A DNA stretch of 64,000 nt from Hydrogenobaculum sp. 3684 (lineage in GTDB: Bacteria; Aquificota; Aquificia; Aquificales; Aquificaceae), in contig NC_015557.1 of assembly GCF_000213785.1 (NCBI RefSeq), positions 1,158,664 to 1,222,663 on the forward strand. Direction: 5' to 3'. The stretch's first letter is position 1. Each line of letters starts with the position of its first letter. The position numbers were made by a program, and so were the translations under genes. The notes under the pieces were generated by a model. The model worked only from the letters and a program-made list of their open reading frames with translations, was not told the origin of the DNA and did not search any database. Positions 1 to 64,000 of this stretch are shown here, one piece after another.

Positions 1-1
1 A

Positions 2-765
<764 letters not shown>

Positions 766-782
<17 letters not shown>

Positions 783-1047
783 CTTACTCAATCAACTGTT
801 GGGGTCTTTGCCTTTTCATATAAATCTATCAAGTCTTATGTATGCAATTGTCGTAGATACAATAATCTACTTTGCCACCATATGGGCTATCGTATATATA
901 TCTCACAAATACGACGCTATACACCTAAGAAAACCAGCTATTTTGAGTTATACAATACTTAGTTTGTTCTTTATAAGTATTTTAAAGTTTGCGCTTTTGT
1001 CTTTGGCTTTTATAGGTATAATATATTTATTATCAAACCTACTTTAA
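766..1047 (+). CDS. Small integral membrane protein, unknown function
   Basis: A 93-aa protein with two to three hydrophobic helices (about residues 22-45, 56-75 and 77-93) and very few charged residues. I do not recognise a family. It begins inside the end of the FtsB-like gene (17-bp overlap), so it is probably translated by coupling. It ends just before the promoter-like box of purL, suggesting it is the last gene of the eno transcription unit. Confidence 0.6.
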
Positions 1048-1050
1048 ACC

Positions 1051-1061
1051 TATGCTAAAAT
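1051..1061 (+). promoter_or_regulatory. Extended -10 promoter of purL (leaderless candidate)
   Basis: TATGCTAAAAT is an extended -10 element ending 7 nt before the purL ATG. No Shine-Dalgarno sequence fits between them, so transcription would begin at about the start codon. The identical 11-mer precedes leuB. Confidence 0.55.
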
Positions 1062-1068
1062 ATTTAAA

Positions 1069-3261
1069 ATGGATAATTTACATGGGCTTACACAGCAAGA
1101 GTATGAAACTATAAAATCTCTCATAGGTAGAGAGCCAAACGATATAGAGCTCGGTATATTTGGTGTTTTATGGTCTGAACATTGTTCTTATAAAAGCTCA
1201 AAACCCCTTCTTAAGAAATTTCCAACAGAAGCTCCTTACGTGGTTCAAGGACCCGGTGAAAATGCTGGTGTTATAGAATTAGAAGATGTTTGGCTTGCTT
1301 TTAAGATAGAAAGTCACAATCATCCATCTTTTATAGATCCCTTTAACGGTGCTGCTACAGGAGTAGGGGGGATAATAAGAGATATAATGTCTATGGGAGC
1401 AAGGCCTATAGCGATACTGGATTCCCTTAGATTTGGAGAGAACTCCAAAAGGATCACCAAAGGGGTAGTAAAGGGGATAAGTCACTATGGCAACTGTATA
1501 GGTATACCCACCGTTGGTGGTGAGACATTTTTTGATAGCTGCTACGAAAAAAACCCTCTTGTAAATGCTTTTTGCATAGGCGTAATGCCAAAAAATAGAA
1601 TATACAAAGCAAGAGCCACTAAAGTAGGTCAGATACTATTTCTCTTAGGCTCATCCACCGGAAGAGACGGCATACACGGAGCTACGATGGCTAGTTCTCA
1701 GTTTGATGAAAAAGCTTTGAAAAAGCGTTCCAACGTCCAAATAGGCGATCCTTTTTACGGCAAAAAACTTTTAGAAGCTATAATGTATGTGGTAGAAAAC
1801 CAATTGGTGGTGGGTATACAAGATTTAGGAGCTGGAGGAATAGCTGGCGCTTGCTTTGAAGTAGCTTACAAATCAAATATGGGTGTTGATATAAACTTAG
1901 ACGAAGTCCCACTTAGGGAAAAAGACATGAACGCTTACGAAATACTCCTTTCAGAAAGCCAAGAAAGAATGCTTCTTATAGCCGAAAAAGAAAACTTACA
2001 AGAGTTAATAAACGTAGCAAACAAATTTCACCTTTCTTGGTGTGTGTTAGGAGAAACCACCACATCAAACACGGTAAACGTATACTTCAAAAATGAGAAA
2101 GTAGCATCTTTGGACTATAAAATAGTAGCAGAAGGTGTGCCAAGCTGCTACACAACACCTTCTAAGGAATTTACACCAGCCAAAGAAAAATTTTTGCCAG
2201 ATAAAATAGACCTAAAAGAGTTATTTTTAAAGGTAATATCAAATCCAAACATAGCTTCAAAAGAGCATATATATACTCAATACGATTTTGAAGTAGGCAC
2301 TAATACGGTCATAGGACCTTCAAGCGATGCGGCAGTTTTAAGGATAAAGTGGCCTTTAAGACCCGCCGTAAAATCAGATCAGGGAATAGCTATAAAAGCT
2401 GATGGAAACGCTTACTATATGGAAGCAGACCCTTACGAAGGGGCAAGATGGACTATAGCGGAATGCGCTAGAAACTTAGCTTGCGTAGGAGCCAAAGCCC
2501 TTGCTTTTAGCGATTGCCTAAACTTTGGAAACCCAAAAAGAGAAGATGTGGCAATAAAGATAGAGCTTTGCGTAAGTGGTATGGCAGATGCGATGAAAGA
2601 GTTTGGCGTCCCGGTAATAAGCGGTAACGTATCGTTATACAACGAAACCGTTGAAGGAAACACCATCACAAATATTATGCCAACGCCTGTGGTAGTTGGG
2701 GTTGGAGTTTTAGAAGATGTACGTAAACACATGGATCACAGGTTTAAAAAACCCTCTAATCTGTTCCTTATAGGAAATTTAAACCAAGAGTATACTCTAA
2801 ATGGTTCCCTTGTACAGAAAATTTTAACTGGTAGTGTAAAAGGTGCTCTTACAAAAGTAGATATTGAAAAAGAAAAACTCTTATCTAAAGTTCTTATAAG
2901 CCTAATCCAAAAAGATTTAATACTCTCAGCTCACGATGTATCGATGGGCGGTCTTATAGTAAATATATTCGAGAGTTTAGTAGATACAAACTTGGGAGCC
3001 TACATAAGCCTTTATGTAGACGAAGACCCAACGATGTTTTTGTTTACAGAAAATCCCACAAGGGTAGTGGTAAGCGTAGACCAAGATTTAGAAGAGCAGT
3101 TTAAGAGTGTAGTGGAAGAAACCAATCTCGATTGGATGCTCATAGGAAGCATCATATCAGAAAAATCTTTTACCATAGAATACAACGGCAGAGAACTTCT
3201 AAGATGTGATTTGGAAACAGCAAAATATATATGGAAAAACAGCCTAAAAGATTTCTTTTAA
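1069..3261 (+). CDS. purL: Phosphoribosylformylglycinamidine synthase subunit PurL
   Basis: Converts FGAR to FGAM using ATP and ammonia in purine synthesis; at 730 aa it is the small-type PurL that works with separate PurQ and PurS (not in this window). Visible motifs: [11 protein letters not shown] near residue 35-45, the [12 protein letters not shown]-binding stretch at ~80, the GVGGIIRDI loop, VGGETFFD, a second-half GGLIVNI segment and the duplicated AIRS-like fold. Full length for the family. The start is supported by the -10 box 7 nt upstream; a 31-bp overlap with lspA suggests coupling. It heads purL-lspA-trpF-purN. Confidence 0.97.
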
Positions 3262-3713
3262 TATACTTTATCACATTCTTAACGGTATTTATCTTGGATG
3301 AGATAACAAAAATAGAGATAAAAAGCATACTAAAACCAAACGAAAGTGTAGATGTACTACCTATACTAAAAATAGTGCTTATATACAACACTGGCATTGC
3401 TTTTGGTATGCTATCTAGTTTGGGTGGCATGCTTAGAGTGTTGCTTTTGGAAGTCCTTCCGGTGATAGCCATATTTGTAAGCGGTTTTTATGCTTTTAAA
3501 AGCAAAGATACAAAAATTAGTATACTAATGGGTATGCTCTCAGGCGGGGCTTTTGGAAACTTGTTTGAAAGGGTGTATTATGGCAAAGTGACAGACTTTT
3601 TGTATTTCCATATAGGAGATCACTACTGGCCAGCTTTTAACGTGGCAGATAGCGCTGTGAGTTTATCCATAGCAGGGCTTATACTTCTTTCTTTAAAAGA
3701 GCGTGAGGGGTAA
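3231..3713 (+). CDS. lspA: Lipoprotein signal peptidase (signal peptidase II)
   Basis: Inner-membrane aspartyl protease that removes lipoprotein signal peptides after lipidation. The protein has 160 aa and four predicted membrane helices. Family motifs are DEITK near residue 23, YNTGIAFG near 52, [11 protein letters not shown] near 106, and the two catalytic aspartates in KVTDF (~122) and FNVADSAV (~139). The family's usual NLxDR reads NLFER here, a mild deviation away from the catalytic residues. The lipoprotein-like signal at 33,800 would be a substrate. Confidence 0.95.
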
Positions 3714-3714
3714 T

Positions 3715-4293
3715 ATGGCAAAGGTAAAAATATGCGGTATTACAAACTTAGAAGATGCCCTTTTATCCCAAGAACTTGGAGCTGATTTTTTAGGTTTTAT
3801 ACTATATCCTAAAAGCCAAAGATACATAAATTTAGAAGAGGCTATTAAAATAAAAAAGCATTTAAAAATACCGACAGTAGGAGTAATAGTGAATGAGCCT
3901 TTAAACACAGTAAAAGAGCTTCTTAATTATTTTGATTTTATCCAGCTTCATGGAGATGAGGATTGTACTTACAGTATATCAAATAGGATTATAAAGGTAT
4001 TTAGAGTAAAAGATAAACTACCAGATATAGAAAAATGCTGGGATGAAAATCTTATACTTTTTGATACGTTATCAGATAAATATGGAGGCACTGGTAAGAG
4101 CTTTAATTGGAATATATTAAAAACTTTGAAAAGGAATTTTTTTGTATCTGGGGGTTTAAACGAAGAAAACGTTCAACACTTAAAAGATATAAAACCCTAT
4201 GCTGTTGATGTAGCATCTGGGGTTGAAGAAAAACCAGGTAAAAAAAATCCTGATAAATTAGAAAAATTTATAAAAAGGGCAAAAGCTTTATGA
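3715..4293 (+). CDS. trpF: Phosphoribosylanthranilate isomerase
   Basis: Third step of tryptophan synthesis from chorismate: an Amadori rearrangement of PRA to CdRP by a TIM barrel. Motifs: KVKICGIT at the N-terminus (the cysteine is the general base), GADFLGFI, QLHGDE, the LFDT aspartate (general acid) and a C-terminal VDVASGVE phosphate-binding segment. About 192 aa, normal length. The ATG at 3715 is chosen because GAGGGG (3705-3710) precedes it and the conserved KVKICG follows at once; a GTG at 3703 is in frame but unlikely. Its stop overlaps the purN start by 4 bp. Confidence 0.96.
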   Translation: MAKVKICGITNLEDALLSQELGADFLGFILYPKSQRYINLEEAIKIKKHLKIPTVGVIVNEPLNTVKELLNYFDFIQLHGDEDCTYSISNRIIKVFRVKDKLPDIEKCWDENLILFDTLSDKYGGTGKSFNWNILKTLKRNFFVSGGLNEENVQHLKDIKPYAVDVASGVEEKPGKKNPDKLEKFIKRAKAL

Positions 4294-4931
4294 AAATGGC
4301 AATTTTTGTATCTGGAAGAGGGTCAAATTTAGAAGCTATACTAAAAGCCAAAAACAAAGGGTTTTTAAACTCAGAGTTTATCGTCATATCAAACAACAAA
4401 AACGCAAGAGCCATAGATATAGCAAAGTCTTATAGCGTAGAAACATTTTATTTTGAGCCAAAACCAAAATATGCGTTTGAAGAAAACGCTTTAAAGCTTT
4501 TAAAAGAAAAGAACATAGATTTTATCGTACTAGCGGGGTTTATGGCTATTCTTTCTGAGGGCTTTATAAAAGACTATCCACAAAAGATAATAAACATACA
4601 CCCTTCTTTGCTACCAGCTTTTAAAGGAATAGATGTACACAAAAGAGTTATAGAATCTGGTGTTAAGTTTAGCGGGGCTACCGTGCATTTTGTAACAGAG
4701 GATATAGACGCTGGTTGCATAATTGCCCAAGCGGTTACACCCATAGACCAAGAAGACACAGAATATATATTAGAACAAAAAGTCCTAAGCTTAGAACATA
4801 AGCTATTACCCCAAGTAATAAAATGGATAGAACAAAATAGAGTTTTTGTAAAAGATAAAAAAGCCTACGTAAAAAACGCAAAATACAACTGCTATCCTTT
4901 TAACCCTTGTTTAGAGATAGAAATTGAATAA
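4290..4931 (+). CDS. purN: Phosphoribosylglycinamide formyltransferase
   Basis: Transfers the formyl group of 10-formyl-THF to GAR in purine synthesis. 213 aa, with FVSGRGSNLEAI at the N-terminus (phosphate-binding loop), the AGFMAIL and INIHPSLLPAFKG segments containing the catalytic Asn and His, and the EDIDAGCI loop with the catalytic Asp. The C-terminus is slightly extended past the catalytic core. It starts in an ATGA overlap with trpF, so translation is probably coupled. It shares an operon with purL. Confidence 0.96.
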   Translation: MKMAIFVSGRGSNLEAILKAKNKGFLNSEFIVISNNKNARAIDIAKSYSVETFYFEPKPKYAFEENALKLLKEKNIDFIVLAGFMAILSEGFIKDYPQKIINIHPSLLPAFKGIDVHKRVIESGVKFSGATVHFVTEDIDAGCIIAQAVTPIDQEDTEYILEQKVLSLEHKLLPQVIKWIEQNRVFVKDKKAYVKNAKYNCYPFNPCLEIEIE

Positions 4932-4953
4932 TATATTAAGCTGTGCTTGGAAA

Positions 4954-4964
4954 TATGCTAAAAT
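4954..4964 (+). promoter_or_regulatory. Extended -10 promoter of leuB (leaderless candidate)
   Basis: TATGCTAAAAT, identical to the purL box, ends 6 nt before the leuB ATG. There is no Shine-Dalgarno sequence in the remaining 6 nt. Confidence 0.55.
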
Positions 4965-4970
4965 AAAAGC

Positions 4971-6044
4971 ATGAAGACATTAAAAATAGCTGTTTTAAAA
5001 GGTGATGGTATAGGCCCTGAGATTGTAGATAGTGCTTTAGAAGTACTAGATAGCTTAGCCTCAAAATACAACTTCCAATATGAAACAAAAGAAGGCCTAA
5101 TAGGTGGTATAGCTATAGATAAAACAGGCAATCCTCTTCCAGAAGAAACTGTGCAAATATGCAAAGAATCTGATGCGGTGCTACTTGGGGCTGTAGGTGG
5201 ACCAAAGTGGGATGATTTACCCACAGATAAAAAACCAGAAAAAGGGCTTCTTGGTATAAGAAAGGCCTTAGATCTATATGCAAACTTAAGACCTGCTAAA
5301 GTTTTTGATGCTCTCATAGAAAGCTCCCCTTTAAAAGAATCAGTAGTAAAAGGCACGGATCTGATGGTGGTAAGAGAGCTTTCTTCCGATGTGTATTACG
5401 GAGAGCCAAGAGGTATAACAACGCTCGAAAACGGCGAAAGATACGGCTTTAACACAATGGGTTATAAAGAATCAGAAATAAGAAGGGTGGTAAAAAAGGC
5501 TTTTGAGATAGCAAGACAAAGAAGGAAAAAACTCACCAGCGTTGATAAAGCGAACGTATTAGAAGTGTCTGGGCTTTGGAGAGATATAGTAAACGAAGAA
5601 CACAAAAATTATCAGGATGTAGAATTAGAACATCTTTATGTAGATAACTGCGCTATGCAACTTGTAAATAGACCTTATTCTTTTGATACCATAGTAACTG
5701 GCAATATATTTGGAGATATACTATCTGATGAGGCTGGTGTTATACAAGGAAGTCTTGGTATGCTTCCATCTGCTTCCTTAGGGGATAAATACGCCCTTTA
5801 CGAACCAATACACGGCTCTGCTCCTGATATAGCAGGTAAAGGCATAGCAAATCCAATAGCCACTATACTCTCAGTGGCGATGATGTTTAAGTATTCCTTC
5901 AAAATGGACGATGTGGCAAAAGCTATAGAAGATGCAGTTGACAAAGCATTGGCTCAAGGGTATAGAACCCAAGATTTATATAGAGGAGAAGGTATTAAGG
6001 TAAACACAAAAGAAATGACCAAAAAAATTATAGAAAACCTATAG
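4971..6044 (+). CDS. leuB: 3-isopropylmalate dehydrogenase
   Basis: Oxidative decarboxylation of 3-isopropylmalate with NAD in leucine synthesis. 357 aa, full length. Motifs: [11 protein letters not shown] at the N-terminus, [36 protein letters not shown] (substrate recognition), the catalytic Tyr/Lys regions, the metal-binding GDILSDEAG region and the C-terminal [18 protein letters not shown] motif that binds NAD. The LYANLRP and [10 protein letters not shown] signatures fit LeuB better than isocitrate or homoisocitrate dehydrogenase. It has its own promoter-like box and is followed after 8 bp by a secreted protein gene. Confidence 0.96.
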
Positions 6045-6052
6045 GAGGGTTT

Positions 6053-7573
6053 ATGAAAAAGTTTTTGCTAAGTTTAGCTGTTTTATGTAGCATTTCATAC
6101 GGGGGCAATTTAGATTCTTTCTTGCAAAAGCTTAACAAAGAAACCTATCAAGTGATAAATGTAAAAAATAACGAAGTATATATAGCGGGAAAAGACCTAC
6201 ACGTAGGTGAGGTGCTTGATATAAAAGAGCAAACTGGACGTATTATAAATCCACTTAGCCATCAGTTTTTAGGTTATTCCTATAAAGAAGTTGCAAAAGT
6301 AAAAATAGAAAAAGTTTACGATAATTTTGCAGTAGGCAATATTATTTCTGGTAAAAAACCAAGCGTAGGCGATATAGCCAAAATAGACACATCAGATATA
6401 TGTTTTAAAGGTTCTGATGAAAAACTCTACGATATAGCTGCCATATTTCCAAACGTAAAATCCGGCGAAAACTGTGCTCTTACCATAAAAGAGTTTCCAA
6501 AAGGTTACGGCATTGCCTTTTCCAGGATCCCAGGTGGTTTTATCAAAAAATCTATATATGAAGCATCCTCTCAGGGTGTTGTCATAAAAAAAGCATCCAT
6601 TAGAGACTTGCATCTTCTTGTAACATCAAAATTTATAAAGTCTGTGGGTTCTTTGGTGCTAAGTGCGGACGTTGGAGATCTTTATGGTAACGGCAAAGAG
6701 TATCTGGTGCTTTTAACAAGGGATAACCTTTTAATCTATCAGCTTTTAAGAGATGATGTAGTAAAAATAGCAGACATGAGCCTACCGGCAGGTCATCCTA
6801 TCTCTGTGAGCGTAGGAAGAATAGGTCAGGGCAAAGAAGATTATATACTTGTAAATATGTTTACTGGATCAGATATGTCTTCTTTTATAGTAAAAATGAT
6901 AGGAGATAGCCCAGTAATTGTTGCAAAACACATTCATTACTTTATGTCTATTTTAGATAAGAAACATCCACATAAAACCTTCTGGGGTCAGACTTTCACA
7001 GCCGATAGCAAATTTGGAGCTGTAAAACAGCTTGCTTTTGAAAATGGTGAAGTAAAAGCTGTTCAGAATGTAGATGTGCCAGCTGGTTTTAGAATAGACG
7101 GGGCTTCTTTATACAAAGGCGATACCATATTCATAGACAGCTCCCACAGGCTTAGGGTATTTAAAAACGATACAGAACTATACTCATCTTCAGCGGTATT
7201 TGGTGGGTCTTATGCTTATGTAAACATACCTTTTATAAACGATACTACGATGAAGTATATTTTTTATGAAAAGGGTACTCCCTCTAATTTAGAAGGTTTA
7301 CCGGTATTTTTAATCGGCGCCAACAAAGAAAGCTCCATAGAAAAGTTCTTTGGTATTACAAAATACGCTTACGGCAATCTTTACGCTCTTGATATAGGTG
7401 GCAAAGACAACGAACTTGTGTATATGAAAAAATTAAGAGGTGCTTCTTTTGAAGAAGCCATAGAAGGTATAATATCTACAAAAGAAGGTATATTTGTTAT
7501 CACCGGAAAAGTAGGTACAATACCTATCCAAAATAACTCAGATATCTATAAAATAAGCTTTAAGGTGCTCTGA
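6053..7573 (+). CDS. Secreted repeat protein, possible beta-propeller
   Basis: 506 aa with a Sec-type signal peptide (MKKF, hydrophobic core, Gly-Gly near residue 18). Residues ~30-110 look like small beta barrels (GKDLHVGEVLDI, KKPSVGDIAKI), reminiscent of FlgT-like or SH3-like folds. From ~205 on there are FG-GAP/VCBS-like blocks such as VGDLYGNGKEYLVLL and VGRIGQGKEDYILV, which usually build propeller blades. No catalytic motif is seen. AGGAGGG at 6043-6049 supports the start. It is followed after 1 bp by a membrane thioredoxin, so the two may act together in the periplasm; function is not assigned. Confidence 0.65.
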   Translation: MKKFLLSLAVLCSISYGGNLDSFLQKLNKETYQVINVKNNEVYIAGKDLHVGEVLDIKEQTGRIINPLSHQFLGYSYKEVAKVKIEKVYDNFAVGNIISGKKPSVGDIAKIDTSDICFKGSDEKLYDIAAIFPNVKSGENCALTIKEFPKGYGIAFSRIPGGFIKKSIYEASSQGVVIKKASIRDLHLLVTSKFIKSVGSLVLSADVGDLYGNGKEYLVLLTRDNLLIYQLLRDDVVKIADMSLPAGHPISVSVGRIGQGKEDYILVNMFTGSDMSSFIVKMIGDSPVIVAKHIHYFMSILDKKHPHKTFWGQTFTADSKFGAVKQLAFENGEVKAVQNVDVPAGFRIDGASLYKGDTIFIDSSHRLRVFKNDTELYSSSAVFGGSYAYVNIPFINDTTMKYIFYEKGTPSNLEGLPVFLIGANKESSIEKFFGITKYAYGNLYALDIGGKDNELVYMKKLRGASFEEAIEGIISTKEGIFVITGKVGTIPIQNNSDIYKISFKVL

Positions 7574-7574
7574 T

Positions 7575-7961
7575 ATGCATGCTATTATTACGCTTATTAT
7601 CATATTTTTAATTTTATTTTTAGCTTTTATTATAAGCCTAAGACTTTTAGCTATATACAAGATGAAAAAGTTAAAAGGAGCCACATTAAACGAGTTTAAA
7701 AATGAAAAAAGATTGATACTTTACTTTTATTCTGAAAACTGTGGTGCTTGTAAAGTGATGGCTCCTATAATAGACTCTATAAAAGAGGTAAAGGTTAAGA
7801 AAATAGACGTATTTAGCAAAGAAGGGGCAAAACTTGTTCAAGAGTTAGGTATAATGGGCACTCCGACTACGGTTTTAATAGAAAAAGGTAATGTATTAAA
7901 CGCCTTTATAGGCGTTAAGAAAAAAGAAGACATATTAAACATGTTTACTAAGCCACAATAA
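7575..7961 (+). CDS. Membrane-anchored thioredoxin-like protein
   Basis: 128 aa. Residues ~3-27 form one hydrophobic anchor; the rest is a thioredoxin fold with the redox motif CGAC in YSENCGACKVMAP and a cis-proline in GTPTTVL. The domain probably faces the periplasm, but topology is not proven. It starts 1 bp after the secreted repeat protein and presumably shares its transcript, so one role could be disulfide maintenance of that protein. The 3' end overlaps recG convergently by 14 bp. Confidence 0.8.
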   Translation: MHAIITLIIIFLILFLAFIISLRLLAIYKMKKLKGATLNEFKNEKRLILYFYSENCGACKVMAPIIDSIKEVKVKKIDVFSKEGAKLVQELGIMGTPTTVLIEKGNVLNAFIGVKKKEDILNMFTKPQ

Positions 7962-10344
7962 CCTTCTCATCCATATACTTTTTATTTACAAACCACATAA
8001 GATCTTCGCTTATACCTTTTTTGTACTTTGGAATAGCCTCTCTTATGGTACTCATCAATCTTAGATGTTCTTCGTTTTTTAAATCTGCAAAATTAAAACC
8101 AAAATAACCAGATTGTGAAAGTCCAAGCACATCACCAGGTCCTCTTAATTTTAAATCTTCTAAAGATATTTCAAAACCATTTCTAGTTTTTACCATAATA
8201 CGTAATCTTTGCAACGTGGCATTTTGTTCTGTAATTTTTTGGCTTTTAATAAAAGAGCTATTTACCAATAAGAAACAATAGCCTTCTTTATCACCTCTAC
8301 CTACTCTTCCTCTTAACTGATGAAGCTGAGACAAACCAAACCTGTGAGCATCCTCTATAACAATAGTACTAGCCTCTTTTACATCTATACCTACTTCTAT
8401 AACGGTGGTGGATACCAATATATGCCCACTTTCTTTAAACTCTTCCATAACGCTTGATTTTTCCCTGTCATTCATACGACCATGCAAAAGAAGCACTTTG
8501 TAATCTTCAAATATATTTTTCCATTTCTCATATTCGGTTTGAGCAGCTTTTAAATCTAGTTTTTCGGACTCTTCTATAAGAGGATAAACTATGTATACTT
8601 TGTTGCCGTTTGATAGCTCTTTTTTTATATGCTCTATCAAAAACGCCATATCCTTTTGATTGTCTGAATACAAAACAGAGGTTTTTACTGGCTTTCTCAT
8701 GGCTGGCATTTCATCTAAAACAGAAATATCTAAATCTCCAAAAATCCCCATCGCTATAGTCCTAGGTATAGGAGTAGCACTCATATAAAGCATATGGGGC
8801 ATAAGGTTGTTGTTTTTTTCTAACAGTATTTGCCTTTGAGCTACGCCAAAGCGATGCTGTTCATCTACTATGGCAAGACCAAGGTTTTTAAACTTTACTT
8901 TTTCTTGGACCAAAGCATGGGTACCTATTACTACATTTATCTCCCCTATAGATATAAGTTTGTGAATGTCTGTTTTTGATGTTGAAGATGTTAAAAGCCC
9001 AACTCTATAACCTAACTTTGAGAAAAAATCATGAAAGTTTTTATAATGCTGGTTTGCCAATATCTCAGTGGGCACCATCAGAGCCACTTGAAAACCTTCT
9101 TTTAGCACCGCCAAAGCGCTGGCTATACTTACCATAGTTTTACCGCTTCCCACATCCCCTTGAAGCAACCTACTCATCGGTTTTGTAGATTTCATATCGT
9201 TTATTATTTCTGTGATAGCTCTTTTTTGTGCATTTGTAAGAGGAAAGCTTATATGAGATTGCGCCTCTTTTATTATGCTATCTGGGTCAGCGTTTATAGA
9301 AGGAGCGTTTAGAGATTTTACCAAAGAGCGCCTTTTTAACATGGCAAGTTCAAATACAAATATTTCTTCGTATAAAAACCGTTTTTTGGCTTTTGATAGC
9401 ATAGATTCAAAGCTTTTAAAGTCTTTAAAGTAATCCTCAGCGTGTATTATCTTAAAAGCTGTAGAAAGAGGTATCAAATCGTTGTCTTTTAAAAACTCCT
9501 CTGGTAATATATCTTGTAAATTTTGCCAGTAATCTTTGTAGTAGTTTAATATTGCTTTTATAGAAGACTCTAAGAGCTTTCTTCTTTTTTGAGAAGAGGA
9601 AGCTAGTAAGCTTTGGGGATCTTCAAATCTTTCCAACGGATAAACAGGTTTTACGATATCTATTTCTTTTGATGACTCACTAAATATCTTTGGATGTATC
9701 ATATATTTCTGGCCTCTAAACTCTTTTAGCATACCATATACTACTATATTTTGTCCCTTCTGGTACCAGCCCATCACAGACTTATCTTTTGCCTTAAACT
9801 TTAAAGCTAGTTTAGTTTTACCGTCTGTTGTGATTATACTAAAAGGGTATTTTTCTTTTTCGTCATATATGAGGTTTTCTATCTTCACTAAAACAGTGCC
9901 ATAAGTATCTAAAGCTAATGAGGAAATTGATTTTGACACAAGCCTATTTTCATAAGTGTATGGAAAATACCAAAGTACATCCATTAGGGTATTTAGACCG
10001 CTTGCATGGAGTATCTTCTTTTGGTTTTTATTTAGAAAATCCATATCCTCTATCTTTATGTTTAAATCCCTTAGCCTTCTAAGTTTTTGCTTTTGAGTTG
10101 ATATAGATAGGTAGTTTGGTCTTTTAAAAGCCTCTAACTCTTGAAGTATTTGTTCTAAAAGGGCTTTTTTCTTTTCCTTTGAAAGTTCGTCTATTATATT
10201 TAGGCTTTTATAAAGGCTTTCTGATATGTATGGTTTTAATGCGTTGCTAAGATAAGCCCCAAAACCTTTTGCCCTTTCTAACTTAATATCGCTTGAAAGT
10301 AAATCTTTTATAAGGGATATGGGTTTTTCTAAATCTTCCATCAT
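7948..10344 (-). CDS. recG: ATP-dependent DNA helicase RecG
   Basis: Branch-migration helicase acting on stalled forks and Holliday junctions. 798 aa, with an N-terminal extension (~1-110) typical of thermophile/Aquificae-type RecG, a wedge/OB domain, then superfamily-2 motifs: GDVGSGKT (Walker A), DEQHRFG (motif II), MSATPIPRT (motif III), HGRM, STTVIEVGID (motif V) and QLRGRVGRG (motif VI). The C-terminal LRGPGDVLGLSQSG motif is diagnostic. Its start codon overlaps the stop of the upstream TamB-like gene by 4 bp. Confidence 0.97.
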   Translation of the reverse strand: MMEDLEKPISLIKDLLSSDIKLERAKGFGAYLSNALKPYISESLYKSLNIIDELSKEKKKALLEQILQELEAFKRPNYLSISTQKQKLRRLRDLNIKIEDMDFLNKNQKKILHASGLNTLMDVLWYFPYTYENRLVSKSISSLALDTYGTVLVKIENLIYDEKEKYPFSIITTDGKTKLALKFKAKDKSVMGWYQKGQNIVVYGMLKEFRGQKYMIHPKIFSESSKEIDIVKPVYPLERFEDPQSLLASSSQKRRKLLESSIKAILNYYKDYWQNLQDILPEEFLKDNDLIPLSTAFKIIHAEDYFKDFKSFESMLSKAKKRFLYEEIFVFELAMLKRRSLVKSLNAPSINADPDSIIKEAQSHISFPLTNAQKRAITEIINDMKSTKPMSRLLQGDVGSGKTMVSIASALAVLKEGFQVALMVPTEILANQHYKNFHDFFSKLGYRVGLLTSSTSKTDIHKLISIGEINVVIGTHALVQEKVKFKNLGLAIVDEQHRFGVAQRQILLEKNNNLMPHMLYMSATPIPRTIAMGIFGDLDISVLDEMPAMRKPVKTSVLYSDNQKDMAFLIEHIKKELSNGNKVYIVYPLIEESEKLDLKAAQTEYEKWKNIFEDYKVLLLHGRMNDREKSSVMEEFKESGHILVSTTVIEVGIDVKEASTIVIEDAHRFGLSQLHQLRGRVGRGDKEGYCFLLVNSSFIKSQKITEQNATLQRLRIMVKTRNGFEISLEDLKLRGPGDVLGLSQSGYFGFNFADLKNEEHLRLMSTIREAIPKYKKGISEDLMWFVNKKYMDEKVIVA

Positions 10345-13300
10345 CTACCAAAATCAAAGCGTTTTTCAAAACTCATATCACCTTCCGAAGAGCCATTTCC
10401 ATACATCTGCAACTCTATAGAGGTGTTTGGGGTTAGTTTTATAGAACCCCCATAATAAGTATCAAGAGGATTTTGGCTTGTGCTAATATGAGCTTTTAGT
10501 TTTATATTCTTTGATATGTCTTTGCTCATTTCTACATTTGTATTTAAGCTACCGTTTGCACTTTGACTTGGATATACGCTTAAGTTTACATTTGTCCCAA
10601 ATATGCTGCTTGCCAAACCAGAAGGTGAGTATTTTGCTAATTTGCTTGCCATAGCATTGATAGGAAGTGCTGCTATACCAGATTTATTTAATATGAAAGA
10701 AGACAAAAGCTCATTTCTTGGCATAGGTGGATTTGAGTATATATCAAAAGTAGGATCTTCCAAATTTCCCACCAACGATATATAGGTGTTGTAAGAGTCT
10801 CCTGGCGACATCAAGAGTACGTTTATATACTTGTTGGCATCTCTTAGTTTTAGCATGCCATACCTTACGTAAAATGTTTTGTCAGAGTAAGTAAGCTCTC
10901 CACTGAAAGCCTTCAAATTTAGATTATAACCAAAATTTCCATTTCTTGCAAAGACTTTTCCTTCTATACCAGTGTATATGTTTCCCTCTGGCAACATGAC
11001 GGTAATCGGTGTTGAGTTTTTAATATCTATATTCATATAAAGATTTTTAGGGAGTTTAGGAGAGCTTCCATAAGAAGAACCAGTGGAAAAGCTTTTGATA
11101 TAAAGAATACCCCTTGGATCAAGGTACCCTTTTATATCTATAAAAGAAGAAAGATTTTTAAAAACATAGCTTGTATTGACAACTCCATCTACGAATCCTT
11201 GATAATAGCCATTTTTTGAATATAAATAAACTGGTAATCTCTTTAAAGAAGAACCTATATAAATGTTATGGTTAGAGGTTGTTATATTAAAAGCTATTAA
11301 ATGTTTACCATTAGAAGATGAAAATACAAGGTTAACAGGTGTAAAATAGCCATTTTTAGAGGTTTTTATATCAAGGTTTATATCGCTGTACAAAGGTAAA
11401 GATAAATATTTTGAAAGAAGTAAAACAGGTTTTTGGCTTTTAAGATATAAGTTTATGTCTTTATCATCTATATTAATAGCGTAGTTTATGTTACCAGCTA
11501 GTAAGAAAGGAAGCTTTGATTTGATGAAGGCCAAAGTATCATCTATATCTATAACACCGTTTGAGCTTGTATAAAACTTCTTATCGTAGCCAAAGTAAAA
11601 ACTTCCCTTAAAAAGACCATCTATATGTGCTTGGTTTGATTTCAAATAAAAAGGTTTTAAACTAAGTACACCATCTATAACTGAGCTTTCCAAAATAGGC
11701 TGATTGTAAAGATATACCTTAAATCCATCTGTTTTCCAATTTATATTGCCATCTTTTTGAGAAGATCCTCTTATACTTGCCACATTTATATAAAGGTTTT
11801 TATACTTAATATCAAAACCATTTGCGTACATAGTATATATACCGTTTTCATCTTTTATATAAAAGTTTATAGGTATTTTTATACCTTTATAAACTACAAA
11901 ACCAACGGCGTTTATATTTTCTTTATTATCAACACTACCGTTAAAAGCCAAATCCACATGCAAAATCTTATTTTTACCTATTAGTTTAGCATTGAAGTTT
12001 ATTGACTTTGATATGTTTAGATTTGAAGTAAGTAAAAAGTTTTGTTCTTGCAAAGTGGGTTTTAGATTAAGCATATTGTTTTTATAAGAAAAATATACAT
12101 TTCCTTTTATATTTTTCAAAAAGCTATAACTTGCATTTGATATCTCAACGTTTCCAGAGATATTTTTAAGAGTTCCAGCACCATTTATATTGCCAAAAGC
12201 GTAAAGATTTTTTGAATTTGAAGCGCTAAACCCTACGTTGTTTATATATATGCTGTTGTTTGATATAGTGATAATACCATTTGTTAAATTGACGGTATAA
12301 ATTGCACCGTTTATATACTTGTAAATCATAAGGTGCTTTGGTTTTACATAGCCATTTATAATATTTTTCTGATAAGTAAATAAAGCACTCATATAAGATG
12401 AATCACTAGAAAGTGTAAAAATATTATCTTTGTAAGAAAGCATTATAGGTAAAGAACTAACATTTACATAAGGGGCTTTTATAGAAGATGCGTTTAAATA
12501 TCCTTCTACAAAAAACTTAGGATAAAGATTTGCTTGTAAAATACCGCTTATAGAAGCGTTTACATTGTTGTAAGAGATATAAAAATTATCCAAGTTCGCT
12601 TTTGTAAAAATGTTTTTGTTATTAAAAGCTATATAACCTTTTACACTTTGATTTCCATACAAAGAGTAATACAAACTACCAGCGTTTTTTCTTTTAAAAT
12701 CAAGTTTTCCCTTTAAAAGCCCAATACCAAATTTATACTTGTAAAGTCTTACATTTGAAAGTTTTAAATCTAAGTTTAGGATTTTGTTGTCTAAGCTGTA
12801 AAATAGTTTTCCACCAGCGTATAAATCTATAGTATATTTTATATTTGAAGCTATATCTTTGTTGGTTAAATAAAGATTTTTTACCTTTATATCAAAATCG
12901 TTTTGTGTATCCGTATAATTTATATAAAGCTCTGCCAAAGGGCTTTTTAAGATACCGTCAAAAGACACACCCCCTTGATCTAAAACAGATCCCTTTATAT
13001 CAAAAGAAGCATTTTTTATAGGTTTTAACTTTGGTATGTATATATTGTCTATTTTTAGGTTCGATGTAAAATATACATCTTTATTTTTTATAAAAGCTTT
13101 TAAAATACCGTTTAACGTGGAAGTCTCAAAAACCGGTGTTTTTATAGGTATTACAAAACCAGAAGCTATAGCTTTACCTATTCTATGAGCCCACCAAAAG
13201 TTTATATTAAAATCGTACAAAGAGGACACGGCGTTTACATCCTTTGCTACAAAATAACCATTTTCAAGGTATGCTTTTGGCACATATACATAAAGCTCTT

Positions 13301-13838
13301 GTTTTGAGCTTTTACTAAGATAAACATAACGAGCATAATCTTCTGTATGAAGAATGCCATCTTTAAGGCTAACTCTGGGTATAAAAAGTGCAAAAGCGTT
13401 GTCTGAAAATCTATCTGCACCAGCTATATAAAGATTTTTAACATTTACATGAAGTATTTTGTAAAATCTTTCGTAAAGCCTTAGATTAAAATCTGGCACA
13501 TTTGAAGGTTTGTTTTCTTGGGCCACAAGGATGATGTTTAACTGGTTGGCATCGGCATATATATGTTTATGATAAATGTAAATATCTCCATCTTTTAGAT
13601 AAAAATATCTTGGCTTTGAGCTGTAAGAAAGCCCTTTTATGCCTATCCCAAGCCTATAAAATATAATTTTATTTATTTTTATATCTTTTCCATCTATTTT
13701 AAAAGCCAAATTTTTAACGTAAAAACTTCTATTTTTATAACCAAAGCTTATGTGGTGTTTGTATATAAAATAAATTGGATTTAAAACAAGAAAATAAAGC
13801 GCTAAAACAAGCACTAAGACTCTTAAAAATTTCTTCAT
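10341..13838 (-). CDS. TamB/AsmA-like envelope assembly or lipid-transfer protein
   Basis: A 1165-aa protein with one N-terminal membrane anchor (~residues 5-25) followed by a very long, Asn/Tyr/Lys-rich, repetitive beta-strand region. The C-terminus (GLASSIFGTNVNLSV..., ending in a Phe- and Arg-rich strand) resembles the TamB (DUF490) domain. TamB-family proteins form hydrophobic grooves spanning the periplasm and move phospholipid or support outer-membrane protein assembly. No TamA/BamA-like gene is adjacent; instead it is coupled to recG. A -10 box lies 7 nt before the ATG with no Shine-Dalgarno. Confidence 0.75.
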   Translation of the reverse strand: MKKFLRVLVLVLALYFLVLNPIYFIYKHHISFGYKNRSFYVKNLAFKIDGKDIKINKIIFYRLGIGIKGLSYSSKPRYFYLKDGDIYIYHKHIYADANQLNIILVAQENKPSNVPDFNLRLYERFYKILHVNVKNLYIAGADRFSDNAFALFIPRVSLKDGILHTEDYARYVYLSKSSKQELYVYVPKAYLENGYFVAKDVNAVSSLYDFNINFWWAHRIGKAIASGFVIPIKTPVFETSTLNGILKAFIKNKDVYFTSNLKIDNIYIPKLKPIKNASFDIKGSVLDQGGVSFDGILKSPLAELYINYTDTQNDFDIKVKNLYLTNKDIASNIKYTIDLYAGGKLFYSLDNKILNLDLKLSNVRLYKYKFGIGLLKGKLDFKRKNAGSLYYSLYGNQSVKGYIAFNNKNIFTKANLDNFYISYNNVNASISGILQANLYPKFFVEGYLNASSIKAPYVNVSSLPIMLSYKDNIFTLSSDSSYMSALFTYQKNIINGYVKPKHLMIYKYINGAIYTVNLTNGIITISNNSIYINNVGFSASNSKNLYAFGNINGAGTLKNISGNVEISNASYSFLKNIKGNVYFSYKNNMLNLKPTLQEQNFLLTSNLNISKSINFNAKLIGKNKILHVDLAFNGSVDNKENINAVGFVVYKGIKIPINFYIKDENGIYTMYANGFDIKYKNLYINVASIRGSSQKDGNINWKTDGFKVYLYNQPILESSVIDGVLSLKPFYLKSNQAHIDGLFKGSFYFGYDKKFYTSSNGVIDIDDTLAFIKSKLPFLLAGNINYAINIDDKDINLYLKSQKPVLLLSKYLSLPLYSDINLDIKTSKNGYFTPVNLVFSSSNGKHLIAFNITTSNHNIYIGSSLKRLPVYLYSKNGYYQGFVDGVVNTSYVFKNLSSFIDIKGYLDPRGILYIKSFSTGSSYGSSPKLPKNLYMNIDIKNSTPITVMLPEGNIYTGIEGKVFARNGNFGYNLNLKAFSGELTYSDKTFYVRYGMLKLRDANKYINVLLMSPGDSYNTYISLVGNLEDPTFDIYSNPPMPRNELLSSFILNKSGIAALPINAMASKLAKYSPSGLASSIFGTNVNLSVYPSQSANGSLNTNVEMSKDISKNIKLKAHISTSQNPLDTYYGGSIKLTPNTSIELQMYGNGSSEGDMSFEKRFDFGR

Positions 13839-13845
13839 TACAAAT

Positions 13846-13851
13846 ATTTTA
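13846..13851 (-). promoter_or_regulatory. -10 box of the TamB-like gene (leaderless candidate)
   Basis: TAAAAT on the minus strand ends 7 nt before the ATG at 13838, with no ribosome-binding site between. Confidence 0.45.
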
Positions 13852-14163
13852 TCTTATACTTATAAGCAAAATACCAACAAATATAAGAACCATACCAACA
13901 AAATCGTATATATTCATATGCTCTTTTAGATAAAAATAAGAAAATAAACTTATAATAAAAAACCCACTACCTACCATAATAGGATAGGCAATACTTAAAT
14001 TTATCTTTTTTAGAGCAAAAGCGTAAAACAAAAATTGAATACCAAAACCTATAAGACCAGCCAATATGAAAAGTTTTGAGCTTTTAATAGCACCTATTTT
14101 TACAGCTATATTTGAAAAAGCATTAAGAAAAAGAGCTAAAAAAAGAGCTAACCAGTATATCAT
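13849..14163 (-). CDS. SMR/EamA-type small multidrug-resistance-like transporter
   Basis: 104 aa with four predicted membrane helices. The ALKKINLSIAYPIMVGSG segment and the C-terminal GMVLIFVGILL match the small multidrug resistance/EmrE and half-EamA fold; the membrane glutamate typical of EmrE is not evident in helix 1, so substrate class is open (lipid-linked sugar exporters of the ArnE/F type are an alternative). The start is set by GGAGGGG five bases upstream, which is also the 3' arm of the hairpin ending the ccs operon. Confidence 0.75.
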   Translation of the reverse strand: MIYWLALFLALFLNAFSNIAVKIGAIKSSKLFILAGLIGFGIQFLFYAFALKKINLSIAYPIMVGSGFFIISLFSYFYLKEHMNIYDFVGMVLIFVGILLISIR

Positions 14164-14168
14164 AAAAG

Positions 14169-14186
14169 CCCCTCCAAAAGGAGGGG
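14169..14186 (-). terminator. Terminator hairpin downstream of ccsB
   Basis: Perfect 7-bp stem CCCCTCC/GGAGGGG with an AAAA/TTTT loop, followed on the minus strand by CTTTTATGAT. The second arm doubles as the Shine-Dalgarno of the following SMR gene. Confidence 0.8.
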
Positions 14187-14192
14187 ATATAT

Positions 14193-15182
14193 TTATATGG
14201 TAGAGTAAAGGGGTTTCACAGAAGCGCCGGTGGTATCTTCAAAGTCTCTTGGAACACCAAGCTCTTCCAGACAAGTGGGTAAATCGTGATAAAACTCAGC
14301 TACTTTTACAAGTCCAGTCTCTTTGCCCACTTCGTTAAATAGTTTTATCTTGGTGCTTGCTTTGCCTTTGCCCCTTTCCACTATAGCCCCAGCATGACCA
14401 AAGGATACGCCTTCCAAATTTTCTTGAAATCTTCCAGCTACGAAAGCAGCAACTGGTATTTTCCACTTACCTTGTTTGTAGAGCTCAAGTATCGCCATGG
14501 CTGCGTTTTCTTCGTAGGTACCACCCACTTCACCTTGGATAATAACAGCCTTTACATTTGGGTCATCGTATATATTTCTTATAACATCTTCAAATGTAGT
14601 ACAAGATATTACGTCTCCTCCAAGAGCTATAGCGGTATAAACACCCCAACCTCTTCTCATCATCATCTCAGCGGTAGTGGTAGTAAGACCACCAGATTTT
14701 GACAATATCACAAGACCGCCGGGTTTATAGGCAATGGAAGGATCCTTACCACCAATAGCACCAACCCTCATAGGCACAGAAGGCACTATGGCACCAAGAG
14801 AAGTAGGACCTACTATGATAACGCCCTTTTCTTTGGCATAATTGTAGAAGTAAGTGGTATCTCTTATTGGTACATGCTCAGTGATAATGTATATAAGCTT
14901 TATACCGTTGTTTACAAGCTCAATGACAGCGTCTTTTACAGACACAGGGGGTACATATATAAGACCTGCGTTTATCTCAGGATGATGAGATAGAGCTTCT
15001 TTGACTGTGTTGTAAACTGGTACGTTAGCGACGCTAGTACCGCCTTTTCCAGGTGTAACACCAGCTTTTATAAACCCAGGATAAAGGGATTCTGTTTCTG
15101 TAACCACCTGGGAAGCTTCTCTTCCTGTAATACCTATTACCACAAACCTATGGCTATCGTTTAAATAAACAGTACCTTTCAT
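14193..15182 (-). CDS. ccsB: Citryl-CoA synthetase small subunit (SucD-like)
   Basis: Together with CcsA it is expected to ligate citrate and CoA with ATP, the first half of ATP-dependent citrate cleavage in the reductive TCA cycle of Aquificaceae. 329 aa: N-terminal CoA-binding Rossmann domain (VIGITGREAS, GVTPGKGGTSVANVPVY), then a flavodoxin-like domain with the SFGHAGAIVERG loop whose His is the phosphohistidine in the succinyl-CoA synthetase family. It is longer than typical SucD (~290 aa), matching the Hydrogenobacter citryl-CoA synthetase rather than succinyl-CoA synthetase. It lies 10 bp after ccsA. Confidence 0.8.
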   Translation of the reverse strand: MKGTVYLNDSHRFVVIGITGREASQVVTETESLYPGFIKAGVTPGKGGTSVANVPVYNTVKEALSHHPEINAGLIYVPPVSVKDAVIELVNNGIKLIYIITEHVPIRDTTYFYNYAKEKGVIIVGPTSLGAIVPSVPMRVGAIGGKDPSIAYKPGGLVILSKSGGLTTTTAEMMMRRGWGVYTAIALGGDVISCTTFEDVIRNIYDDPNVKAVIIQGEVGGTYEENAAMAILELYKQGKWKIPVAAFVAGRFQENLEGVSFGHAGAIVERGKGKASTKIKLFNEVGKETGLVKVAEFYHDLPTCLEELGVPRDFEDTTGASVKPLYSTI

Positions 15183-15192
15183 AACACGCTCC

Positions 15193-16464
15193 TTATACTC
15201 CTAAATCTTCAGCAACGTTATCATTTACAGATTTTACTTGATGCTCCAAGAGATACTTCAACCTTACAGGTGCCTCCGTAAGAGGTAAAGATGAATCGTA
15301 AATCTCACCTTTCACACCACACTCTTTAAAAGCCTCATAAAGCATCCTCAAACCTTTTTCAGCTTCAGGGCCGTTTCTTCTTACTACCCATACCCAATTT
15401 GGATCAAGTTTACCTTCTTTCTTCAAGTCCCTTATAGCGTTTGCCACGCCTTCACCGAGTGTCACATCTATACGAGTGTTGTTGGCAGTACCTCCACAAA
15501 CCAATACACCTCTTATACCTGGTTTGGATAGAATTATACGGGTTATCTTGTACATCTTCTCGGCTGGAGGATTTCCACCTATGTCTGTAAAGTTTGCAGG
15601 TTTTAAACCTATGTTGTAACAAGTTTCTATAGTAACCGTAGAACCACCACCACCAAAGGTCATAAGGGCTATATCACCATCCATCTCCACATAAGAACCG
15701 GCTTTACCTCTATGATCGTCTCTATCTATCAAAGATGCTTCTATCTCTCTTTGGGTAGGAGGGCGTTTCATGGCGCTTCTAACACCGTATATTTTAGAAG
15801 GCGGCACAGAGGCATCGTCATCTATGGTTACTACAGCATCAAGGGCATATATTTTTTGCTTTCCATTTACATCGCATATAGCAAGGGGGTTTATTTCTAT
15901 AAGCTTTGCTTCTGTTTCCCAAAAAGCCTTATAAAGGTTTGCTATAACCTCTGATAGTTCTCTTAAAACCCCGATATACTCTTTTGGAAATCCCATATCC
16001 ATTAGGTATTCTCTTACCATGTAAGGATATAAACCTATCAACGGATCTATCTTAAAGGTTTTTACCTTTTCTGGTGGGACTTCTTCTATATCCATACCAC
16101 CTTCTAAGCTAAGCACCAACACCGGAGTCCTTGTCTCTGTGGAATATGTGATAGAGGCATACAACTCTTTTAGTATTTTGGCTTTTTCGGCAATTATAAT
16201 ACCCACTGGCATCTCGCCGTAAACTGGATACTGTAAAAGAGCTTCTGCCGTTTCTATAGCCTCTTCTGGTGTTTTACAAAGCTTCACAGCGCCTGCCTTT
16301 CCACGTTTCCCTACAAGCACTTGAGACTTCACCACAGACTCACCAAGTTTATTGGCAAAGTCTTTTAAATCATCGTTGATATGATCGGCGTACATATAAT
16401 TTAAAACTGGTACGCCGTACTTCTTAAAAATCTTATCGTAAGCTTCAAACTCATAGAGGTTCAT
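15193..16464 (-). CDS. ccsA: Citryl-CoA synthetase large subunit (SucC-like)
   Basis: ATP-grasp subunit partner of ccsB. 423 aa: N-terminal ATP-grasp domain (VLVGKRGKAGAVKLC, LIEINPLAICD for Mg/ATP contacts), linker around ~residue 230 (PPTQREIEASLIDRD), and a C-terminal CoA-ligase domain (GGGGSTVTIETC, IGGNPPAEKMYKI). Typical SucC has ~385 aa, so size and pairing favour citryl-CoA synthetase. Family knowledge places citryl-CoA lyase elsewhere in these genomes. AAAGGAGGC upstream and a minus-strand TATAAT support the start. A succinyl-CoA synthetase role cannot be excluded by sight. Confidence 0.8.
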   Translation of the reverse strand: MNLYEFEAYDKIFKKYGVPVLNYMYADHINDDLKDFANKLGESVVKSQVLVGKRGKAGAVKLCKTPEEAIETAEALLQYPVYGEMPVGIIIAEKAKILKELYASITYSTETRTPVLVLSLEGGMDIEEVPPEKVKTFKIDPLIGLYPYMVREYLMDMGFPKEYIGVLRELSEVIANLYKAFWETEAKLIEINPLAICDVNGKQKIYALDAVVTIDDDASVPPSKIYGVRSAMKRPPTQREIEASLIDRDDHRGKAGSYVEMDGDIALMTFGGGGSTVTIETCYNIGLKPANFTDIGGNPPAEKMYKITRIILSKPGIRGVLVCGGTANNTRIDVTLGEGVANAIRDLKKEGKLDPNWVWVVRRNGPEAEKGLRMLYEAFKECGVKGEIYDSSLPLTEAPVRLKYLLEHQVKSVNDNVAEDLGV

Positions 16465-16474
16465 AAGACTTTTG

Positions 16475-16502
16475 CCTCCTTTAGAAATTGACTAATATTA
16501 TA
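16475..16502 (-). promoter_or_regulatory. ccsAB promoter and ribosome-binding site
   Basis: Minus-strand TATAAT at 16497-16502 and AAAGGAGGC at about 16475-16483 before the ATG at 16464. This gives a short conventional leader, unlike the divergent response-regulator promoter. Confidence 0.5.
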
Positions 16503-16542
16503 TCACATTTGATGATTGGAAAAACAATAAAGGCTTTTAAGT

Positions 16543-16548
16543 TATAAT
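16543..16548 (+). promoter_or_regulatory. -10 box of response regulator gene (leaderless candidate)
   Basis: TATAAT ends 7 nt before the ATG at 16556; no Shine-Dalgarno sequence fits. Confidence 0.55.
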
Positions 16549-16555
16549 AACTTAT

Positions 16556-17245
16556 ATGGATAAAGATATTGTGTACGTAGTAGAAGATGATATGGATTTA
16601 GCTGAGATACTTACCTTCAACTTAGAAAACGAGGGGTTTGAGGTAAAACACTTTACAAACGGCAACGAATTTTTCAAAACAATGGAACAAACAATACCAA
16701 ATATAATAATACTTGATATCATGCTTCCTGGTTACGACGGAGTAAGGATAGCAAAAATACTAAGACAAAACGTCCTTTACAAAGATATACCTATTATATT
16801 TCTTACTGCAAAATCAGAAGAAGAAGACAAGATAGAGGGTTTTAATGCAGGAGCCGATGATTACATCACAAAACCATTCTCTTCAAAAGAATTAATAGCA
16901 AGGATAAGGGCTGTATTAAACAGATACAAAAAAACAATTACCACAACCAAGTTAAAAGTAGAAAATCTTGAACTAGATGAAGATAAGATGGAAGTAACGT
17001 TGGATGGAAAACCTATAAACCTTACAAAAACAGAATTTAGAATATTAAAACATCTAATTGAAAATATGGACAAAATAATGACAAGGGACAAAATAATAAA
17101 TATGCTATGGTCATATGGCACAGACATAAACGATAGAACAGTGGATGTTCATATAAAACATCTAAGGGATAAACTTGGGGATTTTGGTAAATATATAAAA
17201 ACCATAAGGGGCGTAGGTTACAAGTTTAGCTTAAAAGATGAATGA
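16556..17245 (+). CDS. OmpR/PhoB-family response regulator
   Basis: 229 aa. Receiver domain (~1-120) with acidic residues in VVEDDMDL, phospho-acceptor Asp in IILDIMLPGYDG, and the conserved Lys in DDYITKPFSSKEL. The C-terminal winged-helix DNA-binding domain carries LTKTEFRILKHL and ends in TIRGVGYKF. This is a complete OmpR/PhoB regulator. No histidine kinase is adjacent, so its partner and target genes are unknown; rimM overlaps its end by 8 bp. Confidence 0.93.
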   Translation: MDKDIVYVVEDDMDLAEILTFNLENEGFEVKHFTNGNEFFKTMEQTIPNIIILDIMLPGYDGVRIAKILRQNVLYKDIPIIFLTAKSEEEDKIEGFNAGADDYITKPFSSKELIARIRAVLNRYKKTITTTKLKVENLELDEDKMEVTLDGKPINLTKTEFRILKHLIENMDKIMTRDKIINMLWSYGTDINDRTVDVHIKHLRDKLGDFGKYIKTIRGVGYKFSLKDE

Positions 17246-17747
17246 TGATAGGGTAATAATAGGAAAGTTTTTATCAACGTTTGGATTAAAAGGTGATTTG
17301 GAAGTGGTTTTTGAGTTTGAGGAAGATATAGATTTTTATATTAAAAACCTAAAACAGATATATTTACAAAACAAACAAACTAAAGAGTTTAAAGCTTTTA
17401 ACGTAACGTTTAAAAAACACCAAAACAAGGTACTATGCCATATAAAAGGAATAGACACAGTGGAGATGGCAAAAAGCTTTTGCAACGCCACAATCTTTGC
17501 AAGCTCAAAAGATTTACCAAGAAAAGAAGAAACGGTATTTCTTTTCGAGCTTTTTGGAAAAAAAGTAAAGTTAGATAGCGGCGAAGAGCTTGGAAGACTT
17601 ACAAACGTATTTAAATATGCAAACAAAGATTACCTTGAAATAGACTTTGGAAAATATATAATACCAGCAGAAGAACCGTTTTTGATAAAACTTGACAAAG
17701 ACCAAATAATACTTTCAAAAGATTATATCTTAGATTTGAAAAGCTAA
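17238..17747 (+). CDS. rimM: Ribosome maturation factor RimM
   Basis: Binds S19 and assists maturation of the 30S head. 169 aa with the two expected beta-barrel domains: RimM N-domain (IIGKFLSTFGLKGDLEV...) and a PRC-barrel C-domain (LGRLTNVFKYANKDYLEIDFGKYIIPAEEPFL). Length and motif order are normal. It overlaps the response regulator by 8 bp and would be translated by coupling. The usual neighbours trmD and rplS are not present. Confidence 0.92.
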   Translation: MNDDRVIIGKFLSTFGLKGDLEVVFEFEEDIDFYIKNLKQIYLQNKQTKEFKAFNVTFKKHQNKVLCHIKGIDTVEMAKSFCNATIFASSKDLPRKEETVFLFELFGKKVKLDSGEELGRLTNVFKYANKDYLEIDFGKYIIPAEEPFLIKLDKDQIILSKDYILDLKS

Positions 17748-17757
17748 AAAAACTAAA

Positions 17758-17763
17758 TATATT
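17758..17763 (+). promoter_or_regulatory. -10 box of ubiD-family gene (leaderless candidate)
   Basis: TATATT ends 6 nt before the ATG at 17770 with no ribosome-binding site between. Confidence 0.4.
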
Positions 17764-17769
17764 TTACTT

Positions 17770-19218
17770 ATGCGAAGCATTAAAACCACAGAGGAGCTGG
17801 TAAATATCTTAGAAAAAGAAGGTGAGCTTATAAGGGTAAAAGACCCCATAGATGTTCATTATGAGATAACAGAGATAACAGATAGAATGTGTAAAACAAA
17901 AGACCCAAAAGCTTTACTTTTTACAAATGTAAAAGGCTACAATATACCTGTTCTCACAAACGCCTTTGGTTCTTATAAAAGGTTAAAAATCATCTTTGGT
18001 TATGAAAACCTTGAAGATATAGGTTGGAAGCTTTATAAAGTGTTAAGACCAGAAATACCAAATACATTTTTAGAAAAGCTTAAAAAACTCCCAGAACTAA
18101 AAAAACTAAATGACGCACTACCAAAGGTAGAATCTAAAAACCCTTATAAAACCTTTAGCGAAAGTGTATTTGATATACCTGTGTTAAAATGCTGGCCCAA
18201 AGATGGTGGAAGATATATAACACTTCCTCAGGTTATCACAAAAGACCCTGAATCAGGTATCAGAAACGTGGGGATGTACCGTATACAGCTTTTAGAAGAA
18301 AAAAAAGTAGCTCTTCATTGGCAAATACACAAAGACGGAAACTCACATTTTCACAAGGCAAAAAGACTTGGTAAAAAATTACCAGTAGCTATAGTAATAG
18401 GTGCAGATCCAGTTTGTACTTACAGTGCATCGGCACCGCTTCCGCCAGAGGTGGATGAGTATTTGTTTGTGGGTATGGTAAGAGAAAACCCTTTAGAGCT
18501 TGTAAAGGGTAAAACTGTTGATATAGAGTATCCAAAATACGCAGATTTTGTAATAGAAGGTTATGTAGACCCAGAAGAACCGCTTATAGACGAAGGGCCT
18601 TTTGGAGATCACACTGGATTTTACACACCAGTAGACAAATACCCAGCAATGCACATAACAGCTATTTTATCTAAAGACAATCCAATATATATATCCACTA
18701 TAGTAGGACCACCACCCCAAGAGGATAAATACCTTGGCTATGCCACAGAACGTATATTCTTACCCCTTATTAAGTTTAATCTACCAGAGGTAGTGGATTA
18801 TCATCTTCCAGCAAGTGGAGTATTTCACAACTTTTGCTTTGTTTCCATAAAAAAGCGCTATCCTGGGCACGCCTTTAAAGTAGCTTATGCACTACTTGGG
18901 CTTGGACTGATGTCTTTGGAAAAGTATATAGTGGTTTTTGACGAATGGGTAAACGTACACGATATAGAAGAAGTGCTTTGGATATGGGGCAACAACACAG
19001 ACCCTTCAAGGGATATAATCATCACAAAAGGACCTATAGATGTACTTGATCATTCTACCAACGAAGTAGGTTTTGGTGGTAAGATTATAATAGATGCCAC
19101 AAAAAAACTAAAAGAAGAAGGATATACAAGAGTATGGCCAGAGGTGGCTAAAACCGACGATGAAACAAAAAGAAAGGTTGATAGCATATGGCAAAACATA
19201 TCAAGATTTTTATCTTAA
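17770..19218 (+). CDS. UbiD-family decarboxylase (quinone biosynthesis type)
   Basis: 482 aa, a full-length prenylated-FMN-dependent decarboxylase. Motifs: NVGMYRIQ and HWQIHKDG around the cofactor/metal site, the E-x-PFGDHTGFY segment with the catalytic glutamates, and VGPPPQEDKYLGYATERIF. In Aquificae the quinone is a menaquinone derivative, so a role in the aromatic decarboxylation of (dimethyl)menaquinone or its futalosine-pathway equivalent (MqnP/MqnL-type) is the likeliest, but the substrate cannot be told by eye. No UbiX partner is visible in the window. Confidence 0.88.
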   Translation: MRSIKTTEELVNILEKEGELIRVKDPIDVHYEITEITDRMCKTKDPKALLFTNVKGYNIPVLTNAFGSYKRLKIIFGYENLEDIGWKLYKVLRPEIPNTFLEKLKKLPELKKLNDALPKVESKNPYKTFSESVFDIPVLKCWPKDGGRYITLPQVITKDPESGIRNVGMYRIQLLEEKKVALHWQIHKDGNSHFHKAKRLGKKLPVAIVIGADPVCTYSASAPLPPEVDEYLFVGMVRENPLELVKGKTVDIEYPKYADFVIEGYVDPEEPLIDEGPFGDHTGFYTPVDKYPAMHITAILSKDNPIYISTIVGPPPQEDKYLGYATERIFLPLIKFNLPEVVDYHLPASGVFHNFCFVSIKKRYPGHAFKVAYALLGLGLMSLEKYIVVFDEWVNVHDIEEVLWIWGNNTDPSRDIIITKGPIDVLDHSTNEVGFGGKIIIDATKKLKEEGYTRVWPEVAKTDDETKRKVDSIWQNISRFLS

Positions 19219-19222
19219 AAGC

Positions 19223-19249
19223 TAAAAAAACTTTAAAAACCTCCGATAT
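19223..19249 (+). promoter_or_regulatory. Sigma-28 (FliA) promoter of flagellin
   Basis: TAAA at 19223-19226, a 15-bp spacer and TCCGATAT at 19242-19249 match the FliA consensus TAAA-N15-GCCGATAA. A strong AGGAGGTG follows at 19267-19274, before the ATG at 19279. Confidence 0.8.
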
Positions 19250-19278
19250 GTTAAATAACAAGTTTTAGGAGGTGCGTT

Positions 19279-21087
19279 ATGCTATCAATTAATTTTAACT
19301 ACGGTGCGCTTGTAGCTAACAATGCTTTACAACAAGCAAACCAAAATGTTACCAACGACATCACTCACATATCCACAGGTTTAAGGATATTGAGTGCAGC
19401 AGATGACCCAGCTGGTCTATTTATAGCAGACCAATTACACACATTGGGTACAGCTTTAGGACAGGGTTATCTCAACACCCAACAAGGCTATTCATTGGCT
19501 CAAGTGGCAGATGGTCAGCTATCTCAAATCTACAACACTCTAAACACCATGTACACTTACGCCGTTAACGCTGCAAACTCCACCAACAATATAAACTCAG
19601 CTGGTGCTTTACAAAACCAAATTTCAGCCCTGGCTCAATCTATAAAAGAAATAGTTAACACCACCACGTTTAACGGCAAAAAACTCTTTGACGGTAGTTT
19701 TATAAACCAAGCCATTCAATTTGGTGGTCAAGCAGGTCAGTATATAAACATATCAATAGGTAACCTATCCATAGAAAGAATGGGTGCTGCTATAGCCCAA
19801 ACTGGAGATTTCCAAAATATAAACAACGGTTCTACCGCCGCAAATATAATGGCTTATTACAGCGGTTCTGGACCTATAACTGTAAACACCACAGCAAGCG
19901 CCACAACTTACGTCGGAGCCAATACAACTGCTTCACAAACAGTAATAACATCCGATGTATTGTTTGATGGTAACAAACAGCTATTTATAAACGGTAACGA
20001 AGTTGTAGCTAGTGCATACGCTTCAGCCACAAACGCATACTTAGACGCACATATAATAGCTAACAACATAAACTCTGTATTCAATGGTACTGTTACAGCC
20101 CAAGCTTCCAACACGCTACAAGGTACCCAAGCTTTCGGTACTATACAAGTAGCCTCTTCTGCCACAGTAAGTATAGTAATATCAAGACAAGTAGAACAAA
20201 GCAGCACTGTAGGTGTTGGTTTTACAGCACTTACAAACGCAGCAGGTCAACCAGAACAACTTGCAAACGGTCAATACGTAGGTATTGTATCTCAGACTAT
20301 AAACCTAGTTGGTGGACAAACCTATAGTTTACAAGACATAATATCTGCTATAAACGGCGTTGCTACAAACACTGGTGTATATGCCACCACAGACTCTACA
20401 GGTCAATATTTACAACTTTATACCACAGACGGTTCTACATTCCAAATAAACATCAATGTGACAAATTCTAATACTGCTAGCCAAGCCACATACGGATTAA
20501 ACTTAGCAAAGTTTGGTGCAGTACAACCAGCAAGCTTAGACGGTACAGCTTCAGCTACATACGGCGCTATAGTCTCTGTGGGTTCATTACAGATTACAAG
20601 CCCATCAAACCTACAAATAGCAGCTTTTGGTCAAGGCGCAAATGCAAACGACAATCTTATAAACAACCTCGTATTCAACACCCCAGTATCAAATAGCTAT
20701 ATAAACGGATATAGCTCCACAAATACCACAACAATAAACGGATCTCAAACAGTTGGTTATAACTACTTTGTGAAAGACCTATTAGATATAAACGTAACTA
20801 CCACCCAAGGTGCAAACCAAGCTCAAATAATACTTCAAAACGCTATAAACTATGTTGATACCATAAGAGCCCAAGTAGGTGCCGTAATGCAACAAATGCA
20901 AACGCTTGCAAACGGAGACCAAACAGGCCAAACCAACACATTAAACGCTGAAGCAGCTATAAGAGACTTAAACATATCTCAAGCAATGACCCAATATCAA
21001 AACGACAACACACTACAACAATCAGCCATCGCAATGTTAGCTCAAGCAAACGCAATCCCACAACAACTTCTTACACTCTTCAGATAA
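19279..21087 (+). CDS. fliC: Flagellin
   Basis: 602 aa. The N-terminal D0/D1 helices (ANNALQQANQNVTNDITHIS, STGLRILSAADDPAGLFIAD) and the C-terminal D1/D0 segment (AEAAIRDLNISQAMTQYQND, ending in PQQLLTLFR) are the conserved polymerisation domains. The middle (~175-505) is a Thr/Asn/Ala/Gln-rich, nearly lysine-free surface region, making it longer than standard flagellins (~500 aa). It is monocistronic: sigma-28 promoter upstream, strong hairpin terminator downstream. Confidence 0.96.
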   Translation: MLSINFNYGALVANNALQQANQNVTNDITHISTGLRILSAADDPAGLFIADQLHTLGTALGQGYLNTQQGYSLAQVADGQLSQIYNTLNTMYTYAVNAANSTNNINSAGALQNQISALAQSIKEIVNTTTFNGKKLFDGSFINQAIQFGGQAGQYINISIGNLSIERMGAAIAQTGDFQNINNGSTAANIMAYYSGSGPITVNTTASATTYVGANTTASQTVITSDVLFDGNKQLFINGNEVVASAYASATNAYLDAHIIANNINSVFNGTVTAQASNTLQGTQAFGTIQVASSATVSIVISRQVEQSSTVGVGFTALTNAAGQPEQLANGQYVGIVSQTINLVGGQTYSLQDIISAINGVATNTGVYATTDSTGQYLQLYTTDGSTFQININVTNSNTASQATYGLNLAKFGAVQPASLDGTASATYGAIVSVGSLQITSPSNLQIAAFGQGANANDNLINNLVFNTPVSNSYINGYSSTNTTTINGSQTVGYNYFVKDLLDINVTTTQGANQAQIILQNAINYVDTIRAQVGAVMQQMQTLANGDQTGQTNTLNAEAAIRDLNISQAMTQYQNDNTLQQSAIAMLAQANAIPQQLLTLFR

Positions 21088-21099
21088 TAAAATATATAA

Positions 21100-21117
21100 C
21101 CTCCCCTTCGGGGAGGG
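21100..21117 (+). terminator. Rho-independent terminator of flagellin
   Basis: Stem CCTCCCC/GGGGAGG with a TTC-type tetraloop region, followed by GTTTATAAAT. It lies between the convergent flagellin and ribF genes. Confidence 0.85.
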
Positions 21118-21194
21118 TTTATAAATATCTAAAAACAATTTTATAAAAACATTTTACTTGTATTATACGTTTTGATGTTATAAATATTTTTTTA

Positions 21195-22085
21195 TTATAC
21201 GCTTTTATTAGAAAATAAACTTTTAGCAGTTTCTATATCAGTTTTTATTTGGACTTTTAGATCTTCTATGGAGTTAAACTTTTTTTCTTCTCTTAAAAAG
21301 CCTAAAAACATTATATTTAAAATATCATCAGTTAAATCACCGTTAAAATCTATAATATGTACCTCTAATATATTTTGATCTGTGTGTTCAACGGTGGGTC
21401 TTTTGCCATAGTTTGCCACACCTAGATATCCATTTACATTTACAGCATAAACACCTTCTTTTAAACACATGTTTGACGTGTCCGATATGTTTGCTGTGGG
21501 AAAGCCTATTTTAGAGCCTAAGCCCTTTCCTCTTACAATATGTCTTTTAATAGTATATTCTCTTCCAAGGTATTTTTTAACATCTTCAAACTTTGCCTCT
21601 TTTAAAAGCCTTCTTATAAGGGTACTACTTACTATATGCCCATCCACTTTGTAAGGTTCACTGGGTATTACTTCAAACCCAAGCATCTCTCCCATCTCTT
21701 TTGCAAGTTCAAACTCCCCTTCTCTTCTGGCTCCATACCTCCAATCGTATCCCACTATCAAAAGCTTTGTATTGAGCTTTTCATAAACATAGTCTTTTAT
21801 AAAATCCCTTGCAGATATATTGCTAAATTCTTTGGTGAAGTTTATTACAAAGATGTTTTCAACACCAAGTTTATATATATATTCTTTTCTTTCTTCTATA
21901 GTATATATCATACAAGGAGCGGATTCTTTTTCTAGTACCTCCAAAGGATGTGGATCAAACATCAAGACAGAAGGTACCAAGTTTTTTTCTTTGGCTTTTA
22001 GAACAAGAGTCTTTAAAAGATGTTGATGACCCAAGTGAACACCGTCAAAGTTACCTACAGCCAAAGCTATGGGCTTTTTAAGCAT
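21195..22085 (-). CDS. ribF: Bifunctional riboflavin kinase / FAD synthetase
   Basis: Makes FMN and then FAD. 296 aa: N-terminal nucleotidyltransferase ([16 protein letters not shown] with the HxGH motif, SSTLIRRLL) and C-terminal flavokinase domain ([32 protein letters not shown]). Full length. It is the last gene of the rpsB-tsf-pyrH operon and overlaps pyrH by 8 bp, taking the position usually held by frr. Confidence 0.95.
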
Positions 22086-22797
22086 TATAACTTTTTACCA
22101 CTGTACCTATGTTTTCCCCAGATAAAATACGTTTCAAAGCCCCTTTTTGATAAATATTAAATACCACCATAGGTATGTTGTTGTCTTTACAAAGGGTGAT
22201 AGCCGTATGGTCCATAATCTTTAGGTCTTTACTTATAATCTCTATATAAGATATTTCTTTTATAAGCTCTGCATCTTTATAAATAGCTGGGTCTTTTGTA
22301 TATATGCCGTCTACTTTTGTAGCCTTCATAAAAACATCGGCGTTTATTTCGGCAGCCCTTAAAGCAGCGGCTGTATCTGTGGAAAAAAACGGGTTTCCAG
22401 TGCCAGCGGCAAATATAACAATTCTTCCTTTTTCAAGGTGCCTTACAGCCCTTCTTCTTATATAAGGTTCTGCCACCTGTCTCATCTCTATAGCCGATAA
22501 AACCCTTGTAGGTATGTTGTGTATTCTCTCTAATGTATCTTGCATGGCTAAAGCGTTTATAACGGTGGCAAGCATCCCCATATAATCGGCGGTGGCTCTA
22601 TCCATACCACTTGCTTGAGCTTTTAGACCTCTAAATATGTTTCCACCACCTATTACAATAGCTATTTGAACTCCAAGCTCGTAAGCTTCTTTTATTTCAT
22701 TTGAAAAGCTTAAAATAACATCTTTATCTATACCAAAGCCTTGGCTTCCCGCCAAGGCTTCACCTGATATCTTTAACAATATCCTTTTATACTTCAT
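22078..22797 (-). CDS. pyrH: UMP kinase
   Basis: Phosphorylates UMP to UDP. 239 aa amino-acid-kinase fold: KISGEAL at the N-terminus, [11 protein letters not shown], the [12 protein letters not shown] segment, [18 protein letters not shown] and the [15 protein letters not shown] loop. All are typical of bacterial PyrH. It begins in a 4-bp overlap with the tsf stop, consistent with translational coupling in rpsB-tsf-pyrH. Confidence 0.97.
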
Positions 22798-23615
22798 GTA
22801 CCTATTTCAAATCTACAAAAGCCTTTTATAGTTACGTTGTTAGCTCTTATGTAATCTTGAATAGTCTTTTTCTCATCTTTTATAAACTTCTGATGTAAAA
22901 GCGTTTTCTCTTCGTAGAATTTTTTGAGCTTTCCTTCTGCTATCTTTTCAAGCATATTTTCTGGTTTACCCTCTTTTTTAGCTTGTTCCATATATATGGC
23001 TTTTTCTCTTTCTATAACATCCTGAGGTACAGTCTCAGGGGATAAAAACTCTGGCCTCATAGCGGCTGTTTGAAGTGCAACATCTTTTACAACATCAAGG
23101 TTATCACCTTCATAAGATAGCAATACACCTATTCTTCCGCCACCATGTATATATGAAAAGTTTGGTCCTTCCACCACGCAATAGCGTTTTAGTTGTATGT
23201 TTTCTCCTATTTTGGCTATAGCTTCTTTTAAAAGCTCTTCTATAGTTATACCGTCTATTTTACCTTGAAGTATAGAACTATCTCTTGACTCACCTTTTGT
23301 ATCACCTACATTTTCAAACACATAATCAAGGATTTTATTGGCAAGTTCCTTGAAAGATTCGTTTCTTGCCACAAAATCTGTTTCACAGGCAAGCTCAACC
23401 ATTGCACCCTTTGAAGGCGTAGATTTTGCCACTATAAGACCTTCTTTAGTTTCTCTTGAAGCTTTTTTATCGGCTTTTGCCAAACCTTTTATACGAAGTA
23501 TCTCTTTGGCTTTTTCTATATCTCCGTTTGCCTCTTCAAGGGCTTTTTTACAATCAAGCATCCCAGCGCCGGTCATCTCTCTTAAAAGCTTTACATTTTC
23601 AGAACTAACTGCCAT
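22794..23615 (-). CDS. tsf: Translation elongation factor Ts
   Basis: Guanine nucleotide exchange factor for EF-Tu. 273 aa: UBA-like N-terminal domain ([19 protein letters not shown]), the core domain with the FVARNESF motif that pushes on EF-Tu helix D, the dimerisation segment and a C-terminal RFEIGT end. Slightly shorter than E. coli EF-Ts. AGGAGG precedes the start; rpsB lies 14 bp upstream. Confidence 0.97.
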
Positions 23616-23629
23616 AAAATCTCCTCCTA

Positions 23630-24445
23630 TTAATAATCTACACTATCTTTGTCTATATCTTCATACTTTTCTGACATAGCCATAGCTCTTTCAAAGAGTT
23701 CTTTTTCCTCTTCAGCCACCACCACCACTTTTCTTTTTGATGTTTCAGAAACAGCAGAAGCTTCTCTTCTTTGCTTACCATCTAACACAGCATCGGCTAT
23801 CCTTGATGTTAAAAGTTTAATAGATTTTATAGCGTCATCGTTTCCAGGTATAAGATAATCTATTTCATCTGGATCGCAGTTTGAATCTGCTATAGCAACA
23901 ACCTTTACACCAAGCCTTCTTGCCTCTGTAACAGCTATATGTTCTCTGTTGGTATCCACTACCCATATTATATCTGGTATTCTATCCATATCTATGATGC
24001 CTTTGTATAGTTTTTGAAGTCTTTGCATCTCTCTTTTCATGGTTACTACTTCTTTTTTTGGTAAAACCTCAAAAACTCCTTCTTTTTCCATGCGTTCTAA
24101 CTGACGGAGCTTGGCTATGCTTTTTCTAACGGTTTTAAAGTTTGTAAGAAGACCACCCACCCATCTTTCGTTTACATAGAAAGACTCGCATCTTAAAGCC
24201 TCTTCCATAATAACATCTTTAGCCTGTTTTTTTGTACCTACAAAAAGCACCTCTGCACCTTTTGATACGGCATCTGATACAAAGTTATAAGCCTCTTCCA
24301 AATAAAGAACGGTCTTTCCAAGGTCTATAATGTGTATGTTGTTTCTTACACCATAAAGATACGGTGCCATCTTAGGGTTCCATCTTCCTTTTGAGTGTCC
24401 AAAATGAACACCAGCTTCCAAAAGATCCTTCATACTTACTGACAT
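23630..24445 (-). CDS. rpsB: 30S ribosomal protein S2
   Basis: 271 aa with the family signatures [19 protein letters not shown] at the N-terminus, the [11 protein letters not shown] segment, [16 protein letters not shown] and the IADSNCDPD motif. The C-terminus has an acidic/basic extension of ~40 residues. The ATG is preceded by GGAGG (minus strand 24453-24457). It heads rpsB-tsf-pyrH-ribF and follows a structured leader likely to mediate feedback control. Confidence 0.97.
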
Positions 24446-24452
24446 AACATAC

Positions 24453-24521
24453 CTCCAAAAGGGTTTTTAACCTCCTCTAATCCAAGCGTCAGTTTTACCT
24501 GACGACCCTTTTTGATTAGAG
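24453..24521 (-). promoter_or_regulatory. Structured rpsB mRNA leader (putative r-protein autoregulatory RNA)
   Basis: On the minus strand a perfect 6-bp hairpin (CGTCAG/CTGACG, 24487-24504) is nested inside a ~8-bp outer inverted repeat (about 24474-24483 with 24514-24521). In addition AAAAGGGT-type bases at 24505-24512 can pair with 24458-24465, directly beside the GGAGG of rpsB, giving an alternative fold that could mask the ribosome-binding site. Confidence 0.5.
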
Positions 24522-24577
24522 TGCAGTTTAATCTATTATTATATCAAAATCCCAAAAACTTTGTATAATATTTTCTA

Positions 24578-24665
24578 GGAGAGGTGGCTGAGTGGTCGAA
24601 AGCGGGTGACTCGAAATCACTTGTGGGTTTAAAGCCCACCGAGGGTTCGAATCCCTCCCTCTCCG
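24578..24665 (+). tRNA. tRNA-Ser (anticodon CGA)
   Basis: 88-nt class II tRNA. Acceptor stem GGAGAGG/CCTCTCC closes with discriminator G; the anticodon loop CTCGAAA sits on the stem GGTGA/TCACT, giving CGA (Ser, UCG codon); a long variable arm (GTGGG/CCCAC) follows; the T arm is GAGGG-TTCGAAT-CCCTC. CCA is not encoded. TATAAT at 24564-24569 is a suitable -10. Confidence 0.97.
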
Positions 24666-25084
24666 TATGTGATACTTTTATAGACATCCCTATTTTTCTT
24701 TATCCTTTAATTATATGAATCTTTTAAATATTTAAAGAGTAAGAATATAAATAATATCTTTCTATTTTGTCTAAATCCTTGAAAAACCCTTATCTATCAA
24801 TAAAATTTCTGACTAAATTTATTTTCTATTTTATGTTTATATGTGTTTATACGTTGTCTAAAAGCCAAAAACGATGTCTATATAAAAGCGTTATTTTTGT
24901 AGACAAATTTTATAGACATAATATTTTTACTTATATAGCAAAAATATATACAAGAAAAATGTAAATAGGTTTTTACCATAAATTTTATTTTTGTATTACA
25001 AATGTAATACAATCTATATCATATTTTAACAATTTTAGTTAATAACTACTTATAATTAAGATATCAACCTTAAGGAGGTGCGTA
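24666..25084. other. 419-bp AT-rich intergenic region
   Basis: Between tRNA-Ser and the pilin gene. Very AT-rich with only a weak 65-codon ORF that has no ribosome-binding site and no recognisable product. Near its right end is TATAAT at 25051-25056 and then AAGGAGGTG, the pilin signals. I see no other structure. Confidence 0.6.
25051..25056 (+). promoter_or_regulatory. Candidate -10 box of the pilin gene
   Basis: TATAAT followed, after a short leader, by TAAGGAGGTGCGTAATG. The ribosome-binding site and next bases are nearly the same as those of flagellin. No clear -35 is visible. Confidence 0.4.
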
Positions 25085-25477
25085 ATGAAAGACGTTTTTG
25101 TTTTGAGAGAAGAACTCTCTAAAAAGAAAGGCCTAAGTAAGGGTTTTACCCTTATCGAACTTTTGGTGGTTATAGCCATCATTGCTATCTTAGCAGCGAT
25201 AGCAATACCACAGTACATTCAATATATGCATACTGCTGCTGCTGGTGCTGCTTTGGCAGATGCAAGACAGTGCCTTGATGAAGTAACAGCTCAAAATACA
25301 GCAGCATCTGCTTTAGGTGTCACAGCTACAATTGATTCTGTTATATCTGCTGCTTGTCCAACTATAGTTACAACAGGCGGTAGTGCTGTTTGTACTTGTG
25401 TTGTAACAAAAGGTATAGCTACAGGTACTGGTATATGTTCTTCTAATAGTACTAGTGCTGGTTGTACAGCATCGTAA
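25085..25477 (+). CDS. Type IV major pilin-like prepilin
   Basis: 130 aa. A 19-residue positively charged leader ends at the prepilin peptidase site KG|FTLIELLVVIAIIAILAAIAIPQY, with the essential Gly -1 and Glu +5. The globular part is small, Ala/Thr/Ser-rich, with six cysteines, four of them in the last ~40 residues (CTC, CSS, GCTAS) that could form the C-terminal disulfide loop. It is compact for a major pilin. A pseudopilin or competence pilin is possible, but a strong ribosome-binding site and own terminator suggest high expression. Confidence 0.9.
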   Translation: MKDVFVLREELSKKKGLSKGFTLIELLVVIAIIAILAAIAIPQYIQYMHTAAAGAALADARQCLDEVTAQNTAASALGVTATIDSVISAACPTIVTTGGSAVCTCVVTKGIATGTGICSSNSTSAGCTAS

Positions 25478-25494
25478 CAATTTTATTATTTTTC

Positions 25495-25511
25495 TCCCCC
25501 TTGGAGGGGGA
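25495..25511 (+). terminator. Terminator after the pilin gene
   Basis: TCCCCC-TTGGA-GGGGGA hairpin followed by ATTTTAT. The next gene's promoter box begins 7 bp later. Confidence 0.75.
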
Positions 25512-25517
25512 ATTTTA

Positions 25518-25523
25518 TATAAT
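25518..25523 (+). promoter_or_regulatory. -10 box of the large glycosyltransferase gene (leaderless candidate)
   Basis: TATAAT ends 7 nt before the ATG at 25531, with no ribosome-binding site. Confidence 0.55.
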
Positions 25524-25530
25524 ATATTAA

Positions 25531-28497
25531 ATGAAAATATCAAAGTCTTTAGTAAAACAAAATATAAAAAAATATGATTATAGTGGTTTAGAAAAAGATA
25601 GATATTATATATCCTATCTTGATATAGATAAACCAAATATAGTTTATGCAAATATAAAAATACCACCATCTAAGATATATAAAAAAGGCGTTGATCTTAG
25701 CGGTAAAAAATTGTTAATAATAACAGCTTTTGCACTTGGGGATAGTATACATTTTTTACCTGTTTTAAAAGCCATAAAAAGAGCTTACAAAGATATATAT
25801 ATAGGCTATGAGCATAAGAAAGATAACAAGCTTCTTATAGATAATCCTTACATAGATGAGCTTGTACCAACCCCTATAGATATAGATGTTTTAGATAGGT
25901 TTGATTATATATTTGATCTAACGGCTCATGTGGCTAGTGTTGGTTTTGATAATCAATTTGTGCCAGATTATTTGGCTTCGCTTTTTGATGAAAAAGTATT
26001 TGGCTTTTATGAAAAGGATAAAAAACCAGATATTACACTTTCTAACGATCCAGAGATTAAAACAACTATATATAAGATAAAAAGGTTTATATCCCTTGGA
26101 AGACCGCTTTTAGGGCTTCATTTTGAAGCAAGCTCTATCCATAGGAGGATACCACCAGATGTTTTAGATATCGTACTAAACTATGCAAAAGATAAATACA
26201 CTGTAGTTTGCGCTTATACAGATTCAGCCAAAGACCTTGCCAAAGAGTATTTTGAAAAATACCCTTTTATAGTAGATGTATCTTCTTATGTAAAGGATAT
26301 AGAGTATCTTTCTCATTATGTAAGTATTTTAGATATTTTAATAAGCGCTGAAACATCGGTAGCTCACATAGGGGTGGCTCTTGGTGTGCCTACTCTTGTT
26401 GTGCTTGGACCTGGTTCTTTTGAGGCTGTTTATGATTACAAAGTACCTCATATAAAGGGAGTAAATGCAAGATATGTAGGTACAAAATGCTCAAGCCCCT
26501 GTAGGATACACGCTTTATCAGAACCATGCCCCGAGGCAAAACTTTTTAAAGACCTTAAAAAACAAGACGATGATTATTCCCCTTGTTTTAAATTTATAGA
26601 CAGAATCGAGCTTTTAGAAACATTTAAATCTTTGGAACATCTTGTAAAAAGTTCAGATATAGAAAAAGAAGATAAAATTGATAATTTTGAAGAGCTTTAC
26701 AGTTATTATTATAAAACCAAGCTTGTAAACGATTATATAGGAAGAGCTTATCTTTATTTTTATAAATATAGACATAGTTTATTTTATTTTATACAAGAAT
26801 TTGCTAGAAAAAATAAAAATGTAAAGATAGAAGGCTACGATAAAGTCCTTTATGAAGAGGCTTTAAAAGATTTAGATATAACAATAGATGATAACTCTTC
26901 AAATATTATAATAACAGATGGGTTTTATAAAAATATAGATTTTAAAAGCTTAAAAAATAAAAAAGCTATCATTGTGTTTGCCAATAAAAATAGGCTTTAC
27001 AACTTCGTTAAAAAAGGTCTTGATATCTTTGATTTGGGTGTGGTTAAGCAAAGTGTTTATGAATATACAAAAGATGAGCTTGTATCTATACTTTCTAAAC
27101 ATTTTAAAGATTTTCAAGTTTACGAAACCCCTACATCATATTTTGAGTATGAAAGTGTTTTTGGCAAATCAAACTCTATAGATAATCAAGTTCCTCATAA
27201 CGTATTTTTAAGAGATTATATAAACTCCCTTCAAGGGGCTTTTTTAATAGCCGTTATAAACGATAATATAAACCTAAGACATCATCTTGATGTTTTTAGT
27301 GCAATGCAATATTATTATTTAATCTCAGATAAGTATAAAGAAATTAGTTTTTATACCAAAAGCTCAAAAACTTCTGAGTTTGATATAGTGGAGCTTCAAA
27401 GAGGAAGTAAAGGTAAGGTTTTCTTATCCTTTGAAAAAGAACATTTATACGATTTTTACAACGTATTTAAAGAATTAGGATTTTCTATATACACGGTGTT
27501 TGTGCCAGAAGCTGAATACGCCTCTAAAAAAGATATACTTCTTCAAACGCTTTCAAATATAGGTATTGATATAGTTTTTTCAGATTTTAAAAACCTAAAA
27601 CAAAAAATCTATTTAAACTATATAGGTTCTAAAATAGTTTTTATAGACAAAGATACCACGTATGAGGATCTTCTAAATCAATTCAAAGATAAAAAAGATA
27701 AGAATGAAGATATATTAGATAAATTAAGTGATATGTTTGGTAAGTTTTCCCCATCAAAAACTATTTATATATCAAACGACGAGAGGATAGTGGATTTTTT
27801 GAAAGAAAGATCTTTAGATGTAAGATATTTTTATGGGTATTTTGTGGATTATAATACTAAAGATATAAATAATAAGTCATCTGATATTGTATTTTTATCA
27901 GAATGTTCTATTCATAAAACCTATGCTGATAATAATATTACAGAATTTTTTATTAAAAAGCTATCAAACTTTAGAACGTCTTTAAAAGCTTTGAATGAAG
28001 ATATAGCATTAGAGGATATAAGAGAGTATATTTACGATTATATCTATATGGGGGCTTATGCATGTAAATACAACGATAGCACCATTAAACATATAGGCAC
28101 TTTGGAGTTTGACGATGAGATGGTCTTTAGAGTAGCTCTTTCTACTGTTGCAAAGACAAGGGATTTTCCTATAATGATACATCCAAAAGATATAAAGTAT
28201 ATCTTCAACGGAAAAAACATAATACTTGGTTTAAATGATATAGTTTCAAATGCCTTAAATAAAAGATTTTTTGAGGCTTTTAACAAAAAAACGATGTTTA
28301 TAACAGATTACAAACCAATACTTGAAGATATGTTTGGTAAATACGGTGAGTATGTGAGCGGGTTTTCTATAGAGGATATGGTAGAAAAAGCAAGATATTT
28401 TAAAGAAAACAAAGATGAGGCAAAAGAGATTGTATCTTATATAAGAAAAAACATAAAAGAGTTTGATTTGAGAAATATTATAAGAGGTATTTTATAA
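25531..28497 (+). CDS. Two-module glycosyltransferase (GT9 N-terminus, CgeB-like C-terminus)
   Basis: 988 aa, much larger than single-domain enzymes. Residues ~55-350 are a GT9/heptosyltransferase-like fold: LLIITAFALGDSIHFLPVLKAIK at the start and the donor-site segment ISAETSVAHIGVALGVPTLVVLGPGS. A cysteine-rich patch (KCSSPC...EPCPEA...SPCF) follows. The middle is a degenerate alpha/beta region. The last ~130 residues (DYKPILEDMFGKYGEYVSGF, then an EDMVEKARYFKENKDEAKEI helix) resemble the C-terminal half of CgeB/GT4 enzymes. It directly follows the pilin, so pilin or surface glycan glycosylation is an inference. Confidence 0.7.
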   Translation: MKISKSLVKQNIKKYDYSGLEKDRYYISYLDIDKPNIVYANIKIPPSKIYKKGVDLSGKKLLIITAFALGDSIHFLPVLKAIKRAYKDIYIGYEHKKDNKLLIDNPYIDELVPTPIDIDVLDRFDYIFDLTAHVASVGFDNQFVPDYLASLFDEKVFGFYEKDKKPDITLSNDPEIKTTIYKIKRFISLGRPLLGLHFEASSIHRRIPPDVLDIVLNYAKDKYTVVCAYTDSAKDLAKEYFEKYPFIVDVSSYVKDIEYLSHYVSILDILISAETSVAHIGVALGVPTLVVLGPGSFEAVYDYKVPHIKGVNARYVGTKCSSPCRIHALSEPCPEAKLFKDLKKQDDDYSPCFKFIDRIELLETFKSLEHLVKSSDIEKEDKIDNFEELYSYYYKTKLVNDYIGRAYLYFYKYRHSLFYFIQEFARKNKNVKIEGYDKVLYEEALKDLDITIDDNSSNIIITDGFYKNIDFKSLKNKKAIIVFANKNRLYNFVKKGLDIFDLGVVKQSVYEYTKDELVSILSKHFKDFQVYETPTSYFEYESVFGKSNSIDNQVPHNVFLRDYINSLQGAFLIAVINDNINLRHHLDVFSAMQYYYLISDKYKEISFYTKSSKTSEFDIVELQRGSKGKVFLSFEKEHLYDFYNVFKELGFSIYTVFVPEAEYASKKDILLQTLSNIGIDIVFSDFKNLKQKIYLNYIGSKIVFIDKDTTYEDLLNQFKDKKDKNEDILDKLSDMFGKFSPSKTIYISNDERIVDFLKERSLDVRYFYGYFVDYNTKDINNKSSDIVFLSECSIHKTYADNNITEFFIKKLSNFRTSLKALNEDIALEDIREYIYDYIYMGAYACKYNDSTIKHIGTLEFDDEMVFRVALSTVAKTRDFPIMIHPKDIKYIFNGKNIILGLNDIVSNALNKRFFEAFNKKTMFITDYKPILEDMFGKYGEYVSGFSIEDMVEKARYFKENKDEAKEIVSYIRKNIKEFDLRNIIRGIL

Positions 28498-28554
28498 TAT
28501 GAACCGAAAAAATACTTTGTTTTGTATAAATAGAGCTGGTACAGCATTTACATA

Positions 28555-29583
28555 TTAGCGGATAACATCTTTCCACATCTTTTTAATGTTGTCTTTATGA
28601 AATAGTTTGGCTCTTTCTAAAGAGTATTTAGCTTGTTCGTTGTATAAATCTTTATTGTTTTTAAGTTCTAAAATAAGAACTTTTAATTCATCTATTGTAT
28701 TGTAAAATAAACCTTTATCTCCTAAAACATATCTGGATGTTGGTATATTACTTGATATACAAGGTATACCTATAGACATTGCTTCTAGTAATGAAAGCCC
28801 AAAAGATTCCGTTGGGTCTTTAGATGTAAAAACATATACACTTGCGTTGTTATTTAAATAATCAATTGCATTTTCTACAAAGCCTAACAGCTCTATGTTA
28901 TTTAATTGTTCTTTGTTCTTTAATTCCAAAGCTTTTTCAAAATCATCTCCATACCCTATAAATTCTGTTTTTATATCGGTATTTCTAACAGCATTAAATA
29001 AATCTTCCCATCCTTTTTCAGCTATAAATCTAGATAGCCATAATACTTTAAAATCTTTTATATCTTCATACTTTTTTGGTTTCTTTTTTACGCTTTCAAT
29101 CCAATTTGGTATTACTATTGATTTTTCTTTTGGTACTAGGTTTGTTGATAAGAAAGACTCTTCTATCACAGGTGATACAAATATAATCTTTTTTATATAA
29201 GGATGATTAAAGTACTTAATAGACCATTGTTTTAGTGCTTCCATATTTGACTCTAACGATGCGTAGTTTGCAAGTATCCACACATAGGTGTTTGGATGAT
29301 AAAATATATAGTCTGGTTTGGTTAAAAGCATGATATCTGATTCTAATATTATATCTTTGAAATCTTTTACATCTTCATATTTTGTTAGGACGCTATCCAC
29401 ATCTTCTATATTCTTTACTTCGTTGTAGAGAGGTTTAAATGTTGTTATAAGGCTTATGTTAAAGTCGTTTTTTAGAAGCTCACAAAACTTTACTATCATC
29501 TTAGCATGCCCATCTATGGTGGGATTGTCGTTGTGGTAATACCTAGCTTCCAGAATTGTAATGCTTTTTTTCTTCTTTGGCAT
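28555..29583 (-). CDS. GT4-family glycosyltransferase
   Basis: 342 aa with a GT-B fold. The C-terminal half carries VLWLSRFIAEKGWEDLFNAV (donor-binding start), IELLGFV and the E-x7-E-like motif in PTESFGLSLLEAMSIGIPCISS. The N-terminal acceptor domain is divergent. The acceptor sugar is unknown; with the neighbouring GT9/CgeB gene it suggests a surface polysaccharide or protein glycan locus. It converges on that gene. The start is supported by a -10 box 7 nt upstream. Confidence 0.85.
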   Translation of the reverse strand: MPKKKKSITILEARYYHNDNPTIDGHAKMIVKFCELLKNDFNISLITTFKPLYNEVKNIEDVDSVLTKYEDVKDFKDIILESDIMLLTKPDYIFYHPNTYVWILANYASLESNMEALKQWSIKYFNHPYIKKIIFVSPVIEESFLSTNLVPKEKSIVIPNWIESVKKKPKKYEDIKDFKVLWLSRFIAEKGWEDLFNAVRNTDIKTEFIGYGDDFEKALELKNKEQLNNIELLGFVENAIDYLNNNASVYVFTSKDPTESFGLSLLEAMSIGIPCISSNIPTSRYVLGDKGLFYNTIDELKVLILELKNNKDLYNEQAKYSLERAKLFHKDNIKKMWKDVIR

Positions 29584-29590
29584 AAATTTA

Positions 29591-29596
29591 ATTATA
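29591..29596 (-). promoter_or_regulatory. -10 box of the GT4 gene (leaderless candidate)
   Basis: TATAAT on the minus strand, 7 nt from the ATG at 29583, no ribosome-binding site. Confidence 0.5.
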
Positions 29597-29627
29597 AAAG
29601 TTTTAGATATATTAATAGGAGGTTTTT

Positions 29628-30530
29628 ATGAAGATAGCGTTTTCTGGGCTTGGGAGAATGGGTATTGGCCTTTCAAGAAGGATAAAAGAAAAAGGACATG
29701 AGGTTTTTGGGTTTGATAGAAACCAGCACTGCACAAAAGAGGCATCTTCTTACGGGGTAAAGTGTTTTGGCACTTACAAAGAGATGTTTGAGGCTTTTGG
29801 AGATGATAGAAGAGTTTTATGGATAATGGTCCCTCAAAGTGCCGTGGATGATGTTATAAACGAAGCTTTGCCTTATTTAAAAGAGGGGGATCTTATAATA
29901 GATGGTGGGAACTCCTACTATAAGGATTCTATAAGAAGGTATAACACTCTAAAAGAAAAATCTATAAAGTTTTTAGATATAGGGACATCTGGGGGTGTTT
30001 GGGGTTATGAAAGGGGTTTTTCTTTGATGGTGGGAGGAGATAAAGAGGATTTTGATTTTATAAGCCCAATACTTAAAGATTTGGCAAATGAGGGTGTTGG
30101 TTTTGGTTATATGGGTGGGCCTGGTATGGGACACTTTGTTAAGATGGTACATAATGCCGTTGAATATGGGATGATGGAAAGTATAGCAGAAGGGCTTGAT
30201 CTTATAAAAACATCAAAACCAGAAGTAGATCTAAAAGAGGCTGTAAGGGTGTGGACAAAAGGAAGCGTTGTGGCTTCTTGGCTTATGGATTTAACTTACA
30301 AAGCTTTATGTGATTTTGGGCTTTTAGAAGAGATAAAGCCTTACGTAGAAGATACCGGTGAAGGAAGATGGAGTGTGATAGAAGCAGTTGATGAGGGTGT
30401 GGCTATGCCATCTATATCTAACGCTCTTTTTATGAGATTTAGATCAAGAGAACAAGAGAGCTTTAGAGATAGGGTCTTAGCAGCCTTAAGATACGAGTTT
30501 GGGCAACATAAGTTTAAGAAAGATGAATAA
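29628..30530 (+). CDS. gnd: 6-phosphogluconate dehydrogenase, short (NAD-type) form
   Basis: Oxidative decarboxylation of 6-phosphogluconate to ribulose 5-phosphate. 300 aa, the short GndA/YqeC-type class, which usually prefers NAD, versus ~470 aa for the classical enzyme. Motifs: FSGLGRMGIGLSRR (Rossmann loop), DGGNSYYKDSIRRY, DIGTSGGVWGYERG and the catalytic Lys/Asn segment GHFVKMVHNAVEYGMM. AGGAGG precedes the ATG. It heads gnd-zwf-pgl; the zwf start overlaps its end by 8 bp. Confidence 0.95.
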   Translation: MKIAFSGLGRMGIGLSRRIKEKGHEVFGFDRNQHCTKEASSYGVKCFGTYKEMFEAFGDDRRVLWIMVPQSAVDDVINEALPYLKEGDLIIDGGNSYYKDSIRRYNTLKEKSIKFLDIGTSGGVWGYERGFSLMVGGDKEDFDFISPILKDLANEGVGFGYMGGPGMGHFVKMVHNAVEYGMMESIAEGLDLIKTSKPEVDLKEAVRVWTKGSVVASWLMDLTYKALCDFGLLEEIKPYVEDTGEGRWSVIEAVDEGVAMPSISNALFMRFRSREQESFRDRVLAALRYEFGQHKFKKDE

Positions 30531-31866
30531 CTTTGTTTTTGTTTTATTTGGTGGAAACGGCGATTTAGCTTGGAAAAAAATACATCCAAGCCTTGCAAAA
30601 CTCCTTAAAGAAGGTAAAATTTCACCAAAAAAGGTTATATCTTGCTCAAGAGAATCCAGTAGAGATGAATTTATACCAAAGATAAAGTCTTTGTTTGGTG
30701 AGGAGTACGCATCTGTTTGTGATTATATAAATGTAGATGTTACAAATCCAAAAGACTTTAATTTTATTAAAAGCATAGAAAAAGATGAGATTATATTTTA
30801 TCTTTCTATACCGCCAAACTTGTTCGAGTCTGCTATAAAAAATATAGGCCATGTGCTTCTTGATATGACAAACAAAAGAAAAATTGTAATAGAAAAACCC
30901 TTTGGATACGATTTGGAATCTGCTAAACGTTTAAACAACCTTCTTCATACATTTTTCCTAGAAAAAGAAATATATAGGATAGATCACTTTTTAGGTAAAG
31001 AAGCTGTACAAAATATATTTAGTTTTAGGTTTGCAAATTACATATTTGAAGGTATTTGGAACAAAAACTTTATAGACCATGTTCAGATATCGGCTTTGGA
31101 AGATATTGGTATAGAAGGAAGAAGTGCTTATTACGACAAGTTTGGGGCTTTTAAAGATATGATACAAAACCATCTTACCCAGATGGCAACCTTTATAGCT
31201 ATGGAGCCCCCTTGTTGTATAGATGCAGAAGAGATAAGAAATGAGAAGGTAAAAGTTTTAAAATCCATAAGAACTCCAGGTATTGAGGATGTGGTGCTTG
31301 GAAGATATGAAGGTTATACGATGGAGCCAGGTGTAAAACCAGGCTCAAAAACAGAGACTTTTGCTGTTGTAAAACTTCATATAGACAATTTAAGATGGCA
31401 TGGGGTACCATTTTATCTTAGGACTGGCAAAAAGTTAAAAACAAAAGCCACTCAAATCGTAGTAGTGCTTAAAAAAATGCCTACATCTTTTGCTAAACTC
31501 ATAGGCTGTGAGCCAAAAGAAAATAAGATAGTTATAAAAATCTCACCTTTTACAAATATAGAGCTTCGCCTTGAAATAAGGGCTCCAAACTCTGATTTTC
31601 TATCTTGTCCTTTGGAAGTGTCTATGGGTATGGAAAATAACACCTCTTCAGAGGCTTATGAGACTCTTCTTCTTGATATAATAAACTCAAATCAAACACT
31701 ATTTTTAAGAGAAGATGAAGTAGAGCTTGCATGGGCACTTTATCAACCTCTTTTAGATATATGGAAAGAAAAAAAGGATGTAGAGCTTTACGAAGTGGGC
31801 TCTTACGGGCCAAAATCTGCTGATATACTTATAAACAAAGATAACAGACAATGGTATATATTTTAG
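30523..31866 (+). CDS. zwf: Glucose-6-phosphate 1-dehydrogenase
   Basis: Oxidises glucose 6-phosphate to 6-phosphogluconolactone. 447 aa from the ATG at 30523, chosen because the Rossmann strand FVFVLFGGNGDLAWKK begins right after it; an upstream in-frame start would place it further inside gnd. Other motifs: IVIEKPFGYDLESA, the catalytic RIDHFLGKEAVQN, and DHVQISALEDIGIEGR. Slightly short relative to E. coli Zwf (~490 aa) but complete. Overlaps both gnd and pgl, so the three form one translationally coupled operon. Confidence 0.95.
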   Translation: MNNFVFVLFGGNGDLAWKKIHPSLAKLLKEGKISPKKVISCSRESSRDEFIPKIKSLFGEEYASVCDYINVDVTNPKDFNFIKSIEKDEIIFYLSIPPNLFESAIKNIGHVLLDMTNKRKIVIEKPFGYDLESAKRLNNLLHTFFLEKEIYRIDHFLGKEAVQNIFSFRFANYIFEGIWNKNFIDHVQISALEDIGIEGRSAYYDKFGAFKDMIQNHLTQMATFIAMEPPCCIDAEEIRNEKVKVLKSIRTPGIEDVVLGRYEGYTMEPGVKPGSKTETFAVVKLHIDNLRWHGVPFYLRTGKKLKTKATQIVVVLKKMPTSFAKLIGCEPKENKIVIKISPFTNIELRLEIRAPNSDFLSCPLEVSMGMENNTSSEAYETLLLDIINSNQTLFLREDEVELAWALYQPLLDIWKEKKDVELYEVGSYGPKSADILINKDNRQWYIF

Positions 31867-32498
31867 ATTTTATAAAAGTTTACGATTTTGATTCAATAGA
31901 GTCTTCGTCTTATTTTTTACTTAGATTTTTCCTAAAAGCCAAAAAACTAAAACTAAACATAGCCTTAGCTGGTGGTAGCACGCCTTTATATTTGTATGAG
32001 CTTATGTCAAAATACGATTTTCCCAATTTTAAATTTTTTCTTACAGATGAGCGCTACGTTCCAAACGATCACAAAGATAGCAACTATCACAATATATCAA
32101 AATTTTTAAATGTAGAACCCGTTTATAAATCTGGTGATATTGAAAAAGATTGTGAGGAGTTTTCAGATATTATCAATAAAAAACCAATAAACATAGCTTT
32201 GCTTGGTATAGGAGAAGATGGTCATAGCGCTTCTATTTTTCCAGATAAACGTATACTAAAATCCTGTGAAAACACGCTAATAAGTGTTGGTCCAAACAAT
32301 ATACTTCGTATATCGCTAAACTATAAAGCTTTATCAAACTCAAAGCTTATATTTTTTATATCAAAATCAAAAAAATCTGTGGTTTCAAGGCTTTTAAAAG
32401 AAAAAAATACAATAGCAAATGAGTTTATATCAAACAACAATTGTAAAAAACCAATTCTTGTATCAGATGGTATGAAGGATCTATTCAATTCTTTTTAA
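31851..32498 (+). CDS. pgl: 6-phosphogluconolactonase
   Basis: Hydrolyses 6-phosphogluconolactone between Zwf and Gnd. 215 aa of the NagB/DevB fold: LNIALAGGSTPLYLYE (phosphate loop), FFLTDERYVPNDHKDSN (catalytic acid region) and LLGIGEDGHSASIFP. It starts 16 bp inside zwf. The 3' end overlaps the convergent TPR gene by 18 bp. With it the whole oxidative pentose phosphate branch lies in 2.9 kb. Confidence 0.93.
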   Translation: MVYILDFIKVYDFDSIESSSYFLLRFFLKAKKLKLNIALAGGSTPLYLYELMSKYDFPNFKFFLTDERYVPNDHKDSNYHNISKFLNVEPVYKSGDIEKDCEEFSDIINKKPINIALLGIGEDGHSASIFPDKRILKSCENTLISVGPNNILRISLNYKALSNSKLIFFISKSKKSVVSRLLKEKNTIANEFISNNNCKKPILVSDGMKDLFNSF

Positions 32499-33875
32499 AC
32501 TAAGCAACTCTTGTGGATTTTTTATCTTAAAAGCAAATGGAAACTCTTTTTTAAATAAAGCTTTTTTATCTTCTGGTACTTTTGCAAACACTATAATAGC
32601 TTTGTTGTTTTTCACCATATAAGTATCAAACCCAAGTTTTTTAGCTTTTATATAAATATCAGAAGCATATTCTTTTATGTAGTAAACTCCAAGTTGGTAG
32701 TAGTAGAAAGAAGGAGCCTCTTCTACATGGACCATTTTTAAACTAAGCAACTCTTGTGGATTTTTTATCTTAAAAGCAAATGGAAACTCTTTTTTAAATA
32801 AAGCTTTTTTATCTTCTGGTACTTTCGCAAACACTATAATAGCTTTGTTGTTTTTCACCATATAAGTATCAAACCCAAGTTTTTTAGCTTTTATATAAAT
32901 ATCAGAAGCATATTCTTTTATGTAGTAAACTCCAAGTTGATAGTAGTAGAAGTTTTTGGTCTCTTTCTCTTTATTGTTATTATTAACTACTTTATTTTGG
33001 TTTTTTGGCTTATTTTCTTTGGTTGACTCTGCGTAGGATATAGGTGGATTCTCAGTATTTTTATTTACATACTCTAATGTTATAAGTTCTTTTGATAGTT
33101 CTATAGCTTTGTCTTTGTAATGCTGGTTTATATCTTCATTAAACAATATTTTCCTTATCAATTTCGATGCTTCTTTAAATTTGTTAGCTTCCATATAGCA
33201 CTTTGCTTTTAGAAGCAACATATCTGGCATACTTGAAGCACCTATATTATTTTTCTCACTATCTATAAGATAGATTACTTTTTCTTCTATGTCTGGTTTG
33301 CTACACATGTTGTTGTCTACGTAGGCTCTTGCTAAATCAAACTTTGCTACGTTAAAATCTCTATCGTAGATTATTGCTAAATTTAGATTTTTAATGTAAT
33401 CTTTTGTATCGCCTTTTAATTTGTATATGTTTGCTAGTTGATAGTAAGCTTGGGGCCTTAAGCTACAATAATCGTTTTTTATACATTTGTTAAGAGTGTC
33501 TATTGCGTCCTTGGTTTTATGTTCTGCTTGTAATATTATAGCTTTGTCTAAAATAGCTTGATAGTAGTCTGGTTTTATATGTAGTGCTTTGTCTATATTT
33601 TCTAAAGCTTTTTTGTAATCACCTACGTTGGCGTAAGCAAGGGCTAGTTTGTCGTAAGCTTTGTAATAATATGGGTATTTTAATATAGCTTTTTTAAAAT
33701 TTGCTATGGCAGCAGCATAGTTTCCAGCAGTTAAACCAGCCATTCCTATATTGTAATAATACTCTGAATTTTTACTTGATAGCTCTTCTATATTGTGGGT
33801 GTTCTGGGCACAAGAATATATGCTAAAAATAGAAAACACTACAAAAGCAATATAAAAAATATAGTTAAGTTTCAT
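32481..33875 (-). CDS. TPR lipoprotein with two near-identical C-terminal SPOR-like domains
   Basis: 464 aa. The N-terminal signal ends at a lipobox-like FSIYSC, so it is probably a lipoprotein. TPR repeats cover ~38-250 (YYNIGMAGLTAGNYAAAIANF, YKAYDKLALAYANVGDYKKAL and others). A low-complexity Asn/Lys linker (~275-305) leads to two SPOR-like domains (~309-381 and ~390-461), nearly identical in DNA. SPOR domains bind denuded septal glycan, so a cell-wall scaffold is plausible. A -10 box lies 7 nt before the ATG. Confidence 0.75.
   Translation of the reverse strand: MKLNYIFYIAFVVFSIFSIYSCAQNTHNIEELSSKNSEYYYNIGMAGLTAGNYAAAIANFKKAILKYPYYYKAYDKLALAYANVGDYKKALENIDKALHIKPDYYQAILDKAIILQAEHKTKDAIDTLNKCIKNDYCSLRPQAYYQLANIYKLKGDTKDYIKNLNLAIIYDRDFNVAKFDLARAYVDNNMCSKPDIEEKVIYLIDSEKNNIGASSMPDMLLLKAKCYMEANKFKEASKLIRKILFNEDINQHYKDKAIELSKELITLEYVNKNTENPPISYAESTKENKPKNQNKVVNNNNKEKETKNFYYYQLGVYYIKEYASDIYIKAKKLGFDTYMVKNNKAIIVFAKVPEDKKALFKKEFPFAFKIKNPQELLSLKMVHVEEAPSFYYYQLGVYYIKEYASDIYIKAKKLGFDTYMVKNNKAIIVFAKVPEDKKALFKKEFPFAFKIKNPQELLSLKRIE
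32492..32951. repeat. 217-bp direct repeat, 243-bp period (duplicated SPOR domain)
   Basis: Copies at 32492-32708 and 32735-32951 differ at only two positions I can find (32580 T/C and a G/A near the end). The offset of 243 bp is 81 codons, so the frame is kept. Confidence 0.95.
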
Positions 33876-33882
33876 TAGTTAT

Positions 33883-33888
33883 ATTATA
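33883..33888 (-). promoter_or_regulatory. -10 box of the TPR lipoprotein gene (leaderless candidate)
   Basis: Minus-strand TATAAT ending 7 nt before the ATG at 33875; no ribosome-binding site. Confidence 0.5.
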
Positions 33889-33910
33889 ACATTTTTAATA
33901 TTTTACAATT

Positions 33911-35104
33911 TCATCTTGACATGAGAGATGTTTCCATTATCTTTCTTAGGGCTTGCATGGATGATCTTATCAGTATTATATAATCGTTTATAAGCTTTTG
34001 GGCTTTTTCTATGTCTCCGGTTGCAAATTCTTTTATCTGTACCGACATATCACCCATTGCTAAACCTTCTAGTGTATTCTTTATATCGTTTACAATGAAG
34101 TTTAGCTTTTCTAAGGATTTGTTCATATTATCTACAATTTCTTTTAAATCCCCTTCTAAGTTTGTATTGTCTATCCTTACACTTAGATTTCCTTTCGCCA
34201 CTTCTGATAGTGTATCGTTTATGTTATGAAATATATTATCAAACTTTGATATAGAGTCGTTTATGATTCTTGCCATATTTTTTAAATCTCCATCTAAGTT
34301 AGATTCGTTTATTCTTTCTTTAAAGTTTCCTTTGGAGATACTTTTCATAACTTTTTCTATCTCGTTCATAGATATATCCACTTCATTTAACATCTTTGCC
34401 AATGAGTCAAGTATTTCTCCAAACTCACCTTTTAACTCTGGTTTCATGGTTTTAAAATAATCAAACCTCATGGAGTTTGTAATATTTTGAATTATGTTTA
34501 TAAGCTTGTTTATGCTTGATTGTATATCCTTTTCCACAAAGAATGTAGCTATTGCCACTAAAAGAGCGGCTAAAGATGATACCATAAGCTTTATACCGCT
34601 AGAGGTAATATAATTTATGGTTTCTTTTTCTTTTTGTTTAAAAGCTAGTTCAGACTCATTTAAAACCTTATTAAATCCTTTCCTAAAAGGTTGCCACACT
34701 GTGATTTGGAGGTTTATACTATTTTGCATATATTGTTGTTGATTTTGGGCGTTTACATTGTTTACTGCATCTAAAGTATGATTTATGAATTTATCTAAAA
34801 GACTCCTTAGGTTTTGATCTTTTATAAGATTTTCATGAGATTTTACATATTTTAAAGCTGGAAAATACATCTTGTTTCTTGCAAAGTTGTTTGAGGGATC
34901 TATAAGTATTGTGGAGTATGCATTTTTTAATGTAAGTATTTCTTCAAATAGTTTGTGTAGGTTTTCATTTTGATGGTAAGCCTTATCTAAAGATATTATC
35001 TTTTCTTCTATACTTTTACCTGTAAAGTAAAGAGAGATTTGGGCCACAGAAGCCCCTATAAATATAAACAATATTATACTCCATAATTTAGCTTTTATAC
35101 TCAT
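33911..35104 (-). CDS. Chemoreceptor-like membrane protein with HAMP repeats but no signalling domain
   Basis: 397 aa: a first membrane helix (~8-28), a periplasmic helical-bundle sensor (~30-165), a second helix (~172-190), then HAMP-like units in series with motifs KGNFKERINES-LDGDLKNMARIINDSI, KGNLSVRIDNTNLEGDLKEIVDNMNKSL and MGDMSVQIKEFATGDIEKAQKLINDYI. The protein stops where a chemoreceptor would continue into its methylation helices and kinase-control tip. Either a truncated receptor or a HAMP-only signal transducer. There is no good ribosome-binding site; it lies downstream of the PilZ-HDOD gene. Confidence 0.75.
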   Translation of the reverse strand: MSIKAKLWSIILFIFIGASVAQISLYFTGKSIEEKIISLDKAYHQNENLHKLFEEILTLKNAYSTILIDPSNNFARNKMYFPALKYVKSHENLIKDQNLRSLLDKFINHTLDAVNNVNAQNQQQYMQNSINLQITVWQPFRKGFNKVLNESELAFKQKEKETINYITSSGIKLMVSSLAALLVAIATFFVEKDIQSSINKLINIIQNITNSMRFDYFKTMKPELKGEFGEILDSLAKMLNEVDISMNEIEKVMKSISKGNFKERINESNLDGDLKNMARIINDSISKFDNIFHNINDTLSEVAKGNLSVRIDNTNLEGDLKEIVDNMNKSLEKLNFIVNDIKNTLEGLAMGDMSVQIKEFATGDIEKAQKLINDYIILIRSSMQALRKIMETSLMSR

Positions 35105-35184
35105 AAAACCTACTTTTTAAGTTTACTATAAACTTCTAAACATGAGCTTTATAATTATTTATATACTTATAAGATATGATAATA

Positions 35185-37170
35185 TTAATATATATTAAAG
35201 TTGTTGTTAATTACTTTTCTTACAATTGATTTTAAATCGTATCGTAGATCTTCTGAAGCTATCTCTTGATTTATACCAAAGTCTTTTTTTAACAAGTTTT
35301 TTGCGCTTTTAATAAGATCAGCGTAAAGCTCATCGTCTTCCATGTAAGAGGGAAATTCTATTGTAAATTCTACAATGATATTAAAAAGCCCGTTGTTTGT
35401 AGTTTCTAAATCTATATCGTTTCTTAGAGTCATTATTATATACCCTTCAAAACTATCTAGTATTGCTTTTAGCTTGCCTATATCTTCTATGTTGCCTATA
35501 TCTTTTAACACTAAGATATCTAAAAAGCTTATATCTTCGTAAGAGGGTATTTCAAACGTATTTAAATCTATTACTCCAAATACACCTTTTTGGGTTTCTT
35601 TTATAAAGTTTATGAGGTTTTCTATTTTTAACATTGTATAAGCCTTATCTTCGTATCTTACGCAAACCCTTTTTAATTTTGTAAGCGTTTGTGTGAATAT
35701 ATTGTAAAAATTTTGAAGGGTATTTGGTATTTCTATTTTTGTTTGTTCTTTTGCATTTTCACCTTCTATATTTGGGATGTAGTTTATTTTCTGTATAGAA
35801 GTGCTTAGAGTGATATTATCGCATTTCGAATCTAAGGAATTGGCATAGCCTTTCGATAGCTCAGAGAAATGCCTATGGCACACTTCTTTTGAAACTCCCA
35901 AGTCTCTTATTGTCAGGTTTGCGTCGTTTATGATATTTTTTAAAAAGCTTGAAAACTTTATGCTATCTATACCAAACCTATTTAATCTATTTAACATGAT
36001 AAATCCAGCCTTTTCATCGTTTTGCATTATAAACTTTGTACCTAGGATAGAAAGATGTATTGTAAAAGATAGGTTTATGGCTTGCTTTGATAGTTGTAAT
36101 TTATTAGTGGTGCTGTATTTGTAGTATGGGGCATAAGTATTGTAACCAATGATAATGCTTTTAATGAAATCATCAAAACCGTAAAATACCTTTTCGAAAT
36201 ATTCTTTGTTTAATTTTATCATATCTTTTCCAAACGTATCTTTTTCAAATATTCTTGATATATAAGAGTATAATTTTGATGGTGTTTTTACTAAATTTAG
36301 TATTTGGGTTTTAATATCGTTGTATTTGTTTTTGTTTAGGAAATCTATAACGATAAGAAGTCCATCTATCATAGATAGCACAAGAAGGTCATAAAATCTA
36401 CTTCTTTGGGTGCAAGCGATTTGGCATATGTTGTCAAAGATGGCTGTTTGAAGTATAAGTATTTTCTCTATTTCTGTTAGTTCTTTTAGCTCATCTTTAT
36501 ACTCTGTAATAGCTTCTTTTGATATAGCTTTTAATGTAAAATCCCTTATCCTTGAGAGTCCAAGTCTTATAATGGCGGATTTTATATCTTTTATATCTAT
36601 GCCTTTGTTTGAATAAGCGTTGTTTGCAATCTTTAATATATCTTCTTCTAATTTTGGCATGTTTCTAATAAGAGCATATATTTTATCTACATTGGTGTTT
36701 TCATCGGTAAGCTCCATTATAATAGGCATTACTCTTTTTATAAAATCATGAGCTTCAAAAGCTTCTAATGTATCTATTTCTATCTTAAATTTTGGCTCTT
36801 TTCTTATGTGCTCTGGTTTTTTGTGTAGTTTTATGGCTTTTTGTAATGTATCTTTTGATATGGGCTTTTCAAATACGATTCCTACAAGTATGCCACGATT
36901 TACAAGTATACCACGGTTTACAAGTATACCACGATCTCCAGGTGTGCCACGATCTTTAGAATTTTTGATTTGATTCATATTATCTGAGACTACCTTGGCT
37001 TTAACCTCTTCTCCTAGTATGTTTATGGAAAAGTTATCATTTTCTAATAGAGTTTTTAGAATATCTTGGCTTGATAGTTCTATTAGAGCACCTTGGTAGG
37101 ATATATTTTTTATAATGCCATATTGAGTTTCTATATGTGTATAAAATCTTAGATGTTTTCTATTGTTCAA
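35185..37170 (-). CDS. PilZ-HDOD domain protein
   Basis: 661 aa. The N-terminus (~1-118) looks like PilZ: RKHLRF then KNISYQGALIEL (the DxSxxG-like motif, here N-I-S-Y-Q-G), suggesting c-di-GMP binding. It is interrupted at ~72-96 by an 18-bp minisatellite. Residues ~125-330 form an HDOD domain (MPKLEEDILKIANNAYSNKGIDIKDIKSAIIRLGLSRIRD), a signalling fold without hydrolase residues. The C-terminal part is unassigned and holds an antisense copy of the palindromic element at ~429-455. TTG is the only start near the N-terminus, with no ribosome-binding site. Confidence 0.75.
   Translation of the reverse strand: MNNRKHLRFYTHIETQYGIIKNISYQGALIELSSQDILKTLLENDNFSINILGEEVKAKVVSDNMNQIKNSKDRGTPGDRGILVNRGILVNRGILVGIVFEKPISKDTLQKAIKLHKKPEHIRKEPKFKIEIDTLEAFEAHDFIKRVMPIIMELTDENTNVDKIYALIRNMPKLEEDILKIANNAYSNKGIDIKDIKSAIIRLGLSRIRDFTLKAISKEAITEYKDELKELTEIEKILILQTAIFDNICQIACTQRSRFYDLLVLSMIDGLLIVIDFLNKNKYNDIKTQILNLVKTPSKLYSYISRIFEKDTFGKDMIKLNKEYFEKVFYGFDDFIKSIIIGYNTYAPYYKYSTTNKLQLSKQAINLSFTIHLSILGTKFIMQNDEKAGFIMLNRLNRFGIDSIKFSSFLKNIINDANLTIRDLGVSKEVCHRHFSELSKGYANSLDSKCDNITLSTSIQKINYIPNIEGENAKEQTKIEIPNTLQNFYNIFTQTLTKLKRVCVRYEDKAYTMLKIENLINFIKETQKGVFGVIDLNTFEIPSYEDISFLDILVLKDIGNIEDIGKLKAILDSFEGYIIMTLRNDIDLETTNNGLFNIIVEFTIEFPSYMEDDELYADLIKSAKNLLKKDFGINQEIASEDLRYDLKSIVRKVINNNFNIY
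35806..35885 (+). repeat. Palindromic element copy F, inside the PilZ-HDOD gene (antisense)
   Basis: Begins TAGAGTGAT and contains GCATTTC, TCTAAGGAA, GATAGCTCAGAGAAATGC and GCACACT at the same spacing as the tandem copies at 60.6 kb. The gene reads it on the opposite strand as an open frame (residues ~429-455, HRHFSELSKGYANSLDSK). Confidence 0.85.
36884..36955. repeat. 18-bp minisatellite, four units
   Basis: Units ACAAGTAT(G/A)CCACG(A/G)TT/CT at 36884, 36902, 36920 and a divergent 36938. They encode six-residue repeats of the DRGILV/NRGILV type inside the PilZ domain. Confidence 0.93.
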
Positions 37171-37180
37171 TTTTGTTTAA

Positions 37181-37196
37181 GGGGCCCATAAGCCCC
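37181..37196 (-). terminator. Hairpin after the DsrE-family gene
   Basis: GGGGC-CCATAA-GCCCC stem just past the stop at 37205, followed on the minus strand by TTAAACAAAATT. The U-run is weak. It also lies directly before the PilZ-HDOD start. Confidence 0.55.
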
Positions 37197-37204
37197 CTAG
37201 TTTT

Positions 37205-37579
37205 TTACCAGGTTACTACTTTGCCAGCCATTCCGAGACTTGGTAGTGCCGCCGTTGGTGTTAGAAGCGGAAAATCGTAAGCTAAATCTTCTTCTTTCAT
37301 ACCGTTTAGGTCAAGGGATTGCTTGCAAGCGATCATTTGCACACCATTTTGACGGGCTAAGTTGATAAAGTAAGATATTGGCTGTCCACCTTGCATTGGG
37401 TATGTGTTTTCAGCTACACCTTTTTTAAGAAGCTGTGTGGATGGTCCTGTGAAATACATAACTACGTTCATGTCTTCGGCAGCTGCAGTGGATGCCAAGA
37501 AAAACGCAGATGGCAACCTTGCTGGGTTTTCTGGACCGGTTAACAGAATGATAACCAAATCTGGGGCTTTTTGTTCCAT
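37205..37579 (-). CDS. DsrE/DsrF-like family protein
   Basis: 124 aa with the DsrE-like alpha/beta fold: LVIILLTGPENPARLPSAFFLASTAAAEDMNVVMYFTG at the N-terminus and a conserved cysteine in GVQMIACKQSLDLNG, the position of the sulfur-carrying Cys in this superfamily. Strong AAGGAGGACG upstream. It stands alone with its own hairpin terminator, so it is regulated separately from the DsrEFH relay 0.1-2.5 kb upstream. A peroxiredoxin-like or sulfurtransferase role is possible; partner unknown. Confidence 0.85.
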   Translation of the reverse strand: MEQKAPDLVIILLTGPENPARLPSAFFLASTAAAEDMNVVMYFTGPSTQLLKKGVAENTYPMQGGQPISYFINLARQNGVQMIACKQSLDLNGMKEEDLAYDFPLLTPTAALPSLGMAGKVVTW

Positions 37580-37672
37580 AAAACGTCCTCCTTTTAAGTG
37601 TATTATAATAATATAATAAATTAATTTTACATGCTGTCAATAAGATTTTCTTATAATAAAGCTTTTTGGCTT

Positions 37673-38311
37673 TTATCTTTGCAAAAGTTTATCAAAAAAC
37701 GGAATATCCTCAGGATAGGTGAGTTTTATGTTCCAATAAGAGGATTCTACTATACCTACGCTGTATCCATAATATTCCAATAAGTAAGCATCGTCAGTGG
37801 CTTTTATACCATCTTCTAAGGCTTTTTCATGGCAAAGTTTTATAACATCTGTTTTAAAACATTGGGGGGTTTGGGCCAACCACATGTTATCCCTTTGAAT
37901 AGTTCTTAAAACACCGTTTTCTAATTTTTTTATAGTATCTCTTGCTTTTGCCGCTGCTATTTTCCCGTCGTAGTTTTCAAGCTCCATCACCTTTTTAAAC
38001 ACCTCTCGGCTGGCAAAGGGCCTTGCGCTATCGTGTATTACCACTATATCCTCTTTTACCACTTCCAATGCAAACCTTACAGAATCTTGTCTTTCCGCGC
38101 CCCCATATACAAACTTTGCTCCAAACTTATGAGCATCGTATAAAATAGAATGTTCCACATCTTGGGGCACTGTCATGATTATCTCGTTGAAAAGATCTGC
38201 CACTTTTCTTAGAGTAAAATTGTATAGTGGCATATCTTTAAACTTTATAAACTGTTTTTTTATACCGGCTCTTTTGCCAATTCCAGCCGCTAAAAGTATC
38301 AAAGAGGGCAT
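37673..38311 (-). CDS. ispD: 2-C-methyl-D-erythritol 4-phosphate cytidylyltransferase
   Basis: Third step of the non-mevalonate isoprenoid pathway (MEP plus CTP to CDP-ME). 212 aa, Rossmann-like nucleotidyltransferase: LILLAAGIGKRAGIKKQFIKF (the CTP-binding Gly-rich loop with the Arg and Lys), VYGGAERQDSVRFAL, VVIHDSARPF and the TPQCFKTDVI segment. Full length. It is the last gene of the tusA-dsrEFH-queD operon, immediately after an unknown gene. Confidence 0.95.
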   Translation of the reverse strand: MPSLILLAAGIGKRAGIKKQFIKFKDMPLYNFTLRKVADLFNEIIMTVPQDVEHSILYDAHKFGAKFVYGGAERQDSVRFALEVVKEDIVVIHDSARPFASREVFKKVMELENYDGKIAAAKARDTIKKLENGVLRTIQRDNMWLAQTPQCFKTDVIKLCHEKALEDGIKATDDAYLLEYYGYSVGIVESSYWNIKLTYPEDIPFFDKLLQR

Positions 38312-38659
38312 CTAATCTTCTTTTTTTAAGCTTATAAACTCTACCATTTCATCTTGAGGTATGTGTTCTAATATTGGTATGAGCTCATCTTTTGTATCCA
38401 CTACAAACCCACACCAAACCATATTTTTAACTTCTGCTTCAAGCACTTCTCTTAAAAGCCTATCCAAAAACTTCTTTTTTGACTCTTCACTCTCTTTATC
38501 TAATTCAAACTCTATAACTTCTGCAAGCTCTGGGTCAAAATCCTCTAAATTGTCCTTTGGGCTAAATACCACATAGACTTTTATGGGATTTTTATTTATT
38601 TTTTCTATCTCTTCATATTTTTTGTCTATAAGCTCTTTTACTTTGTGCCTTACACTCAT
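38312..38659 (-). CDS. Conserved-looking small cytoplasmic protein, unknown function
   Basis: 115 aa, strongly acidic (many Asp, Glu), no membrane segment. It has a predicted alpha/beta pattern: a Lys/Glu helix at the N-terminus, a strand IKVYVVFSP, an acidic helix and a VWCGFVVD strand with the only cysteine. I do not recognise it. It is coupled on both sides (4-bp overlap with queD, adjacent to ispD), so it is a true gene of this operon. Confidence 0.8.
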   Translation of the reverse strand: MSVRHKVKELIDKKYEEIEKINKNPIKVYVVFSPKDNLEDFDPELAEVIEFELDKESEESKKKFLDRLLREVLEAEVKNMVWCGFVVDTKDELIPILEHIPQDEMVEFISLKKED

Positions 38660-39144
38660 AGTCTTTCTCCTATGTATTCAGCTTTTGAGGTTTTTGTTTC
38701 CCAAACAACTACTTTATATATATCTACTTCGTTTAAAAGTCCTGCTTTTTCAAATTTCTCTTTTACATAATCGTATATATACTTTGCCAAGGCTTCCGCT
38801 GTAGGGCAAAAATCCACTGTCGTAAGTTTTAATCCAAAATCTTGGTTTATTTTTTTAAAAGCCTCAAACAAAGGATCGTTTTTATCTATTATAAAACTAT
38901 GATCAAATTGGTCTATAAGAGGGTTTAATGCGCTTTTAAGATGATGAAAATCCATCACCATATCCTGATTATCAAGTACGTTTGAACAAAGCACAACTTC
39001 TATTTCATAACTGTGCCCATGTAAGTTTACACACTTATTTTCTATACAATCAGAACCAAGACTTGATCCTCTTGAGCAAGATAGGTTTTGTTTCCAAACT
39101 CTATGACCTGCTTCAAACCTAAATGTTTTTGATATATACCACAT
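38656..39144 (-). CDS. queD: QueD / 6-pyruvoyl-tetrahydropterin synthase family enzyme
   Basis: 162 aa. Family motifs: FRFEAGHRV (first Zn-ligand His), CVNLHGHSYEIEV (two Zn-ligand His plus the nucleophilic Cys), VMDFHHLK, FDHSFI and the C-terminal VVVWETKTSKAEY. QueD makes 6-carboxytetrahydropterin for queuosine; PTPS makes a biopterin precursor. Between the first His and HGH there is an insertion with two further cysteines (LSC, SDC), so the active-site pocket may differ. It lies directly after dsrH. Confidence 0.85.
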   Translation of the reverse strand: MWYISKTFRFEAGHRVWKQNLSCSRGSSLGSDCIENKCVNLHGHSYEIEVVLCSNVLDNQDMVMDFHHLKSALNPLIDQFDHSFIIDKNDPLFEAFKKINQDFGLKLTTVDFCPTAEALAKYIYDYVKEKFEKAGLLNEVDIYKVVVWETKTSKAEYIGERL

Positions 39145-39390
39145 TTACCACACCACCACGTTTTTGGCTTTTAATATGAGTTTTGATATATCTTCCCAGC
39201 TAAGCAAGAACTCTTCTTGGACCTTTAGACCTCTTGCAGACACATCTTCTTTGCATAGATACCAATTTTTATTTGGTGCTCTTAATACTGCATCTTGTAT
39301 AAGTACCACTATATCGTTCTCCGATGGTAAGCTACTTTTAAAATCCCCAAACCTTCTTACAAGCCAGATTGTATTTGGATTTTCTACCAT
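39145..39390 (-). CDS. dsrH: DsrH/TusB-like sulfur relay subunit
   Basis: 81 aa, the smallest member of the DsrEFH (TusDCB) heterohexamer. It shows IWLVRRFGDFKSSL, IVLIQDAVLRA (as VVLIQDAVLRA) and WYLCKEDVSARGL with one cysteine in the expected place, and ends KNVVVW. It overlaps dsrF by 7 bp. In sulfur oxidisers DsrEFH passes persulfide between TusA and other carriers; in E. coli TusBCD feeds tRNA thiolation. Confidence 0.85.
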   Translation of the reverse strand: MVENPNTIWLVRRFGDFKSSLPSENDIVVLIQDAVLRAPNKNWYLCKEDVSARGLKVQEEFLLSWEDISKLILKAKNVVVW

Positions 39391-39722
39391 ACAAGCACCG
39401 CTTTAGATTTGTGTATCAGGTCTTTGACTTCTTCAGAGGATATAATCTTTGGTTCTATGATAAATTCAAAAGCCTTTAAACCCCTTGATTCTACACAAGA
39501 GTTTTCTGCGTAAAAGTTTATGTTTAACATACTCATTTGTTCTAACATCTTTTCAAAGCTGGCTAGTCCTAAGGCTTCTGGGCGCCATTTTGTTATAGCG
39601 TATATACCGTCTCCGGTAAATATTACATTCGTATCGTTTGTTATACCGCTTGCAGCGGCAAGCCTCAACCCTTCGTGGGCTTTCCAAGAAAAAGACTCTG
39701 ATTTAAGTATAAAGCTTATCAT
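39384..39722 (-). CDS. dsrF: DsrF/TusC-like sulfur relay subunit
   Basis: 112 aa DsrE-superfamily fold: SWKAHEGLRLAAASGITN in the first helix, NVIFTGDGIYAI, and a cysteine in INFYAENSCVESRGL where the family positions its reactive Cys. The C-terminus SKAVLVW matches that of its neighbour DsrH, a feature of this family. It is sandwiched between dsrE (1 bp) and dsrH (overlap), consistent with a co-translated complex. Confidence 0.85.
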   Translation of the reverse strand: MISFILKSESFSWKAHEGLRLAAASGITNDTNVIFTGDGIYAITKWRPEALGLASFEKMLEQMSMLNINFYAENSCVESRGLKAFEFIIEPKIISSEEVKDLIHKSKAVLVW

Positions 39723-39723
39723 A

Positions 39724-40032
39724 TCAGTTAAAGTTTATCACCTTGTCAAACTCTGATATTTTTCTAAACATATCGTAAGAAGAGCTTGATATGAAATTTT
39801 GAGATTTTATAGACTCTTCGATGCCTCTTTGGCGTGCTGAGTGAGCGCAATATATTATCTTAACACCTATATCTAAAAATTGCTTTGTCATATCGTAGCT
39901 AAGCCAATAAGTGCCGTTGCCGCTTAAAAAAATCGTTACATCAGCTTTACCTACAAGGGCTTTAGATAGTTTGTATACGCTGTCAAAATCTTTTGAAAAA
40001 GGGTTTGATGTAACTACTATAAGGATATTCAT
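39724..40032 (-). CDS. dsrE: DsrE/TusD-like sulfur relay subunit
   Basis: 102 aa. ILIVVTSNPFSKDFDSVYKLSKAL at the N-terminus, VTIFLSGNGTYWL in the centre and the catalytic-type cysteine in VKIIYCAHSARQRGI (DsrE motif Cys-x-x-Ser-Ala-x-x-Arg-Gly). This is the persulfide-carrying subunit of DsrEFH. It overlaps tusA by 4 bp, fixing the operon order tusA-dsrE-dsrF-dsrH. Confidence 0.88.
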   Translation of the reverse strand: MNILIVVTSNPFSKDFDSVYKLSKALVGKADVTIFLSGNGTYWLSYDMTKQFLDIGVKIIYCAHSARQRGIEESIKSQNFISSSSYDMFRKISEFDKVINFN

Positions 40033-40271
40033 CTTGCTTTTCTAACGATGATTTCCCACTTGTTATCGCCTATCTTGTTGGTGGCTAACACTTCCTGACC
40101 TTCATCTCTCATGCTTTTTGGTACGCTCACCGCCGACGGTTCGTAATCTACTATAACCCTCAAAACTTCTCCTTTTTCCATCGTCTCAAGCACAAGCTTA
40201 CTCTTTACAAATGTAAAAGGGCATACTTCCCCAGTAATATCAAGCTCTTTATTTATTTCAAAATCACTCAT
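40029..40271 (-). CDS. tusA: TusA-family sulfur carrier
   Basis: 80 aa. The sulfur-binding motif reads GEVCPFTFVKSKLVLETM: Cys-Pro is kept, but the second Pro of the usual CPxP motif is Thr. The rest (GEVLRVIVDYEPSAVSVPKSM) is a normal TusA fold. It delivers persulfide sulfur to DsrEFH and beyond. First gene of the operon; there is no ribosome-binding site between the palindrome at 40273-40294 and the ATG, so the mRNA may be leaderless or nearly so. Confidence 0.92.
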   Translation of the reverse strand: MSDFEINKELDITGEVCPFTFVKSKLVLETMEKGEVLRVIVDYEPSAVSVPKSMRDEGQEVLATNKIGDNKWEIIVRKAR

Positions 40272-40272
40272 C

Positions 40273-40294
40273 TTAACAATGATAATATTGTTAA
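40273..40294. promoter_or_regulatory. Palindromic operator at the tusA promoter
   Basis: TTAACAAT-GATAAT-ATTGTTAA, perfect 8-bp arms, ending 1 bp before the tusA start codon. A TATTAT -10-like box on the minus strand lies across the centre, so a bound protein would block the promoter. Confidence 0.55.
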
Positions 40295-40341
40295 AAATAA
40301 AATACTATGATTATAGATATGGTTTTTAGTGGCATTTATTC

Positions 40342-40393
40342 TTTCCTTCTAAAAAGGAAATAATTATGTTAAAATTTCCTTATGAAAAGGAAA
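40342..40393. promoter_or_regulatory. Twin TTTCCTT-N5-AAGGAAA palindromes over the ATPase start
   Basis: Two copies, 40342-40360 and 40375-40393, centre to centre 33 bp (about three helical turns). The second spans the ATG of the ATPase gene (40382). They could be repressor sites or mRNA hairpins; no ribosome-binding site is present. Confidence 0.6.
40365..40375 (+). promoter_or_regulatory. Extended -10 of the ATPase gene (leaderless candidate)
   Basis: TATGTTAAAAT ends 6 nt before the ATG at 40382 and sits between the two palindromes. Confidence 0.5.
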
Positions 40394-41677
40394 GATGTAT
40401 TTAAGCAAGTTATAGTTGAGTTCCATCAATGGACACTTCCTAAGCTTTTAAATAGAAATATAGAGCTCCCTTTAAACACCAATAAGATAATATCTTTGAT
40501 AGGCCCAAGAAGAAGCGGTAAAACTTACGTTATGTTTCAAACTATAAAAAAGCTCCTTAATAGTGTACCTATAGAAAGGATTTTGTATGTAAACTTTGAA
40601 GATGAAAGGCTTGATATCTCATCAGATGAGCTTGGTTCACTAATTGAGGCTTACAAAGAGCTATATCCTGATATACCCTTAAACGATGTATACATATTTT
40701 TTGATGAGATTCAAAACGTAGAAGGCTGGGAAACCTTTGTAAGAAGGATTTACGATAAATATACAAAAAATATATACATCACCGGTTCAAATTCAAAGCT
40801 TTTATCAAAAGAAATAGCCACGGCTCTAAGGGGTAGGACTTTGACATATGAGGTGTTTCCGCTCTCCTTTCAAGAGTTTTTAAAGTTTAAGGGCTTTTAT
40901 TTTGAAGAAATAGATTTCTACAATATAGAAAAAAGAGCCATTTTAAAAAAGGCGTTTTTAGATTATCTTAACTACGGGGCTTTCCCGGAGGTGGTTTTTT
41001 TTGATGATAAAAGCCTAAAACTAAAAACTTTACAAAATTACTTTGAAGTGATGTTTTATAGGGATTTGGTGGAAAGATACAAAATAAAAAACCACATCGC
41101 ATTGAAGTACTTTATAAAAAGAGTGGTGGAAAACATCGGAAGTATGTTGTCTATAAACAATATATACAACGAGCTAAAGTCCCAAGCTCATAAGATAGCC
41201 AAAGACAGTTTATACGAATATCTTGAGATGCTTCAGGATATATACTTTCTTTTTGTTGTAAAAAAATACAACAAATCTATCTTAAAATCTGAACTCCAGA
41301 AAAAAGCTTATTTGATAGACAACGGCCTTTTAAACGCTCTTAGTTTTTCTTTCAAAGAAAATATGGGCATACTTTTAGAAAATGCCATGATAAAAGAACT
41401 ACTAACAAAAGGCTACGATATTTTCTTTTTTAAAGAAAAAAAAGAATGCGATATAATAGCCTACGATCACAACCACTTTATACCAATACAGATAACTTAC
41501 GAAATGAGCTTATCTCAAACCAAGCAAAGGGAGATAGAAGGTATCTTAGAAGCTTCTAAGTATTTGGGTTCAAAAGAGGGTATCATACTCACCTTTGATG
41601 AAAAAGACGAGATAAGTATAAATGGGATAGATATAAAAATATTACCAGCTTATTACTATCTTCTTTTTCAATTATAA
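40382..41677 (+). CDS. AAA_14/DUF4143-type ATPase
   Basis: 431 aa. N-terminal P-loop domain with Walker A GPRRSGKT (41-48) and Walker B VYIFFDEIQN (~113-122), followed by ITGSNSKLLS (sensor 1). The C-terminal ~200 residues match the DUF4143 pattern, including KKAYLIDNGLLNAL and a degenerate nuclease-like ECDIIAYDHNHFIPIQITYE segment. Members are common in prokaryote accessory regions and their function is largely unknown; some lie near toxin-antitoxin loci, as here (hipBA 3 kb away). Control by the twin palindromes is likely. Confidence 0.88.
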   Translation: MKRKDVFKQVIVEFHQWTLPKLLNRNIELPLNTNKIISLIGPRRSGKTYVMFQTIKKLLNSVPIERILYVNFEDERLDISSDELGSLIEAYKELYPDIPLNDVYIFFDEIQNVEGWETFVRRIYDKYTKNIYITGSNSKLLSKEIATALRGRTLTYEVFPLSFQEFLKFKGFYFEEIDFYNIEKRAILKKAFLDYLNYGAFPEVVFFDDKSLKLKTLQNYFEVMFYRDLVERYKIKNHIALKYFIKRVVENIGSMLSINNIYNELKSQAHKIAKDSLYEYLEMLQDIYFLFVVKKYNKSILKSELQKKAYLIDNGLLNALSFSFKENMGILLENAMIKELLTKGYDIFFFKEKKECDIIAYDHNHFIPIQITYEMSLSQTKQREIEGILEASKYLGSKEGIILTFDEKDEISINGIDIKILPAYYYLLFQL

Positions 41678-41678
41678 T
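41673..41678 (+). promoter_or_regulatory. -10 box of the SDR gene (leaderless candidate)
   Basis: TATAAT overlapping the ATPase stop region, ending 6 nt before the ATG at 41685; no ribosome-binding site. Confidence 0.55.
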
Positions 41679-41684
41679 ACTTGT

Positions 41685-42389
41685 ATGGCTATTATAATCA
41701 CTGGGGCAAGAAGGATAGGTTTTTATGTGGCAAAGAGGCTTTTGGAAGAGGGTAAAGACGTGGCTGTTGTGTATAACAGTAAAAACCCTTGCGATGAGAT
41801 AGATGGTATTTTTTGTATAAAAAGAGATTTATCTAAAGATTCTTCTGGGATAGCAAATATTGTATTTGAAAAGTTTGGCAAAATAGAGGCTTTTGTGCAT
41901 ATGGCATCACCTTATTACAAGGTACCTATAAACAATTTTAGCATAGAAGAGTATAGGTATTACAACGCTATCATAGTAGAGGCTTTTTTAAATATTGGTA
42001 TAGAGGCTTTTAAGCTGATGATGAAAAATGAAGGCCATATAAAAGGTAGGATCGTAGGTTTTGGGGACTGGGCTATAATGCATACTCCTTATAAAGACTA
42101 TGCTCCTTATTTTGTGGCAAAAGCTGGGCTTCACGGGGCTGTTCTTACGCTTGCCAAAGAGTTTGCCCCTCATGTTTTGGTGAATGCTTTGGCTTTGGGA
42201 CCTGTGTTAAAACCAGATGATATGGAAGATGAAGAATGGCAAAAGGTTATAACAAACACACCTTTAAAGAAGGAAGTAAGTCTTCATGATATATATAACG
42301 TTTTAAAGCTTTTCTTAGAAACTACTTCTATAACAGGTGCTATACTTCCAATAGACGGCGGAAGGCATGTAAAGGGTGTTAGCAGTTAA
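41685..42389 (+). CDS. Short-chain dehydrogenase, pteridine reductase-like (FolM/PTR type)
   Basis: 234 aa SDR: ITGARRIGFYVAKRLLEEG gives the NADP-binding Gly motif with the double Arg typical of FolM/PTR1; the active-site Tyr/Lys is YFVAK. The usual catalytic Ser is replaced by Asp (VGFGDWAIMHTPYKD), the residue used by PTR1 and FolM. The C-terminus GAILPIDGGRHV is standard SDR. It could reduce dihydropterins or act as a backup dihydrofolate reductase; the substrate is inferred. It overlaps murI convergently by 11 bp. Confidence 0.78.
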   Translation: MAIIITGARRIGFYVAKRLLEEGKDVAVVYNSKNPCDEIDGIFCIKRDLSKDSSGIANIVFEKFGKIEAFVHMASPYYKVPINNFSIEEYRYYNAIIVEAFLNIGIEAFKLMMKNEGHIKGRIVGFGDWAIMHTPYKDYAPYFVAKAGLHGAVLTLAKEFAPHVLVNALALGPVLKPDDMEDEEWQKVITNTPLKKEVSLHDIYNVLKLFLETTSITGAILPIDGGRHVKGVSS

Positions 42390-43158
42390 GCGCTAAACTC
42401 TCTACATTTACATATTTTAAATCGTATTTTTGTCCCATTATATACTCCACAAGCTCTGATGTGTTTTGTGATATATCTGTAAAATAAAGCTCTGTAGTAG
42501 CATTTCCTTCGTTTTTAACGATATTGTTTATATAAGATATTATAGCGTCTGAAGAGCTCACCAAGTTTATATGCGGTAAAAACGCTTTTATATCCTCTTC
42601 TAAAAGTGGGTAATGGGTGCATCCAAGAATGAGGGTATCTATATCTTTTAAATCTTTAAACTCTTTTAGATAAAACTCCACCGTCTTTTTTGATATGTCT
42701 GTGTTTATAAGTTTTTCTTCTACTATGGGCACAAAAAGAGGGCATGCTTTTGCATAGGTTTTTATATTAAAAGCCTCTAAACGTTCTTGATATTTGTTGC
42801 TGTTTATAGTGGCGCTAGTGCCTATAATACCTACATGCTTTGTTTTTGAGCTTTTAAGAGCAGCCTCAACTCCAGCTTCTATAACCCCCACTATAGGTAT
42901 ACCAAACATCTCTTGAAGCGCTTCCATGGCGTTGGCACTAACACTGTTGCAGGCTATAAGTATCACATCTACGTTTTGATTTATCAAAAAGTTTGCACTT
43001 TCTTTTGCATAGGTGATGATAGTCTCTTTTGATTTTATGCCATAGGGTACCCTAGCCGTATCCCCAAGATAAACAATATCAACTTTATCGTAGACTTTTC
43101 TCACAGATTTTAAAACAGTAAGCCCACCTACGCCCGAATCAAACATCCCTATTTTCAT
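42379..43158 (-). CDS. murI: Glutamate racemase
   Basis: Supplies D-glutamate for peptidoglycan. 259 aa Asp/Glu racemase fold: IGMFDSGVGGLTVL (acid/base region), the first catalytic Cys in LIACNSVSANAM and the second in LILGCTHYPLLEE. LGDTARVPYG is also conserved. Normal length. TATAAT on the minus strand at 43168-43173 lies 9 nt upstream of the ATG without a ribosome-binding site. Confidence 0.96.
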   Translation of the reverse strand: MKIGMFDSGVGGLTVLKSVRKVYDKVDIVYLGDTARVPYGIKSKETIITYAKESANFLINQNVDVILIACNSVSANAMEALQEMFGIPIVGVIEAGVEAALKSSKTKHVGIIGTSATINSNKYQERLEAFNIKTYAKACPLFVPIVEEKLINTDISKKTVEFYLKEFKDLKDIDTLILGCTHYPLLEEDIKAFLPHINLVSSSDAIISYINNIVKNEGNATTELYFTDISQNTSELVEYIMGQKYDLKYVNVESLALNC

Positions 43159-43168
43159 ACCCTAAGTA

Positions 43169-43297
43169 TTATAAAGGGTTTTTATGATGTGTTATAATTT
43201 TTACGCTAATAGAAGCTGGAGCCATCCAAATATCTTCAATATCATGAACATCCTCAGTTGTTGATGCCCACAAGCCTGATGCTTGTTTTTCTTCCAT
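43169..43297 (-). CDS. 42-codon ORF downstream of hipB, unknown
   Basis: Short ORF (starts MEEKQASGLWASTTED, ends HHKNPL) between hipB and murI. A minus-strand TATAAT at 43304-43309 ends 6 nt before its ATG, the same layout as the leaderless candidates elsewhere, which is the main reason to list it. No family recognised; it could be a gene remnant. Confidence 0.3.
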   Translation of the reverse strand: MEEKQASGLWASTTEDVHDIEDIWMAPASISVKIITHHKNPL

Positions 43298-43319
43298 ATA
43301 AAAATTATAATACATTTTC

Positions 43320-43580
43320 TTACTCTTCCCATTCTAAGTCTTCTTTACACATAAAGGGCTCTTCTTTGCTAAAGGGATTGTGGGGGATTATGCACATATC
43401 GTAGCCTATAAGTCTTAAAAGAGCTTCCATATGAATTAGGCTAACTCTTGCCATTACTCCGTTTTCTATTTTGCTGATGGTTTGCCTGCTTAGTCCTACC
43501 CTTTTGGCGATCTCGTCTTGAGTCCATCCTTTTTCTTTTCTTTTTTTCTTTAAAAACTTTCCTAATCTTTCATAATCCAT
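43320..43580 (-). CDS. hipB: HipB-like XRE antitoxin
   Basis: 86 aa with a helix-turn-helix of the Xre/Cro class: KFLKKKRKEKGWTQDEIAKRVGLSRQTISKIENG, followed by a dimerisation helix (HMEALLRLIGYDMCII) and a short acidic tail. It is the DNA-binding antitoxin of the adjacent HipA kinase. It lies downstream of hipA (10 bp gap), the reverse of the E. coli hipBA order. Confidence 0.88.
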   Translation of the reverse strand: MDYERLGKFLKKKRKEKGWTQDEIAKRVGLSRQTISKIENGVMARVSLIHMEALLRLIGYDMCIIPHNPFSKEEPFMCKEDLEWEE

Positions 43581-43590
43581 TAAAAACTCC

Positions 43591-44778
43591 TTATGTTTGA
43601 TTTAAAGAATGTTCCCATTCTTTTATGATCCTATTTCCAATTTCTTGGAAGTTTTTATTTTGTTTTATATAGCTTTTAATATCATCAATGCTTTCTGCTA
43701 ACGCTTGTTGACAATTGTTAAATATCTCTATTGCGGTTTTTTCTTCTAAAGCGCAATACTTTAATCCAAATTCTACCAATTCCTTTTTACTTACCCATCT
43801 TTTTGTCCCTCCTAAAAATAGAGCTGGTTTATCGTCTTTTATATAAACAGTTGTGCATACTACATCGTAAGCTGGGGCAAGCCAAATATAAGACATATCT
43901 GACTTATAAAGAAATCCAAAATTTTTGTTGTGTGCATCACCGTTTTTAATAAGAAAGTTTAAAACTATCATCTTATAATACGTTTCAAGATCTTTTAGTG
44001 TGTCTGTGGAGAGTTTTTTTATTGCTTTGGCTATTTGCTCATAGCTGCCTTCGTATTTGTCGTATCTTCTTCTTCCTAAGATTGAGCCCACTTCTTCAAA
44101 GCCCAAATACCCCTTTTCGTCGTAAATAAATTTTTCAATCACCAAAAATCTTTTGTTTTCTGACATGTAGATCTTTGGTATTTTAACACCAATCTTTTCT
44201 ATTGTCTTCATACAAAAGTATTCGTTTTCTACAAGGTTAGGATATTCATCCCCATAGGTTTTTACTATAAACTCTTTAAAATCTAAACTGGTTTTATCTT
44301 TAATCACCGCTATCGTCTTTGGTTGAACCCCAGATATGGCATTTTTTTGAAGAAACATGTATAAAAGCTCTCTAAAAGTATCCCATGTATCGTTTGTTAT
44401 TATATCTTCAAGGCTTATGTTTGTGGGTACTGGCAAAGATTCGCCCTCAAAGCTTACCCTTCCTTCTATGCCCGGTGCAAGATAACCCAACATAGCAAAA
44501 TCATCTACTTTTCCTTCCCTTTTATTTATCAAATCTTTTAAAATCTCAAACAAATAACCTTCTGGCAAAAAACTATCAAAAAACGGATGAAGATACAACT
44601 TGCTTACATATATACGCTGAGAAGAAGGCATAGACAACGATATGCTATTGTAAAGACTGTATATATCTGATTCTTTAAAAGCCAAATACTCAAATACGTA
44701 TTCTTTTAAACCTTTAGACTGATCCCCTTCAAACAACGTTCCCACTGGTTTACCATTGCAAATCACTTTTATGTCCAT
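43591..44778 (-). CDS. hipA: HipA-type serine/threonine kinase toxin
   Basis: 395 aa, near full length. N-terminal subdomain (VICNGKPVGTLFEG; LPEGYLFEIL), ATP-binding segment ISGVQPK (148-154), the catalytic-site Lys in EFIVKTY (173), catalytic loop NGDAHNKNFG (279-288) and metal-binding APAYDVV (301-307). HipA kinases phosphorylate glutamyl-tRNA synthetase or related targets and induce persistence. All key residues are present, so it is probably active. Its promoter region carries inverted repeats for HipB binding. Confidence 0.92.
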   Translation of the reverse strand: MDIKVICNGKPVGTLFEGDQSKGLKEYVFEYLAFKESDIYSLYNSISLSMPSSQRIYVSKLYLHPFFDSFLPEGYLFEILKDLINKREGKVDDFAMLGYLAPGIEGRVSFEGESLPVPTNISLEDIITNDTWDTFRELLYMFLQKNAISGVQPKTIAVIKDKTSLDFKEFIVKTYGDEYPNLVENEYFCMKTIEKIGVKIPKIYMSENKRFLVIEKFIYDEKGYLGFEEVGSILGRRRYDKYEGSYEQIAKAIKKLSTDTLKDLETYYKMIVLNFLIKNGDAHNKNFGFLYKSDMSYIWLAPAYDVVCTTVYIKDDKPALFLGGTKRWVSKKELVEFGLKYCALEEKTAIEIFNNCQQALAESIDDIKSYIKQNKNFQEIGNRIIKEWEHSLNQT

Positions 44779-44829
44779 TTCACTTTACAAAATATATTTT
44801 TTACCATCAAATGTCAAGTGAAATTGACA
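44778..44829. promoter_or_regulatory. Inverted repeats in the hipA promoter region (candidate HipB operators)
   Basis: TTTCACTT at 44778-44785 (overlapping the hipA start codon) is mirrored by AAGTGAAA at 44816-44823; TGTCAA/TTGACA with a 6-bp spacer lies at 44812-44829. Two sites flank the hipA promoter. Confidence 0.55.
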
Positions 44830-44954
44830 AATACGCCATGGGTAGAATGCTATTTTGTTAGATTTCTTAGTGAGGCTTATGCATCTAACTGTGATAAAAA
44901 ATATGTAAGATTGTATAAAATCATTTATACTATATTTATAAGAGGTGATGAAAA

Positions 44955-45314
44955 GTGAAAACTATCAATATTAAGCAACCACTGGAGAAAAAGAGCTTAA
45001 AAACAAGAGCAAATTTTGGTTATTTGGCTAACGTACCGAAAAATACTAATTCATACAATCCGCAAAGACTTATAAATAAGAAAGAACAAAAATTTAAAGA
45101 AAGGCTAATAAATCTCATAAACGAGGTATATTCTGAGGATGAAATTTATCAGCAAACTTATAATTCTAAAGAAGAGATTATAAGAAGAATTTTAAGAGCA
45201 TTTGATGAATCTCCAATCAAATACCATCTATCAAATGAACAAATCAAAAAGGCAATAAGAGGTATGTTGGCATTAGAGCTAATTATAGGCATAGCTCCAG
45301 AACCCAGTCTTTAA
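44955..45314 (+). CDS. 119-aa protein of unknown function upstream of a PIN fragment
   Basis: Basic, Asn/Lys/Glu-rich soluble protein with a helical C-terminal half (KEEIIRRILRAFDESP, NEQIKKAIRGMLALELII). No family is recognised. The GTG start has AGAGGTGA well placed. Its position 43 bp before an ORF with a PIN-domain N-terminus suggests an antitoxin-like role, but this is only a context inference. Confidence 0.6.
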   Translation: MKTINIKQPLEKKSLKTRANFGYLANVPKNTNSYNPQRLINKKEQKFKERLINLINEVYSEDEIYQQTYNSKEEIIRRILRAFDESPIKYHLSNEQIKKAIRGMLALELIIGIAPEPSL

Positions 45315-45340
45315 TAATTTTATAAATCTTGTTAACTTAT

Positions 45341-45351
45341 TATGCTAAAAG
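45341..45351 (+). promoter_or_regulatory. TATGCTAAAAG box before the PIN-membrane gene
   Basis: Near-identical to the purL and leuB boxes; ends 6 nt before the ATG at 45358, no ribosome-binding site. Confidence 0.4.
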
Positions 45352-45357
45352 CTAAAA

Positions 45358-46581
45358 ATGCAAAAGAGAGAAAAAATGTATCTTCTCGATACAAACATAA
45401 TTTCATTCCTTGTTAAGGAAAACAAAACAAGAGAGAAAGAAGAAGACAAGATTAAAGAAGAAAGAATAGTATACGAGGTATTTAAGCTTAAAGCACAAAA
45501 TGCTATCATTAGAATACCAATTACAAGCTATATTAGGAGGTATTATAGTATGAATTTGATTACCAACTTTGGTAAAAAAGTAGCTCAAATTGCATATGTA
45601 GTTTTCGTCATATTGTTTGTGCTATATTTTATTTTTAGCGTAAAAAGTCTTCCTAATGTAAATAATTTTGAAAAAGCGGGTATTATTTTTCTATTTTTTC
45701 TTCCTGTAATTTTGTTTATTTGTGTAATTCTGTTAGTGAAGTCCGATTATAAAAAGTTGTCCGATTATAAAAAGTTATTTTATAACTCGATTATGGTTGC
45801 TTGTTTTATGCTTTTCCTATTTCTAGGTCTTGTCCTATCAGAAAACTTAAGATTCTTAAAAGCAAATCGACTAAATGCAGGTTTTATTTTATTTATTTTA
45901 TATGTTCTTGCTTTAAAAGAATCAAAAGAACTTTTACCTGAAACAGATTCAAAATTACTTGAACTAGTTTCAAAATTAAGTTCATGTTTAAAAATTGAGG
46001 TTCCTATTAGCGTCATTATCATTATCGGATTGTTTAATTATAGTTTTGCTAATCATAGTTTTGCTTGTTTTGTTGCTGTAATTATTATAATTATTTTAAA
46101 TTTATTGAGAAAGAGAAATGTAGAAAATATTACAAGAATAATTAGAAGAGCATTAGCAGAAATGCCTGTACATATAATTTACTTCTTTGCACATCTACTT
46201 TACTTCTCTCGGTTGCTTATAATATATATTTTAAATTTATTGAGAAAGAGAAATGTAGAAAATATTACAATAATAATTAGAAGAGCATTAGCAGAAATGC
46301 CTGTACATATAATTTACTTCTTTGCACATCTACTTTACTTCTCTCGGTTGCTTATAATATATCTGATATTTTTATCTGTTTTCATAAAAAGTAATGTATA
46401 TGGTTTCATAAAAAGTATAAGTTGCATAAAAAGTATAATAGTTATCAAACCTGATCTTAAATTTTATATCATGGGTATATTTATTATCTTGTTTGACCTT
46501 ATAGTTAATTACTTTATAGTTTATATAGTAGACAAGTTTAATATAGTAGACGAGCTTAATAAAAAACTCTTTAAAAAATAA
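45358..46581 (+). CDS. PIN-domain fragment fused in frame to a repetitive multi-spanning membrane protein
   Basis: 407 aa. Residues 7-60 are a VapC-like PIN start (MYLLDTNIISFLVKENK, later IIRIPITSYI), but the fold's remaining acidic residues are absent. After ~residue 65 the protein is a hydrophobic membrane protein with about 8-10 helices and no known family. A second start at 45550 has AGGAGG (45535-45540) nine bases ahead, so the membrane part may be made separately. The gene holds at least four in-frame tandem duplications (18, 15, 135 and 18 bp units). Confidence 0.6.
   Translation: MQKREKMYLLDTNIISFLVKENKTREKEEDKIKEERIVYEVFKLKAQNAIIRIPITSYIRRYYSMNLITNFGKKVAQIAYVVFVILFVLYFIFSVKSLPNVNNFEKAGIIFLFFLPVILFICVILLVKSDYKKLSDYKKLFYNSIMVACFMLFLFLGLVLSENLRFLKANRLNAGFILFILYVLALKESKELLPETDSKLLELVSKLSSCLKIEVPISVIIIIGLFNYSFANHSFACFVAVIIIIILNLLRKRNVENITRIIRRALAEMPVHIIYFFAHLLYFSRLLIIYILNLLRKRNVENITIIIRRALAEMPVHIIYFFAHLLYFSRLLIIYLIFLSVFIKSNVYGFIKSISCIKSIIVIKPDLKFYIMGIFIILFDLIVNYFIVYIVDKFNIVDELNKKLFKK
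45741..45776. repeat. 18-bp tandem duplication
   Basis: GTCCGATTATAAAAAGTT twice in a row (45741-45758, 45759-45776), encoding SDYKKL twice. Confidence 0.95.
46036..46065. repeat. 15-bp tandem duplication
   Basis: AAT(T/C)ATAGTTTTGCT at 46036-46050 and 46051-46065, one difference; encodes N-Y/H-S-F-A twice. Confidence 0.9.
46093..46362. repeat. 135-bp tandem duplication
   Basis: Copies 46093-46227 and 46228-46362 abut exactly and differ at one base that I can find (AGAATAA versus ATAATAA). They encode a 45-residue unit containing LLRKRNVENIT and ALAEMPVHIIYFFAHLL. Confidence 0.96.
46525..46560. repeat. 18-bp tandem duplication (diverging)
   Basis: ATAGTAGAC(A/G)AG(T/C)TTAAT at 46525-46542 and 46543-46560. 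Confidence 0.85.
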
Positions 46582-46666
46582 GATATAAATCTAAAATTAT
46601 CCAACATTGTAAAAATGACATATTTAATTACTTTTATGATTATATCTATTCTTTTTCTTTTCTTTA

Positions 46667-47161
46667 TTAGTCAAATCCCTTCAATATACCTGATATTATA
46701 TCTCTTGGATGTGGGGGACAGCCTCTTATGAGGATGTGAGGTTCTATGTTTATGTCTTTTAGACCGCCCATTATTCCATAAGCGCCTTTGAAAAGACCGC
46801 CATCTATGGAGCAATCGCCTATAGCTATTATAACTTTTGGGTTTGGGGTGTTTTGGATGGCATCTAAAAGTGGTTTGTACATGTTTCTTGTGATGGGGCC
46901 TGATATGGTTAGAGCGTCTGCGTGTTTTGGCGAGGCTACAAATTTTATACCAAAGCGCTCTATATCGTAAAATACGTTTGATAAAGCTGTAAGCTCATAC
47001 TCACAGGCGTTGCAAGACCCACAGTCCACATGTCTTATGTTTAGACTACCTTTTAAGTGTTTTGGAAGTTTTTTATAGATGACGATGTTTTGTTCGTTAT
47101 AAGGGGTTATGTCTTCTGTTTTGATACCTTCTTTTAAAAAGCTTTTAAGTATATTAAGCAT
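46667..47161 (-). CDS. hyfI: Hydrogenase-4-like small (Fe-S) subunit, NuoB/HyfI type
   Basis: 164 aa. Cysteines C47, C50 and C53 in VDCGSCNACEYEL, C117 in AIGDCSIDGG and C148 in IRGCPPHP supply the [4Fe-4S] ligands of the NuoB/HyfI family. So this subunit should still carry its cluster, although its large-subunit partner has lost Ni-Fe ligands. It is the last gene of the cluster, 9 bp after the large subunit gene. Confidence 0.88.
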   Translation of the reverse strand: MLNILKSFLKEGIKTEDITPYNEQNIVIYKKLPKHLKGSLNIRHVDCGSCNACEYELTALSNVFYDIERFGIKFVASPKHADALTISGPITRNMYKPLLDAIQNTPNPKVIIAIGDCSIDGGLFKGAYGIMGGLKDINIEPHILIRGCPPHPRDIISGILKGFD

Positions 47162-47170
47162 AATCCCACC

Positions 47171-48607
47171 TCATAGATCGTTCCCAGCATAAGATAAATT
47201 TAGGCTTTTGTTTATAAGGGGAAAATCTGCTATTATATCCCCAAGCACCGCTTTTTGAATGATGGGCCAGTTGTGAAAAGATGGGTCTCTTATTTTCCAT
47301 CTTGATATAAGACCGTGTTCTATCCTAAGAAAATGCGTGATGTTGCCCCTTTGACCTTCTTCGTATCCAAAGGCTTCTCCATCTTTTGGTTCTATATTTT
47401 TTGCTATATCTCCCAAAGGCATATTTTCTATGAAGGTTTTTATTATGTTAAAACTCTCTTCTATGTCGTTGAATCTCACCTTTACCCGGGCGCTTACATC
47501 TCCTTTCTCCAGTTTAAAGGCTTTTACCAAAGACCCGTAAAGATCTTTTTCCAAAATAGCCCTTGTGTCAAAAAATATGTTGCTTGCTTTTGCTACATAA
47601 CCAAGTGCTGCGTGTTTTTTAGCAGTCTTATAAAATATCCTTCCTGTGGTATCTGTTCTTTCTAAAACCGTTGATGAATTTAAAAATAGTTTTTTATATT
47701 TTAAATACTCTTTTTCTAAAAGCCCCAAAACCTCTTTAATGGCTTTTGTATCAAGTTCTTTTGAGACTCCACCTATTTTTATGATGTTTCTGTTAAATCT
47801 GTTGCCTGTAAGTGTTTCGTTTAGTCTCATCAGCATCTCTTTTAAAGCAAACACCTTTTGGGCTCCAAAAGAATAACCTACGTCTTGGAATATAAAAGCA
47901 AAATCGTTTAGATTGCACATAAGCCTTTCAAGCTCTAACAGTATAGCCCTTATGTATCTTGCTTTTGGCGGTATATCTATATCGTATATTTTTTCCACTG
48001 CTTTTACAAAAGCCAAAGAATGAGCCACGCTGTGATCACCAGATATTCTTTCAGATAGTTTTAGGCTCTCTTCTGGGGTTTTTCCTTCTGAGAGCTTTTC
48101 TATGCCTTTGTGTTTGTAAAAATGCCTTATTTCAAGTTTTAGTATGGGCTCTCCTATCAACGTAAATCTAAAATGTCCCGGTTCTATGATACCAGCGTGT
48201 ATTGGTCCTACAAGTATCTTAAAAGAACCTTCTGGGTCAAAATCTTCGTAAGGATAGGTCTTATATCCTTCGTATTTTATATTCATATTGGCATCTTTTC
48301 TTAGTGGGTGAAAATCCTTTGGATAGTTTTCTGGAAAAAGCATAAGGGGTCTTAAATTTGGATGGCCTTCTGGTATAAGACCAAACATATCATAGATTTC
48401 TCTTTCATACCAATCAAGCACAGGTATATCTATGTGAGGGAATGTATCTTTTACATTTAGTTCTACAGTGTTTAGTTTTTTGCTTTTAATATCACAAAAT
48501 AAATATCTTATTTTAAATACACCTTCTTTTTCTAAATCATCGCTGACAAACACCCCTAAAAACTGATGATCGTCAGAGTGCAAAAGAGATTCTATATAGT
48601 GCTTCAT
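47171..48607 (-). CDS. hyfG: Hydrogenase-4-like large subunit (NuoC-NuoD/HyfG fusion) lacking Ni-Fe cysteines
   Basis: 478 aa. Residues 1-~120 are NuoC-like (YEREIYDMFGLIPEGHPNLRPLML); ~130-478 are NuoD/hydrogenase large-subunit-like (GPIHAGIIEPGHFRF, LEIRHFYKHKGIEKL). The proximal motif RxCGxC is RISGDH (Ser189, His192) and the distal DPCxxC is DPSFHN (Ser443, Asn446): all four Ni ligands are gone. This fits the energy-converting hydrogenase-related (Ehr) class, not a hydrogenase. Confidence 0.88.
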   Translation of the reverse strand: MKHYIESLLHSDDHQFLGVFVSDDLEKEGVFKIRYLFCDIKSKKLNTVELNVKDTFPHIDIPVLDWYEREIYDMFGLIPEGHPNLRPLMLFPENYPKDFHPLRKDANMNIKYEGYKTYPYEDFDPEGSFKILVGPIHAGIIEPGHFRFTLIGEPILKLEIRHFYKHKGIEKLSEGKTPEESLKLSERISGDHSVAHSLAFVKAVEKIYDIDIPPKARYIRAILLELERLMCNLNDFAFIFQDVGYSFGAQKVFALKEMLMRLNETLTGNRFNRNIIKIGGVSKELDTKAIKEVLGLLEKEYLKYKKLFLNSSTVLERTDTTGRIFYKTAKKHAALGYVAKASNIFFDTRAILEKDLYGSLVKAFKLEKGDVSARVKVRFNDIEESFNIIKTFIENMPLGDIAKNIEPKDGEAFGYEEGQRGNITHFLRIEHGLISRWKIRDPSFHNWPIIQKAVLGDIIADFPLINKSLNLSYAGNDL

Positions 48608-50046
48608 CTTCTAACCCCTATTGTATAAACGGCGTTTTCCAATAAAGATTTTATATCGTTTGGTATGAAAAGCCCAAGACCCACAATCAAGATAACGAGT
48701 ATTCCCATAGGTATAAGCATAAACATATGCTCTTTTTTCTGCTCAAACGTTGGTTCTCTTGTTAGCATACCAAAAAAGCTTTCTATAAAACCAAAAAAGA
48801 TAAGAGAAAGGGCTAATAGCACCACTATCCCTTGCCATATAAAGCCTTCTTTAAACGCCGAGACAAGCGTAAGAAACTCTGAGATAAAGAGTAAAAACGG
48901 CGGAGCTCCTGTTATGGCAAAAACCCCAACGGCTAAAAACGTTGCTGTTATAGGAAGTATCTTAAATAAACCTCTTATGTCTTTGATGCTTTTAGTATGA
49001 AGATTTACCAATATAGAACCGCTTGACATAAACATAAGGGCTTTTGTTAAAGCGTGTGCTATAAGCCCCAGAAGACTTGCAAATATACCTTCAAAAGACC
49101 CAAGCCCCAAGCTAAAAGCCAATATACCCATATGCTCCATTGTAGAGTAAGCCAAGAGCCTTTTGTAATCCCTTGAACGGGGTATAAATATAGAAGCAAG
49201 CACAATACTAAAAAGCCCTATGTAAAGCATCGTATCGTAGGTAAATGCTCCAATTCCGGCTTTTGATTCTATGCTAAATATCCTTATTATCGTATAAAAA
49301 GAACAGCTCAAAAGCACCGAGGACATCAAGGCACTTATAGGTGTAGGAGCTTCGGAGTGAGCATCCGGTAGCCAAAAATGAAGGGGTGCCAAACCCATCT
49401 TTGTACCAAAACCAACCAACACGAAGACAAACGCTATCTTAAGAAGGTTTTTGTCTATCTTATCTGCTATAGGCATTATATTTTGCCAGTCCAAAGAGTA
49501 CAGCCCACCACCGATGATATTTATAACCCCAAAGTATATGAGTATTATCCCAAAAAGAGCGAGGGCTATGCCAAGAGAACAAAGCATTATATACTTCCAA
49601 GAGGCTTCTACGGCTGTTTTATTTTTATAAAAGCTTATTAAAAACGTAGTGGATAGCGTAGTGGCTTCTATGCTTACCCACATGATACCCAAATTGCTTG
49701 TGCTAACCAACAAAAGCATACTAAACATAAATGTGTTTATCCAAAGATAAAACTCTTTTATTTTTGATTCTTTTAGACTTTTCTCTTTTTCCAAATATCC
49801 AATGCTGTATAAATATGTTAAAAACCCTACGACACTTACAATACCTATTAGTACAATATTTAAACTATCTAAGGTGAAGTATGTCCCGTAGTAAGGACCG
49901 TTTGTTTTTAGGCTTTTAAAAAGATACAAAAATACAACCACATTTATAAACTGCAAGAACGCTTGAATATACTTATTTTTATTAAAATCCAAAAACGGTA
50001 TAACAACTATTCCTATTAGCTCTGTTAATAAAAGAAGTGTAATCAT
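48604..50046 (-). CDS. hyfF: Antiporter-like membrane subunit HyfF (NuoN/MrpD type)
   Basis: 480 aa, about 14 membrane helices. Characteristic segments: MWVSIEATTLSTTFLISFYKNKTAVEASWKYI (helix-5 Glu and following Lys), LPDAHSEAPTPISALMSSVLL, the STMEHMGILAFSLGLGS segment and a Lys in KALMFMSSGSIL. These are the proton-channel residues of complex I antiporter subunits. Overlaps both neighbours by 4 bp. Would pump or gate protons or sodium. Confidence 0.9.
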   Translation of the reverse strand: MITLLLLTELIGIVVIPFLDFNKNKYIQAFLQFINVVVFLYLFKSLKTNGPYYGTYFTLDSLNIVLIGIVSVVGFLTYLYSIGYLEKEKSLKESKIKEFYLWINTFMFSMLLLVSTSNLGIMWVSIEATTLSTTFLISFYKNKTAVEASWKYIMLCSLGIALALFGIILIYFGVINIIGGGLYSLDWQNIMPIADKIDKNLLKIAFVFVLVGFGTKMGLAPLHFWLPDAHSEAPTPISALMSSVLLSCSFYTIIRIFSIESKAGIGAFTYDTMLYIGLFSIVLASIFIPRSRDYKRLLAYSTMEHMGILAFSLGLGSFEGIFASLLGLIAHALTKALMFMSSGSILVNLHTKSIKDIRGLFKILPITATFLAVGVFAITGAPPFLLFISEFLTLVSAFKEGFIWQGIVVLLALSLIFFGFIESFFGMLTREPTFEQKKEHMFMLIPMGILVILIVGLGLFIPNDIKSLLENAVYTIGVRR

Positions 50047-50711
50047 TCTTTCAAATCCGACAATTTGGAAGTGTCTATGCTTTCGAGCGTGTCTTTGATA
50101 TGGAATATGAGTATGCCTGCCATGATAGCACCCACAAACACATCGAAGAACACGCCTATTTCCACTATGAGGGGCAAACCTTTTACCGTTGAAGTGGCCC
50201 CAAGTATTATGCCGTTTTCTAATGTAAGAAATCCTATTATCTGTATAAGGGCTTTTTTTCTGGCAAGCATAAGAAATATCCCAACAAAGATAATGGACAG
50301 CCCTATAGCTAAAACTTTTTGCATAGTGCCGTTGTCAGTACTACGATAAAATGTGTTGCTTGTGATATAAAAAGAGAATATCACTATAAATATGCATATA
50401 AGCACAGAGTAGGTAAGATTTACAAAGGGTTTTACATTTTCGTCTTCTACTATTTTATCTGTTATCTTTTTCATCACAAATGGAATGAGTATACCTTTTA
50501 TTAAAAGCGTTAAAACTGCCGATAGTATAAGTTCATAATCAAAATAATAAAACACGCTCAAAAACATGGTAATGCTGAGGGCTATTGACTGGGCTGTGTA
50601 GGTTTTTATGGCAAAATCAAGCCTATGACTGGCAGTTTGAAGTATAGCAAAAAACAACGACAAAGCTGCCATAAACTCCACAAACTCGCTTAAACTAATG
50701 TTTAAATTCAT
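50043..50711 (-). CDS. hyfE: Membrane subunit HyfE (NuoK-like)
   Basis: 222 aa with seven or so membrane helices. The C-terminal part (GFLTLENGIILGATSTVKGLPLIVEIGVFFDVFVGAIMAGI) is NuoK/MrpC-like with the conserved membrane glutamates; the N-terminal helices are typical of HyfE of hydrogenase 4. Its stop overlaps hyfF and it is 9 bp after hyfC. Confidence 0.88.
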   Translation of the reverse strand: MNLNISLSEFVEFMAALSLFFAILQTASHRLDFAIKTYTAQSIALSITMFLSVFYYFDYELILSAVLTLLIKGILIPFVMKKITDKIVEDENVKPFVNLTYSVLICIFIVIFSFYITSNTFYRSTDNGTMQKVLAIGLSIIFVGIFLMLARKKALIQIIGFLTLENGIILGATSTVKGLPLIVEIGVFFDVFVGAIMAGILIFHIKDTLESIDTSKLSDLKE

Positions 50712-50720
50712 AGTCTCTCC

Positions 50721-51638
50721 TTAAGCATAGTAAAGCACAAACCCCAGTGTTGCCAATGCAAAGGATATCATCAGAAGATCTGGTATCCTAAAAAACCTAA
50801 ATTTCGCCACAGATAGCTCCACTAAGGCTATTGGTATAGAGAATATTATGACTTTTATGATATAAAATAATATATTTAGAAGCATGTTTGAAGAGTATAA
50901 AAACGGTAAAAAGATATTGCTGGCTATGCTTATAAACAAAAGTAGTTTCATATAAGAACTAAGTTCAAATATGGCCAAGTATTTACCGCTTGCTTCCAAT
51001 ATCATCGCTTCGTGCACCATTGTAAGCTCTAAATGAGTTTCGGGATTGTCAAAGGGGATCCTTGCATTTTCTGCCATTGATACAAAAAACAAAGCCAAAA
51101 GGCTAAACACATAGGCTATGGGCACATTAAAAGAATGACTATGGGCTTTTACAAATATCTCGCTTATATTTGATGTACCGTACTCCAAAGAAAATGTAAA
51201 CATAATCATCATAAGTGTGGGCTCTGCCAAAGAAGCTATCGTCATCTCCCTTGCAGAACCAAGCCCTCCAAAAGAAGACCCTTGGTCTAAACCGTAAAGT
51301 GCTATAAAAAACGTAGATAAACCAAGTACGTACATAAAGGCTATAACATCCCCTGTAAAAGACAAAAGCGTGTTTGGGCTAAAAATAGGAATAAAAGATG
51401 CGCTTATGATTGTAGCCAAAAGCACTACGATAGGAGCTATCTTTGATATAAAAGATGCGTCTTTTGATATTACGGGCTCTTTTCTAAAAAGCTTTATAAG
51501 GTCTTTGTAGGGTTGTAAAATAGATGGTCCTTTTTGACCTCTTAGATTTAATTTTATTTTATGTATAAAACCCTTTATAGCTGGAGCTAAGGCTATGAAT
51601 ATAACAATCTGTAAAATACCTATTACGATGTTACCCAT
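50721..51638 (-). CDS. hyfC: Membrane subunit HyfC (NuoH-like)
   Basis: 305 aa, about eight helices. Characteristic of HyfC/HycD/NuoH: LNLRGQKGPSILQPYKDLIKLFRKEPV, the cytoplasmic loop next to the catalytic arm, then ENARIPFDNPETHLELTMVHEAMILEASGKYLA, whose acidic residues form the entry to the proton path. Overlaps hyfB by 8 bp. It anchors the Fe-S arm to the membrane arm. Confidence 0.92.
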   Translation of the reverse strand: MGNIVIGILQIVIFIALAPAIKGFIHKIKLNLRGQKGPSILQPYKDLIKLFRKEPVISKDASFISKIAPIVVLLATIISASFIPIFSPNTLLSFTGDVIAFMYVLGLSTFFIALYGLDQGSSFGGLGSAREMTIASLAEPTLMMIMFTFSLEYGTSNISEIFVKAHSHSFNVPIAYVFSLLALFFVSMAENARIPFDNPETHLELTMVHEAMILEASGKYLAIFELSSYMKLLLFISIASNIFLPFLYSSNMLLNILFYIIKVIIFSIPIALVELSVAKFRFFRIPDLLMISFALATLGFVLYYA

Positions 51639-53496
51639 ATATCTTACTTACCCATATTAAGATTATCAGCGTTATAGCCATATAGAGTATGTATACGTGT
51701 ATAATACCTGGTTGGATTTTATACTTTAATGTTTGGAGTTTGTTTAATAAGCTTTTAGCAATAAAACCATAAATACCATCAAAGATATCTAACCCATCTT
51801 TGTATAGTTTGGAAGTGATTTTCTTTATAGGCTGAGAAAACCCTTCTGGGCTATACTGGGCTGATAGAGGTACATCCTCTTGTCCGCAGGCCCATGTTTT
51901 GTAATAAATAGAGTGCTTTGAGATGTATTTGTTTAGATATATGCTTATCAAAAGCATGAAAACCATCAATATACCTATAAAAAACGGTGCTATAGAACCA
52001 AAGTTTTCAGGGGTTTTAATTTCAAATATCCCATTTACATGTATAGGTACTGGTATCAGTTTGTTTATCACATCTAATACAAAAACCGGCAAAACACCCA
52101 CCAATAGGCAAGACAATGCCAATATACCCATGGATATTAGACCCATGGTTTTTATATCTTCTTTGTGTTTTATATCTTTTCTTGGGTTTCCTAAAAACGT
52201 CAGACCAAAGTATTTGACGGCGCTAAGCATAGCTATACCACCTGTAAGTGCCAAAAACGATGCAGATAAGGGCGATGCTATCCAAAGGTAATATCCTTTT
52301 ACCTTCAAAGATAAAAGAAGGCTTTGATAAAGAAGCCACTCGCTTATAAAACCGTTAAAAGGAGGCAAAGCGACAAGGCTAAGCATCCCAACAAGGGTTA
52401 TTGTACCAAGCTTAGGAGCGTATTTTATGGCCCCGCCAAGCTTTGCTATCTCTTGGGTATGGGCTCTTGCCATTAAAGACCCTGCACTCATAAACAAAAG
52501 GGATTTGAACAAAGAGTGATTTAATATATGAAACAACGAAGCCCCCAAAGCCAAAGCGTATAAATATTCTATATTTAGGCTTTTAAAAATCATAGCAAGT
52601 CCTATACCAGCGTATATAATCCCTATATTTTCCATAGAAGAATAAGCGAGCATAGCTTTTAGGCGGTTTTGGACAGATGCGTTTAGGATGCCAAATAGCA
52701 TAGTGATAGTTCCAATTGTTAGTATTAAAAGCCCAAAACTTGCCGGATATTGTTTTATAAAATAAAACCAATACCTTATAAACATATAAACAGGCATTTT
52801 TATCATAAGTCCAGACATAAGGGCGGATACAAAAGAAGGTGCCACAGGATGGGCTTTTGGCAACCAATTGTGAAGCCCTATAATACCTGCTTTCATACCA
52901 AATCCAAGCACTGAAAATAAAAATATCCATGTGGTCCAAAAGGTGTTTAGCGATAAGTTTTGCCAATGATCAAAGCTCAGAGAGTTTGTATTTATATAAA
53001 ATCCTACAAAACTAAGTAGTATAAAAGCTGTACCTATGTGTGTCATCACTATGTATATCAAAGATGCTTTGTAATTTTCTTCTTTTTTAAAATCCCAAAG
53101 CACCAAGAAAAACGAGAGGATACTCATAACCTCCCAAAACAATAAAAATGTAAAAACGTTTGCACTTAGTAAGACCAATATCATAGATAGTATGAAAATG
53201 TTTTTTAACATTGTCATTAAAATTTTTTTATCGTAGTTCTCTTCTTCTATGTAATCCAAGGTGTATATGCTGTTTATTGCACCGTTAAAAGCCACAATAC
53301 CTATAAAAAACAACGATAGTCTATCTACGTAAAATGAGTATATTATGTACTTTATGGTTGTGTTTAAATGTATTGTATTGTTATCACCTTTTATAAAAAG
53401 CGCTATACATCCTAAGAATATACCAATATATAGAAGGCTAAAACCTACCTCCAAAAACCTCCATAAATCCTTACTAACTTTTTTATAAAAAAACAC
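51631..53496 (-). CDS. hyfB: Antiporter-like membrane subunit HyfB (NuoL type)
   Basis: 621 aa, about 16 helices. Segments: LLFWEVMSILSFFLVLWD (helix-5 Glu), LHNWLPKAHPVAPSFVSALMSGLMIK, LAYSSMENIGIIYAGIGLA and LFHILNHSLFKSLLFMSAGSLM with the key His and Lys. First gene of the cluster; GTG start preceded on the minus strand by TATGCTATAAT ending 9 nt upstream without a ribosome-binding site. Order B-C-E-F-G-I matches hyf, but hyfA, hyfD and hyfH are missing. Confidence 0.92.
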   Translation of the reverse strand: MFFYKKVSKDLWRFLEVGFSLLYIGIFLGCIALFIKGDNNTIHLNTTIKYIIYSFYVDRLSLFFIGIVAFNGAINSIYTLDYIEEENYDKKILMTMLKNIFILSMILVLLSANVFTFLLFWEVMSILSFFLVLWDFKKEENYKASLIYIVMTHIGTAFILLSFVGFYINTNSLSFDHWQNLSLNTFWTTWIFLFSVLGFGMKAGIIGLHNWLPKAHPVAPSFVSALMSGLMIKMPVYMFIRYWFYFIKQYPASFGLLILTIGTITMLFGILNASVQNRLKAMLAYSSMENIGIIYAGIGLAMIFKSLNIEYLYALALGASLFHILNHSLFKSLLFMSAGSLMARAHTQEIAKLGGAIKYAPKLGTITLVGMLSLVALPPFNGFISEWLLYQSLLLSLKVKGYYLWIASPLSASFLALTGGIAMLSAVKYFGLTFLGNPRKDIKHKEDIKTMGLISMGILALSCLLVGVLPVFVLDVINKLIPVPIHVNGIFEIKTPENFGSIAPFFIGILMVFMLLISIYLNKYISKHSIYYKTWACGQEDVPLSAQYSPEGFSQPIKKITSKLYKDGLDIFDGIYGFIAKSLLNKLQTLKYKIQPGIIHVYILYMAITLIILIWVSKIYG

Positions 53497-53526
53497 GGTG
53501 CTTTTATTATAGCATATTTTTTAGAT

Positions 53527-53613
53527 TTATATCTTATTTCTTTTGTCAAATTTAAAAATAAGCCTCAGCAAGAAAATAATGCCGAGGCCCATTATGGCTA
53601 TAAGCTTCTTCAT
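53527..53613 (-). CDS. 28-aa single-helix ORF between nrdA and the hyf-like cluster
   Basis: Starts MKKLIAIMGLGIIFLL, ends with a basic tail (KFDKRNKI). It lies 13 bp after the nrdA stop with no clear ribosome-binding site. A GCCTC/GAGGC inverted repeat lies inside it, so the region may instead be a terminator. Very tentative. Confidence 0.25.
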   Translation of the reverse strand: MKKLIAIMGLGIIFLLRLIFKFDKRNKI

Positions 53614-53625
53614 AAAAGTATTTTA

Positions 53626-56600
53626 TCAGTTACCGCATTCTTCGCAATAGCCTTTTTCTTTCATTATCTCGTCTAAAGGCATTAGATTATCGCTTTCAAC
53701 GAGTTTGCCTTTGTTACTATTTTTTGGCTTCGAAGATGATGCACTGCTAACAGTTTTAGCTTGAGTGGTTTGGGAAAATGCCTCTACAATATGTTCCAAA
53801 TCGTCCTCTGAGCTTTTGGATGCTGGTTTCTGTTCCTTAGATTCTAACTGTGATGATTGCGGCTCTTTCAAGTCCTCATGCACGTATTTTCCTTCGGTTT
53901 TTATCTTTGCTGGCATAAAGGCGTAGTATGTGGCTTTTAGTCCGTATTTCCAAGCTTTTAGATATATTTCCATTATCTTTTGTGGGTCTCTGGTGTTGAA
54001 GTATAAGTTTCTTGATATGGAAGAATCAATCCATTTTTGAAGTACAGCCGCTTGTTTTATATAGACTTCGGTGTCTATTTCGTAGGCGGTTTTGTATATA
54101 TCTTTTATCTCTTTAGGTATTTCTTTTATGTCCTGTATAGAGCCTTGTTGAAGTAGTACGTCTTCTCTTAGCTTGTCCCAAAGGCCTAATCTTTTCAGAT
54201 CGCGTATAAAGTTTTCGTTCACTTCTAAAAATCTTCCAGCTATGTTGGTTCTTGAATAGACCAAAGCGTAATAGGGCTCAAAGCTTTGAGAAGTGCCAGC
54301 TATTATAGATATTGTGGCTGTGGGCGCAAGCGTTGTCTGGCATGCGTTTCTTATACCTTGCTTTACTTTTTCTCTTAGTTCTTCCCAATTAAATGTTGGT
54401 AAAGTGTGCCAAGGGCCGTTCTCAGAGCTATTGAGTGCCGTTGCCTGGTCTTTAGCTTCGAAACGCGTCGACACCGCTCTAGTGTCATCTTCCGGTATAT
54501 CGTCAAGTCCTACATACTTATCAACAAGATTTTTATAATCTATAGTGTGCTCATAGCCGTTTTCTGAGCTATTGAGTGCCTGTGAATGTTCCTTAGAGAT
54601 GAAATGCGCCATAGTCGCTCTATTCTCATCCGCATAGTTTTGAATCATGTCATTGTAGGGCGTGGCATACTTGTCGTTGGTGAAAGATCTTTCTCTAAAA
54701 AGATGCTCTAGAGTATCTATTGGTAGGATTCCCTTTGACCAGTCCGAGCCCTCGAAGTTTGGATAAGTGCCTCTTTCTTTGGCAAGTTCTACGGAAGTTT
54801 CTATAGCCACATAAGACATCGTTTCTCCTATTTTATCTAAAAGCTTCAAAGCTTCTTTTGAGTCTACTGGTAGTTTTAGCTTTTCTATCATATCTTGATA
54901 TCCCATAAACCCAAGACCTATTTTCCTGCTTTGTTTTGTGCCTTTTTCCACAGCCTCTAAAGCATAATAGTTGGCATCTATAACGTTATCTAAAAATCTT
55001 ATCGCTTTTCTTATAACCGCTTTAAACTTTTCCCAGTCAAAAGTGTTGTTTGATAAAAATTTAGGCAATACCAATGAGCCTAAGTTGCAAGACTCTATAG
55101 AATCGTAGGTAGATACCAAAAGTTGTTCAGTACATAGATTTGTGGTAAGGATTGTCCCAGTATGTTTGTTTGGATGTCTTATGTTTATAGGATCTTTAAA
55201 TGTGTACCAAGGCTCTCCAGTTTGTATGGTGTTTTCTATAGCCTCTTTAAATAGCTCCACCGCTTTTATTTTTTTATGCCTTATCTTTCCCGATAGAGCT
55301 TTTCTTATACATTTTGAATATTCTCTAGAAAACTTTTTACCGTAGGTGCTAACTAATTTTGGACAATCAGCTGGGTCAAAAAGATACCAGTCTCCATTTT
55401 CTTCTACTCTTCTCATAAACTCATCGTTTAAGAAAAGAGCAATCTTGAGGTTTTTAAACCTTTGGGAATCATCGCCCCATTTTCTTTTGGTCCTTATAAA
55501 ATCAAACACGTCAAGATGCCATGGCTCCAGTGAAGCCAGTGCTGAGCCTCTTCTTCTTCCACCTTGAGATACCGCTGTTATTGTCTCATCTATTATTTTT
55601 AAAAACGGTATTATACCTGAGGATTTTCCTTGAATGCTTCTTATTATTGAGTCTTTTGCCCTTAGTTTTGTAGCCGGTAATCCAACTCCTCCGGCGTGTT
55701 TGTTTAACATGCCTACTTGTTTTACAGTTTCAAAGATTTTAGAAAGATCGTCTTCAAAATCCACTACAAAACAAGAAGAAAGCTGCGGAAATCTTGTGCC
55801 AGAATTAAATAGCGTTGGAGTGGATGGGATAAACTCCATACTTGACATCATGTGATAAAACTCTATAGCCCAATGGTTTCTATCTTCAGGGGTTTTTTCC
55901 ACCAAAGCTACGCCCATTGCCACTCTCATCCAAAACCATTGAGGAGCTTCTAAGATGTTTCCAGTATCCAAATCTTTTATAAGGTATCTATCCATGAGGT
56001 TATAAAGACCGTTAAACTTTAAAAGTTGGTCTCTTTTGGGTACCAACTCAAGAGCAAGCATTTCAAGGTCATAATAAGAAGCTAATTTTTCATCTAAAAG
56101 CCCAAGCTCCACAGCGTTGTCTATGTAGTCTATAAAAAGCTCTTTGTAGGCTTTTTTGGGTGAGTACATACCACCAAAAGCTTGTTTGTATATTCTTTGT
56201 AAAAGCACATTTCTTGCCATGGCGTCGTATATCGGGTCATCTATGGCCCTTGTAAGAAGAGAATGAAGTATATGCTGGAATATGGCAGCGGTTTCTATAC
56301 CATCAAAGAGGTTTATCTCTATATCTTCCATGATCTCGTCTATGTTGATATTATTTAAATCCTCCATTGTCCATTCTTCTATAGTGTGCTGGTTCGTGGC
56401 AGACTTGTAGCCGTTCTCAGAGCTATTGAGAGGCTGTGAATGTTCATTAGAGTTGAAATGCGATTGCATCGCTCTAGTGTGCTGTAAGCATTTCTCTGAA
56501 CTTTGGAGTGCCTGTGAATGCTCCTTAGACCAGAAATGCGATTGCATCGCTCTATCTTGGGCAGATACATCTTTTGTGGTTTTCCACTCTTTTAGCAAAG

Positions 56601-56679
56601 ATAAAGCATTTTCTAAAACCGTCCTTATCTTTAAAAGGTCTAATTTTTCTCTTGCACCTGAGCGTTTAATAACTTCCAT
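53626..56679 (-). CDS. nrdA: Ribonucleoside-diphosphate reductase alpha subunit carrying in-frame repeat insertions
   Basis: 1017 aa. Reduces ribonucleotides. Core motifs: LSSCFVVDF and SCNLGSLVLPKF (the redox cysteines), TNLCTEQLL (thiyl-radical Cys), GGRRRGSALASLEPWH, the TYYAF tyrosine pair (radical transfer) and a C-terminal GYCEECGN tail. These features fit class I. It carries five copies of an 80-bp element (residues 42-99, 686-712, 733-759 and a degenerate one ~938-965) between core blocks; the peptide is RAxxxxF-x-S-KEHSQ-A-L-NSSENGY-x-HT. NrdB is not in the window. Confidence 0.92.
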   Translation of the reverse strand: MEVIKRSGAREKLDLLKIRTVLENALSLLKEWKTTKDVSAQDRAMQSHFWSKEHSQALQSSEKCLQHTRAMQSHFNSNEHSQPLNSSENGYKSATNQHTIEEWTMEDLNNINIDEIMEDIEINLFDGIETAAIFQHILHSLLTRAIDDPIYDAMARNVLLQRIYKQAFGGMYSPKKAYKELFIDYIDNAVELGLLDEKLASYYDLEMLALELVPKRDQLLKFNGLYNLMDRYLIKDLDTGNILEAPQWFWMRVAMGVALVEKTPEDRNHWAIEFYHMMSSMEFIPSTPTLFNSGTRFPQLSSCFVVDFEDDLSKIFETVKQVGMLNKHAGGVGLPATKLRAKDSIIRSIQGKSSGIIPFLKIIDETITAVSQGGRRRGSALASLEPWHLDVFDFIRTKRKWGDDSQRFKNLKIALFLNDEFMRRVEENGDWYLFDPADCPKLVSTYGKKFSREYSKCIRKALSGKIRHKKIKAVELFKEAIENTIQTGEPWYTFKDPINIRHPNKHTGTILTTNLCTEQLLVSTYDSIESCNLGSLVLPKFLSNNTFDWEKFKAVIRKAIRFLDNVIDANYYALEAVEKGTKQSRKIGLGFMGYQDMIEKLKLPVDSKEALKLLDKIGETMSYVAIETSVELAKERGTYPNFEGSDWSKGILPIDTLEHLFRERSFTNDKYATPYNDMIQNYADENRATMAHFISKEHSQALNSSENGYEHTIDYKNLVDKYVGLDDIPEDDTRAVSTRFEAKDQATALNSSENGPWHTLPTFNWEELREKVKQGIRNACQTTLAPTATISIIAGTSQSFEPYYALVYSRTNIAGRFLEVNENFIRDLKRLGLWDKLREDVLLQQGSIQDIKEIPKEIKDIYKTAYEIDTEVYIKQAAVLQKWIDSSISRNLYFNTRDPQKIMEIYLKAWKYGLKATYYAFMPAKIKTEGKYVHEDLKEPQSSQLESKEQKPASKSSEDDLEHIVEAFSQTTQAKTVSSASSSKPKNSNKGKLVESDNLMPLDEIMKEKGYCEECGN
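53785..53866 (-). repeat. Palindromic element copy D (degenerate), in nrdA
   Basis: Aligned over about 80 bp with weak but recurring blocks (TCTAAGGAACA, AAAGCTCAGAG, ACATAT-like end). Encodes QSSQLESKEQKPASKSSED. Weaker than the other copies. Confidence 0.55.
54402..54481 (-). repeat. Palindromic element copy B, in nrdA
   Basis: 80 bp, sense in nrdA. Begins AGAGCG, contains GCTAAAGAC, GGCACTCAATAGCTCTGAG and ends GGCACACTT. Encodes the RAVSTRFEAKDQATALNSSE peptide variant (residues ~733-759). Confidence 0.88.
54543..54622 (-). repeat. Palindromic element copy C, in nrdA
   Basis: 80 bp bounded by TA at both ends, sense in nrdA. Close to consensus: TAGAGCGACTATGGCGCAT, TCTAAGGAACATTCACAGG, CTCAATAGCTCAGA, GAGCACACTA. 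Encodes RATMAHFISKEHSQALNSSE (residues ~686-712). Confidence 0.92.
56382..56476 (-). repeat. Palindromic element copy A1, in nrdA
   Basis: 95 bp, sense in nrdA, with about 15 extra bases near its end (encoding SATNQ). Encodes RAMQSHFNSNEHSQPLNSSE. It abuts copy A2 and shares the TA. Confidence 0.9.
56475..56554 (-). repeat. Palindromic element copy A2, in nrdA
   Basis: 80 bp, sense in nrdA. Encodes RAMQSHFWSKEHSQALQSSE then KCLQHT; where the intergenic copies read TGCTAAAGCACAC (in-frame stop) this one reads TGCTTACAGCACAC. Confidence 0.92.
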
Positions 56680-56757
56680 AGTCTAGCCTCCTAAACTTTT
56701 AATTTAAATATAAAAATATAAAGGAAATTTGTTGTTTTAAAAGCCTGAAAAAACTCA

Positions 56758-57576
56758 CTATACTTTTGGTATTCTTTTTATTATATTCCAAAGTCTTCTA
56801 ATATCTAAAGCTTTTGGATTTTGTTTTAGGGCTTTTATTAAAAACTCAAAACCCAAAGATTTCTCTTTGAACCTGAAGGCAGTTTCAGATATGCTAAGAT
56901 ACATATTTGCATCGGCGATGTCTTTGTGCATCTTATAAACCTTCATCGTATAGTCAAAATACTCTTTTGACCGACTTGTTCTTTTGCCGTGCTCTCTTAT
57001 CCCTACGGTGTTTTTATCGATAATCTTTATATCAAGGTTATTTTTGTAATATCTTAAAAATAGCTCCCAGTCTTCTCGCTGGTGGAGGCTTTCGTTAAAA
57101 GCCAAAAAACGTTCTTTTTTTACCATGATACCAGAGGGATATCCTACCATTCCCCCAAGTATCATGCTTTTTAAATCGGGGTAAGCTTTTTTTGATACTC
57201 TTATTATCTTATCTTCTTCATCTATAAATGTTCTTGGAATAGAGTAAACCAAATCCCCTTTTTCTTTTGAGAGCTCTTCAAGATGATGGGGAAAGTATAT
57301 ATCGTCTGCATCCAAAAACGCTACAAAATCACAAGCGCTTTCTTTTGCCCCTAAGTTTCTTGAGTAGCTTCTTCCTTTGTTTTTTTCGTTTGTTAAAAGC
57401 CTAAAATCAAAGGGTAGTTTTATATCTTTTAAAAGCTCTTTTATGTTGTCAGTAGATCCATCGTCTATTACTATAAGCTCTTTTGGAAGGTATGTTTGAT
57501 TTTTTACAGAGTTTATGGCTTTTAATAAAAACTTAGAAGCGTTGTAAGAGGGTATAACTACACTTATACATTTCAC
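56758..57576 (-). CDS. GT2-family glycosyltransferase
   Basis: 272 aa GT-A fold: ISVVIPSYNASKFLLKAINSV at the N-terminus, LIVIDDGSTDN (nucleotide-sugar contact) and FLDADDIYFPHHLE (DXD metal motif). It then has an EDWELF (ED-acid) segment. Acceptor not known. Its start overlaps the hslV stop by 4 bp, so it is read from the tkt-hslV transcript. Ends just before the nrdA gene. Confidence 0.9.
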   Translation of the reverse strand: MKCISVVIPSYNASKFLLKAINSVKNQTYLPKELIVIDDGSTDNIKELLKDIKLPFDFRLLTNEKNKGRSYSRNLGAKESACDFVAFLDADDIYFPHHLEELSKEKGDLVYSIPRTFIDEEDKIIRVSKKAYPDLKSMILGGMVGYPSGIMVKKERFLAFNESLHQREDWELFLRYYKNNLDIKIIDKNTVGIREHGKRTSRSKEYFDYTMKVYKMHKDIADANMYLSISETAFRFKEKSLGFEFLIKALKQNPKALDIRRLWNIIKRIPKV

Positions 57577-58118
57577 AACAGCTCTATGCTAAAGTGTTTG
57601 TTGGTATAAACGCATATATCGGATGCTATATCAAGAGATATTTTTACTATCTCTTCGGCGCTTTTGTCGGTGTGATAGTATAGGGCTTTAGCGGCACTTC
57701 TTGCAAAATCACCACCAGAACCTGTGGCCAATATGGGTTCATCTGGTTCTATAACATCACCGTTACCAGAGAGCAAAAACATACTTTCTTTATCACAAGC
57801 TATCAAGACCGCTTCTAATCTTCTTAAATATCTATCGGTGCGCCATTCTTTGGCAAGTTCCACAGCTGCCCTTGCTAGGTTTCCTCTGTGCTCTTCTAAC
57901 TTACCTTCAAGCCTCTCCATGAGAGCAAGCCCATCTGCTGCTCCACCTGCAAAGCCCACAAGTACAGTGCCTTTGTGAAGTCTTCTAATCTTTCTTGCAC
58001 CGTGTTTTAGTATCTGAGAGCCAAGTGTTACTTGCCCATCGCTTCCAATGGCCGTTTGGCCATTTTTTCTAACAGCTATTACAGTGGTAGCGTGAAGGAG
58101 TTTATCTTTTACATCCAT
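57573..58118 (-). CDS. hslV: ATP-dependent protease subunit HslV
   Basis: Peptidase ring of HslUV. 181 aa. A 10-residue propeptide (MDVKDKLLHA) precedes TTVIAVRKNGQTAIGSDGQVT; Thr11 becomes the N-terminal nucleophile. GSQILKHGARKIRRL and GFAGGAADGLALMERLE are typical. The HslU ATPase is not adjacent. It overlaps tkt by 10 bp, so the two are coupled. Confidence 0.96.
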   Translation of the reverse strand: MDVKDKLLHATTVIAVRKNGQTAIGSDGQVTLGSQILKHGARKIRRLHKGTVLVGFAGGAADGLALMERLEGKLEEHRGNLARAAVELAKEWRTDRYLRRLEAVLIACDKESMFLLSGNGDVIEPDEPILATGSGGDFARSAAKALYYHTDKSAEEIVKISLDIASDICVYTNKHFSIELL

Positions 58119-60073
58119 TTTTCTTTCACTTTTTGATATATATATTCTTCGTCAAAACCAAAATGTTTCATAACCTCTGGGCCTTTTCCAGATTTGCCAA
58201 AGGTTTCCATAGATATTACAAGGGCGTCTTTGTTTACATACTTATACCAGATATCTCCTTTAGCAGCTTCTATTACTATGTGCTTTGTATTTTTTGGAAT
58301 GACCTCTTTTTTATAAGCTTCATCTTGCATTTCAAAAAGCTCTAAACAAGGAGCACTTACTACAGAAGACTGTATGCCGTTTTCGGCAAGTTTGTCTTGG
58401 AGAGCCAAAGCCAATCCTACTTCAGATCCTGATGCTATTATGGTAAATTCTTGATTTGGAGCACCAGAAAGCACGTATGCTCCATATTTTGTCATATTTT
58501 CTTTGGTATACTTTGTCCTATCTAAGGTTTTTAGCTTTTGACGAGATAGTATAAGAGCTACTGGGCCGTCTTTTCTTCTTAAAGCAAGTTCCCAGCAGTA
58601 AGCGGTTTCATTGGCATCGCAAGGGCGCATCACCCATAGGTTTGGTATTAGTCTCAAAGATGGTACGTGTTCTACTGGTTGATGGGTTGGTCCATCTTCT
58701 CCTACACCTATAGAATCGTGGGTAAATATGTATATCACGTGTAGCTTTGACAAAGCGGCTACTCTTATACTTGGTCTCATATAATCTGAAAATACCAAAA
58801 ACGTTGCCACATAAGGAGTTGTGATGCCTCCGTAAGCCATGCCGTTGGCTATAGCTCCCATCGCATGTTCTCTTATACCAAAATGTATGTTTCTTCCGTA
58901 GTAGTTTGTGGCTTCAAAATCCCCTTCGTTGTGAATATAGGTGTTGTTTGATTCGTGTAGGTCTGCTGAACCACCAAAAAGCGTTGGCATGTGCGGTGCT
59001 ATAGCATTTAACACTTTGCCGGAGGCTTGTCTTGTGGCCATATCTTCTGTAAACCTTGGTATATGTGATATTACGTTTTCCAAATTTATATTCTTTGTCA
59101 AAATATCTACAATATCTTTATGAGTTTCTTTGTATTTTAATAACTTTTCTTGCCATTTTTGCTCTAATATTCTTCCTTCTTCTACTTTTCTTCTTGTGTA
59201 ATCCAATACCTCTTGAGGTATGTGGAAAGGTTCATAGGGCCAGTTTAGGCTTTCCCTTAATTTTGCTATAGCTTCTTTTCCAAGAGGAGCCCCATGGGCT
59301 TCAGCGCTGTCTTGTTTTATGCTTTTATAACCTATATGAGTTCTTACCGATAAGAACACTGGTTTTGTTTGATTTGTTAAAAGTTCTTTTATAGTCTTTT
59401 CTAAAAGCCCAATGTCGTATCCGTCTTCTATGTGTCTTACGGTAAAACCTGCGTTTTCAAAACGCTTTAGTACATCTTCACTCCAAGCTAAGCTTGTGTC
59501 TCCATCTATAGTAATATGGTTGTTGTCCCAGATAATAAATAGATTGTCAAGGTTTAGATGCCCTGCCAAAGCTGCTGCTTCATAAGAGATCCCTTCCATT
59601 AAATCCCCGTCTCCTACCATGCAAAAGACTTTATAGTCCAATATAGGCTCATCAAGCTTGTTGCATATAGCCCCAAGGTGTTTTTGCTCTATAGCCATAC
59701 CTACGGCGTTTGCTATACCCTGTCCAAGGGGTCCTGTGGTGGCTTCTACGCCTTTTGTTAAAAAGCTCTCTGGGTGTCCTGGGGTTTTACTTCCTAATTG
59801 TCTAAAGTTTTTAATATCTTCAAGGGTAAGATCAAACCCATAAAGGTATAGCAGCGAATAAAGAAGCATGGAACCATGCCCATTGGAAAGCACAAATCTA
59901 TCTCTATTTACCCATTTGGGGTTTTCTGGGTTGTATCTTAAAATCCTATCAAATAGTATATATCCTATGTGAGCGGTGCCAAGGGGCATACCGGGATGTC
60001 CTGAATTAGCTTTTTCTACGGCATCTACGCTTAAAAATCTAATGCTGTTAATGACAAGTTCATCTATGTTCAT
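58109..60073 (-). CDS. tkt: Transketolase
   Basis: 654 aa, full length. Thiamine diphosphate site GDGDLMEGISYEAAALAG with the downstream DNNHIT; N-terminal ALANSGHPGMPLG-type segment (VEKANSGHPGMPLGTAHIGY); central HFGIREHAMGAIANG and HDSIGVGEDGPTHQPVEH; C-terminal SRQKL. Transfers two-carbon units in the pentose phosphate network, linked to the gnd-zwf-pgl operon at 30 kb. A -10 box 7 nt upstream, no ribosome-binding site. Confidence 0.97.
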   Translation of the reverse strand: MNIDELVINSIRFLSVDAVEKANSGHPGMPLGTAHIGYILFDRILRYNPENPKWVNRDRFVLSNGHGSMLLYSLLYLYGFDLTLEDIKNFRQLGSKTPGHPESFLTKGVEATTGPLGQGIANAVGMAIEQKHLGAICNKLDEPILDYKVFCMVGDGDLMEGISYEAAALAGHLNLDNLFIIWDNNHITIDGDTSLAWSEDVLKRFENAGFTVRHIEDGYDIGLLEKTIKELLTNQTKPVFLSVRTHIGYKSIKQDSAEAHGAPLGKEAIAKLRESLNWPYEPFHIPQEVLDYTRRKVEEGRILEQKWQEKLLKYKETHKDIVDILTKNINLENVISHIPRFTEDMATRQASGKVLNAIAPHMPTLFGGSADLHESNNTYIHNEGDFEATNYYGRNIHFGIREHAMGAIANGMAYGGITTPYVATFLVFSDYMRPSIRVAALSKLHVIYIFTHDSIGVGEDGPTHQPVEHVPSLRLIPNLWVMRPCDANETAYCWELALRRKDGPVALILSRQKLKTLDRTKYTKENMTKYGAYVLSGAPNQEFTIIASGSEVGLALALQDKLAENGIQSSVVSAPCLELFEMQDEAYKKEVIPKNTKHIVIEAAKGDIWYKYVNKDALVISMETFGKSGKGPEVMKHFGFDEEYIYQKVKEKWM

Positions 60074-60080
60074 ACTTCTT

Positions 60081-60086
60081 ATTATA
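60081..60086 (-). promoter_or_regulatory. -10 box of tkt (leaderless candidate)
   Basis: Minus-strand TATAAT ending 7 nt before the ATG at 60073, no ribosome-binding site. Confidence 0.5.
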
Positions 60087-60283
60087 AACCAAATTTTTTA
60101 TATAAGCTTTTAAACAAGACATAAAAATAATATCATTTTGCCAAGAATAATAATTAGCGATAGGGGATTATAAAATGTACAAAGTAAATATAATTTGATA
60201 TTTTTATAAAAATTTTATCTTTTCATTAAAATTTCACTTGATAATTTTATATTTTTTTTATATTCTTAAAGGAGGTAAGGCGT

Positions 60284-60490
60284 ATGAGAAACCTTATCGT
60301 ATCTGCACCAAGGATGTTGGCTCTTTTAGGAGCTGTCTTGTTTATTGGGGCAAGTGCCCAAGCTTCACAAACTTACAAGGAAACTGGCATCTCAGCCAAA
60401 GCTGCTAATCAATCTTATCTTTTGGCTGAAGATGAAAACAAGCAAGAGGACAATTCTGAGGACAATTCTAAGGAAGACTCAGAAGATTAA
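60284..60490 (+). CDS. Small acidic secreted protein
   Basis: 68 aa. Residues 1-~28 are a signal peptide (RNLIVSAPRMLALLGAVLF then IGASAQAS). The mature part ends in an acidic Glu/Asp/Asn/Ser tail with a 12-bp tandem duplication (GAGGACAATTCT at 60446-60457 and 60458-60469) encoding EDNSEDNS. AAAGGAGGT (60268-60276) gives a strong ribosome-binding site. No family recognised; the tail could bind metal or calcium. Confidence 0.65.
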   Translation: MRNLIVSAPRMLALLGAVLFIGASAQASQTYKETGISAKAANQSYLLAEDENKQEDNSEDNSKEDSED

Positions 60491-60713
60491 TTGTAATCAG
60501 CTACCTCCCTCCTCCGTTTAATTTTATAATCCGCGGGTCTTTGGCCCTGCGGATACGTTTACATATACGAGGTAAGAGCGACTATGGCGCATTTCTACGC
60601 TAAGGAACAGACAAAGCCACTCAGAAGAATAAAGAAATGCTAAAGCACACTAGAGCGACTATGACGCGTTTCTACGCTAAGGAACATTCACAGCCTCTCA
60701 ATAGCTCAGAGAA
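60491..60713. other. Intergenic region with hairpin and tandem palindromic elements
   Basis: Contains a GC-rich hairpin at about 60530-60553 (TCCGCGGG/CCC-GCGGA with a bulge) that could end the small-protein transcript, then two copies of the palindromic element. Confidence 0.7.
60574..60652 (+). repeat. Palindromic element copy E1
   Basis: AAGAGCGACTATGGCGCAT...CACACTA. Its middle (CTCAGAAGAATAAAGAAATGC) has diverged. Inner arms GCATTTCT and GAAATGC can pair. Period to E2 is 77 bp. Confidence 0.9.
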
Positions 60714-60729
60714 ATGCTAAAGCATACTA
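60651..60729 (+). repeat. Palindromic element copy E2
   Basis: TAGAGCGACTATGACGC...CATACTA. Shares TA with E1. Its last 16 bp contribute the start codon and first codons of the rhodanese gene. Closest match of all copies to the nrdA copy A1/C blocks CTCAATAGCTCAGAG. Confidence 0.92.
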
Positions 60730-61013
60730 AGACTCTTTTAGATGTAAGAATGGATAAGAAAGAATTTGATGTGGATAAAGTGATGGATATGTTTTGTTGT
60801 AAAGAGTATATTTATATTCCTTTTGATGAGATTGTAGATAACGAAAATTTAGAGTATATGTTAGATAAATCAAAGGAATATTTTGTAGTTTGCAACAGTG
60901 GCAATAAAAGTAAATATGTGGTAGATATGTTAAATAGTTTAGGTTTTAAAGCTTTTAATATAGAAGGAGGATTAAAGGGATTGTTAGAAGATGATAAACT
61001 CAATGTTTCTTAA
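60714..61013 (+). CDS. Rhodanese-like single-domain protein
   Basis: 99 aa. TLLDVRMDKKEF near the N-terminus is the rhodanese LxDVR strand, and YFVVCNSGNKSKYVVDMLNSLGF holds the active-site cysteine loop (CNSGNKS), followed by NIEGGLKGL. So it is a thiosulfate sulfurtransferase-like or sulfur-carrier fold. MLKHTK at the N-terminus comes from repeat copy E2; without it no start is evident. It overlaps the ferritin-like gene convergently by 14 bp. Confidence 0.82.
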   Translation: MLKHTKTLLDVRMDKKEFDVDKVMDMFCCKEYIYIPFDEIVDNENLEYMLDKSKEYFVVCNSGNKSKYVVDMLNSLGFKAFNIEGGLKGLLEDDKLNVS

Positions 61014-61923
61014 ATAAACTTCCCACCGTTAGAGCGTTTACAACTTTTGCTATATCCTCTTCTTTTGTTTTCGGATTTTCTAAGAAAGCTTCTAAGTCTT
61101 TATAGTGTATCTCTCTTCTTGATATTCTATCTAAAATCCACTTTAGATCGGAATCTTCTACACTACTTTCTATAGCTTTTATTTGATTGGAAGATGTTTC
61201 TTGATCTTTTATCTGATAGGCAATTATCTCATCTTTATTTTCAAGCGTATTTACATTGTTTGGCAAAGAAAAGTTTGGTTTTTGACCTTTTTCTGATATC
61301 TCTTCGGCTATCCAGCCCATATGTTTCATTTTGTCTATAGCTCTTTGTTCTAACTCATCGCTCAAAGACATATCTTTGTGCCTTGTTACAAAAGACTGAT
61401 ATAAGGTTTCTAATATAGTCTGATATTGTTTTTGCAAAAATGTATTTAATGTGCTTACTATCTTTAGTTTGTTTTCATCTAAAATAGGATTTTCCCCAAA
61501 CTCTTTTGATGTTTCTAATACCTTTTTCTGGAGATCTTTGAAAATATGTAGATGTGAGTTTTCATCATCTATAATCCTTTCAAATATCTTTTTTATGCTT
61601 TTATCTTCTATATTGCTTAGTTGTTTTGAATACTCTTCTATGGCCATGCTCTCAGCTTCTATATCAAGCTGAAGTAAATCTTGAAGCGTAGGGGCTTCCA
61701 AAAATACTTGGGCCCTTTTGTCTATAGCTGGTATACCGTTAAGCTCTACTACTTTATGGGCAAACATGCGAAGGTGTTTCATCTCCTCTCTTGCTATCTC
61801 TTCGAGTTTATTTTCTAAGCCTTCATCGTTTATTGTGTAAGCGTGAAACAAGTATTGGATAATAGCAGAATGCTCTAAGCTTATGTTGTAATTTAGGTAT
61901 TCTATGATTGTTTTGTTATCCAT
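61000..61923 (-). CDS. Ferritin-like protein with encapsulin cargo-loading peptide
   Basis: 307 aa. Residues ~1-135 form a four-helix ferritin-like domain with ligands in SLEHSAIIQY, REEMKHLR (ExxH), IEAESMAIEEY and DDENSHLH (ExxH), a complete di-iron set. Residues ~150-215 are a second, two-helix-like segment (DELEQRAIDKMKHMGWIAEEI) where the ExxH Glu is replaced by Lys. A linker leads to the C-terminal tag ALTVGSLFKKH, matching the LTVGSL-type encapsulin loading signal. It follows the encapsulin by 11 bp. Confidence 0.85.
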   Translation of the reverse strand: MDNKTIIEYLNYNISLEHSAIIQYLFHAYTINDEGLENKLEEIAREEMKHLRMFAHKVVELNGIPAIDKRAQVFLEAPTLQDLLQLDIEAESMAIEEYSKQLSNIEDKSIKKIFERIIDDENSHLHIFKDLQKKVLETSKEFGENPILDENKLKIVSTLNTFLQKQYQTILETLYQSFVTRHKDMSLSDELEQRAIDKMKHMGWIAEEISEKGQKPNFSLPNNVNTLENKDEIIAYQIKDQETSSNQIKAIESSVEDSDLKWILDRISRREIHYKDLEAFLENPKTKEEDIAKVVNALTVGSLFKKH

Positions 61924-61934
61924 AAATGCCTTCC

Positions 61935-62771
61935 TTATTCTGTAGTGACTACCGCCGATGGGTTTTTTATTCTAAAAGCCAAAATCTCAAACACTCTAAA
62001 GTAATAATCCATATTCTCATAATCTATAAAAGCGCTTATCATATCTTGTACTAAAAATATATCCATATTTTCAACACCAGTGGCAACCGCTATGGTTTTA
62101 CCCTCATCAACAGCATGGCTTGTGAAAACTCCTACATCAAAAAGTTCTTTTATATGCGTTATTTCCAGTACACCGCTGTTCCCATATATCCTAAAAGCCT
62201 TTGTATAGTCTTTTGGATTTAAAATATAGGCTAAGTTCTTGCTAAAACCTTTTTCTACCAGCGTTTCCACGCAAGCTAAAGCTGTTTTAAATATACCGCC
62301 TTCCTCGTCAAAGTTTTTGTTTTTAATTATACTTCTTCCTTCTACATTTAAAAGCCCAGGATACCCAATCTCGCTATCTCCATGGAATATAAACCTATCC
62401 TCTGCCAAAGCCACTTCTCTTGTGGCCAAAGCCACTACGCTTACATCTAAGGGTATATTTAATTTTCTACTGGTTTCTATGTCTCTCCAGTGTATCTTAA
62501 AGTCTTTGTAAATCTGGGGGATAGGTAAAAATTTTCTTGATTTTATTTTGGCTATACCGCATTCTTTTTCCCCAAAAAGCCCACAAGCTCCATTATCTAA
62601 GCTTGGTATAGTATCGTAGGCCACCGATTGAATAGCTGGATCGAGAGCTTGGGTTAGCTCTATAAACCTTCTACCTACTAAGTGGTTTCTAGCGGTATTT
62701 ACCACGATGTTGTCTATTGTTTGCCACTCTTGAGCTGTTAGTGGGCTTTCTTCTCTATGTAAAAAGTTCAT
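61935..62771 (-). CDS. Encapsulin shell protein (family 1)
   Basis: 278 aa from the ATG at 62771, chosen because MNFLHREESPLTAQEWQTID matches the encapsulin N-terminus and GAGGAG is correctly placed; an in-frame start 84 bp upstream is not needed. Other features: FLPIPQIYKDFKIHWRDIET (E-loop region), EDRFIFHGDSEIGYPGLLN, and the HK97-type C-terminal A-domain strands (FRVFEILAFRIKNPSAV). It self-assembles to a 60- to 240-mer nanocompartment. It has its own TATAAT (62793-62798). Confidence 0.92.
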   Translation of the reverse strand: MNFLHREESPLTAQEWQTIDNIVVNTARNHLVGRRFIELTQALDPAIQSVAYDTIPSLDNGACGLFGEKECGIAKIKSRKFLPIPQIYKDFKIHWRDIETSRKLNIPLDVSVVALATREVALAEDRFIFHGDSEIGYPGLLNVEGRSIIKNKNFDEEGGIFKTALACVETLVEKGFSKNLAYILNPKDYTKAFRIYGNSGVLEITHIKELFDVGVFTSHAVDEGKTIAVATGVENMDIFLVQDMISAFIDYENMDYYFRVFEILAFRIKNPSAVVTTE

Positions 62772-62792
62772 GATTTTATCCTCCTCTTTCAG

Positions 62793-62798
62793 ATTATA
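62793..62798 (-). promoter_or_regulatory. -10 box of the encapsulin operon
   Basis: Minus-strand TATAAT followed by CTGAAAGAGGAGGATAAAATC and the ATG at 62771. It gives a short leader with a ribosome-binding site, independent of the ATPase gene upstream. Confidence 0.5.
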
Positions 62799-62824
62799 AC
62801 CCAAATTATTATTTTGTGTATGAG

Positions 62825-64000
62825 TTAAATGTAAAAAGTTGAAACTTTCTCCCACTCAAAACCCACAATGTTTTTATCCTTCTTGCTAAACTCTATCCCT
62901 ATTAGGTATATATCATTATATTTGCTCTTATACTTTTCATAATACCTTTTTTCTTTTATCTGCTCTAAAGCTTTTCCTCCTTCTTCTTTATCTTCTACTA
63001 CCTTAAACTCTATTATATAAACGCTGTCTTGGTTAAAGACACTTAGATCTATCTGGCCTTTGTTTGTGTTGTCTTCTGCTATCACATTTAGCCCTGCTCC
63101 GTTAAAAAGCGCATATACAATAGATGCGTAAAAACCCTCATAGGAGTCTATATCGTTTTTCCTATACCAATCGTGAGGGATGCTTGCAAAGAATGTGTAT
63201 ATAGCATCTTTTAGTTTGTCTATATTTTTCTCTTTAAGAATTTGCTTTATATTAAGCTCTGTTTTGGTTATCCTGCTAGCATCAAAATCTAGATAAAAAA
63301 GAAAGGCGTTGTTTAAGCTTTTTCTTACTTCTAAGTTTGGATAAGATAGTATATACACCCCGTCTTCTTCTAAAAACTCTTTTATTGTAAGATAACCAGC
63401 TTGAAACAAAAGATTTTCTACCCTTATGTTATCAACATCAAGATTTGATAAAATCTCTTCTCCTACCTCCAAATTCTCAAGCTCTGGGATGTAGTATCTG
63501 TTTTTCATAAACATCTTAATAAGAAATGTAGGTGTCCCTGTCTCAAACCAAAAGGCTCTAAACCTTTTTTCTGAGAAAAGAAGGAGTATATCAAAAGGAT
63601 TGTAAACGCTCTCTCCAAGCCAACTATAGCCGTTGTACCACTGTTTTATCTTTTCTTTATCAAAATCCTTTAGTCTATCGGAAAACACACTTTCAAGCTC
63701 AGATTGGGTATAGCCGCATACTGTAGAAAACTCTTCATTTAACGTGATATCTTGAAGCTGATTTAAACCGCTAAAGATTGATACTTTCGAAAACCTTGAT
63801 ACACCTGTAAGGAATACAAGTTTTAGATAAGAATCAGCATCTTTTAACACCGAATAAAAATCTTTCAATATTTCTCTATTTTCCCTGGCTATCTCGATAT
63901 TCTCTATCGCATCTAATATCGGTTTATCGTATTCATCTATTAGTACTACTACTTTTTGATTGTATTTTTCGTATAGTTTTTGGATAAGTTCTAAAAACAT
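62825..64000 (-). CDS. AAA-ATPase-like / PD-(D/E)XK nuclease-like protein, C-terminal part
   Basis: At least 391 aa; the N-terminus lies beyond the window. Seen here are Walker B VVVLIDEYDKPI, LTGVSRFSKVSIFSGLNQL, YNPFDILLLF and a C-terminal nuclease-like end (GQIDLSVFNQDSVYIIEFKVV: Asp and Glu-x-Lys). This is the PF09820/PF08011-type layout, often found in many paralogues per genome. The Walker A is missing because of the window edge. Not obviously linked to encapsulin. Confidence 0.85.
   Translation of the reverse strand: MFLELIQKLYEKYNQKVVVLIDEYDKPILDAIENIEIARENREILKDFYSVLKDADSYLKLVFLTGVSRFSKVSIFSGLNQLQDITLNEEFSTVCGYTQSELESVFSDRLKDFDKEKIKQWYNGYSWLGESVYNPFDILLLFSEKRFRAFWFETGTPTFLIKMFMKNRYYIPELENLEVGEEILSNLDVDNIRVENLLFQAGYLTIKEFLEEDGVYILSYPNLEVRKSLNNAFLFYLDFDASRITKTELNIKQILKEKNIDKLKDAIYTFFASIPHDWYRKNDIDSYEGFYASIVYALFNGAGLNVIAEDNTNKGQIDLSVFNQDSVYIIEFKVVEDKEEGGKALEQIKEKRYYEKYKSKYNDIYLIGIEFSKKDKNIVGFEWEKVSTFYI

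Follow-up and report, generated by a model that had tools for sequence, protein, structure and literature searches.

A 78-bp repeat with a shared TA in nrdA and other loci of Hydrogenobaculum, and its likeness to Rickettsia palindromic elements

Selfish palindromes that contribute to protein-coding sequence are known chiefly from the Rickettsiales, where genome decay is a possible excuse for their tolerance. The Rickettsia palindromic elements (RPEs) are short, dispersed and inserted in frame within many unrelated and often essential genes, with which they are translated (PMC2229807), and they have also been found in tmRNA (Delihas review, PMC2229807); the Wolbachia palindromic elements belong to the same comparison class. 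The TA-ended bacterial MITEs (Correia/NEMIS, RUP, ERIC) are likewise small, carry TA at both ends, lack a transposase of their own and sometimes form in-frame ORF fusions (PMC2229807, PMC10969869). REP/BIME sequences moved by RAYT have hairpin ends, and REPs have been described inside replication and repair genes (PMC3733652).

Here, a repeat of Hydrogenobaculum was analysed from a window of 64,000 nt (the whole stretch of DNA analysed) that includes the ribonucleotide reductase gene nrdA. Five congeneric genomes were compared: the window's own (G000; 1,552,775 bp, single contig), a sister genome (G003; 1,559,514 bp, single contig), with ~95% identity to G000 around most element sites, and three others; the congener G004 served as outgroup for nrdA and a glycosyltransferase gene. 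Element copies were called by covariance model (CM), with counts at E<1 unless otherwise given, and the comparison of empty and filled sites was limited to the stretches around matches and their counterparts and did not cover whole genomes.

It is proposed, with a probability of about 0.86, that each repeat is a copy of a small mobile (selfish) element, non-autonomous and 78 bp long with one shared TA counted, which works like an RPE. RPEs measure 105-146 bp and form one long stem-loop, unlike the element described here, with its 78-bp unit and full-length folds close to those of shuffled sequences; further differences are the host (a free-living thermophile of the Aquificota), the TA ends, the tandem arrays and the apparent supply of start codons by some copies. 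It was not classed as an RPE proper, the length and fold features being unmet and no sequence relation having been found at the sensitivity of exact patterns, without one-by-one comparison to RPEs. The proposal is limited by the absence of a candidate enzyme, by the imperfectly inverted ends and by the lack of protein or RNA evidence for the inserts in mature products.

Copies in nrdA and empty sites between strains

The preliminary description, made from the window alone, had recognised five ~80-bp repeat copies within nrdA, two of them in tandem and one degenerate, and the covariance model finds all five (Table 1). It had also placed a common TA at the ends, with about 78 bp added per insertion, and this was confirmed: because the units have TA in common, one nrdA unit adds 78 bp, the exception being copy 2, which adds 93 bp because of a micro-repeat nested inside it. 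Copy 3 has 79% identity to the G003 copy, versus 89-93% in its flanks, and the degenerate copy 5 is better preserved in G003 (orthologous copy, CM E 6.7e-12), in agreement with the alignment. The nrdA gene of G004 has no element copy.

Table 1. Features of the window (positions are those of the window; CM, covariance model).
Feature	Position	Strand	Remarks	Evidence
Element copy within HDOD-domain gene	35806..35885	+	Antisense to gene (35185-37170, -), open frame; absent from G003, net 75 bp	Covariance model, empty/filled comparison
nrdA, ribonucleotide reductase large subunit	53626..56679	-	1017 aa, hosts five copies	ORF; Pfam PF02867 5e-177, PF00317 1e-26
nrdA copy 5, degenerate	53787..53867	-	Near C-terminus, residues 938-964	CM E 0.007
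nrdA copy 4	54402..54481	-	Residues 733-759; G003 site filled too	CM E 2.2e-18
nrdA copy 3	54543..54622	-	Residues 686-712; G003 site filled by divergent copy	CM E 1.6e-19
nrdA copy 2	56382..56476	-	Residues 68-99, tandem with copy 1, 93-bp unit; G003 site empty	CM E 1.9e-18
Micro-repeat core (14 bp) ACAAGTCTGCCACG	56395..56408	-	Nested within nrdA copy 2	Pattern match G000:1215058-1215071
nrdA copy 1	56475..56554	-	Residues 42-68, 78-bp unit; G003 site empty	CM E 1.2e-20; empty allele CCCAAGATATAGAAGAATGG
Leader copy, first of tandem pair	60574..60652	+	77-bp type	CM E 2.9e-19
Leader copy, second of pair	60651..60729	+	77-bp type; its GAAATGCTAA contains predicted start codon of next ORF	CM E 6.5e-20
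Rhodanese-like ORF	60714..61013	+	First five codons (MLKHT) inside element	Pfam PF00581 7e-7

The repeat-encoded peptides, whose presence in NrdA of distant bacteria would have refuted the preliminary description, are absent from the other Aquificaceae NrdA and from the best solved homologue (5im3), and the inserts coincide with alignment gaps against these proteins, with query residues 665 to 761 standing against chain residues 736 to 746 of 5im3. Their suggested placement in surface loops is backed by gaps in sequence alignments only, the structure model being too poor: AlphaFold2 (seven sequences) gave a mean pLDDT of 51.6 for NrdA, with inserts below 50, and it is uninformative on loop placement because half of the protein is also below 50.

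Between G000 and G003, filled alleles exceed empty ones by whole units at TA, and either strain can be the filled one, even within nrdA. At the first nrdA site, which holds two copies, the empty G003 allele reads CCCAAGA-TA-TAGAAGAATGG and the filled G000 allele CCCAAGA-TAGAGCG...CACAC-TATAGAAGAATGG; at nrdA residue 481 G003 is filled and G000, which is empty, reads GCC-TA-AATTTTT; and at a second helicase site a copy stands at TA in G003 and the site is empty in G000. These are the three cleanest pairs, with TA at both ends. Several other pairs are not clean, the tmRNA, glycosyltransferase and HDOD sites carrying small extra changes, and TA is at the join in all six sites, with TA making up 10% of dinucleotides. 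These empty sites are direct evidence of insertion and support the earlier inference of a frame-neutral mobile element, RPE-like yet distinct; as they are reciprocal and lie in two closed genomes, where the element inserts, how frames are filtered and what becomes of the peptides can all be measured directly. Although repeats are prone to misassembly, an assembly or sequencing artefact has practically no credibility as an explanation, as two separate genomes, each a single contig, concur at the shared sites and show clean differences at others, and the tmRNA insertion described below was reported independently (PMC4227106).

Sequence, structure and dispersal of the element

The alignment of 35 full-length copies gives the consensus TAGAGCG-nnnnnnn-CGCATTTC...CTAAGGAACA..CA.AGCCACTCAATAGCTCAGAGAAATGC...GCACACTA, with a unit of 78 bp counting one TA and tandem copies having that TA in common. 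The element had been described as palindromic, which holds for its imperfectly inverted ends (TAG.G.G...GCATTTC and an imperfect inverse at the opposite end) and for two short covarying hairpins, one per end, each composed of TAG plus hairpin and backed by paired changes, but has little support over the full length. The covariation score of the hairpins is 0.18 versus 0.09 in shuffles, with none of 500 shuffles reaching it and slid controls at 0.02-0.09; full-length folds, however, barely beat shuffles (mean z -0.6 and -0.9). A long full-length RNA palindrome is accordingly not supported as the conserved structure, shuffles folding nearly as well. No covariation was seen by eye between the loops of the two hairpins, and no Rfam match was found near nrdA or the leader pair.

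A repeat confined to nrdA would have refuted the preliminary description, but dozens of other loci carry it; G000 has 61 matches and G003 has 77, in ~40 clusters each. Only these two of 136 Aquificota genomes are positive, the other 134 having no match at E<=0.001, and exact matches to the pattern of shared ends number 18 in each of G000 and G003, the three remaining congeners having none. The element was not found in phages and plasmids or in viral contigs, and no exact-pattern match was obtained in 84,980 species genomes, a set that may omit the genome of the window and others very close to it. Variant copies at many loci of G000 and G003 have the ends of the main type and different middles (e.g., TTTACTTCGKGGGTTGACGAGGGAACAGGCACTGGTAGTGTAAGAAATGC), which suggests, as far as such sequence likeness can tell, that a superfamily of elements may exist.

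Reading frames, constraint and RNA contexts

The copies had been said to be all sense and in one frame, and this is correct within nrdA (residues 42-99, 686-712, 733-759 and 938-964) but not genome-wide, where copies are read in three frames and on both strands. The 17 gene-internal sites comprise nine in sense phase 2, four in sense phase 1 and four in antisense phase 2, with none in the stop-rich frames; the three frames used are the element's three stop-poor frames. The host genes include nrdA, topA, a DEAD-type helicase, a class I tRNA synthetase (with half an element), GGDEF-EAL, EAL and HDOD genes, as well as CDP-alcohol transferase, TnpB and integrase-type transposase genes. The unit length, taken as the hit span, is a multiple of three in 22 of 24 gene-internal units versus 39 of 85 elsewhere (Fisher p=4e-5); these counts and those of frames are not independent, with nrdA giving five and the copies being related, and p-values are indicative only. 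The in-frame insertion into unrelated protein genes known for RPEs is thereby met. Removal of the element before or during translation, as a mini-intron or by ribosomal bypass, might be considered from its self-folding potential and from the essential genes hit; it is scarcely tenable, as length and stops would then be irrelevant, yet the gene-internal copies are stop-free and keep to multiples of three.

With nrdA, the EAL gene and the helicase taken together, the inserts have a dN/dS of 0.68 versus 0.12 for the rest of the genes, with a tenfold higher dN in the inserts, the exception being the helicase copy (dN/dS 0.10, few changes). The insert peptides are thus close to unconstrained. This bears on the possibility that the inserts are functional peptide modules, such as an NrdA domain or regulatory tail, spread by selection for protein function: the motif RA..SHF.S.EH....LNSSENG..HT recurs in unrelated proteins, and both strains retain several of the sites. 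Such modules are nevertheless very unlikely, given the dN/dS contrast with the gene cores, the reading of one DNA in three frames on both strands to give unrelated peptides, the presence/absence polymorphism in nrdA itself and the occurrence of the element in tmRNA, in the RNA loop of a TnpB insertion sequence and in intergenic arrays.

In G003, the tmRNA is 426 nt long (60287-60712) versus 348-349 nt in four congeners, and an element copy inside it (60554-60633) makes up the difference, so that the insertion into a structural RNA gene known for RPEs is also met. Lechner et al. (2014) described a previously unreported, hairpin-like insertion of 78 nt in pseudoknot 4 of the Hydrogenobaculum tmRNA (PMC4227106), and the passages on it draw no connection to a repeat family (PMC4227106). 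The published insertion is very probably a copy of the element, which would account for this oddity. No comparison was available for RNase P RNA, as RF00010 finds none in Hydrogenobaculum. Two TnpB-like insertion sequence copies in G000 (157293-159088 and 1304558-1306344), whose TnpB assignment is weak, carry the element immediately downstream of the gene, where it occupies the loop of a right-end hairpin predicted to form its stem whether or not the element is present; these insertion sequences may have carried the element along. Behaviour comparable to that of RPEs, including tmRNA insertion, in a thermophile that is compact, free-living and from a different phylum points to a recurrent, apparently convergent way for mobile DNA to inhabit essential genes.

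For nine copies, the first ATG of the downstream ORF is the element's own (in GAAATGC), and the encoded proteins mostly begin MLKHT. A Shine-Dalgarno-like motif precedes that ATG in seven of these nine copies versus 8 of 66 other non-ORF copies (p=9e-5). The glycosyltransferase at 900459-901562 of G000 has a G004 orthologue without element that starts MKICLYV, and between that old start and the gene there are two copies in G000 and three in G003. Some leader copies thus appear to supply both ribosome site and start codon. In copies of 77 bp, stop and start overlap, the TAA of one reading with the ATG that follows (ATGCTAA), from which a restart of ribosomes at this point is inferred. Besides the pair in the window, leader loci in G000 are 900318-901562, which includes this glycosyltransferase gene, 269922-270081 and 1333060-1333138.

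A broader proposal, which is put forward only tentatively and remains doubtful, is that one element family is compatible with genes in three ways, through open frames, as a closed hairpin in RNA loops and as a leader restart cassette (AGGAG ... AUGCUAA), and is moved at TA by an unrecognised kind of enzyme. In such a cassette, the stop of one unit would overlap the start of the next, and ribosomes would be passed along the array to the gene.

Mobilisation, exchange between copies and a second repeat

Under the preferred reading of an RPE-like mobile element, it is inferred that insertion would depend on a trans-acting enzyme that cuts at TA and duplicates it, and that gene-breaking insertions would be purged by selection. 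The survivors would be read through as a tolerated loop of 26 residues, form a closed hairpin within the loop of a structured RNA or, in a leader, rebuild the translation start; tandem arrays and mosaic copies would then have formed by recombination between copies. At most shared sites the other strain's copy is not the nearest relative, the copy at nrdA residue 686 having 79% identity to its counterpart versus 94% to a copy elsewhere. This suggests exchange between copies, although the synonymous divergence between the strains (0.11-0.27) could explain part of the low identity.

A MITE moved in trans by a TA-targeting transposase of IS630/Tc1-mariner type, since lost or undetected, would refine this reading and is not an alternative to it. 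It is a possibility of some weight, held at less than even odds: the TA at both ends of clean insertions agrees with the target duplication of such elements (three clean pairs, TA at all six joins), and the short inverted ends, small size and several middles with common ends also fit, but the ends are poorly inverted, no related full-length transposase was found and the five congeneric genomes have no match to DDE_3 (IS630; PF13358). The element also differs from TA-ended MITEs in its weaker inverted ends, the lack of a partner IS630 transposase and its unusually many insertions within conserved genes.

Alternatively, two inverted REP-like hairpins could be moved via single-stranded DNA by a Y1/HUH transposase (RAYT or IS200/IS605), as TAG and a short hairpin supported by paired changes make up each end, and a TnpB/OrfB_IS605 gene in G003 and TnpB-like genes in G000 carry the element. 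This is unlikely, as no Y1 transposase (PF01797) was matched in G000 or G003 in a search whose control was positive in E. coli, so that the Y1/RAYT gene of REP/BIME systems is lacking, and clean alleles have TA at both ends. The tag beside the hairpins is TAGA or TAGT with a variable base preceding the T, and the GTAG/CGTC of REPs is therefore not fixed. The element was not filed as an IS630 MITE or as a RAYT REP because the matching enzymes were searched for and not found.

A second repeat, an 18-bp micro-repeat (core ACAAGTMTRCCACG plus 4 nt), is often tandem, in frame and also nested in the 78-bp element, with window positions 56395-56408, 54661-54674 and 36883-36953. Its exact copies number 70 in G000, 95 in G003 and 26-58 in the other three Hydrogenobaculum genomes, and an 18-bp difference in nrdA length between strains was traced to it. 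Among 84,980 species, no assemblies other than those of Hydrogenobaculum and Aquificaceae UBA2488 were found to contain the tandem form. The window additionally contains two near-perfect in-frame tandem duplications, one of 243 bp (32492-32951) inside the ORF at 32481-33875 and one of 135 bp (46082-46362) inside the ORF at 45358-46581.
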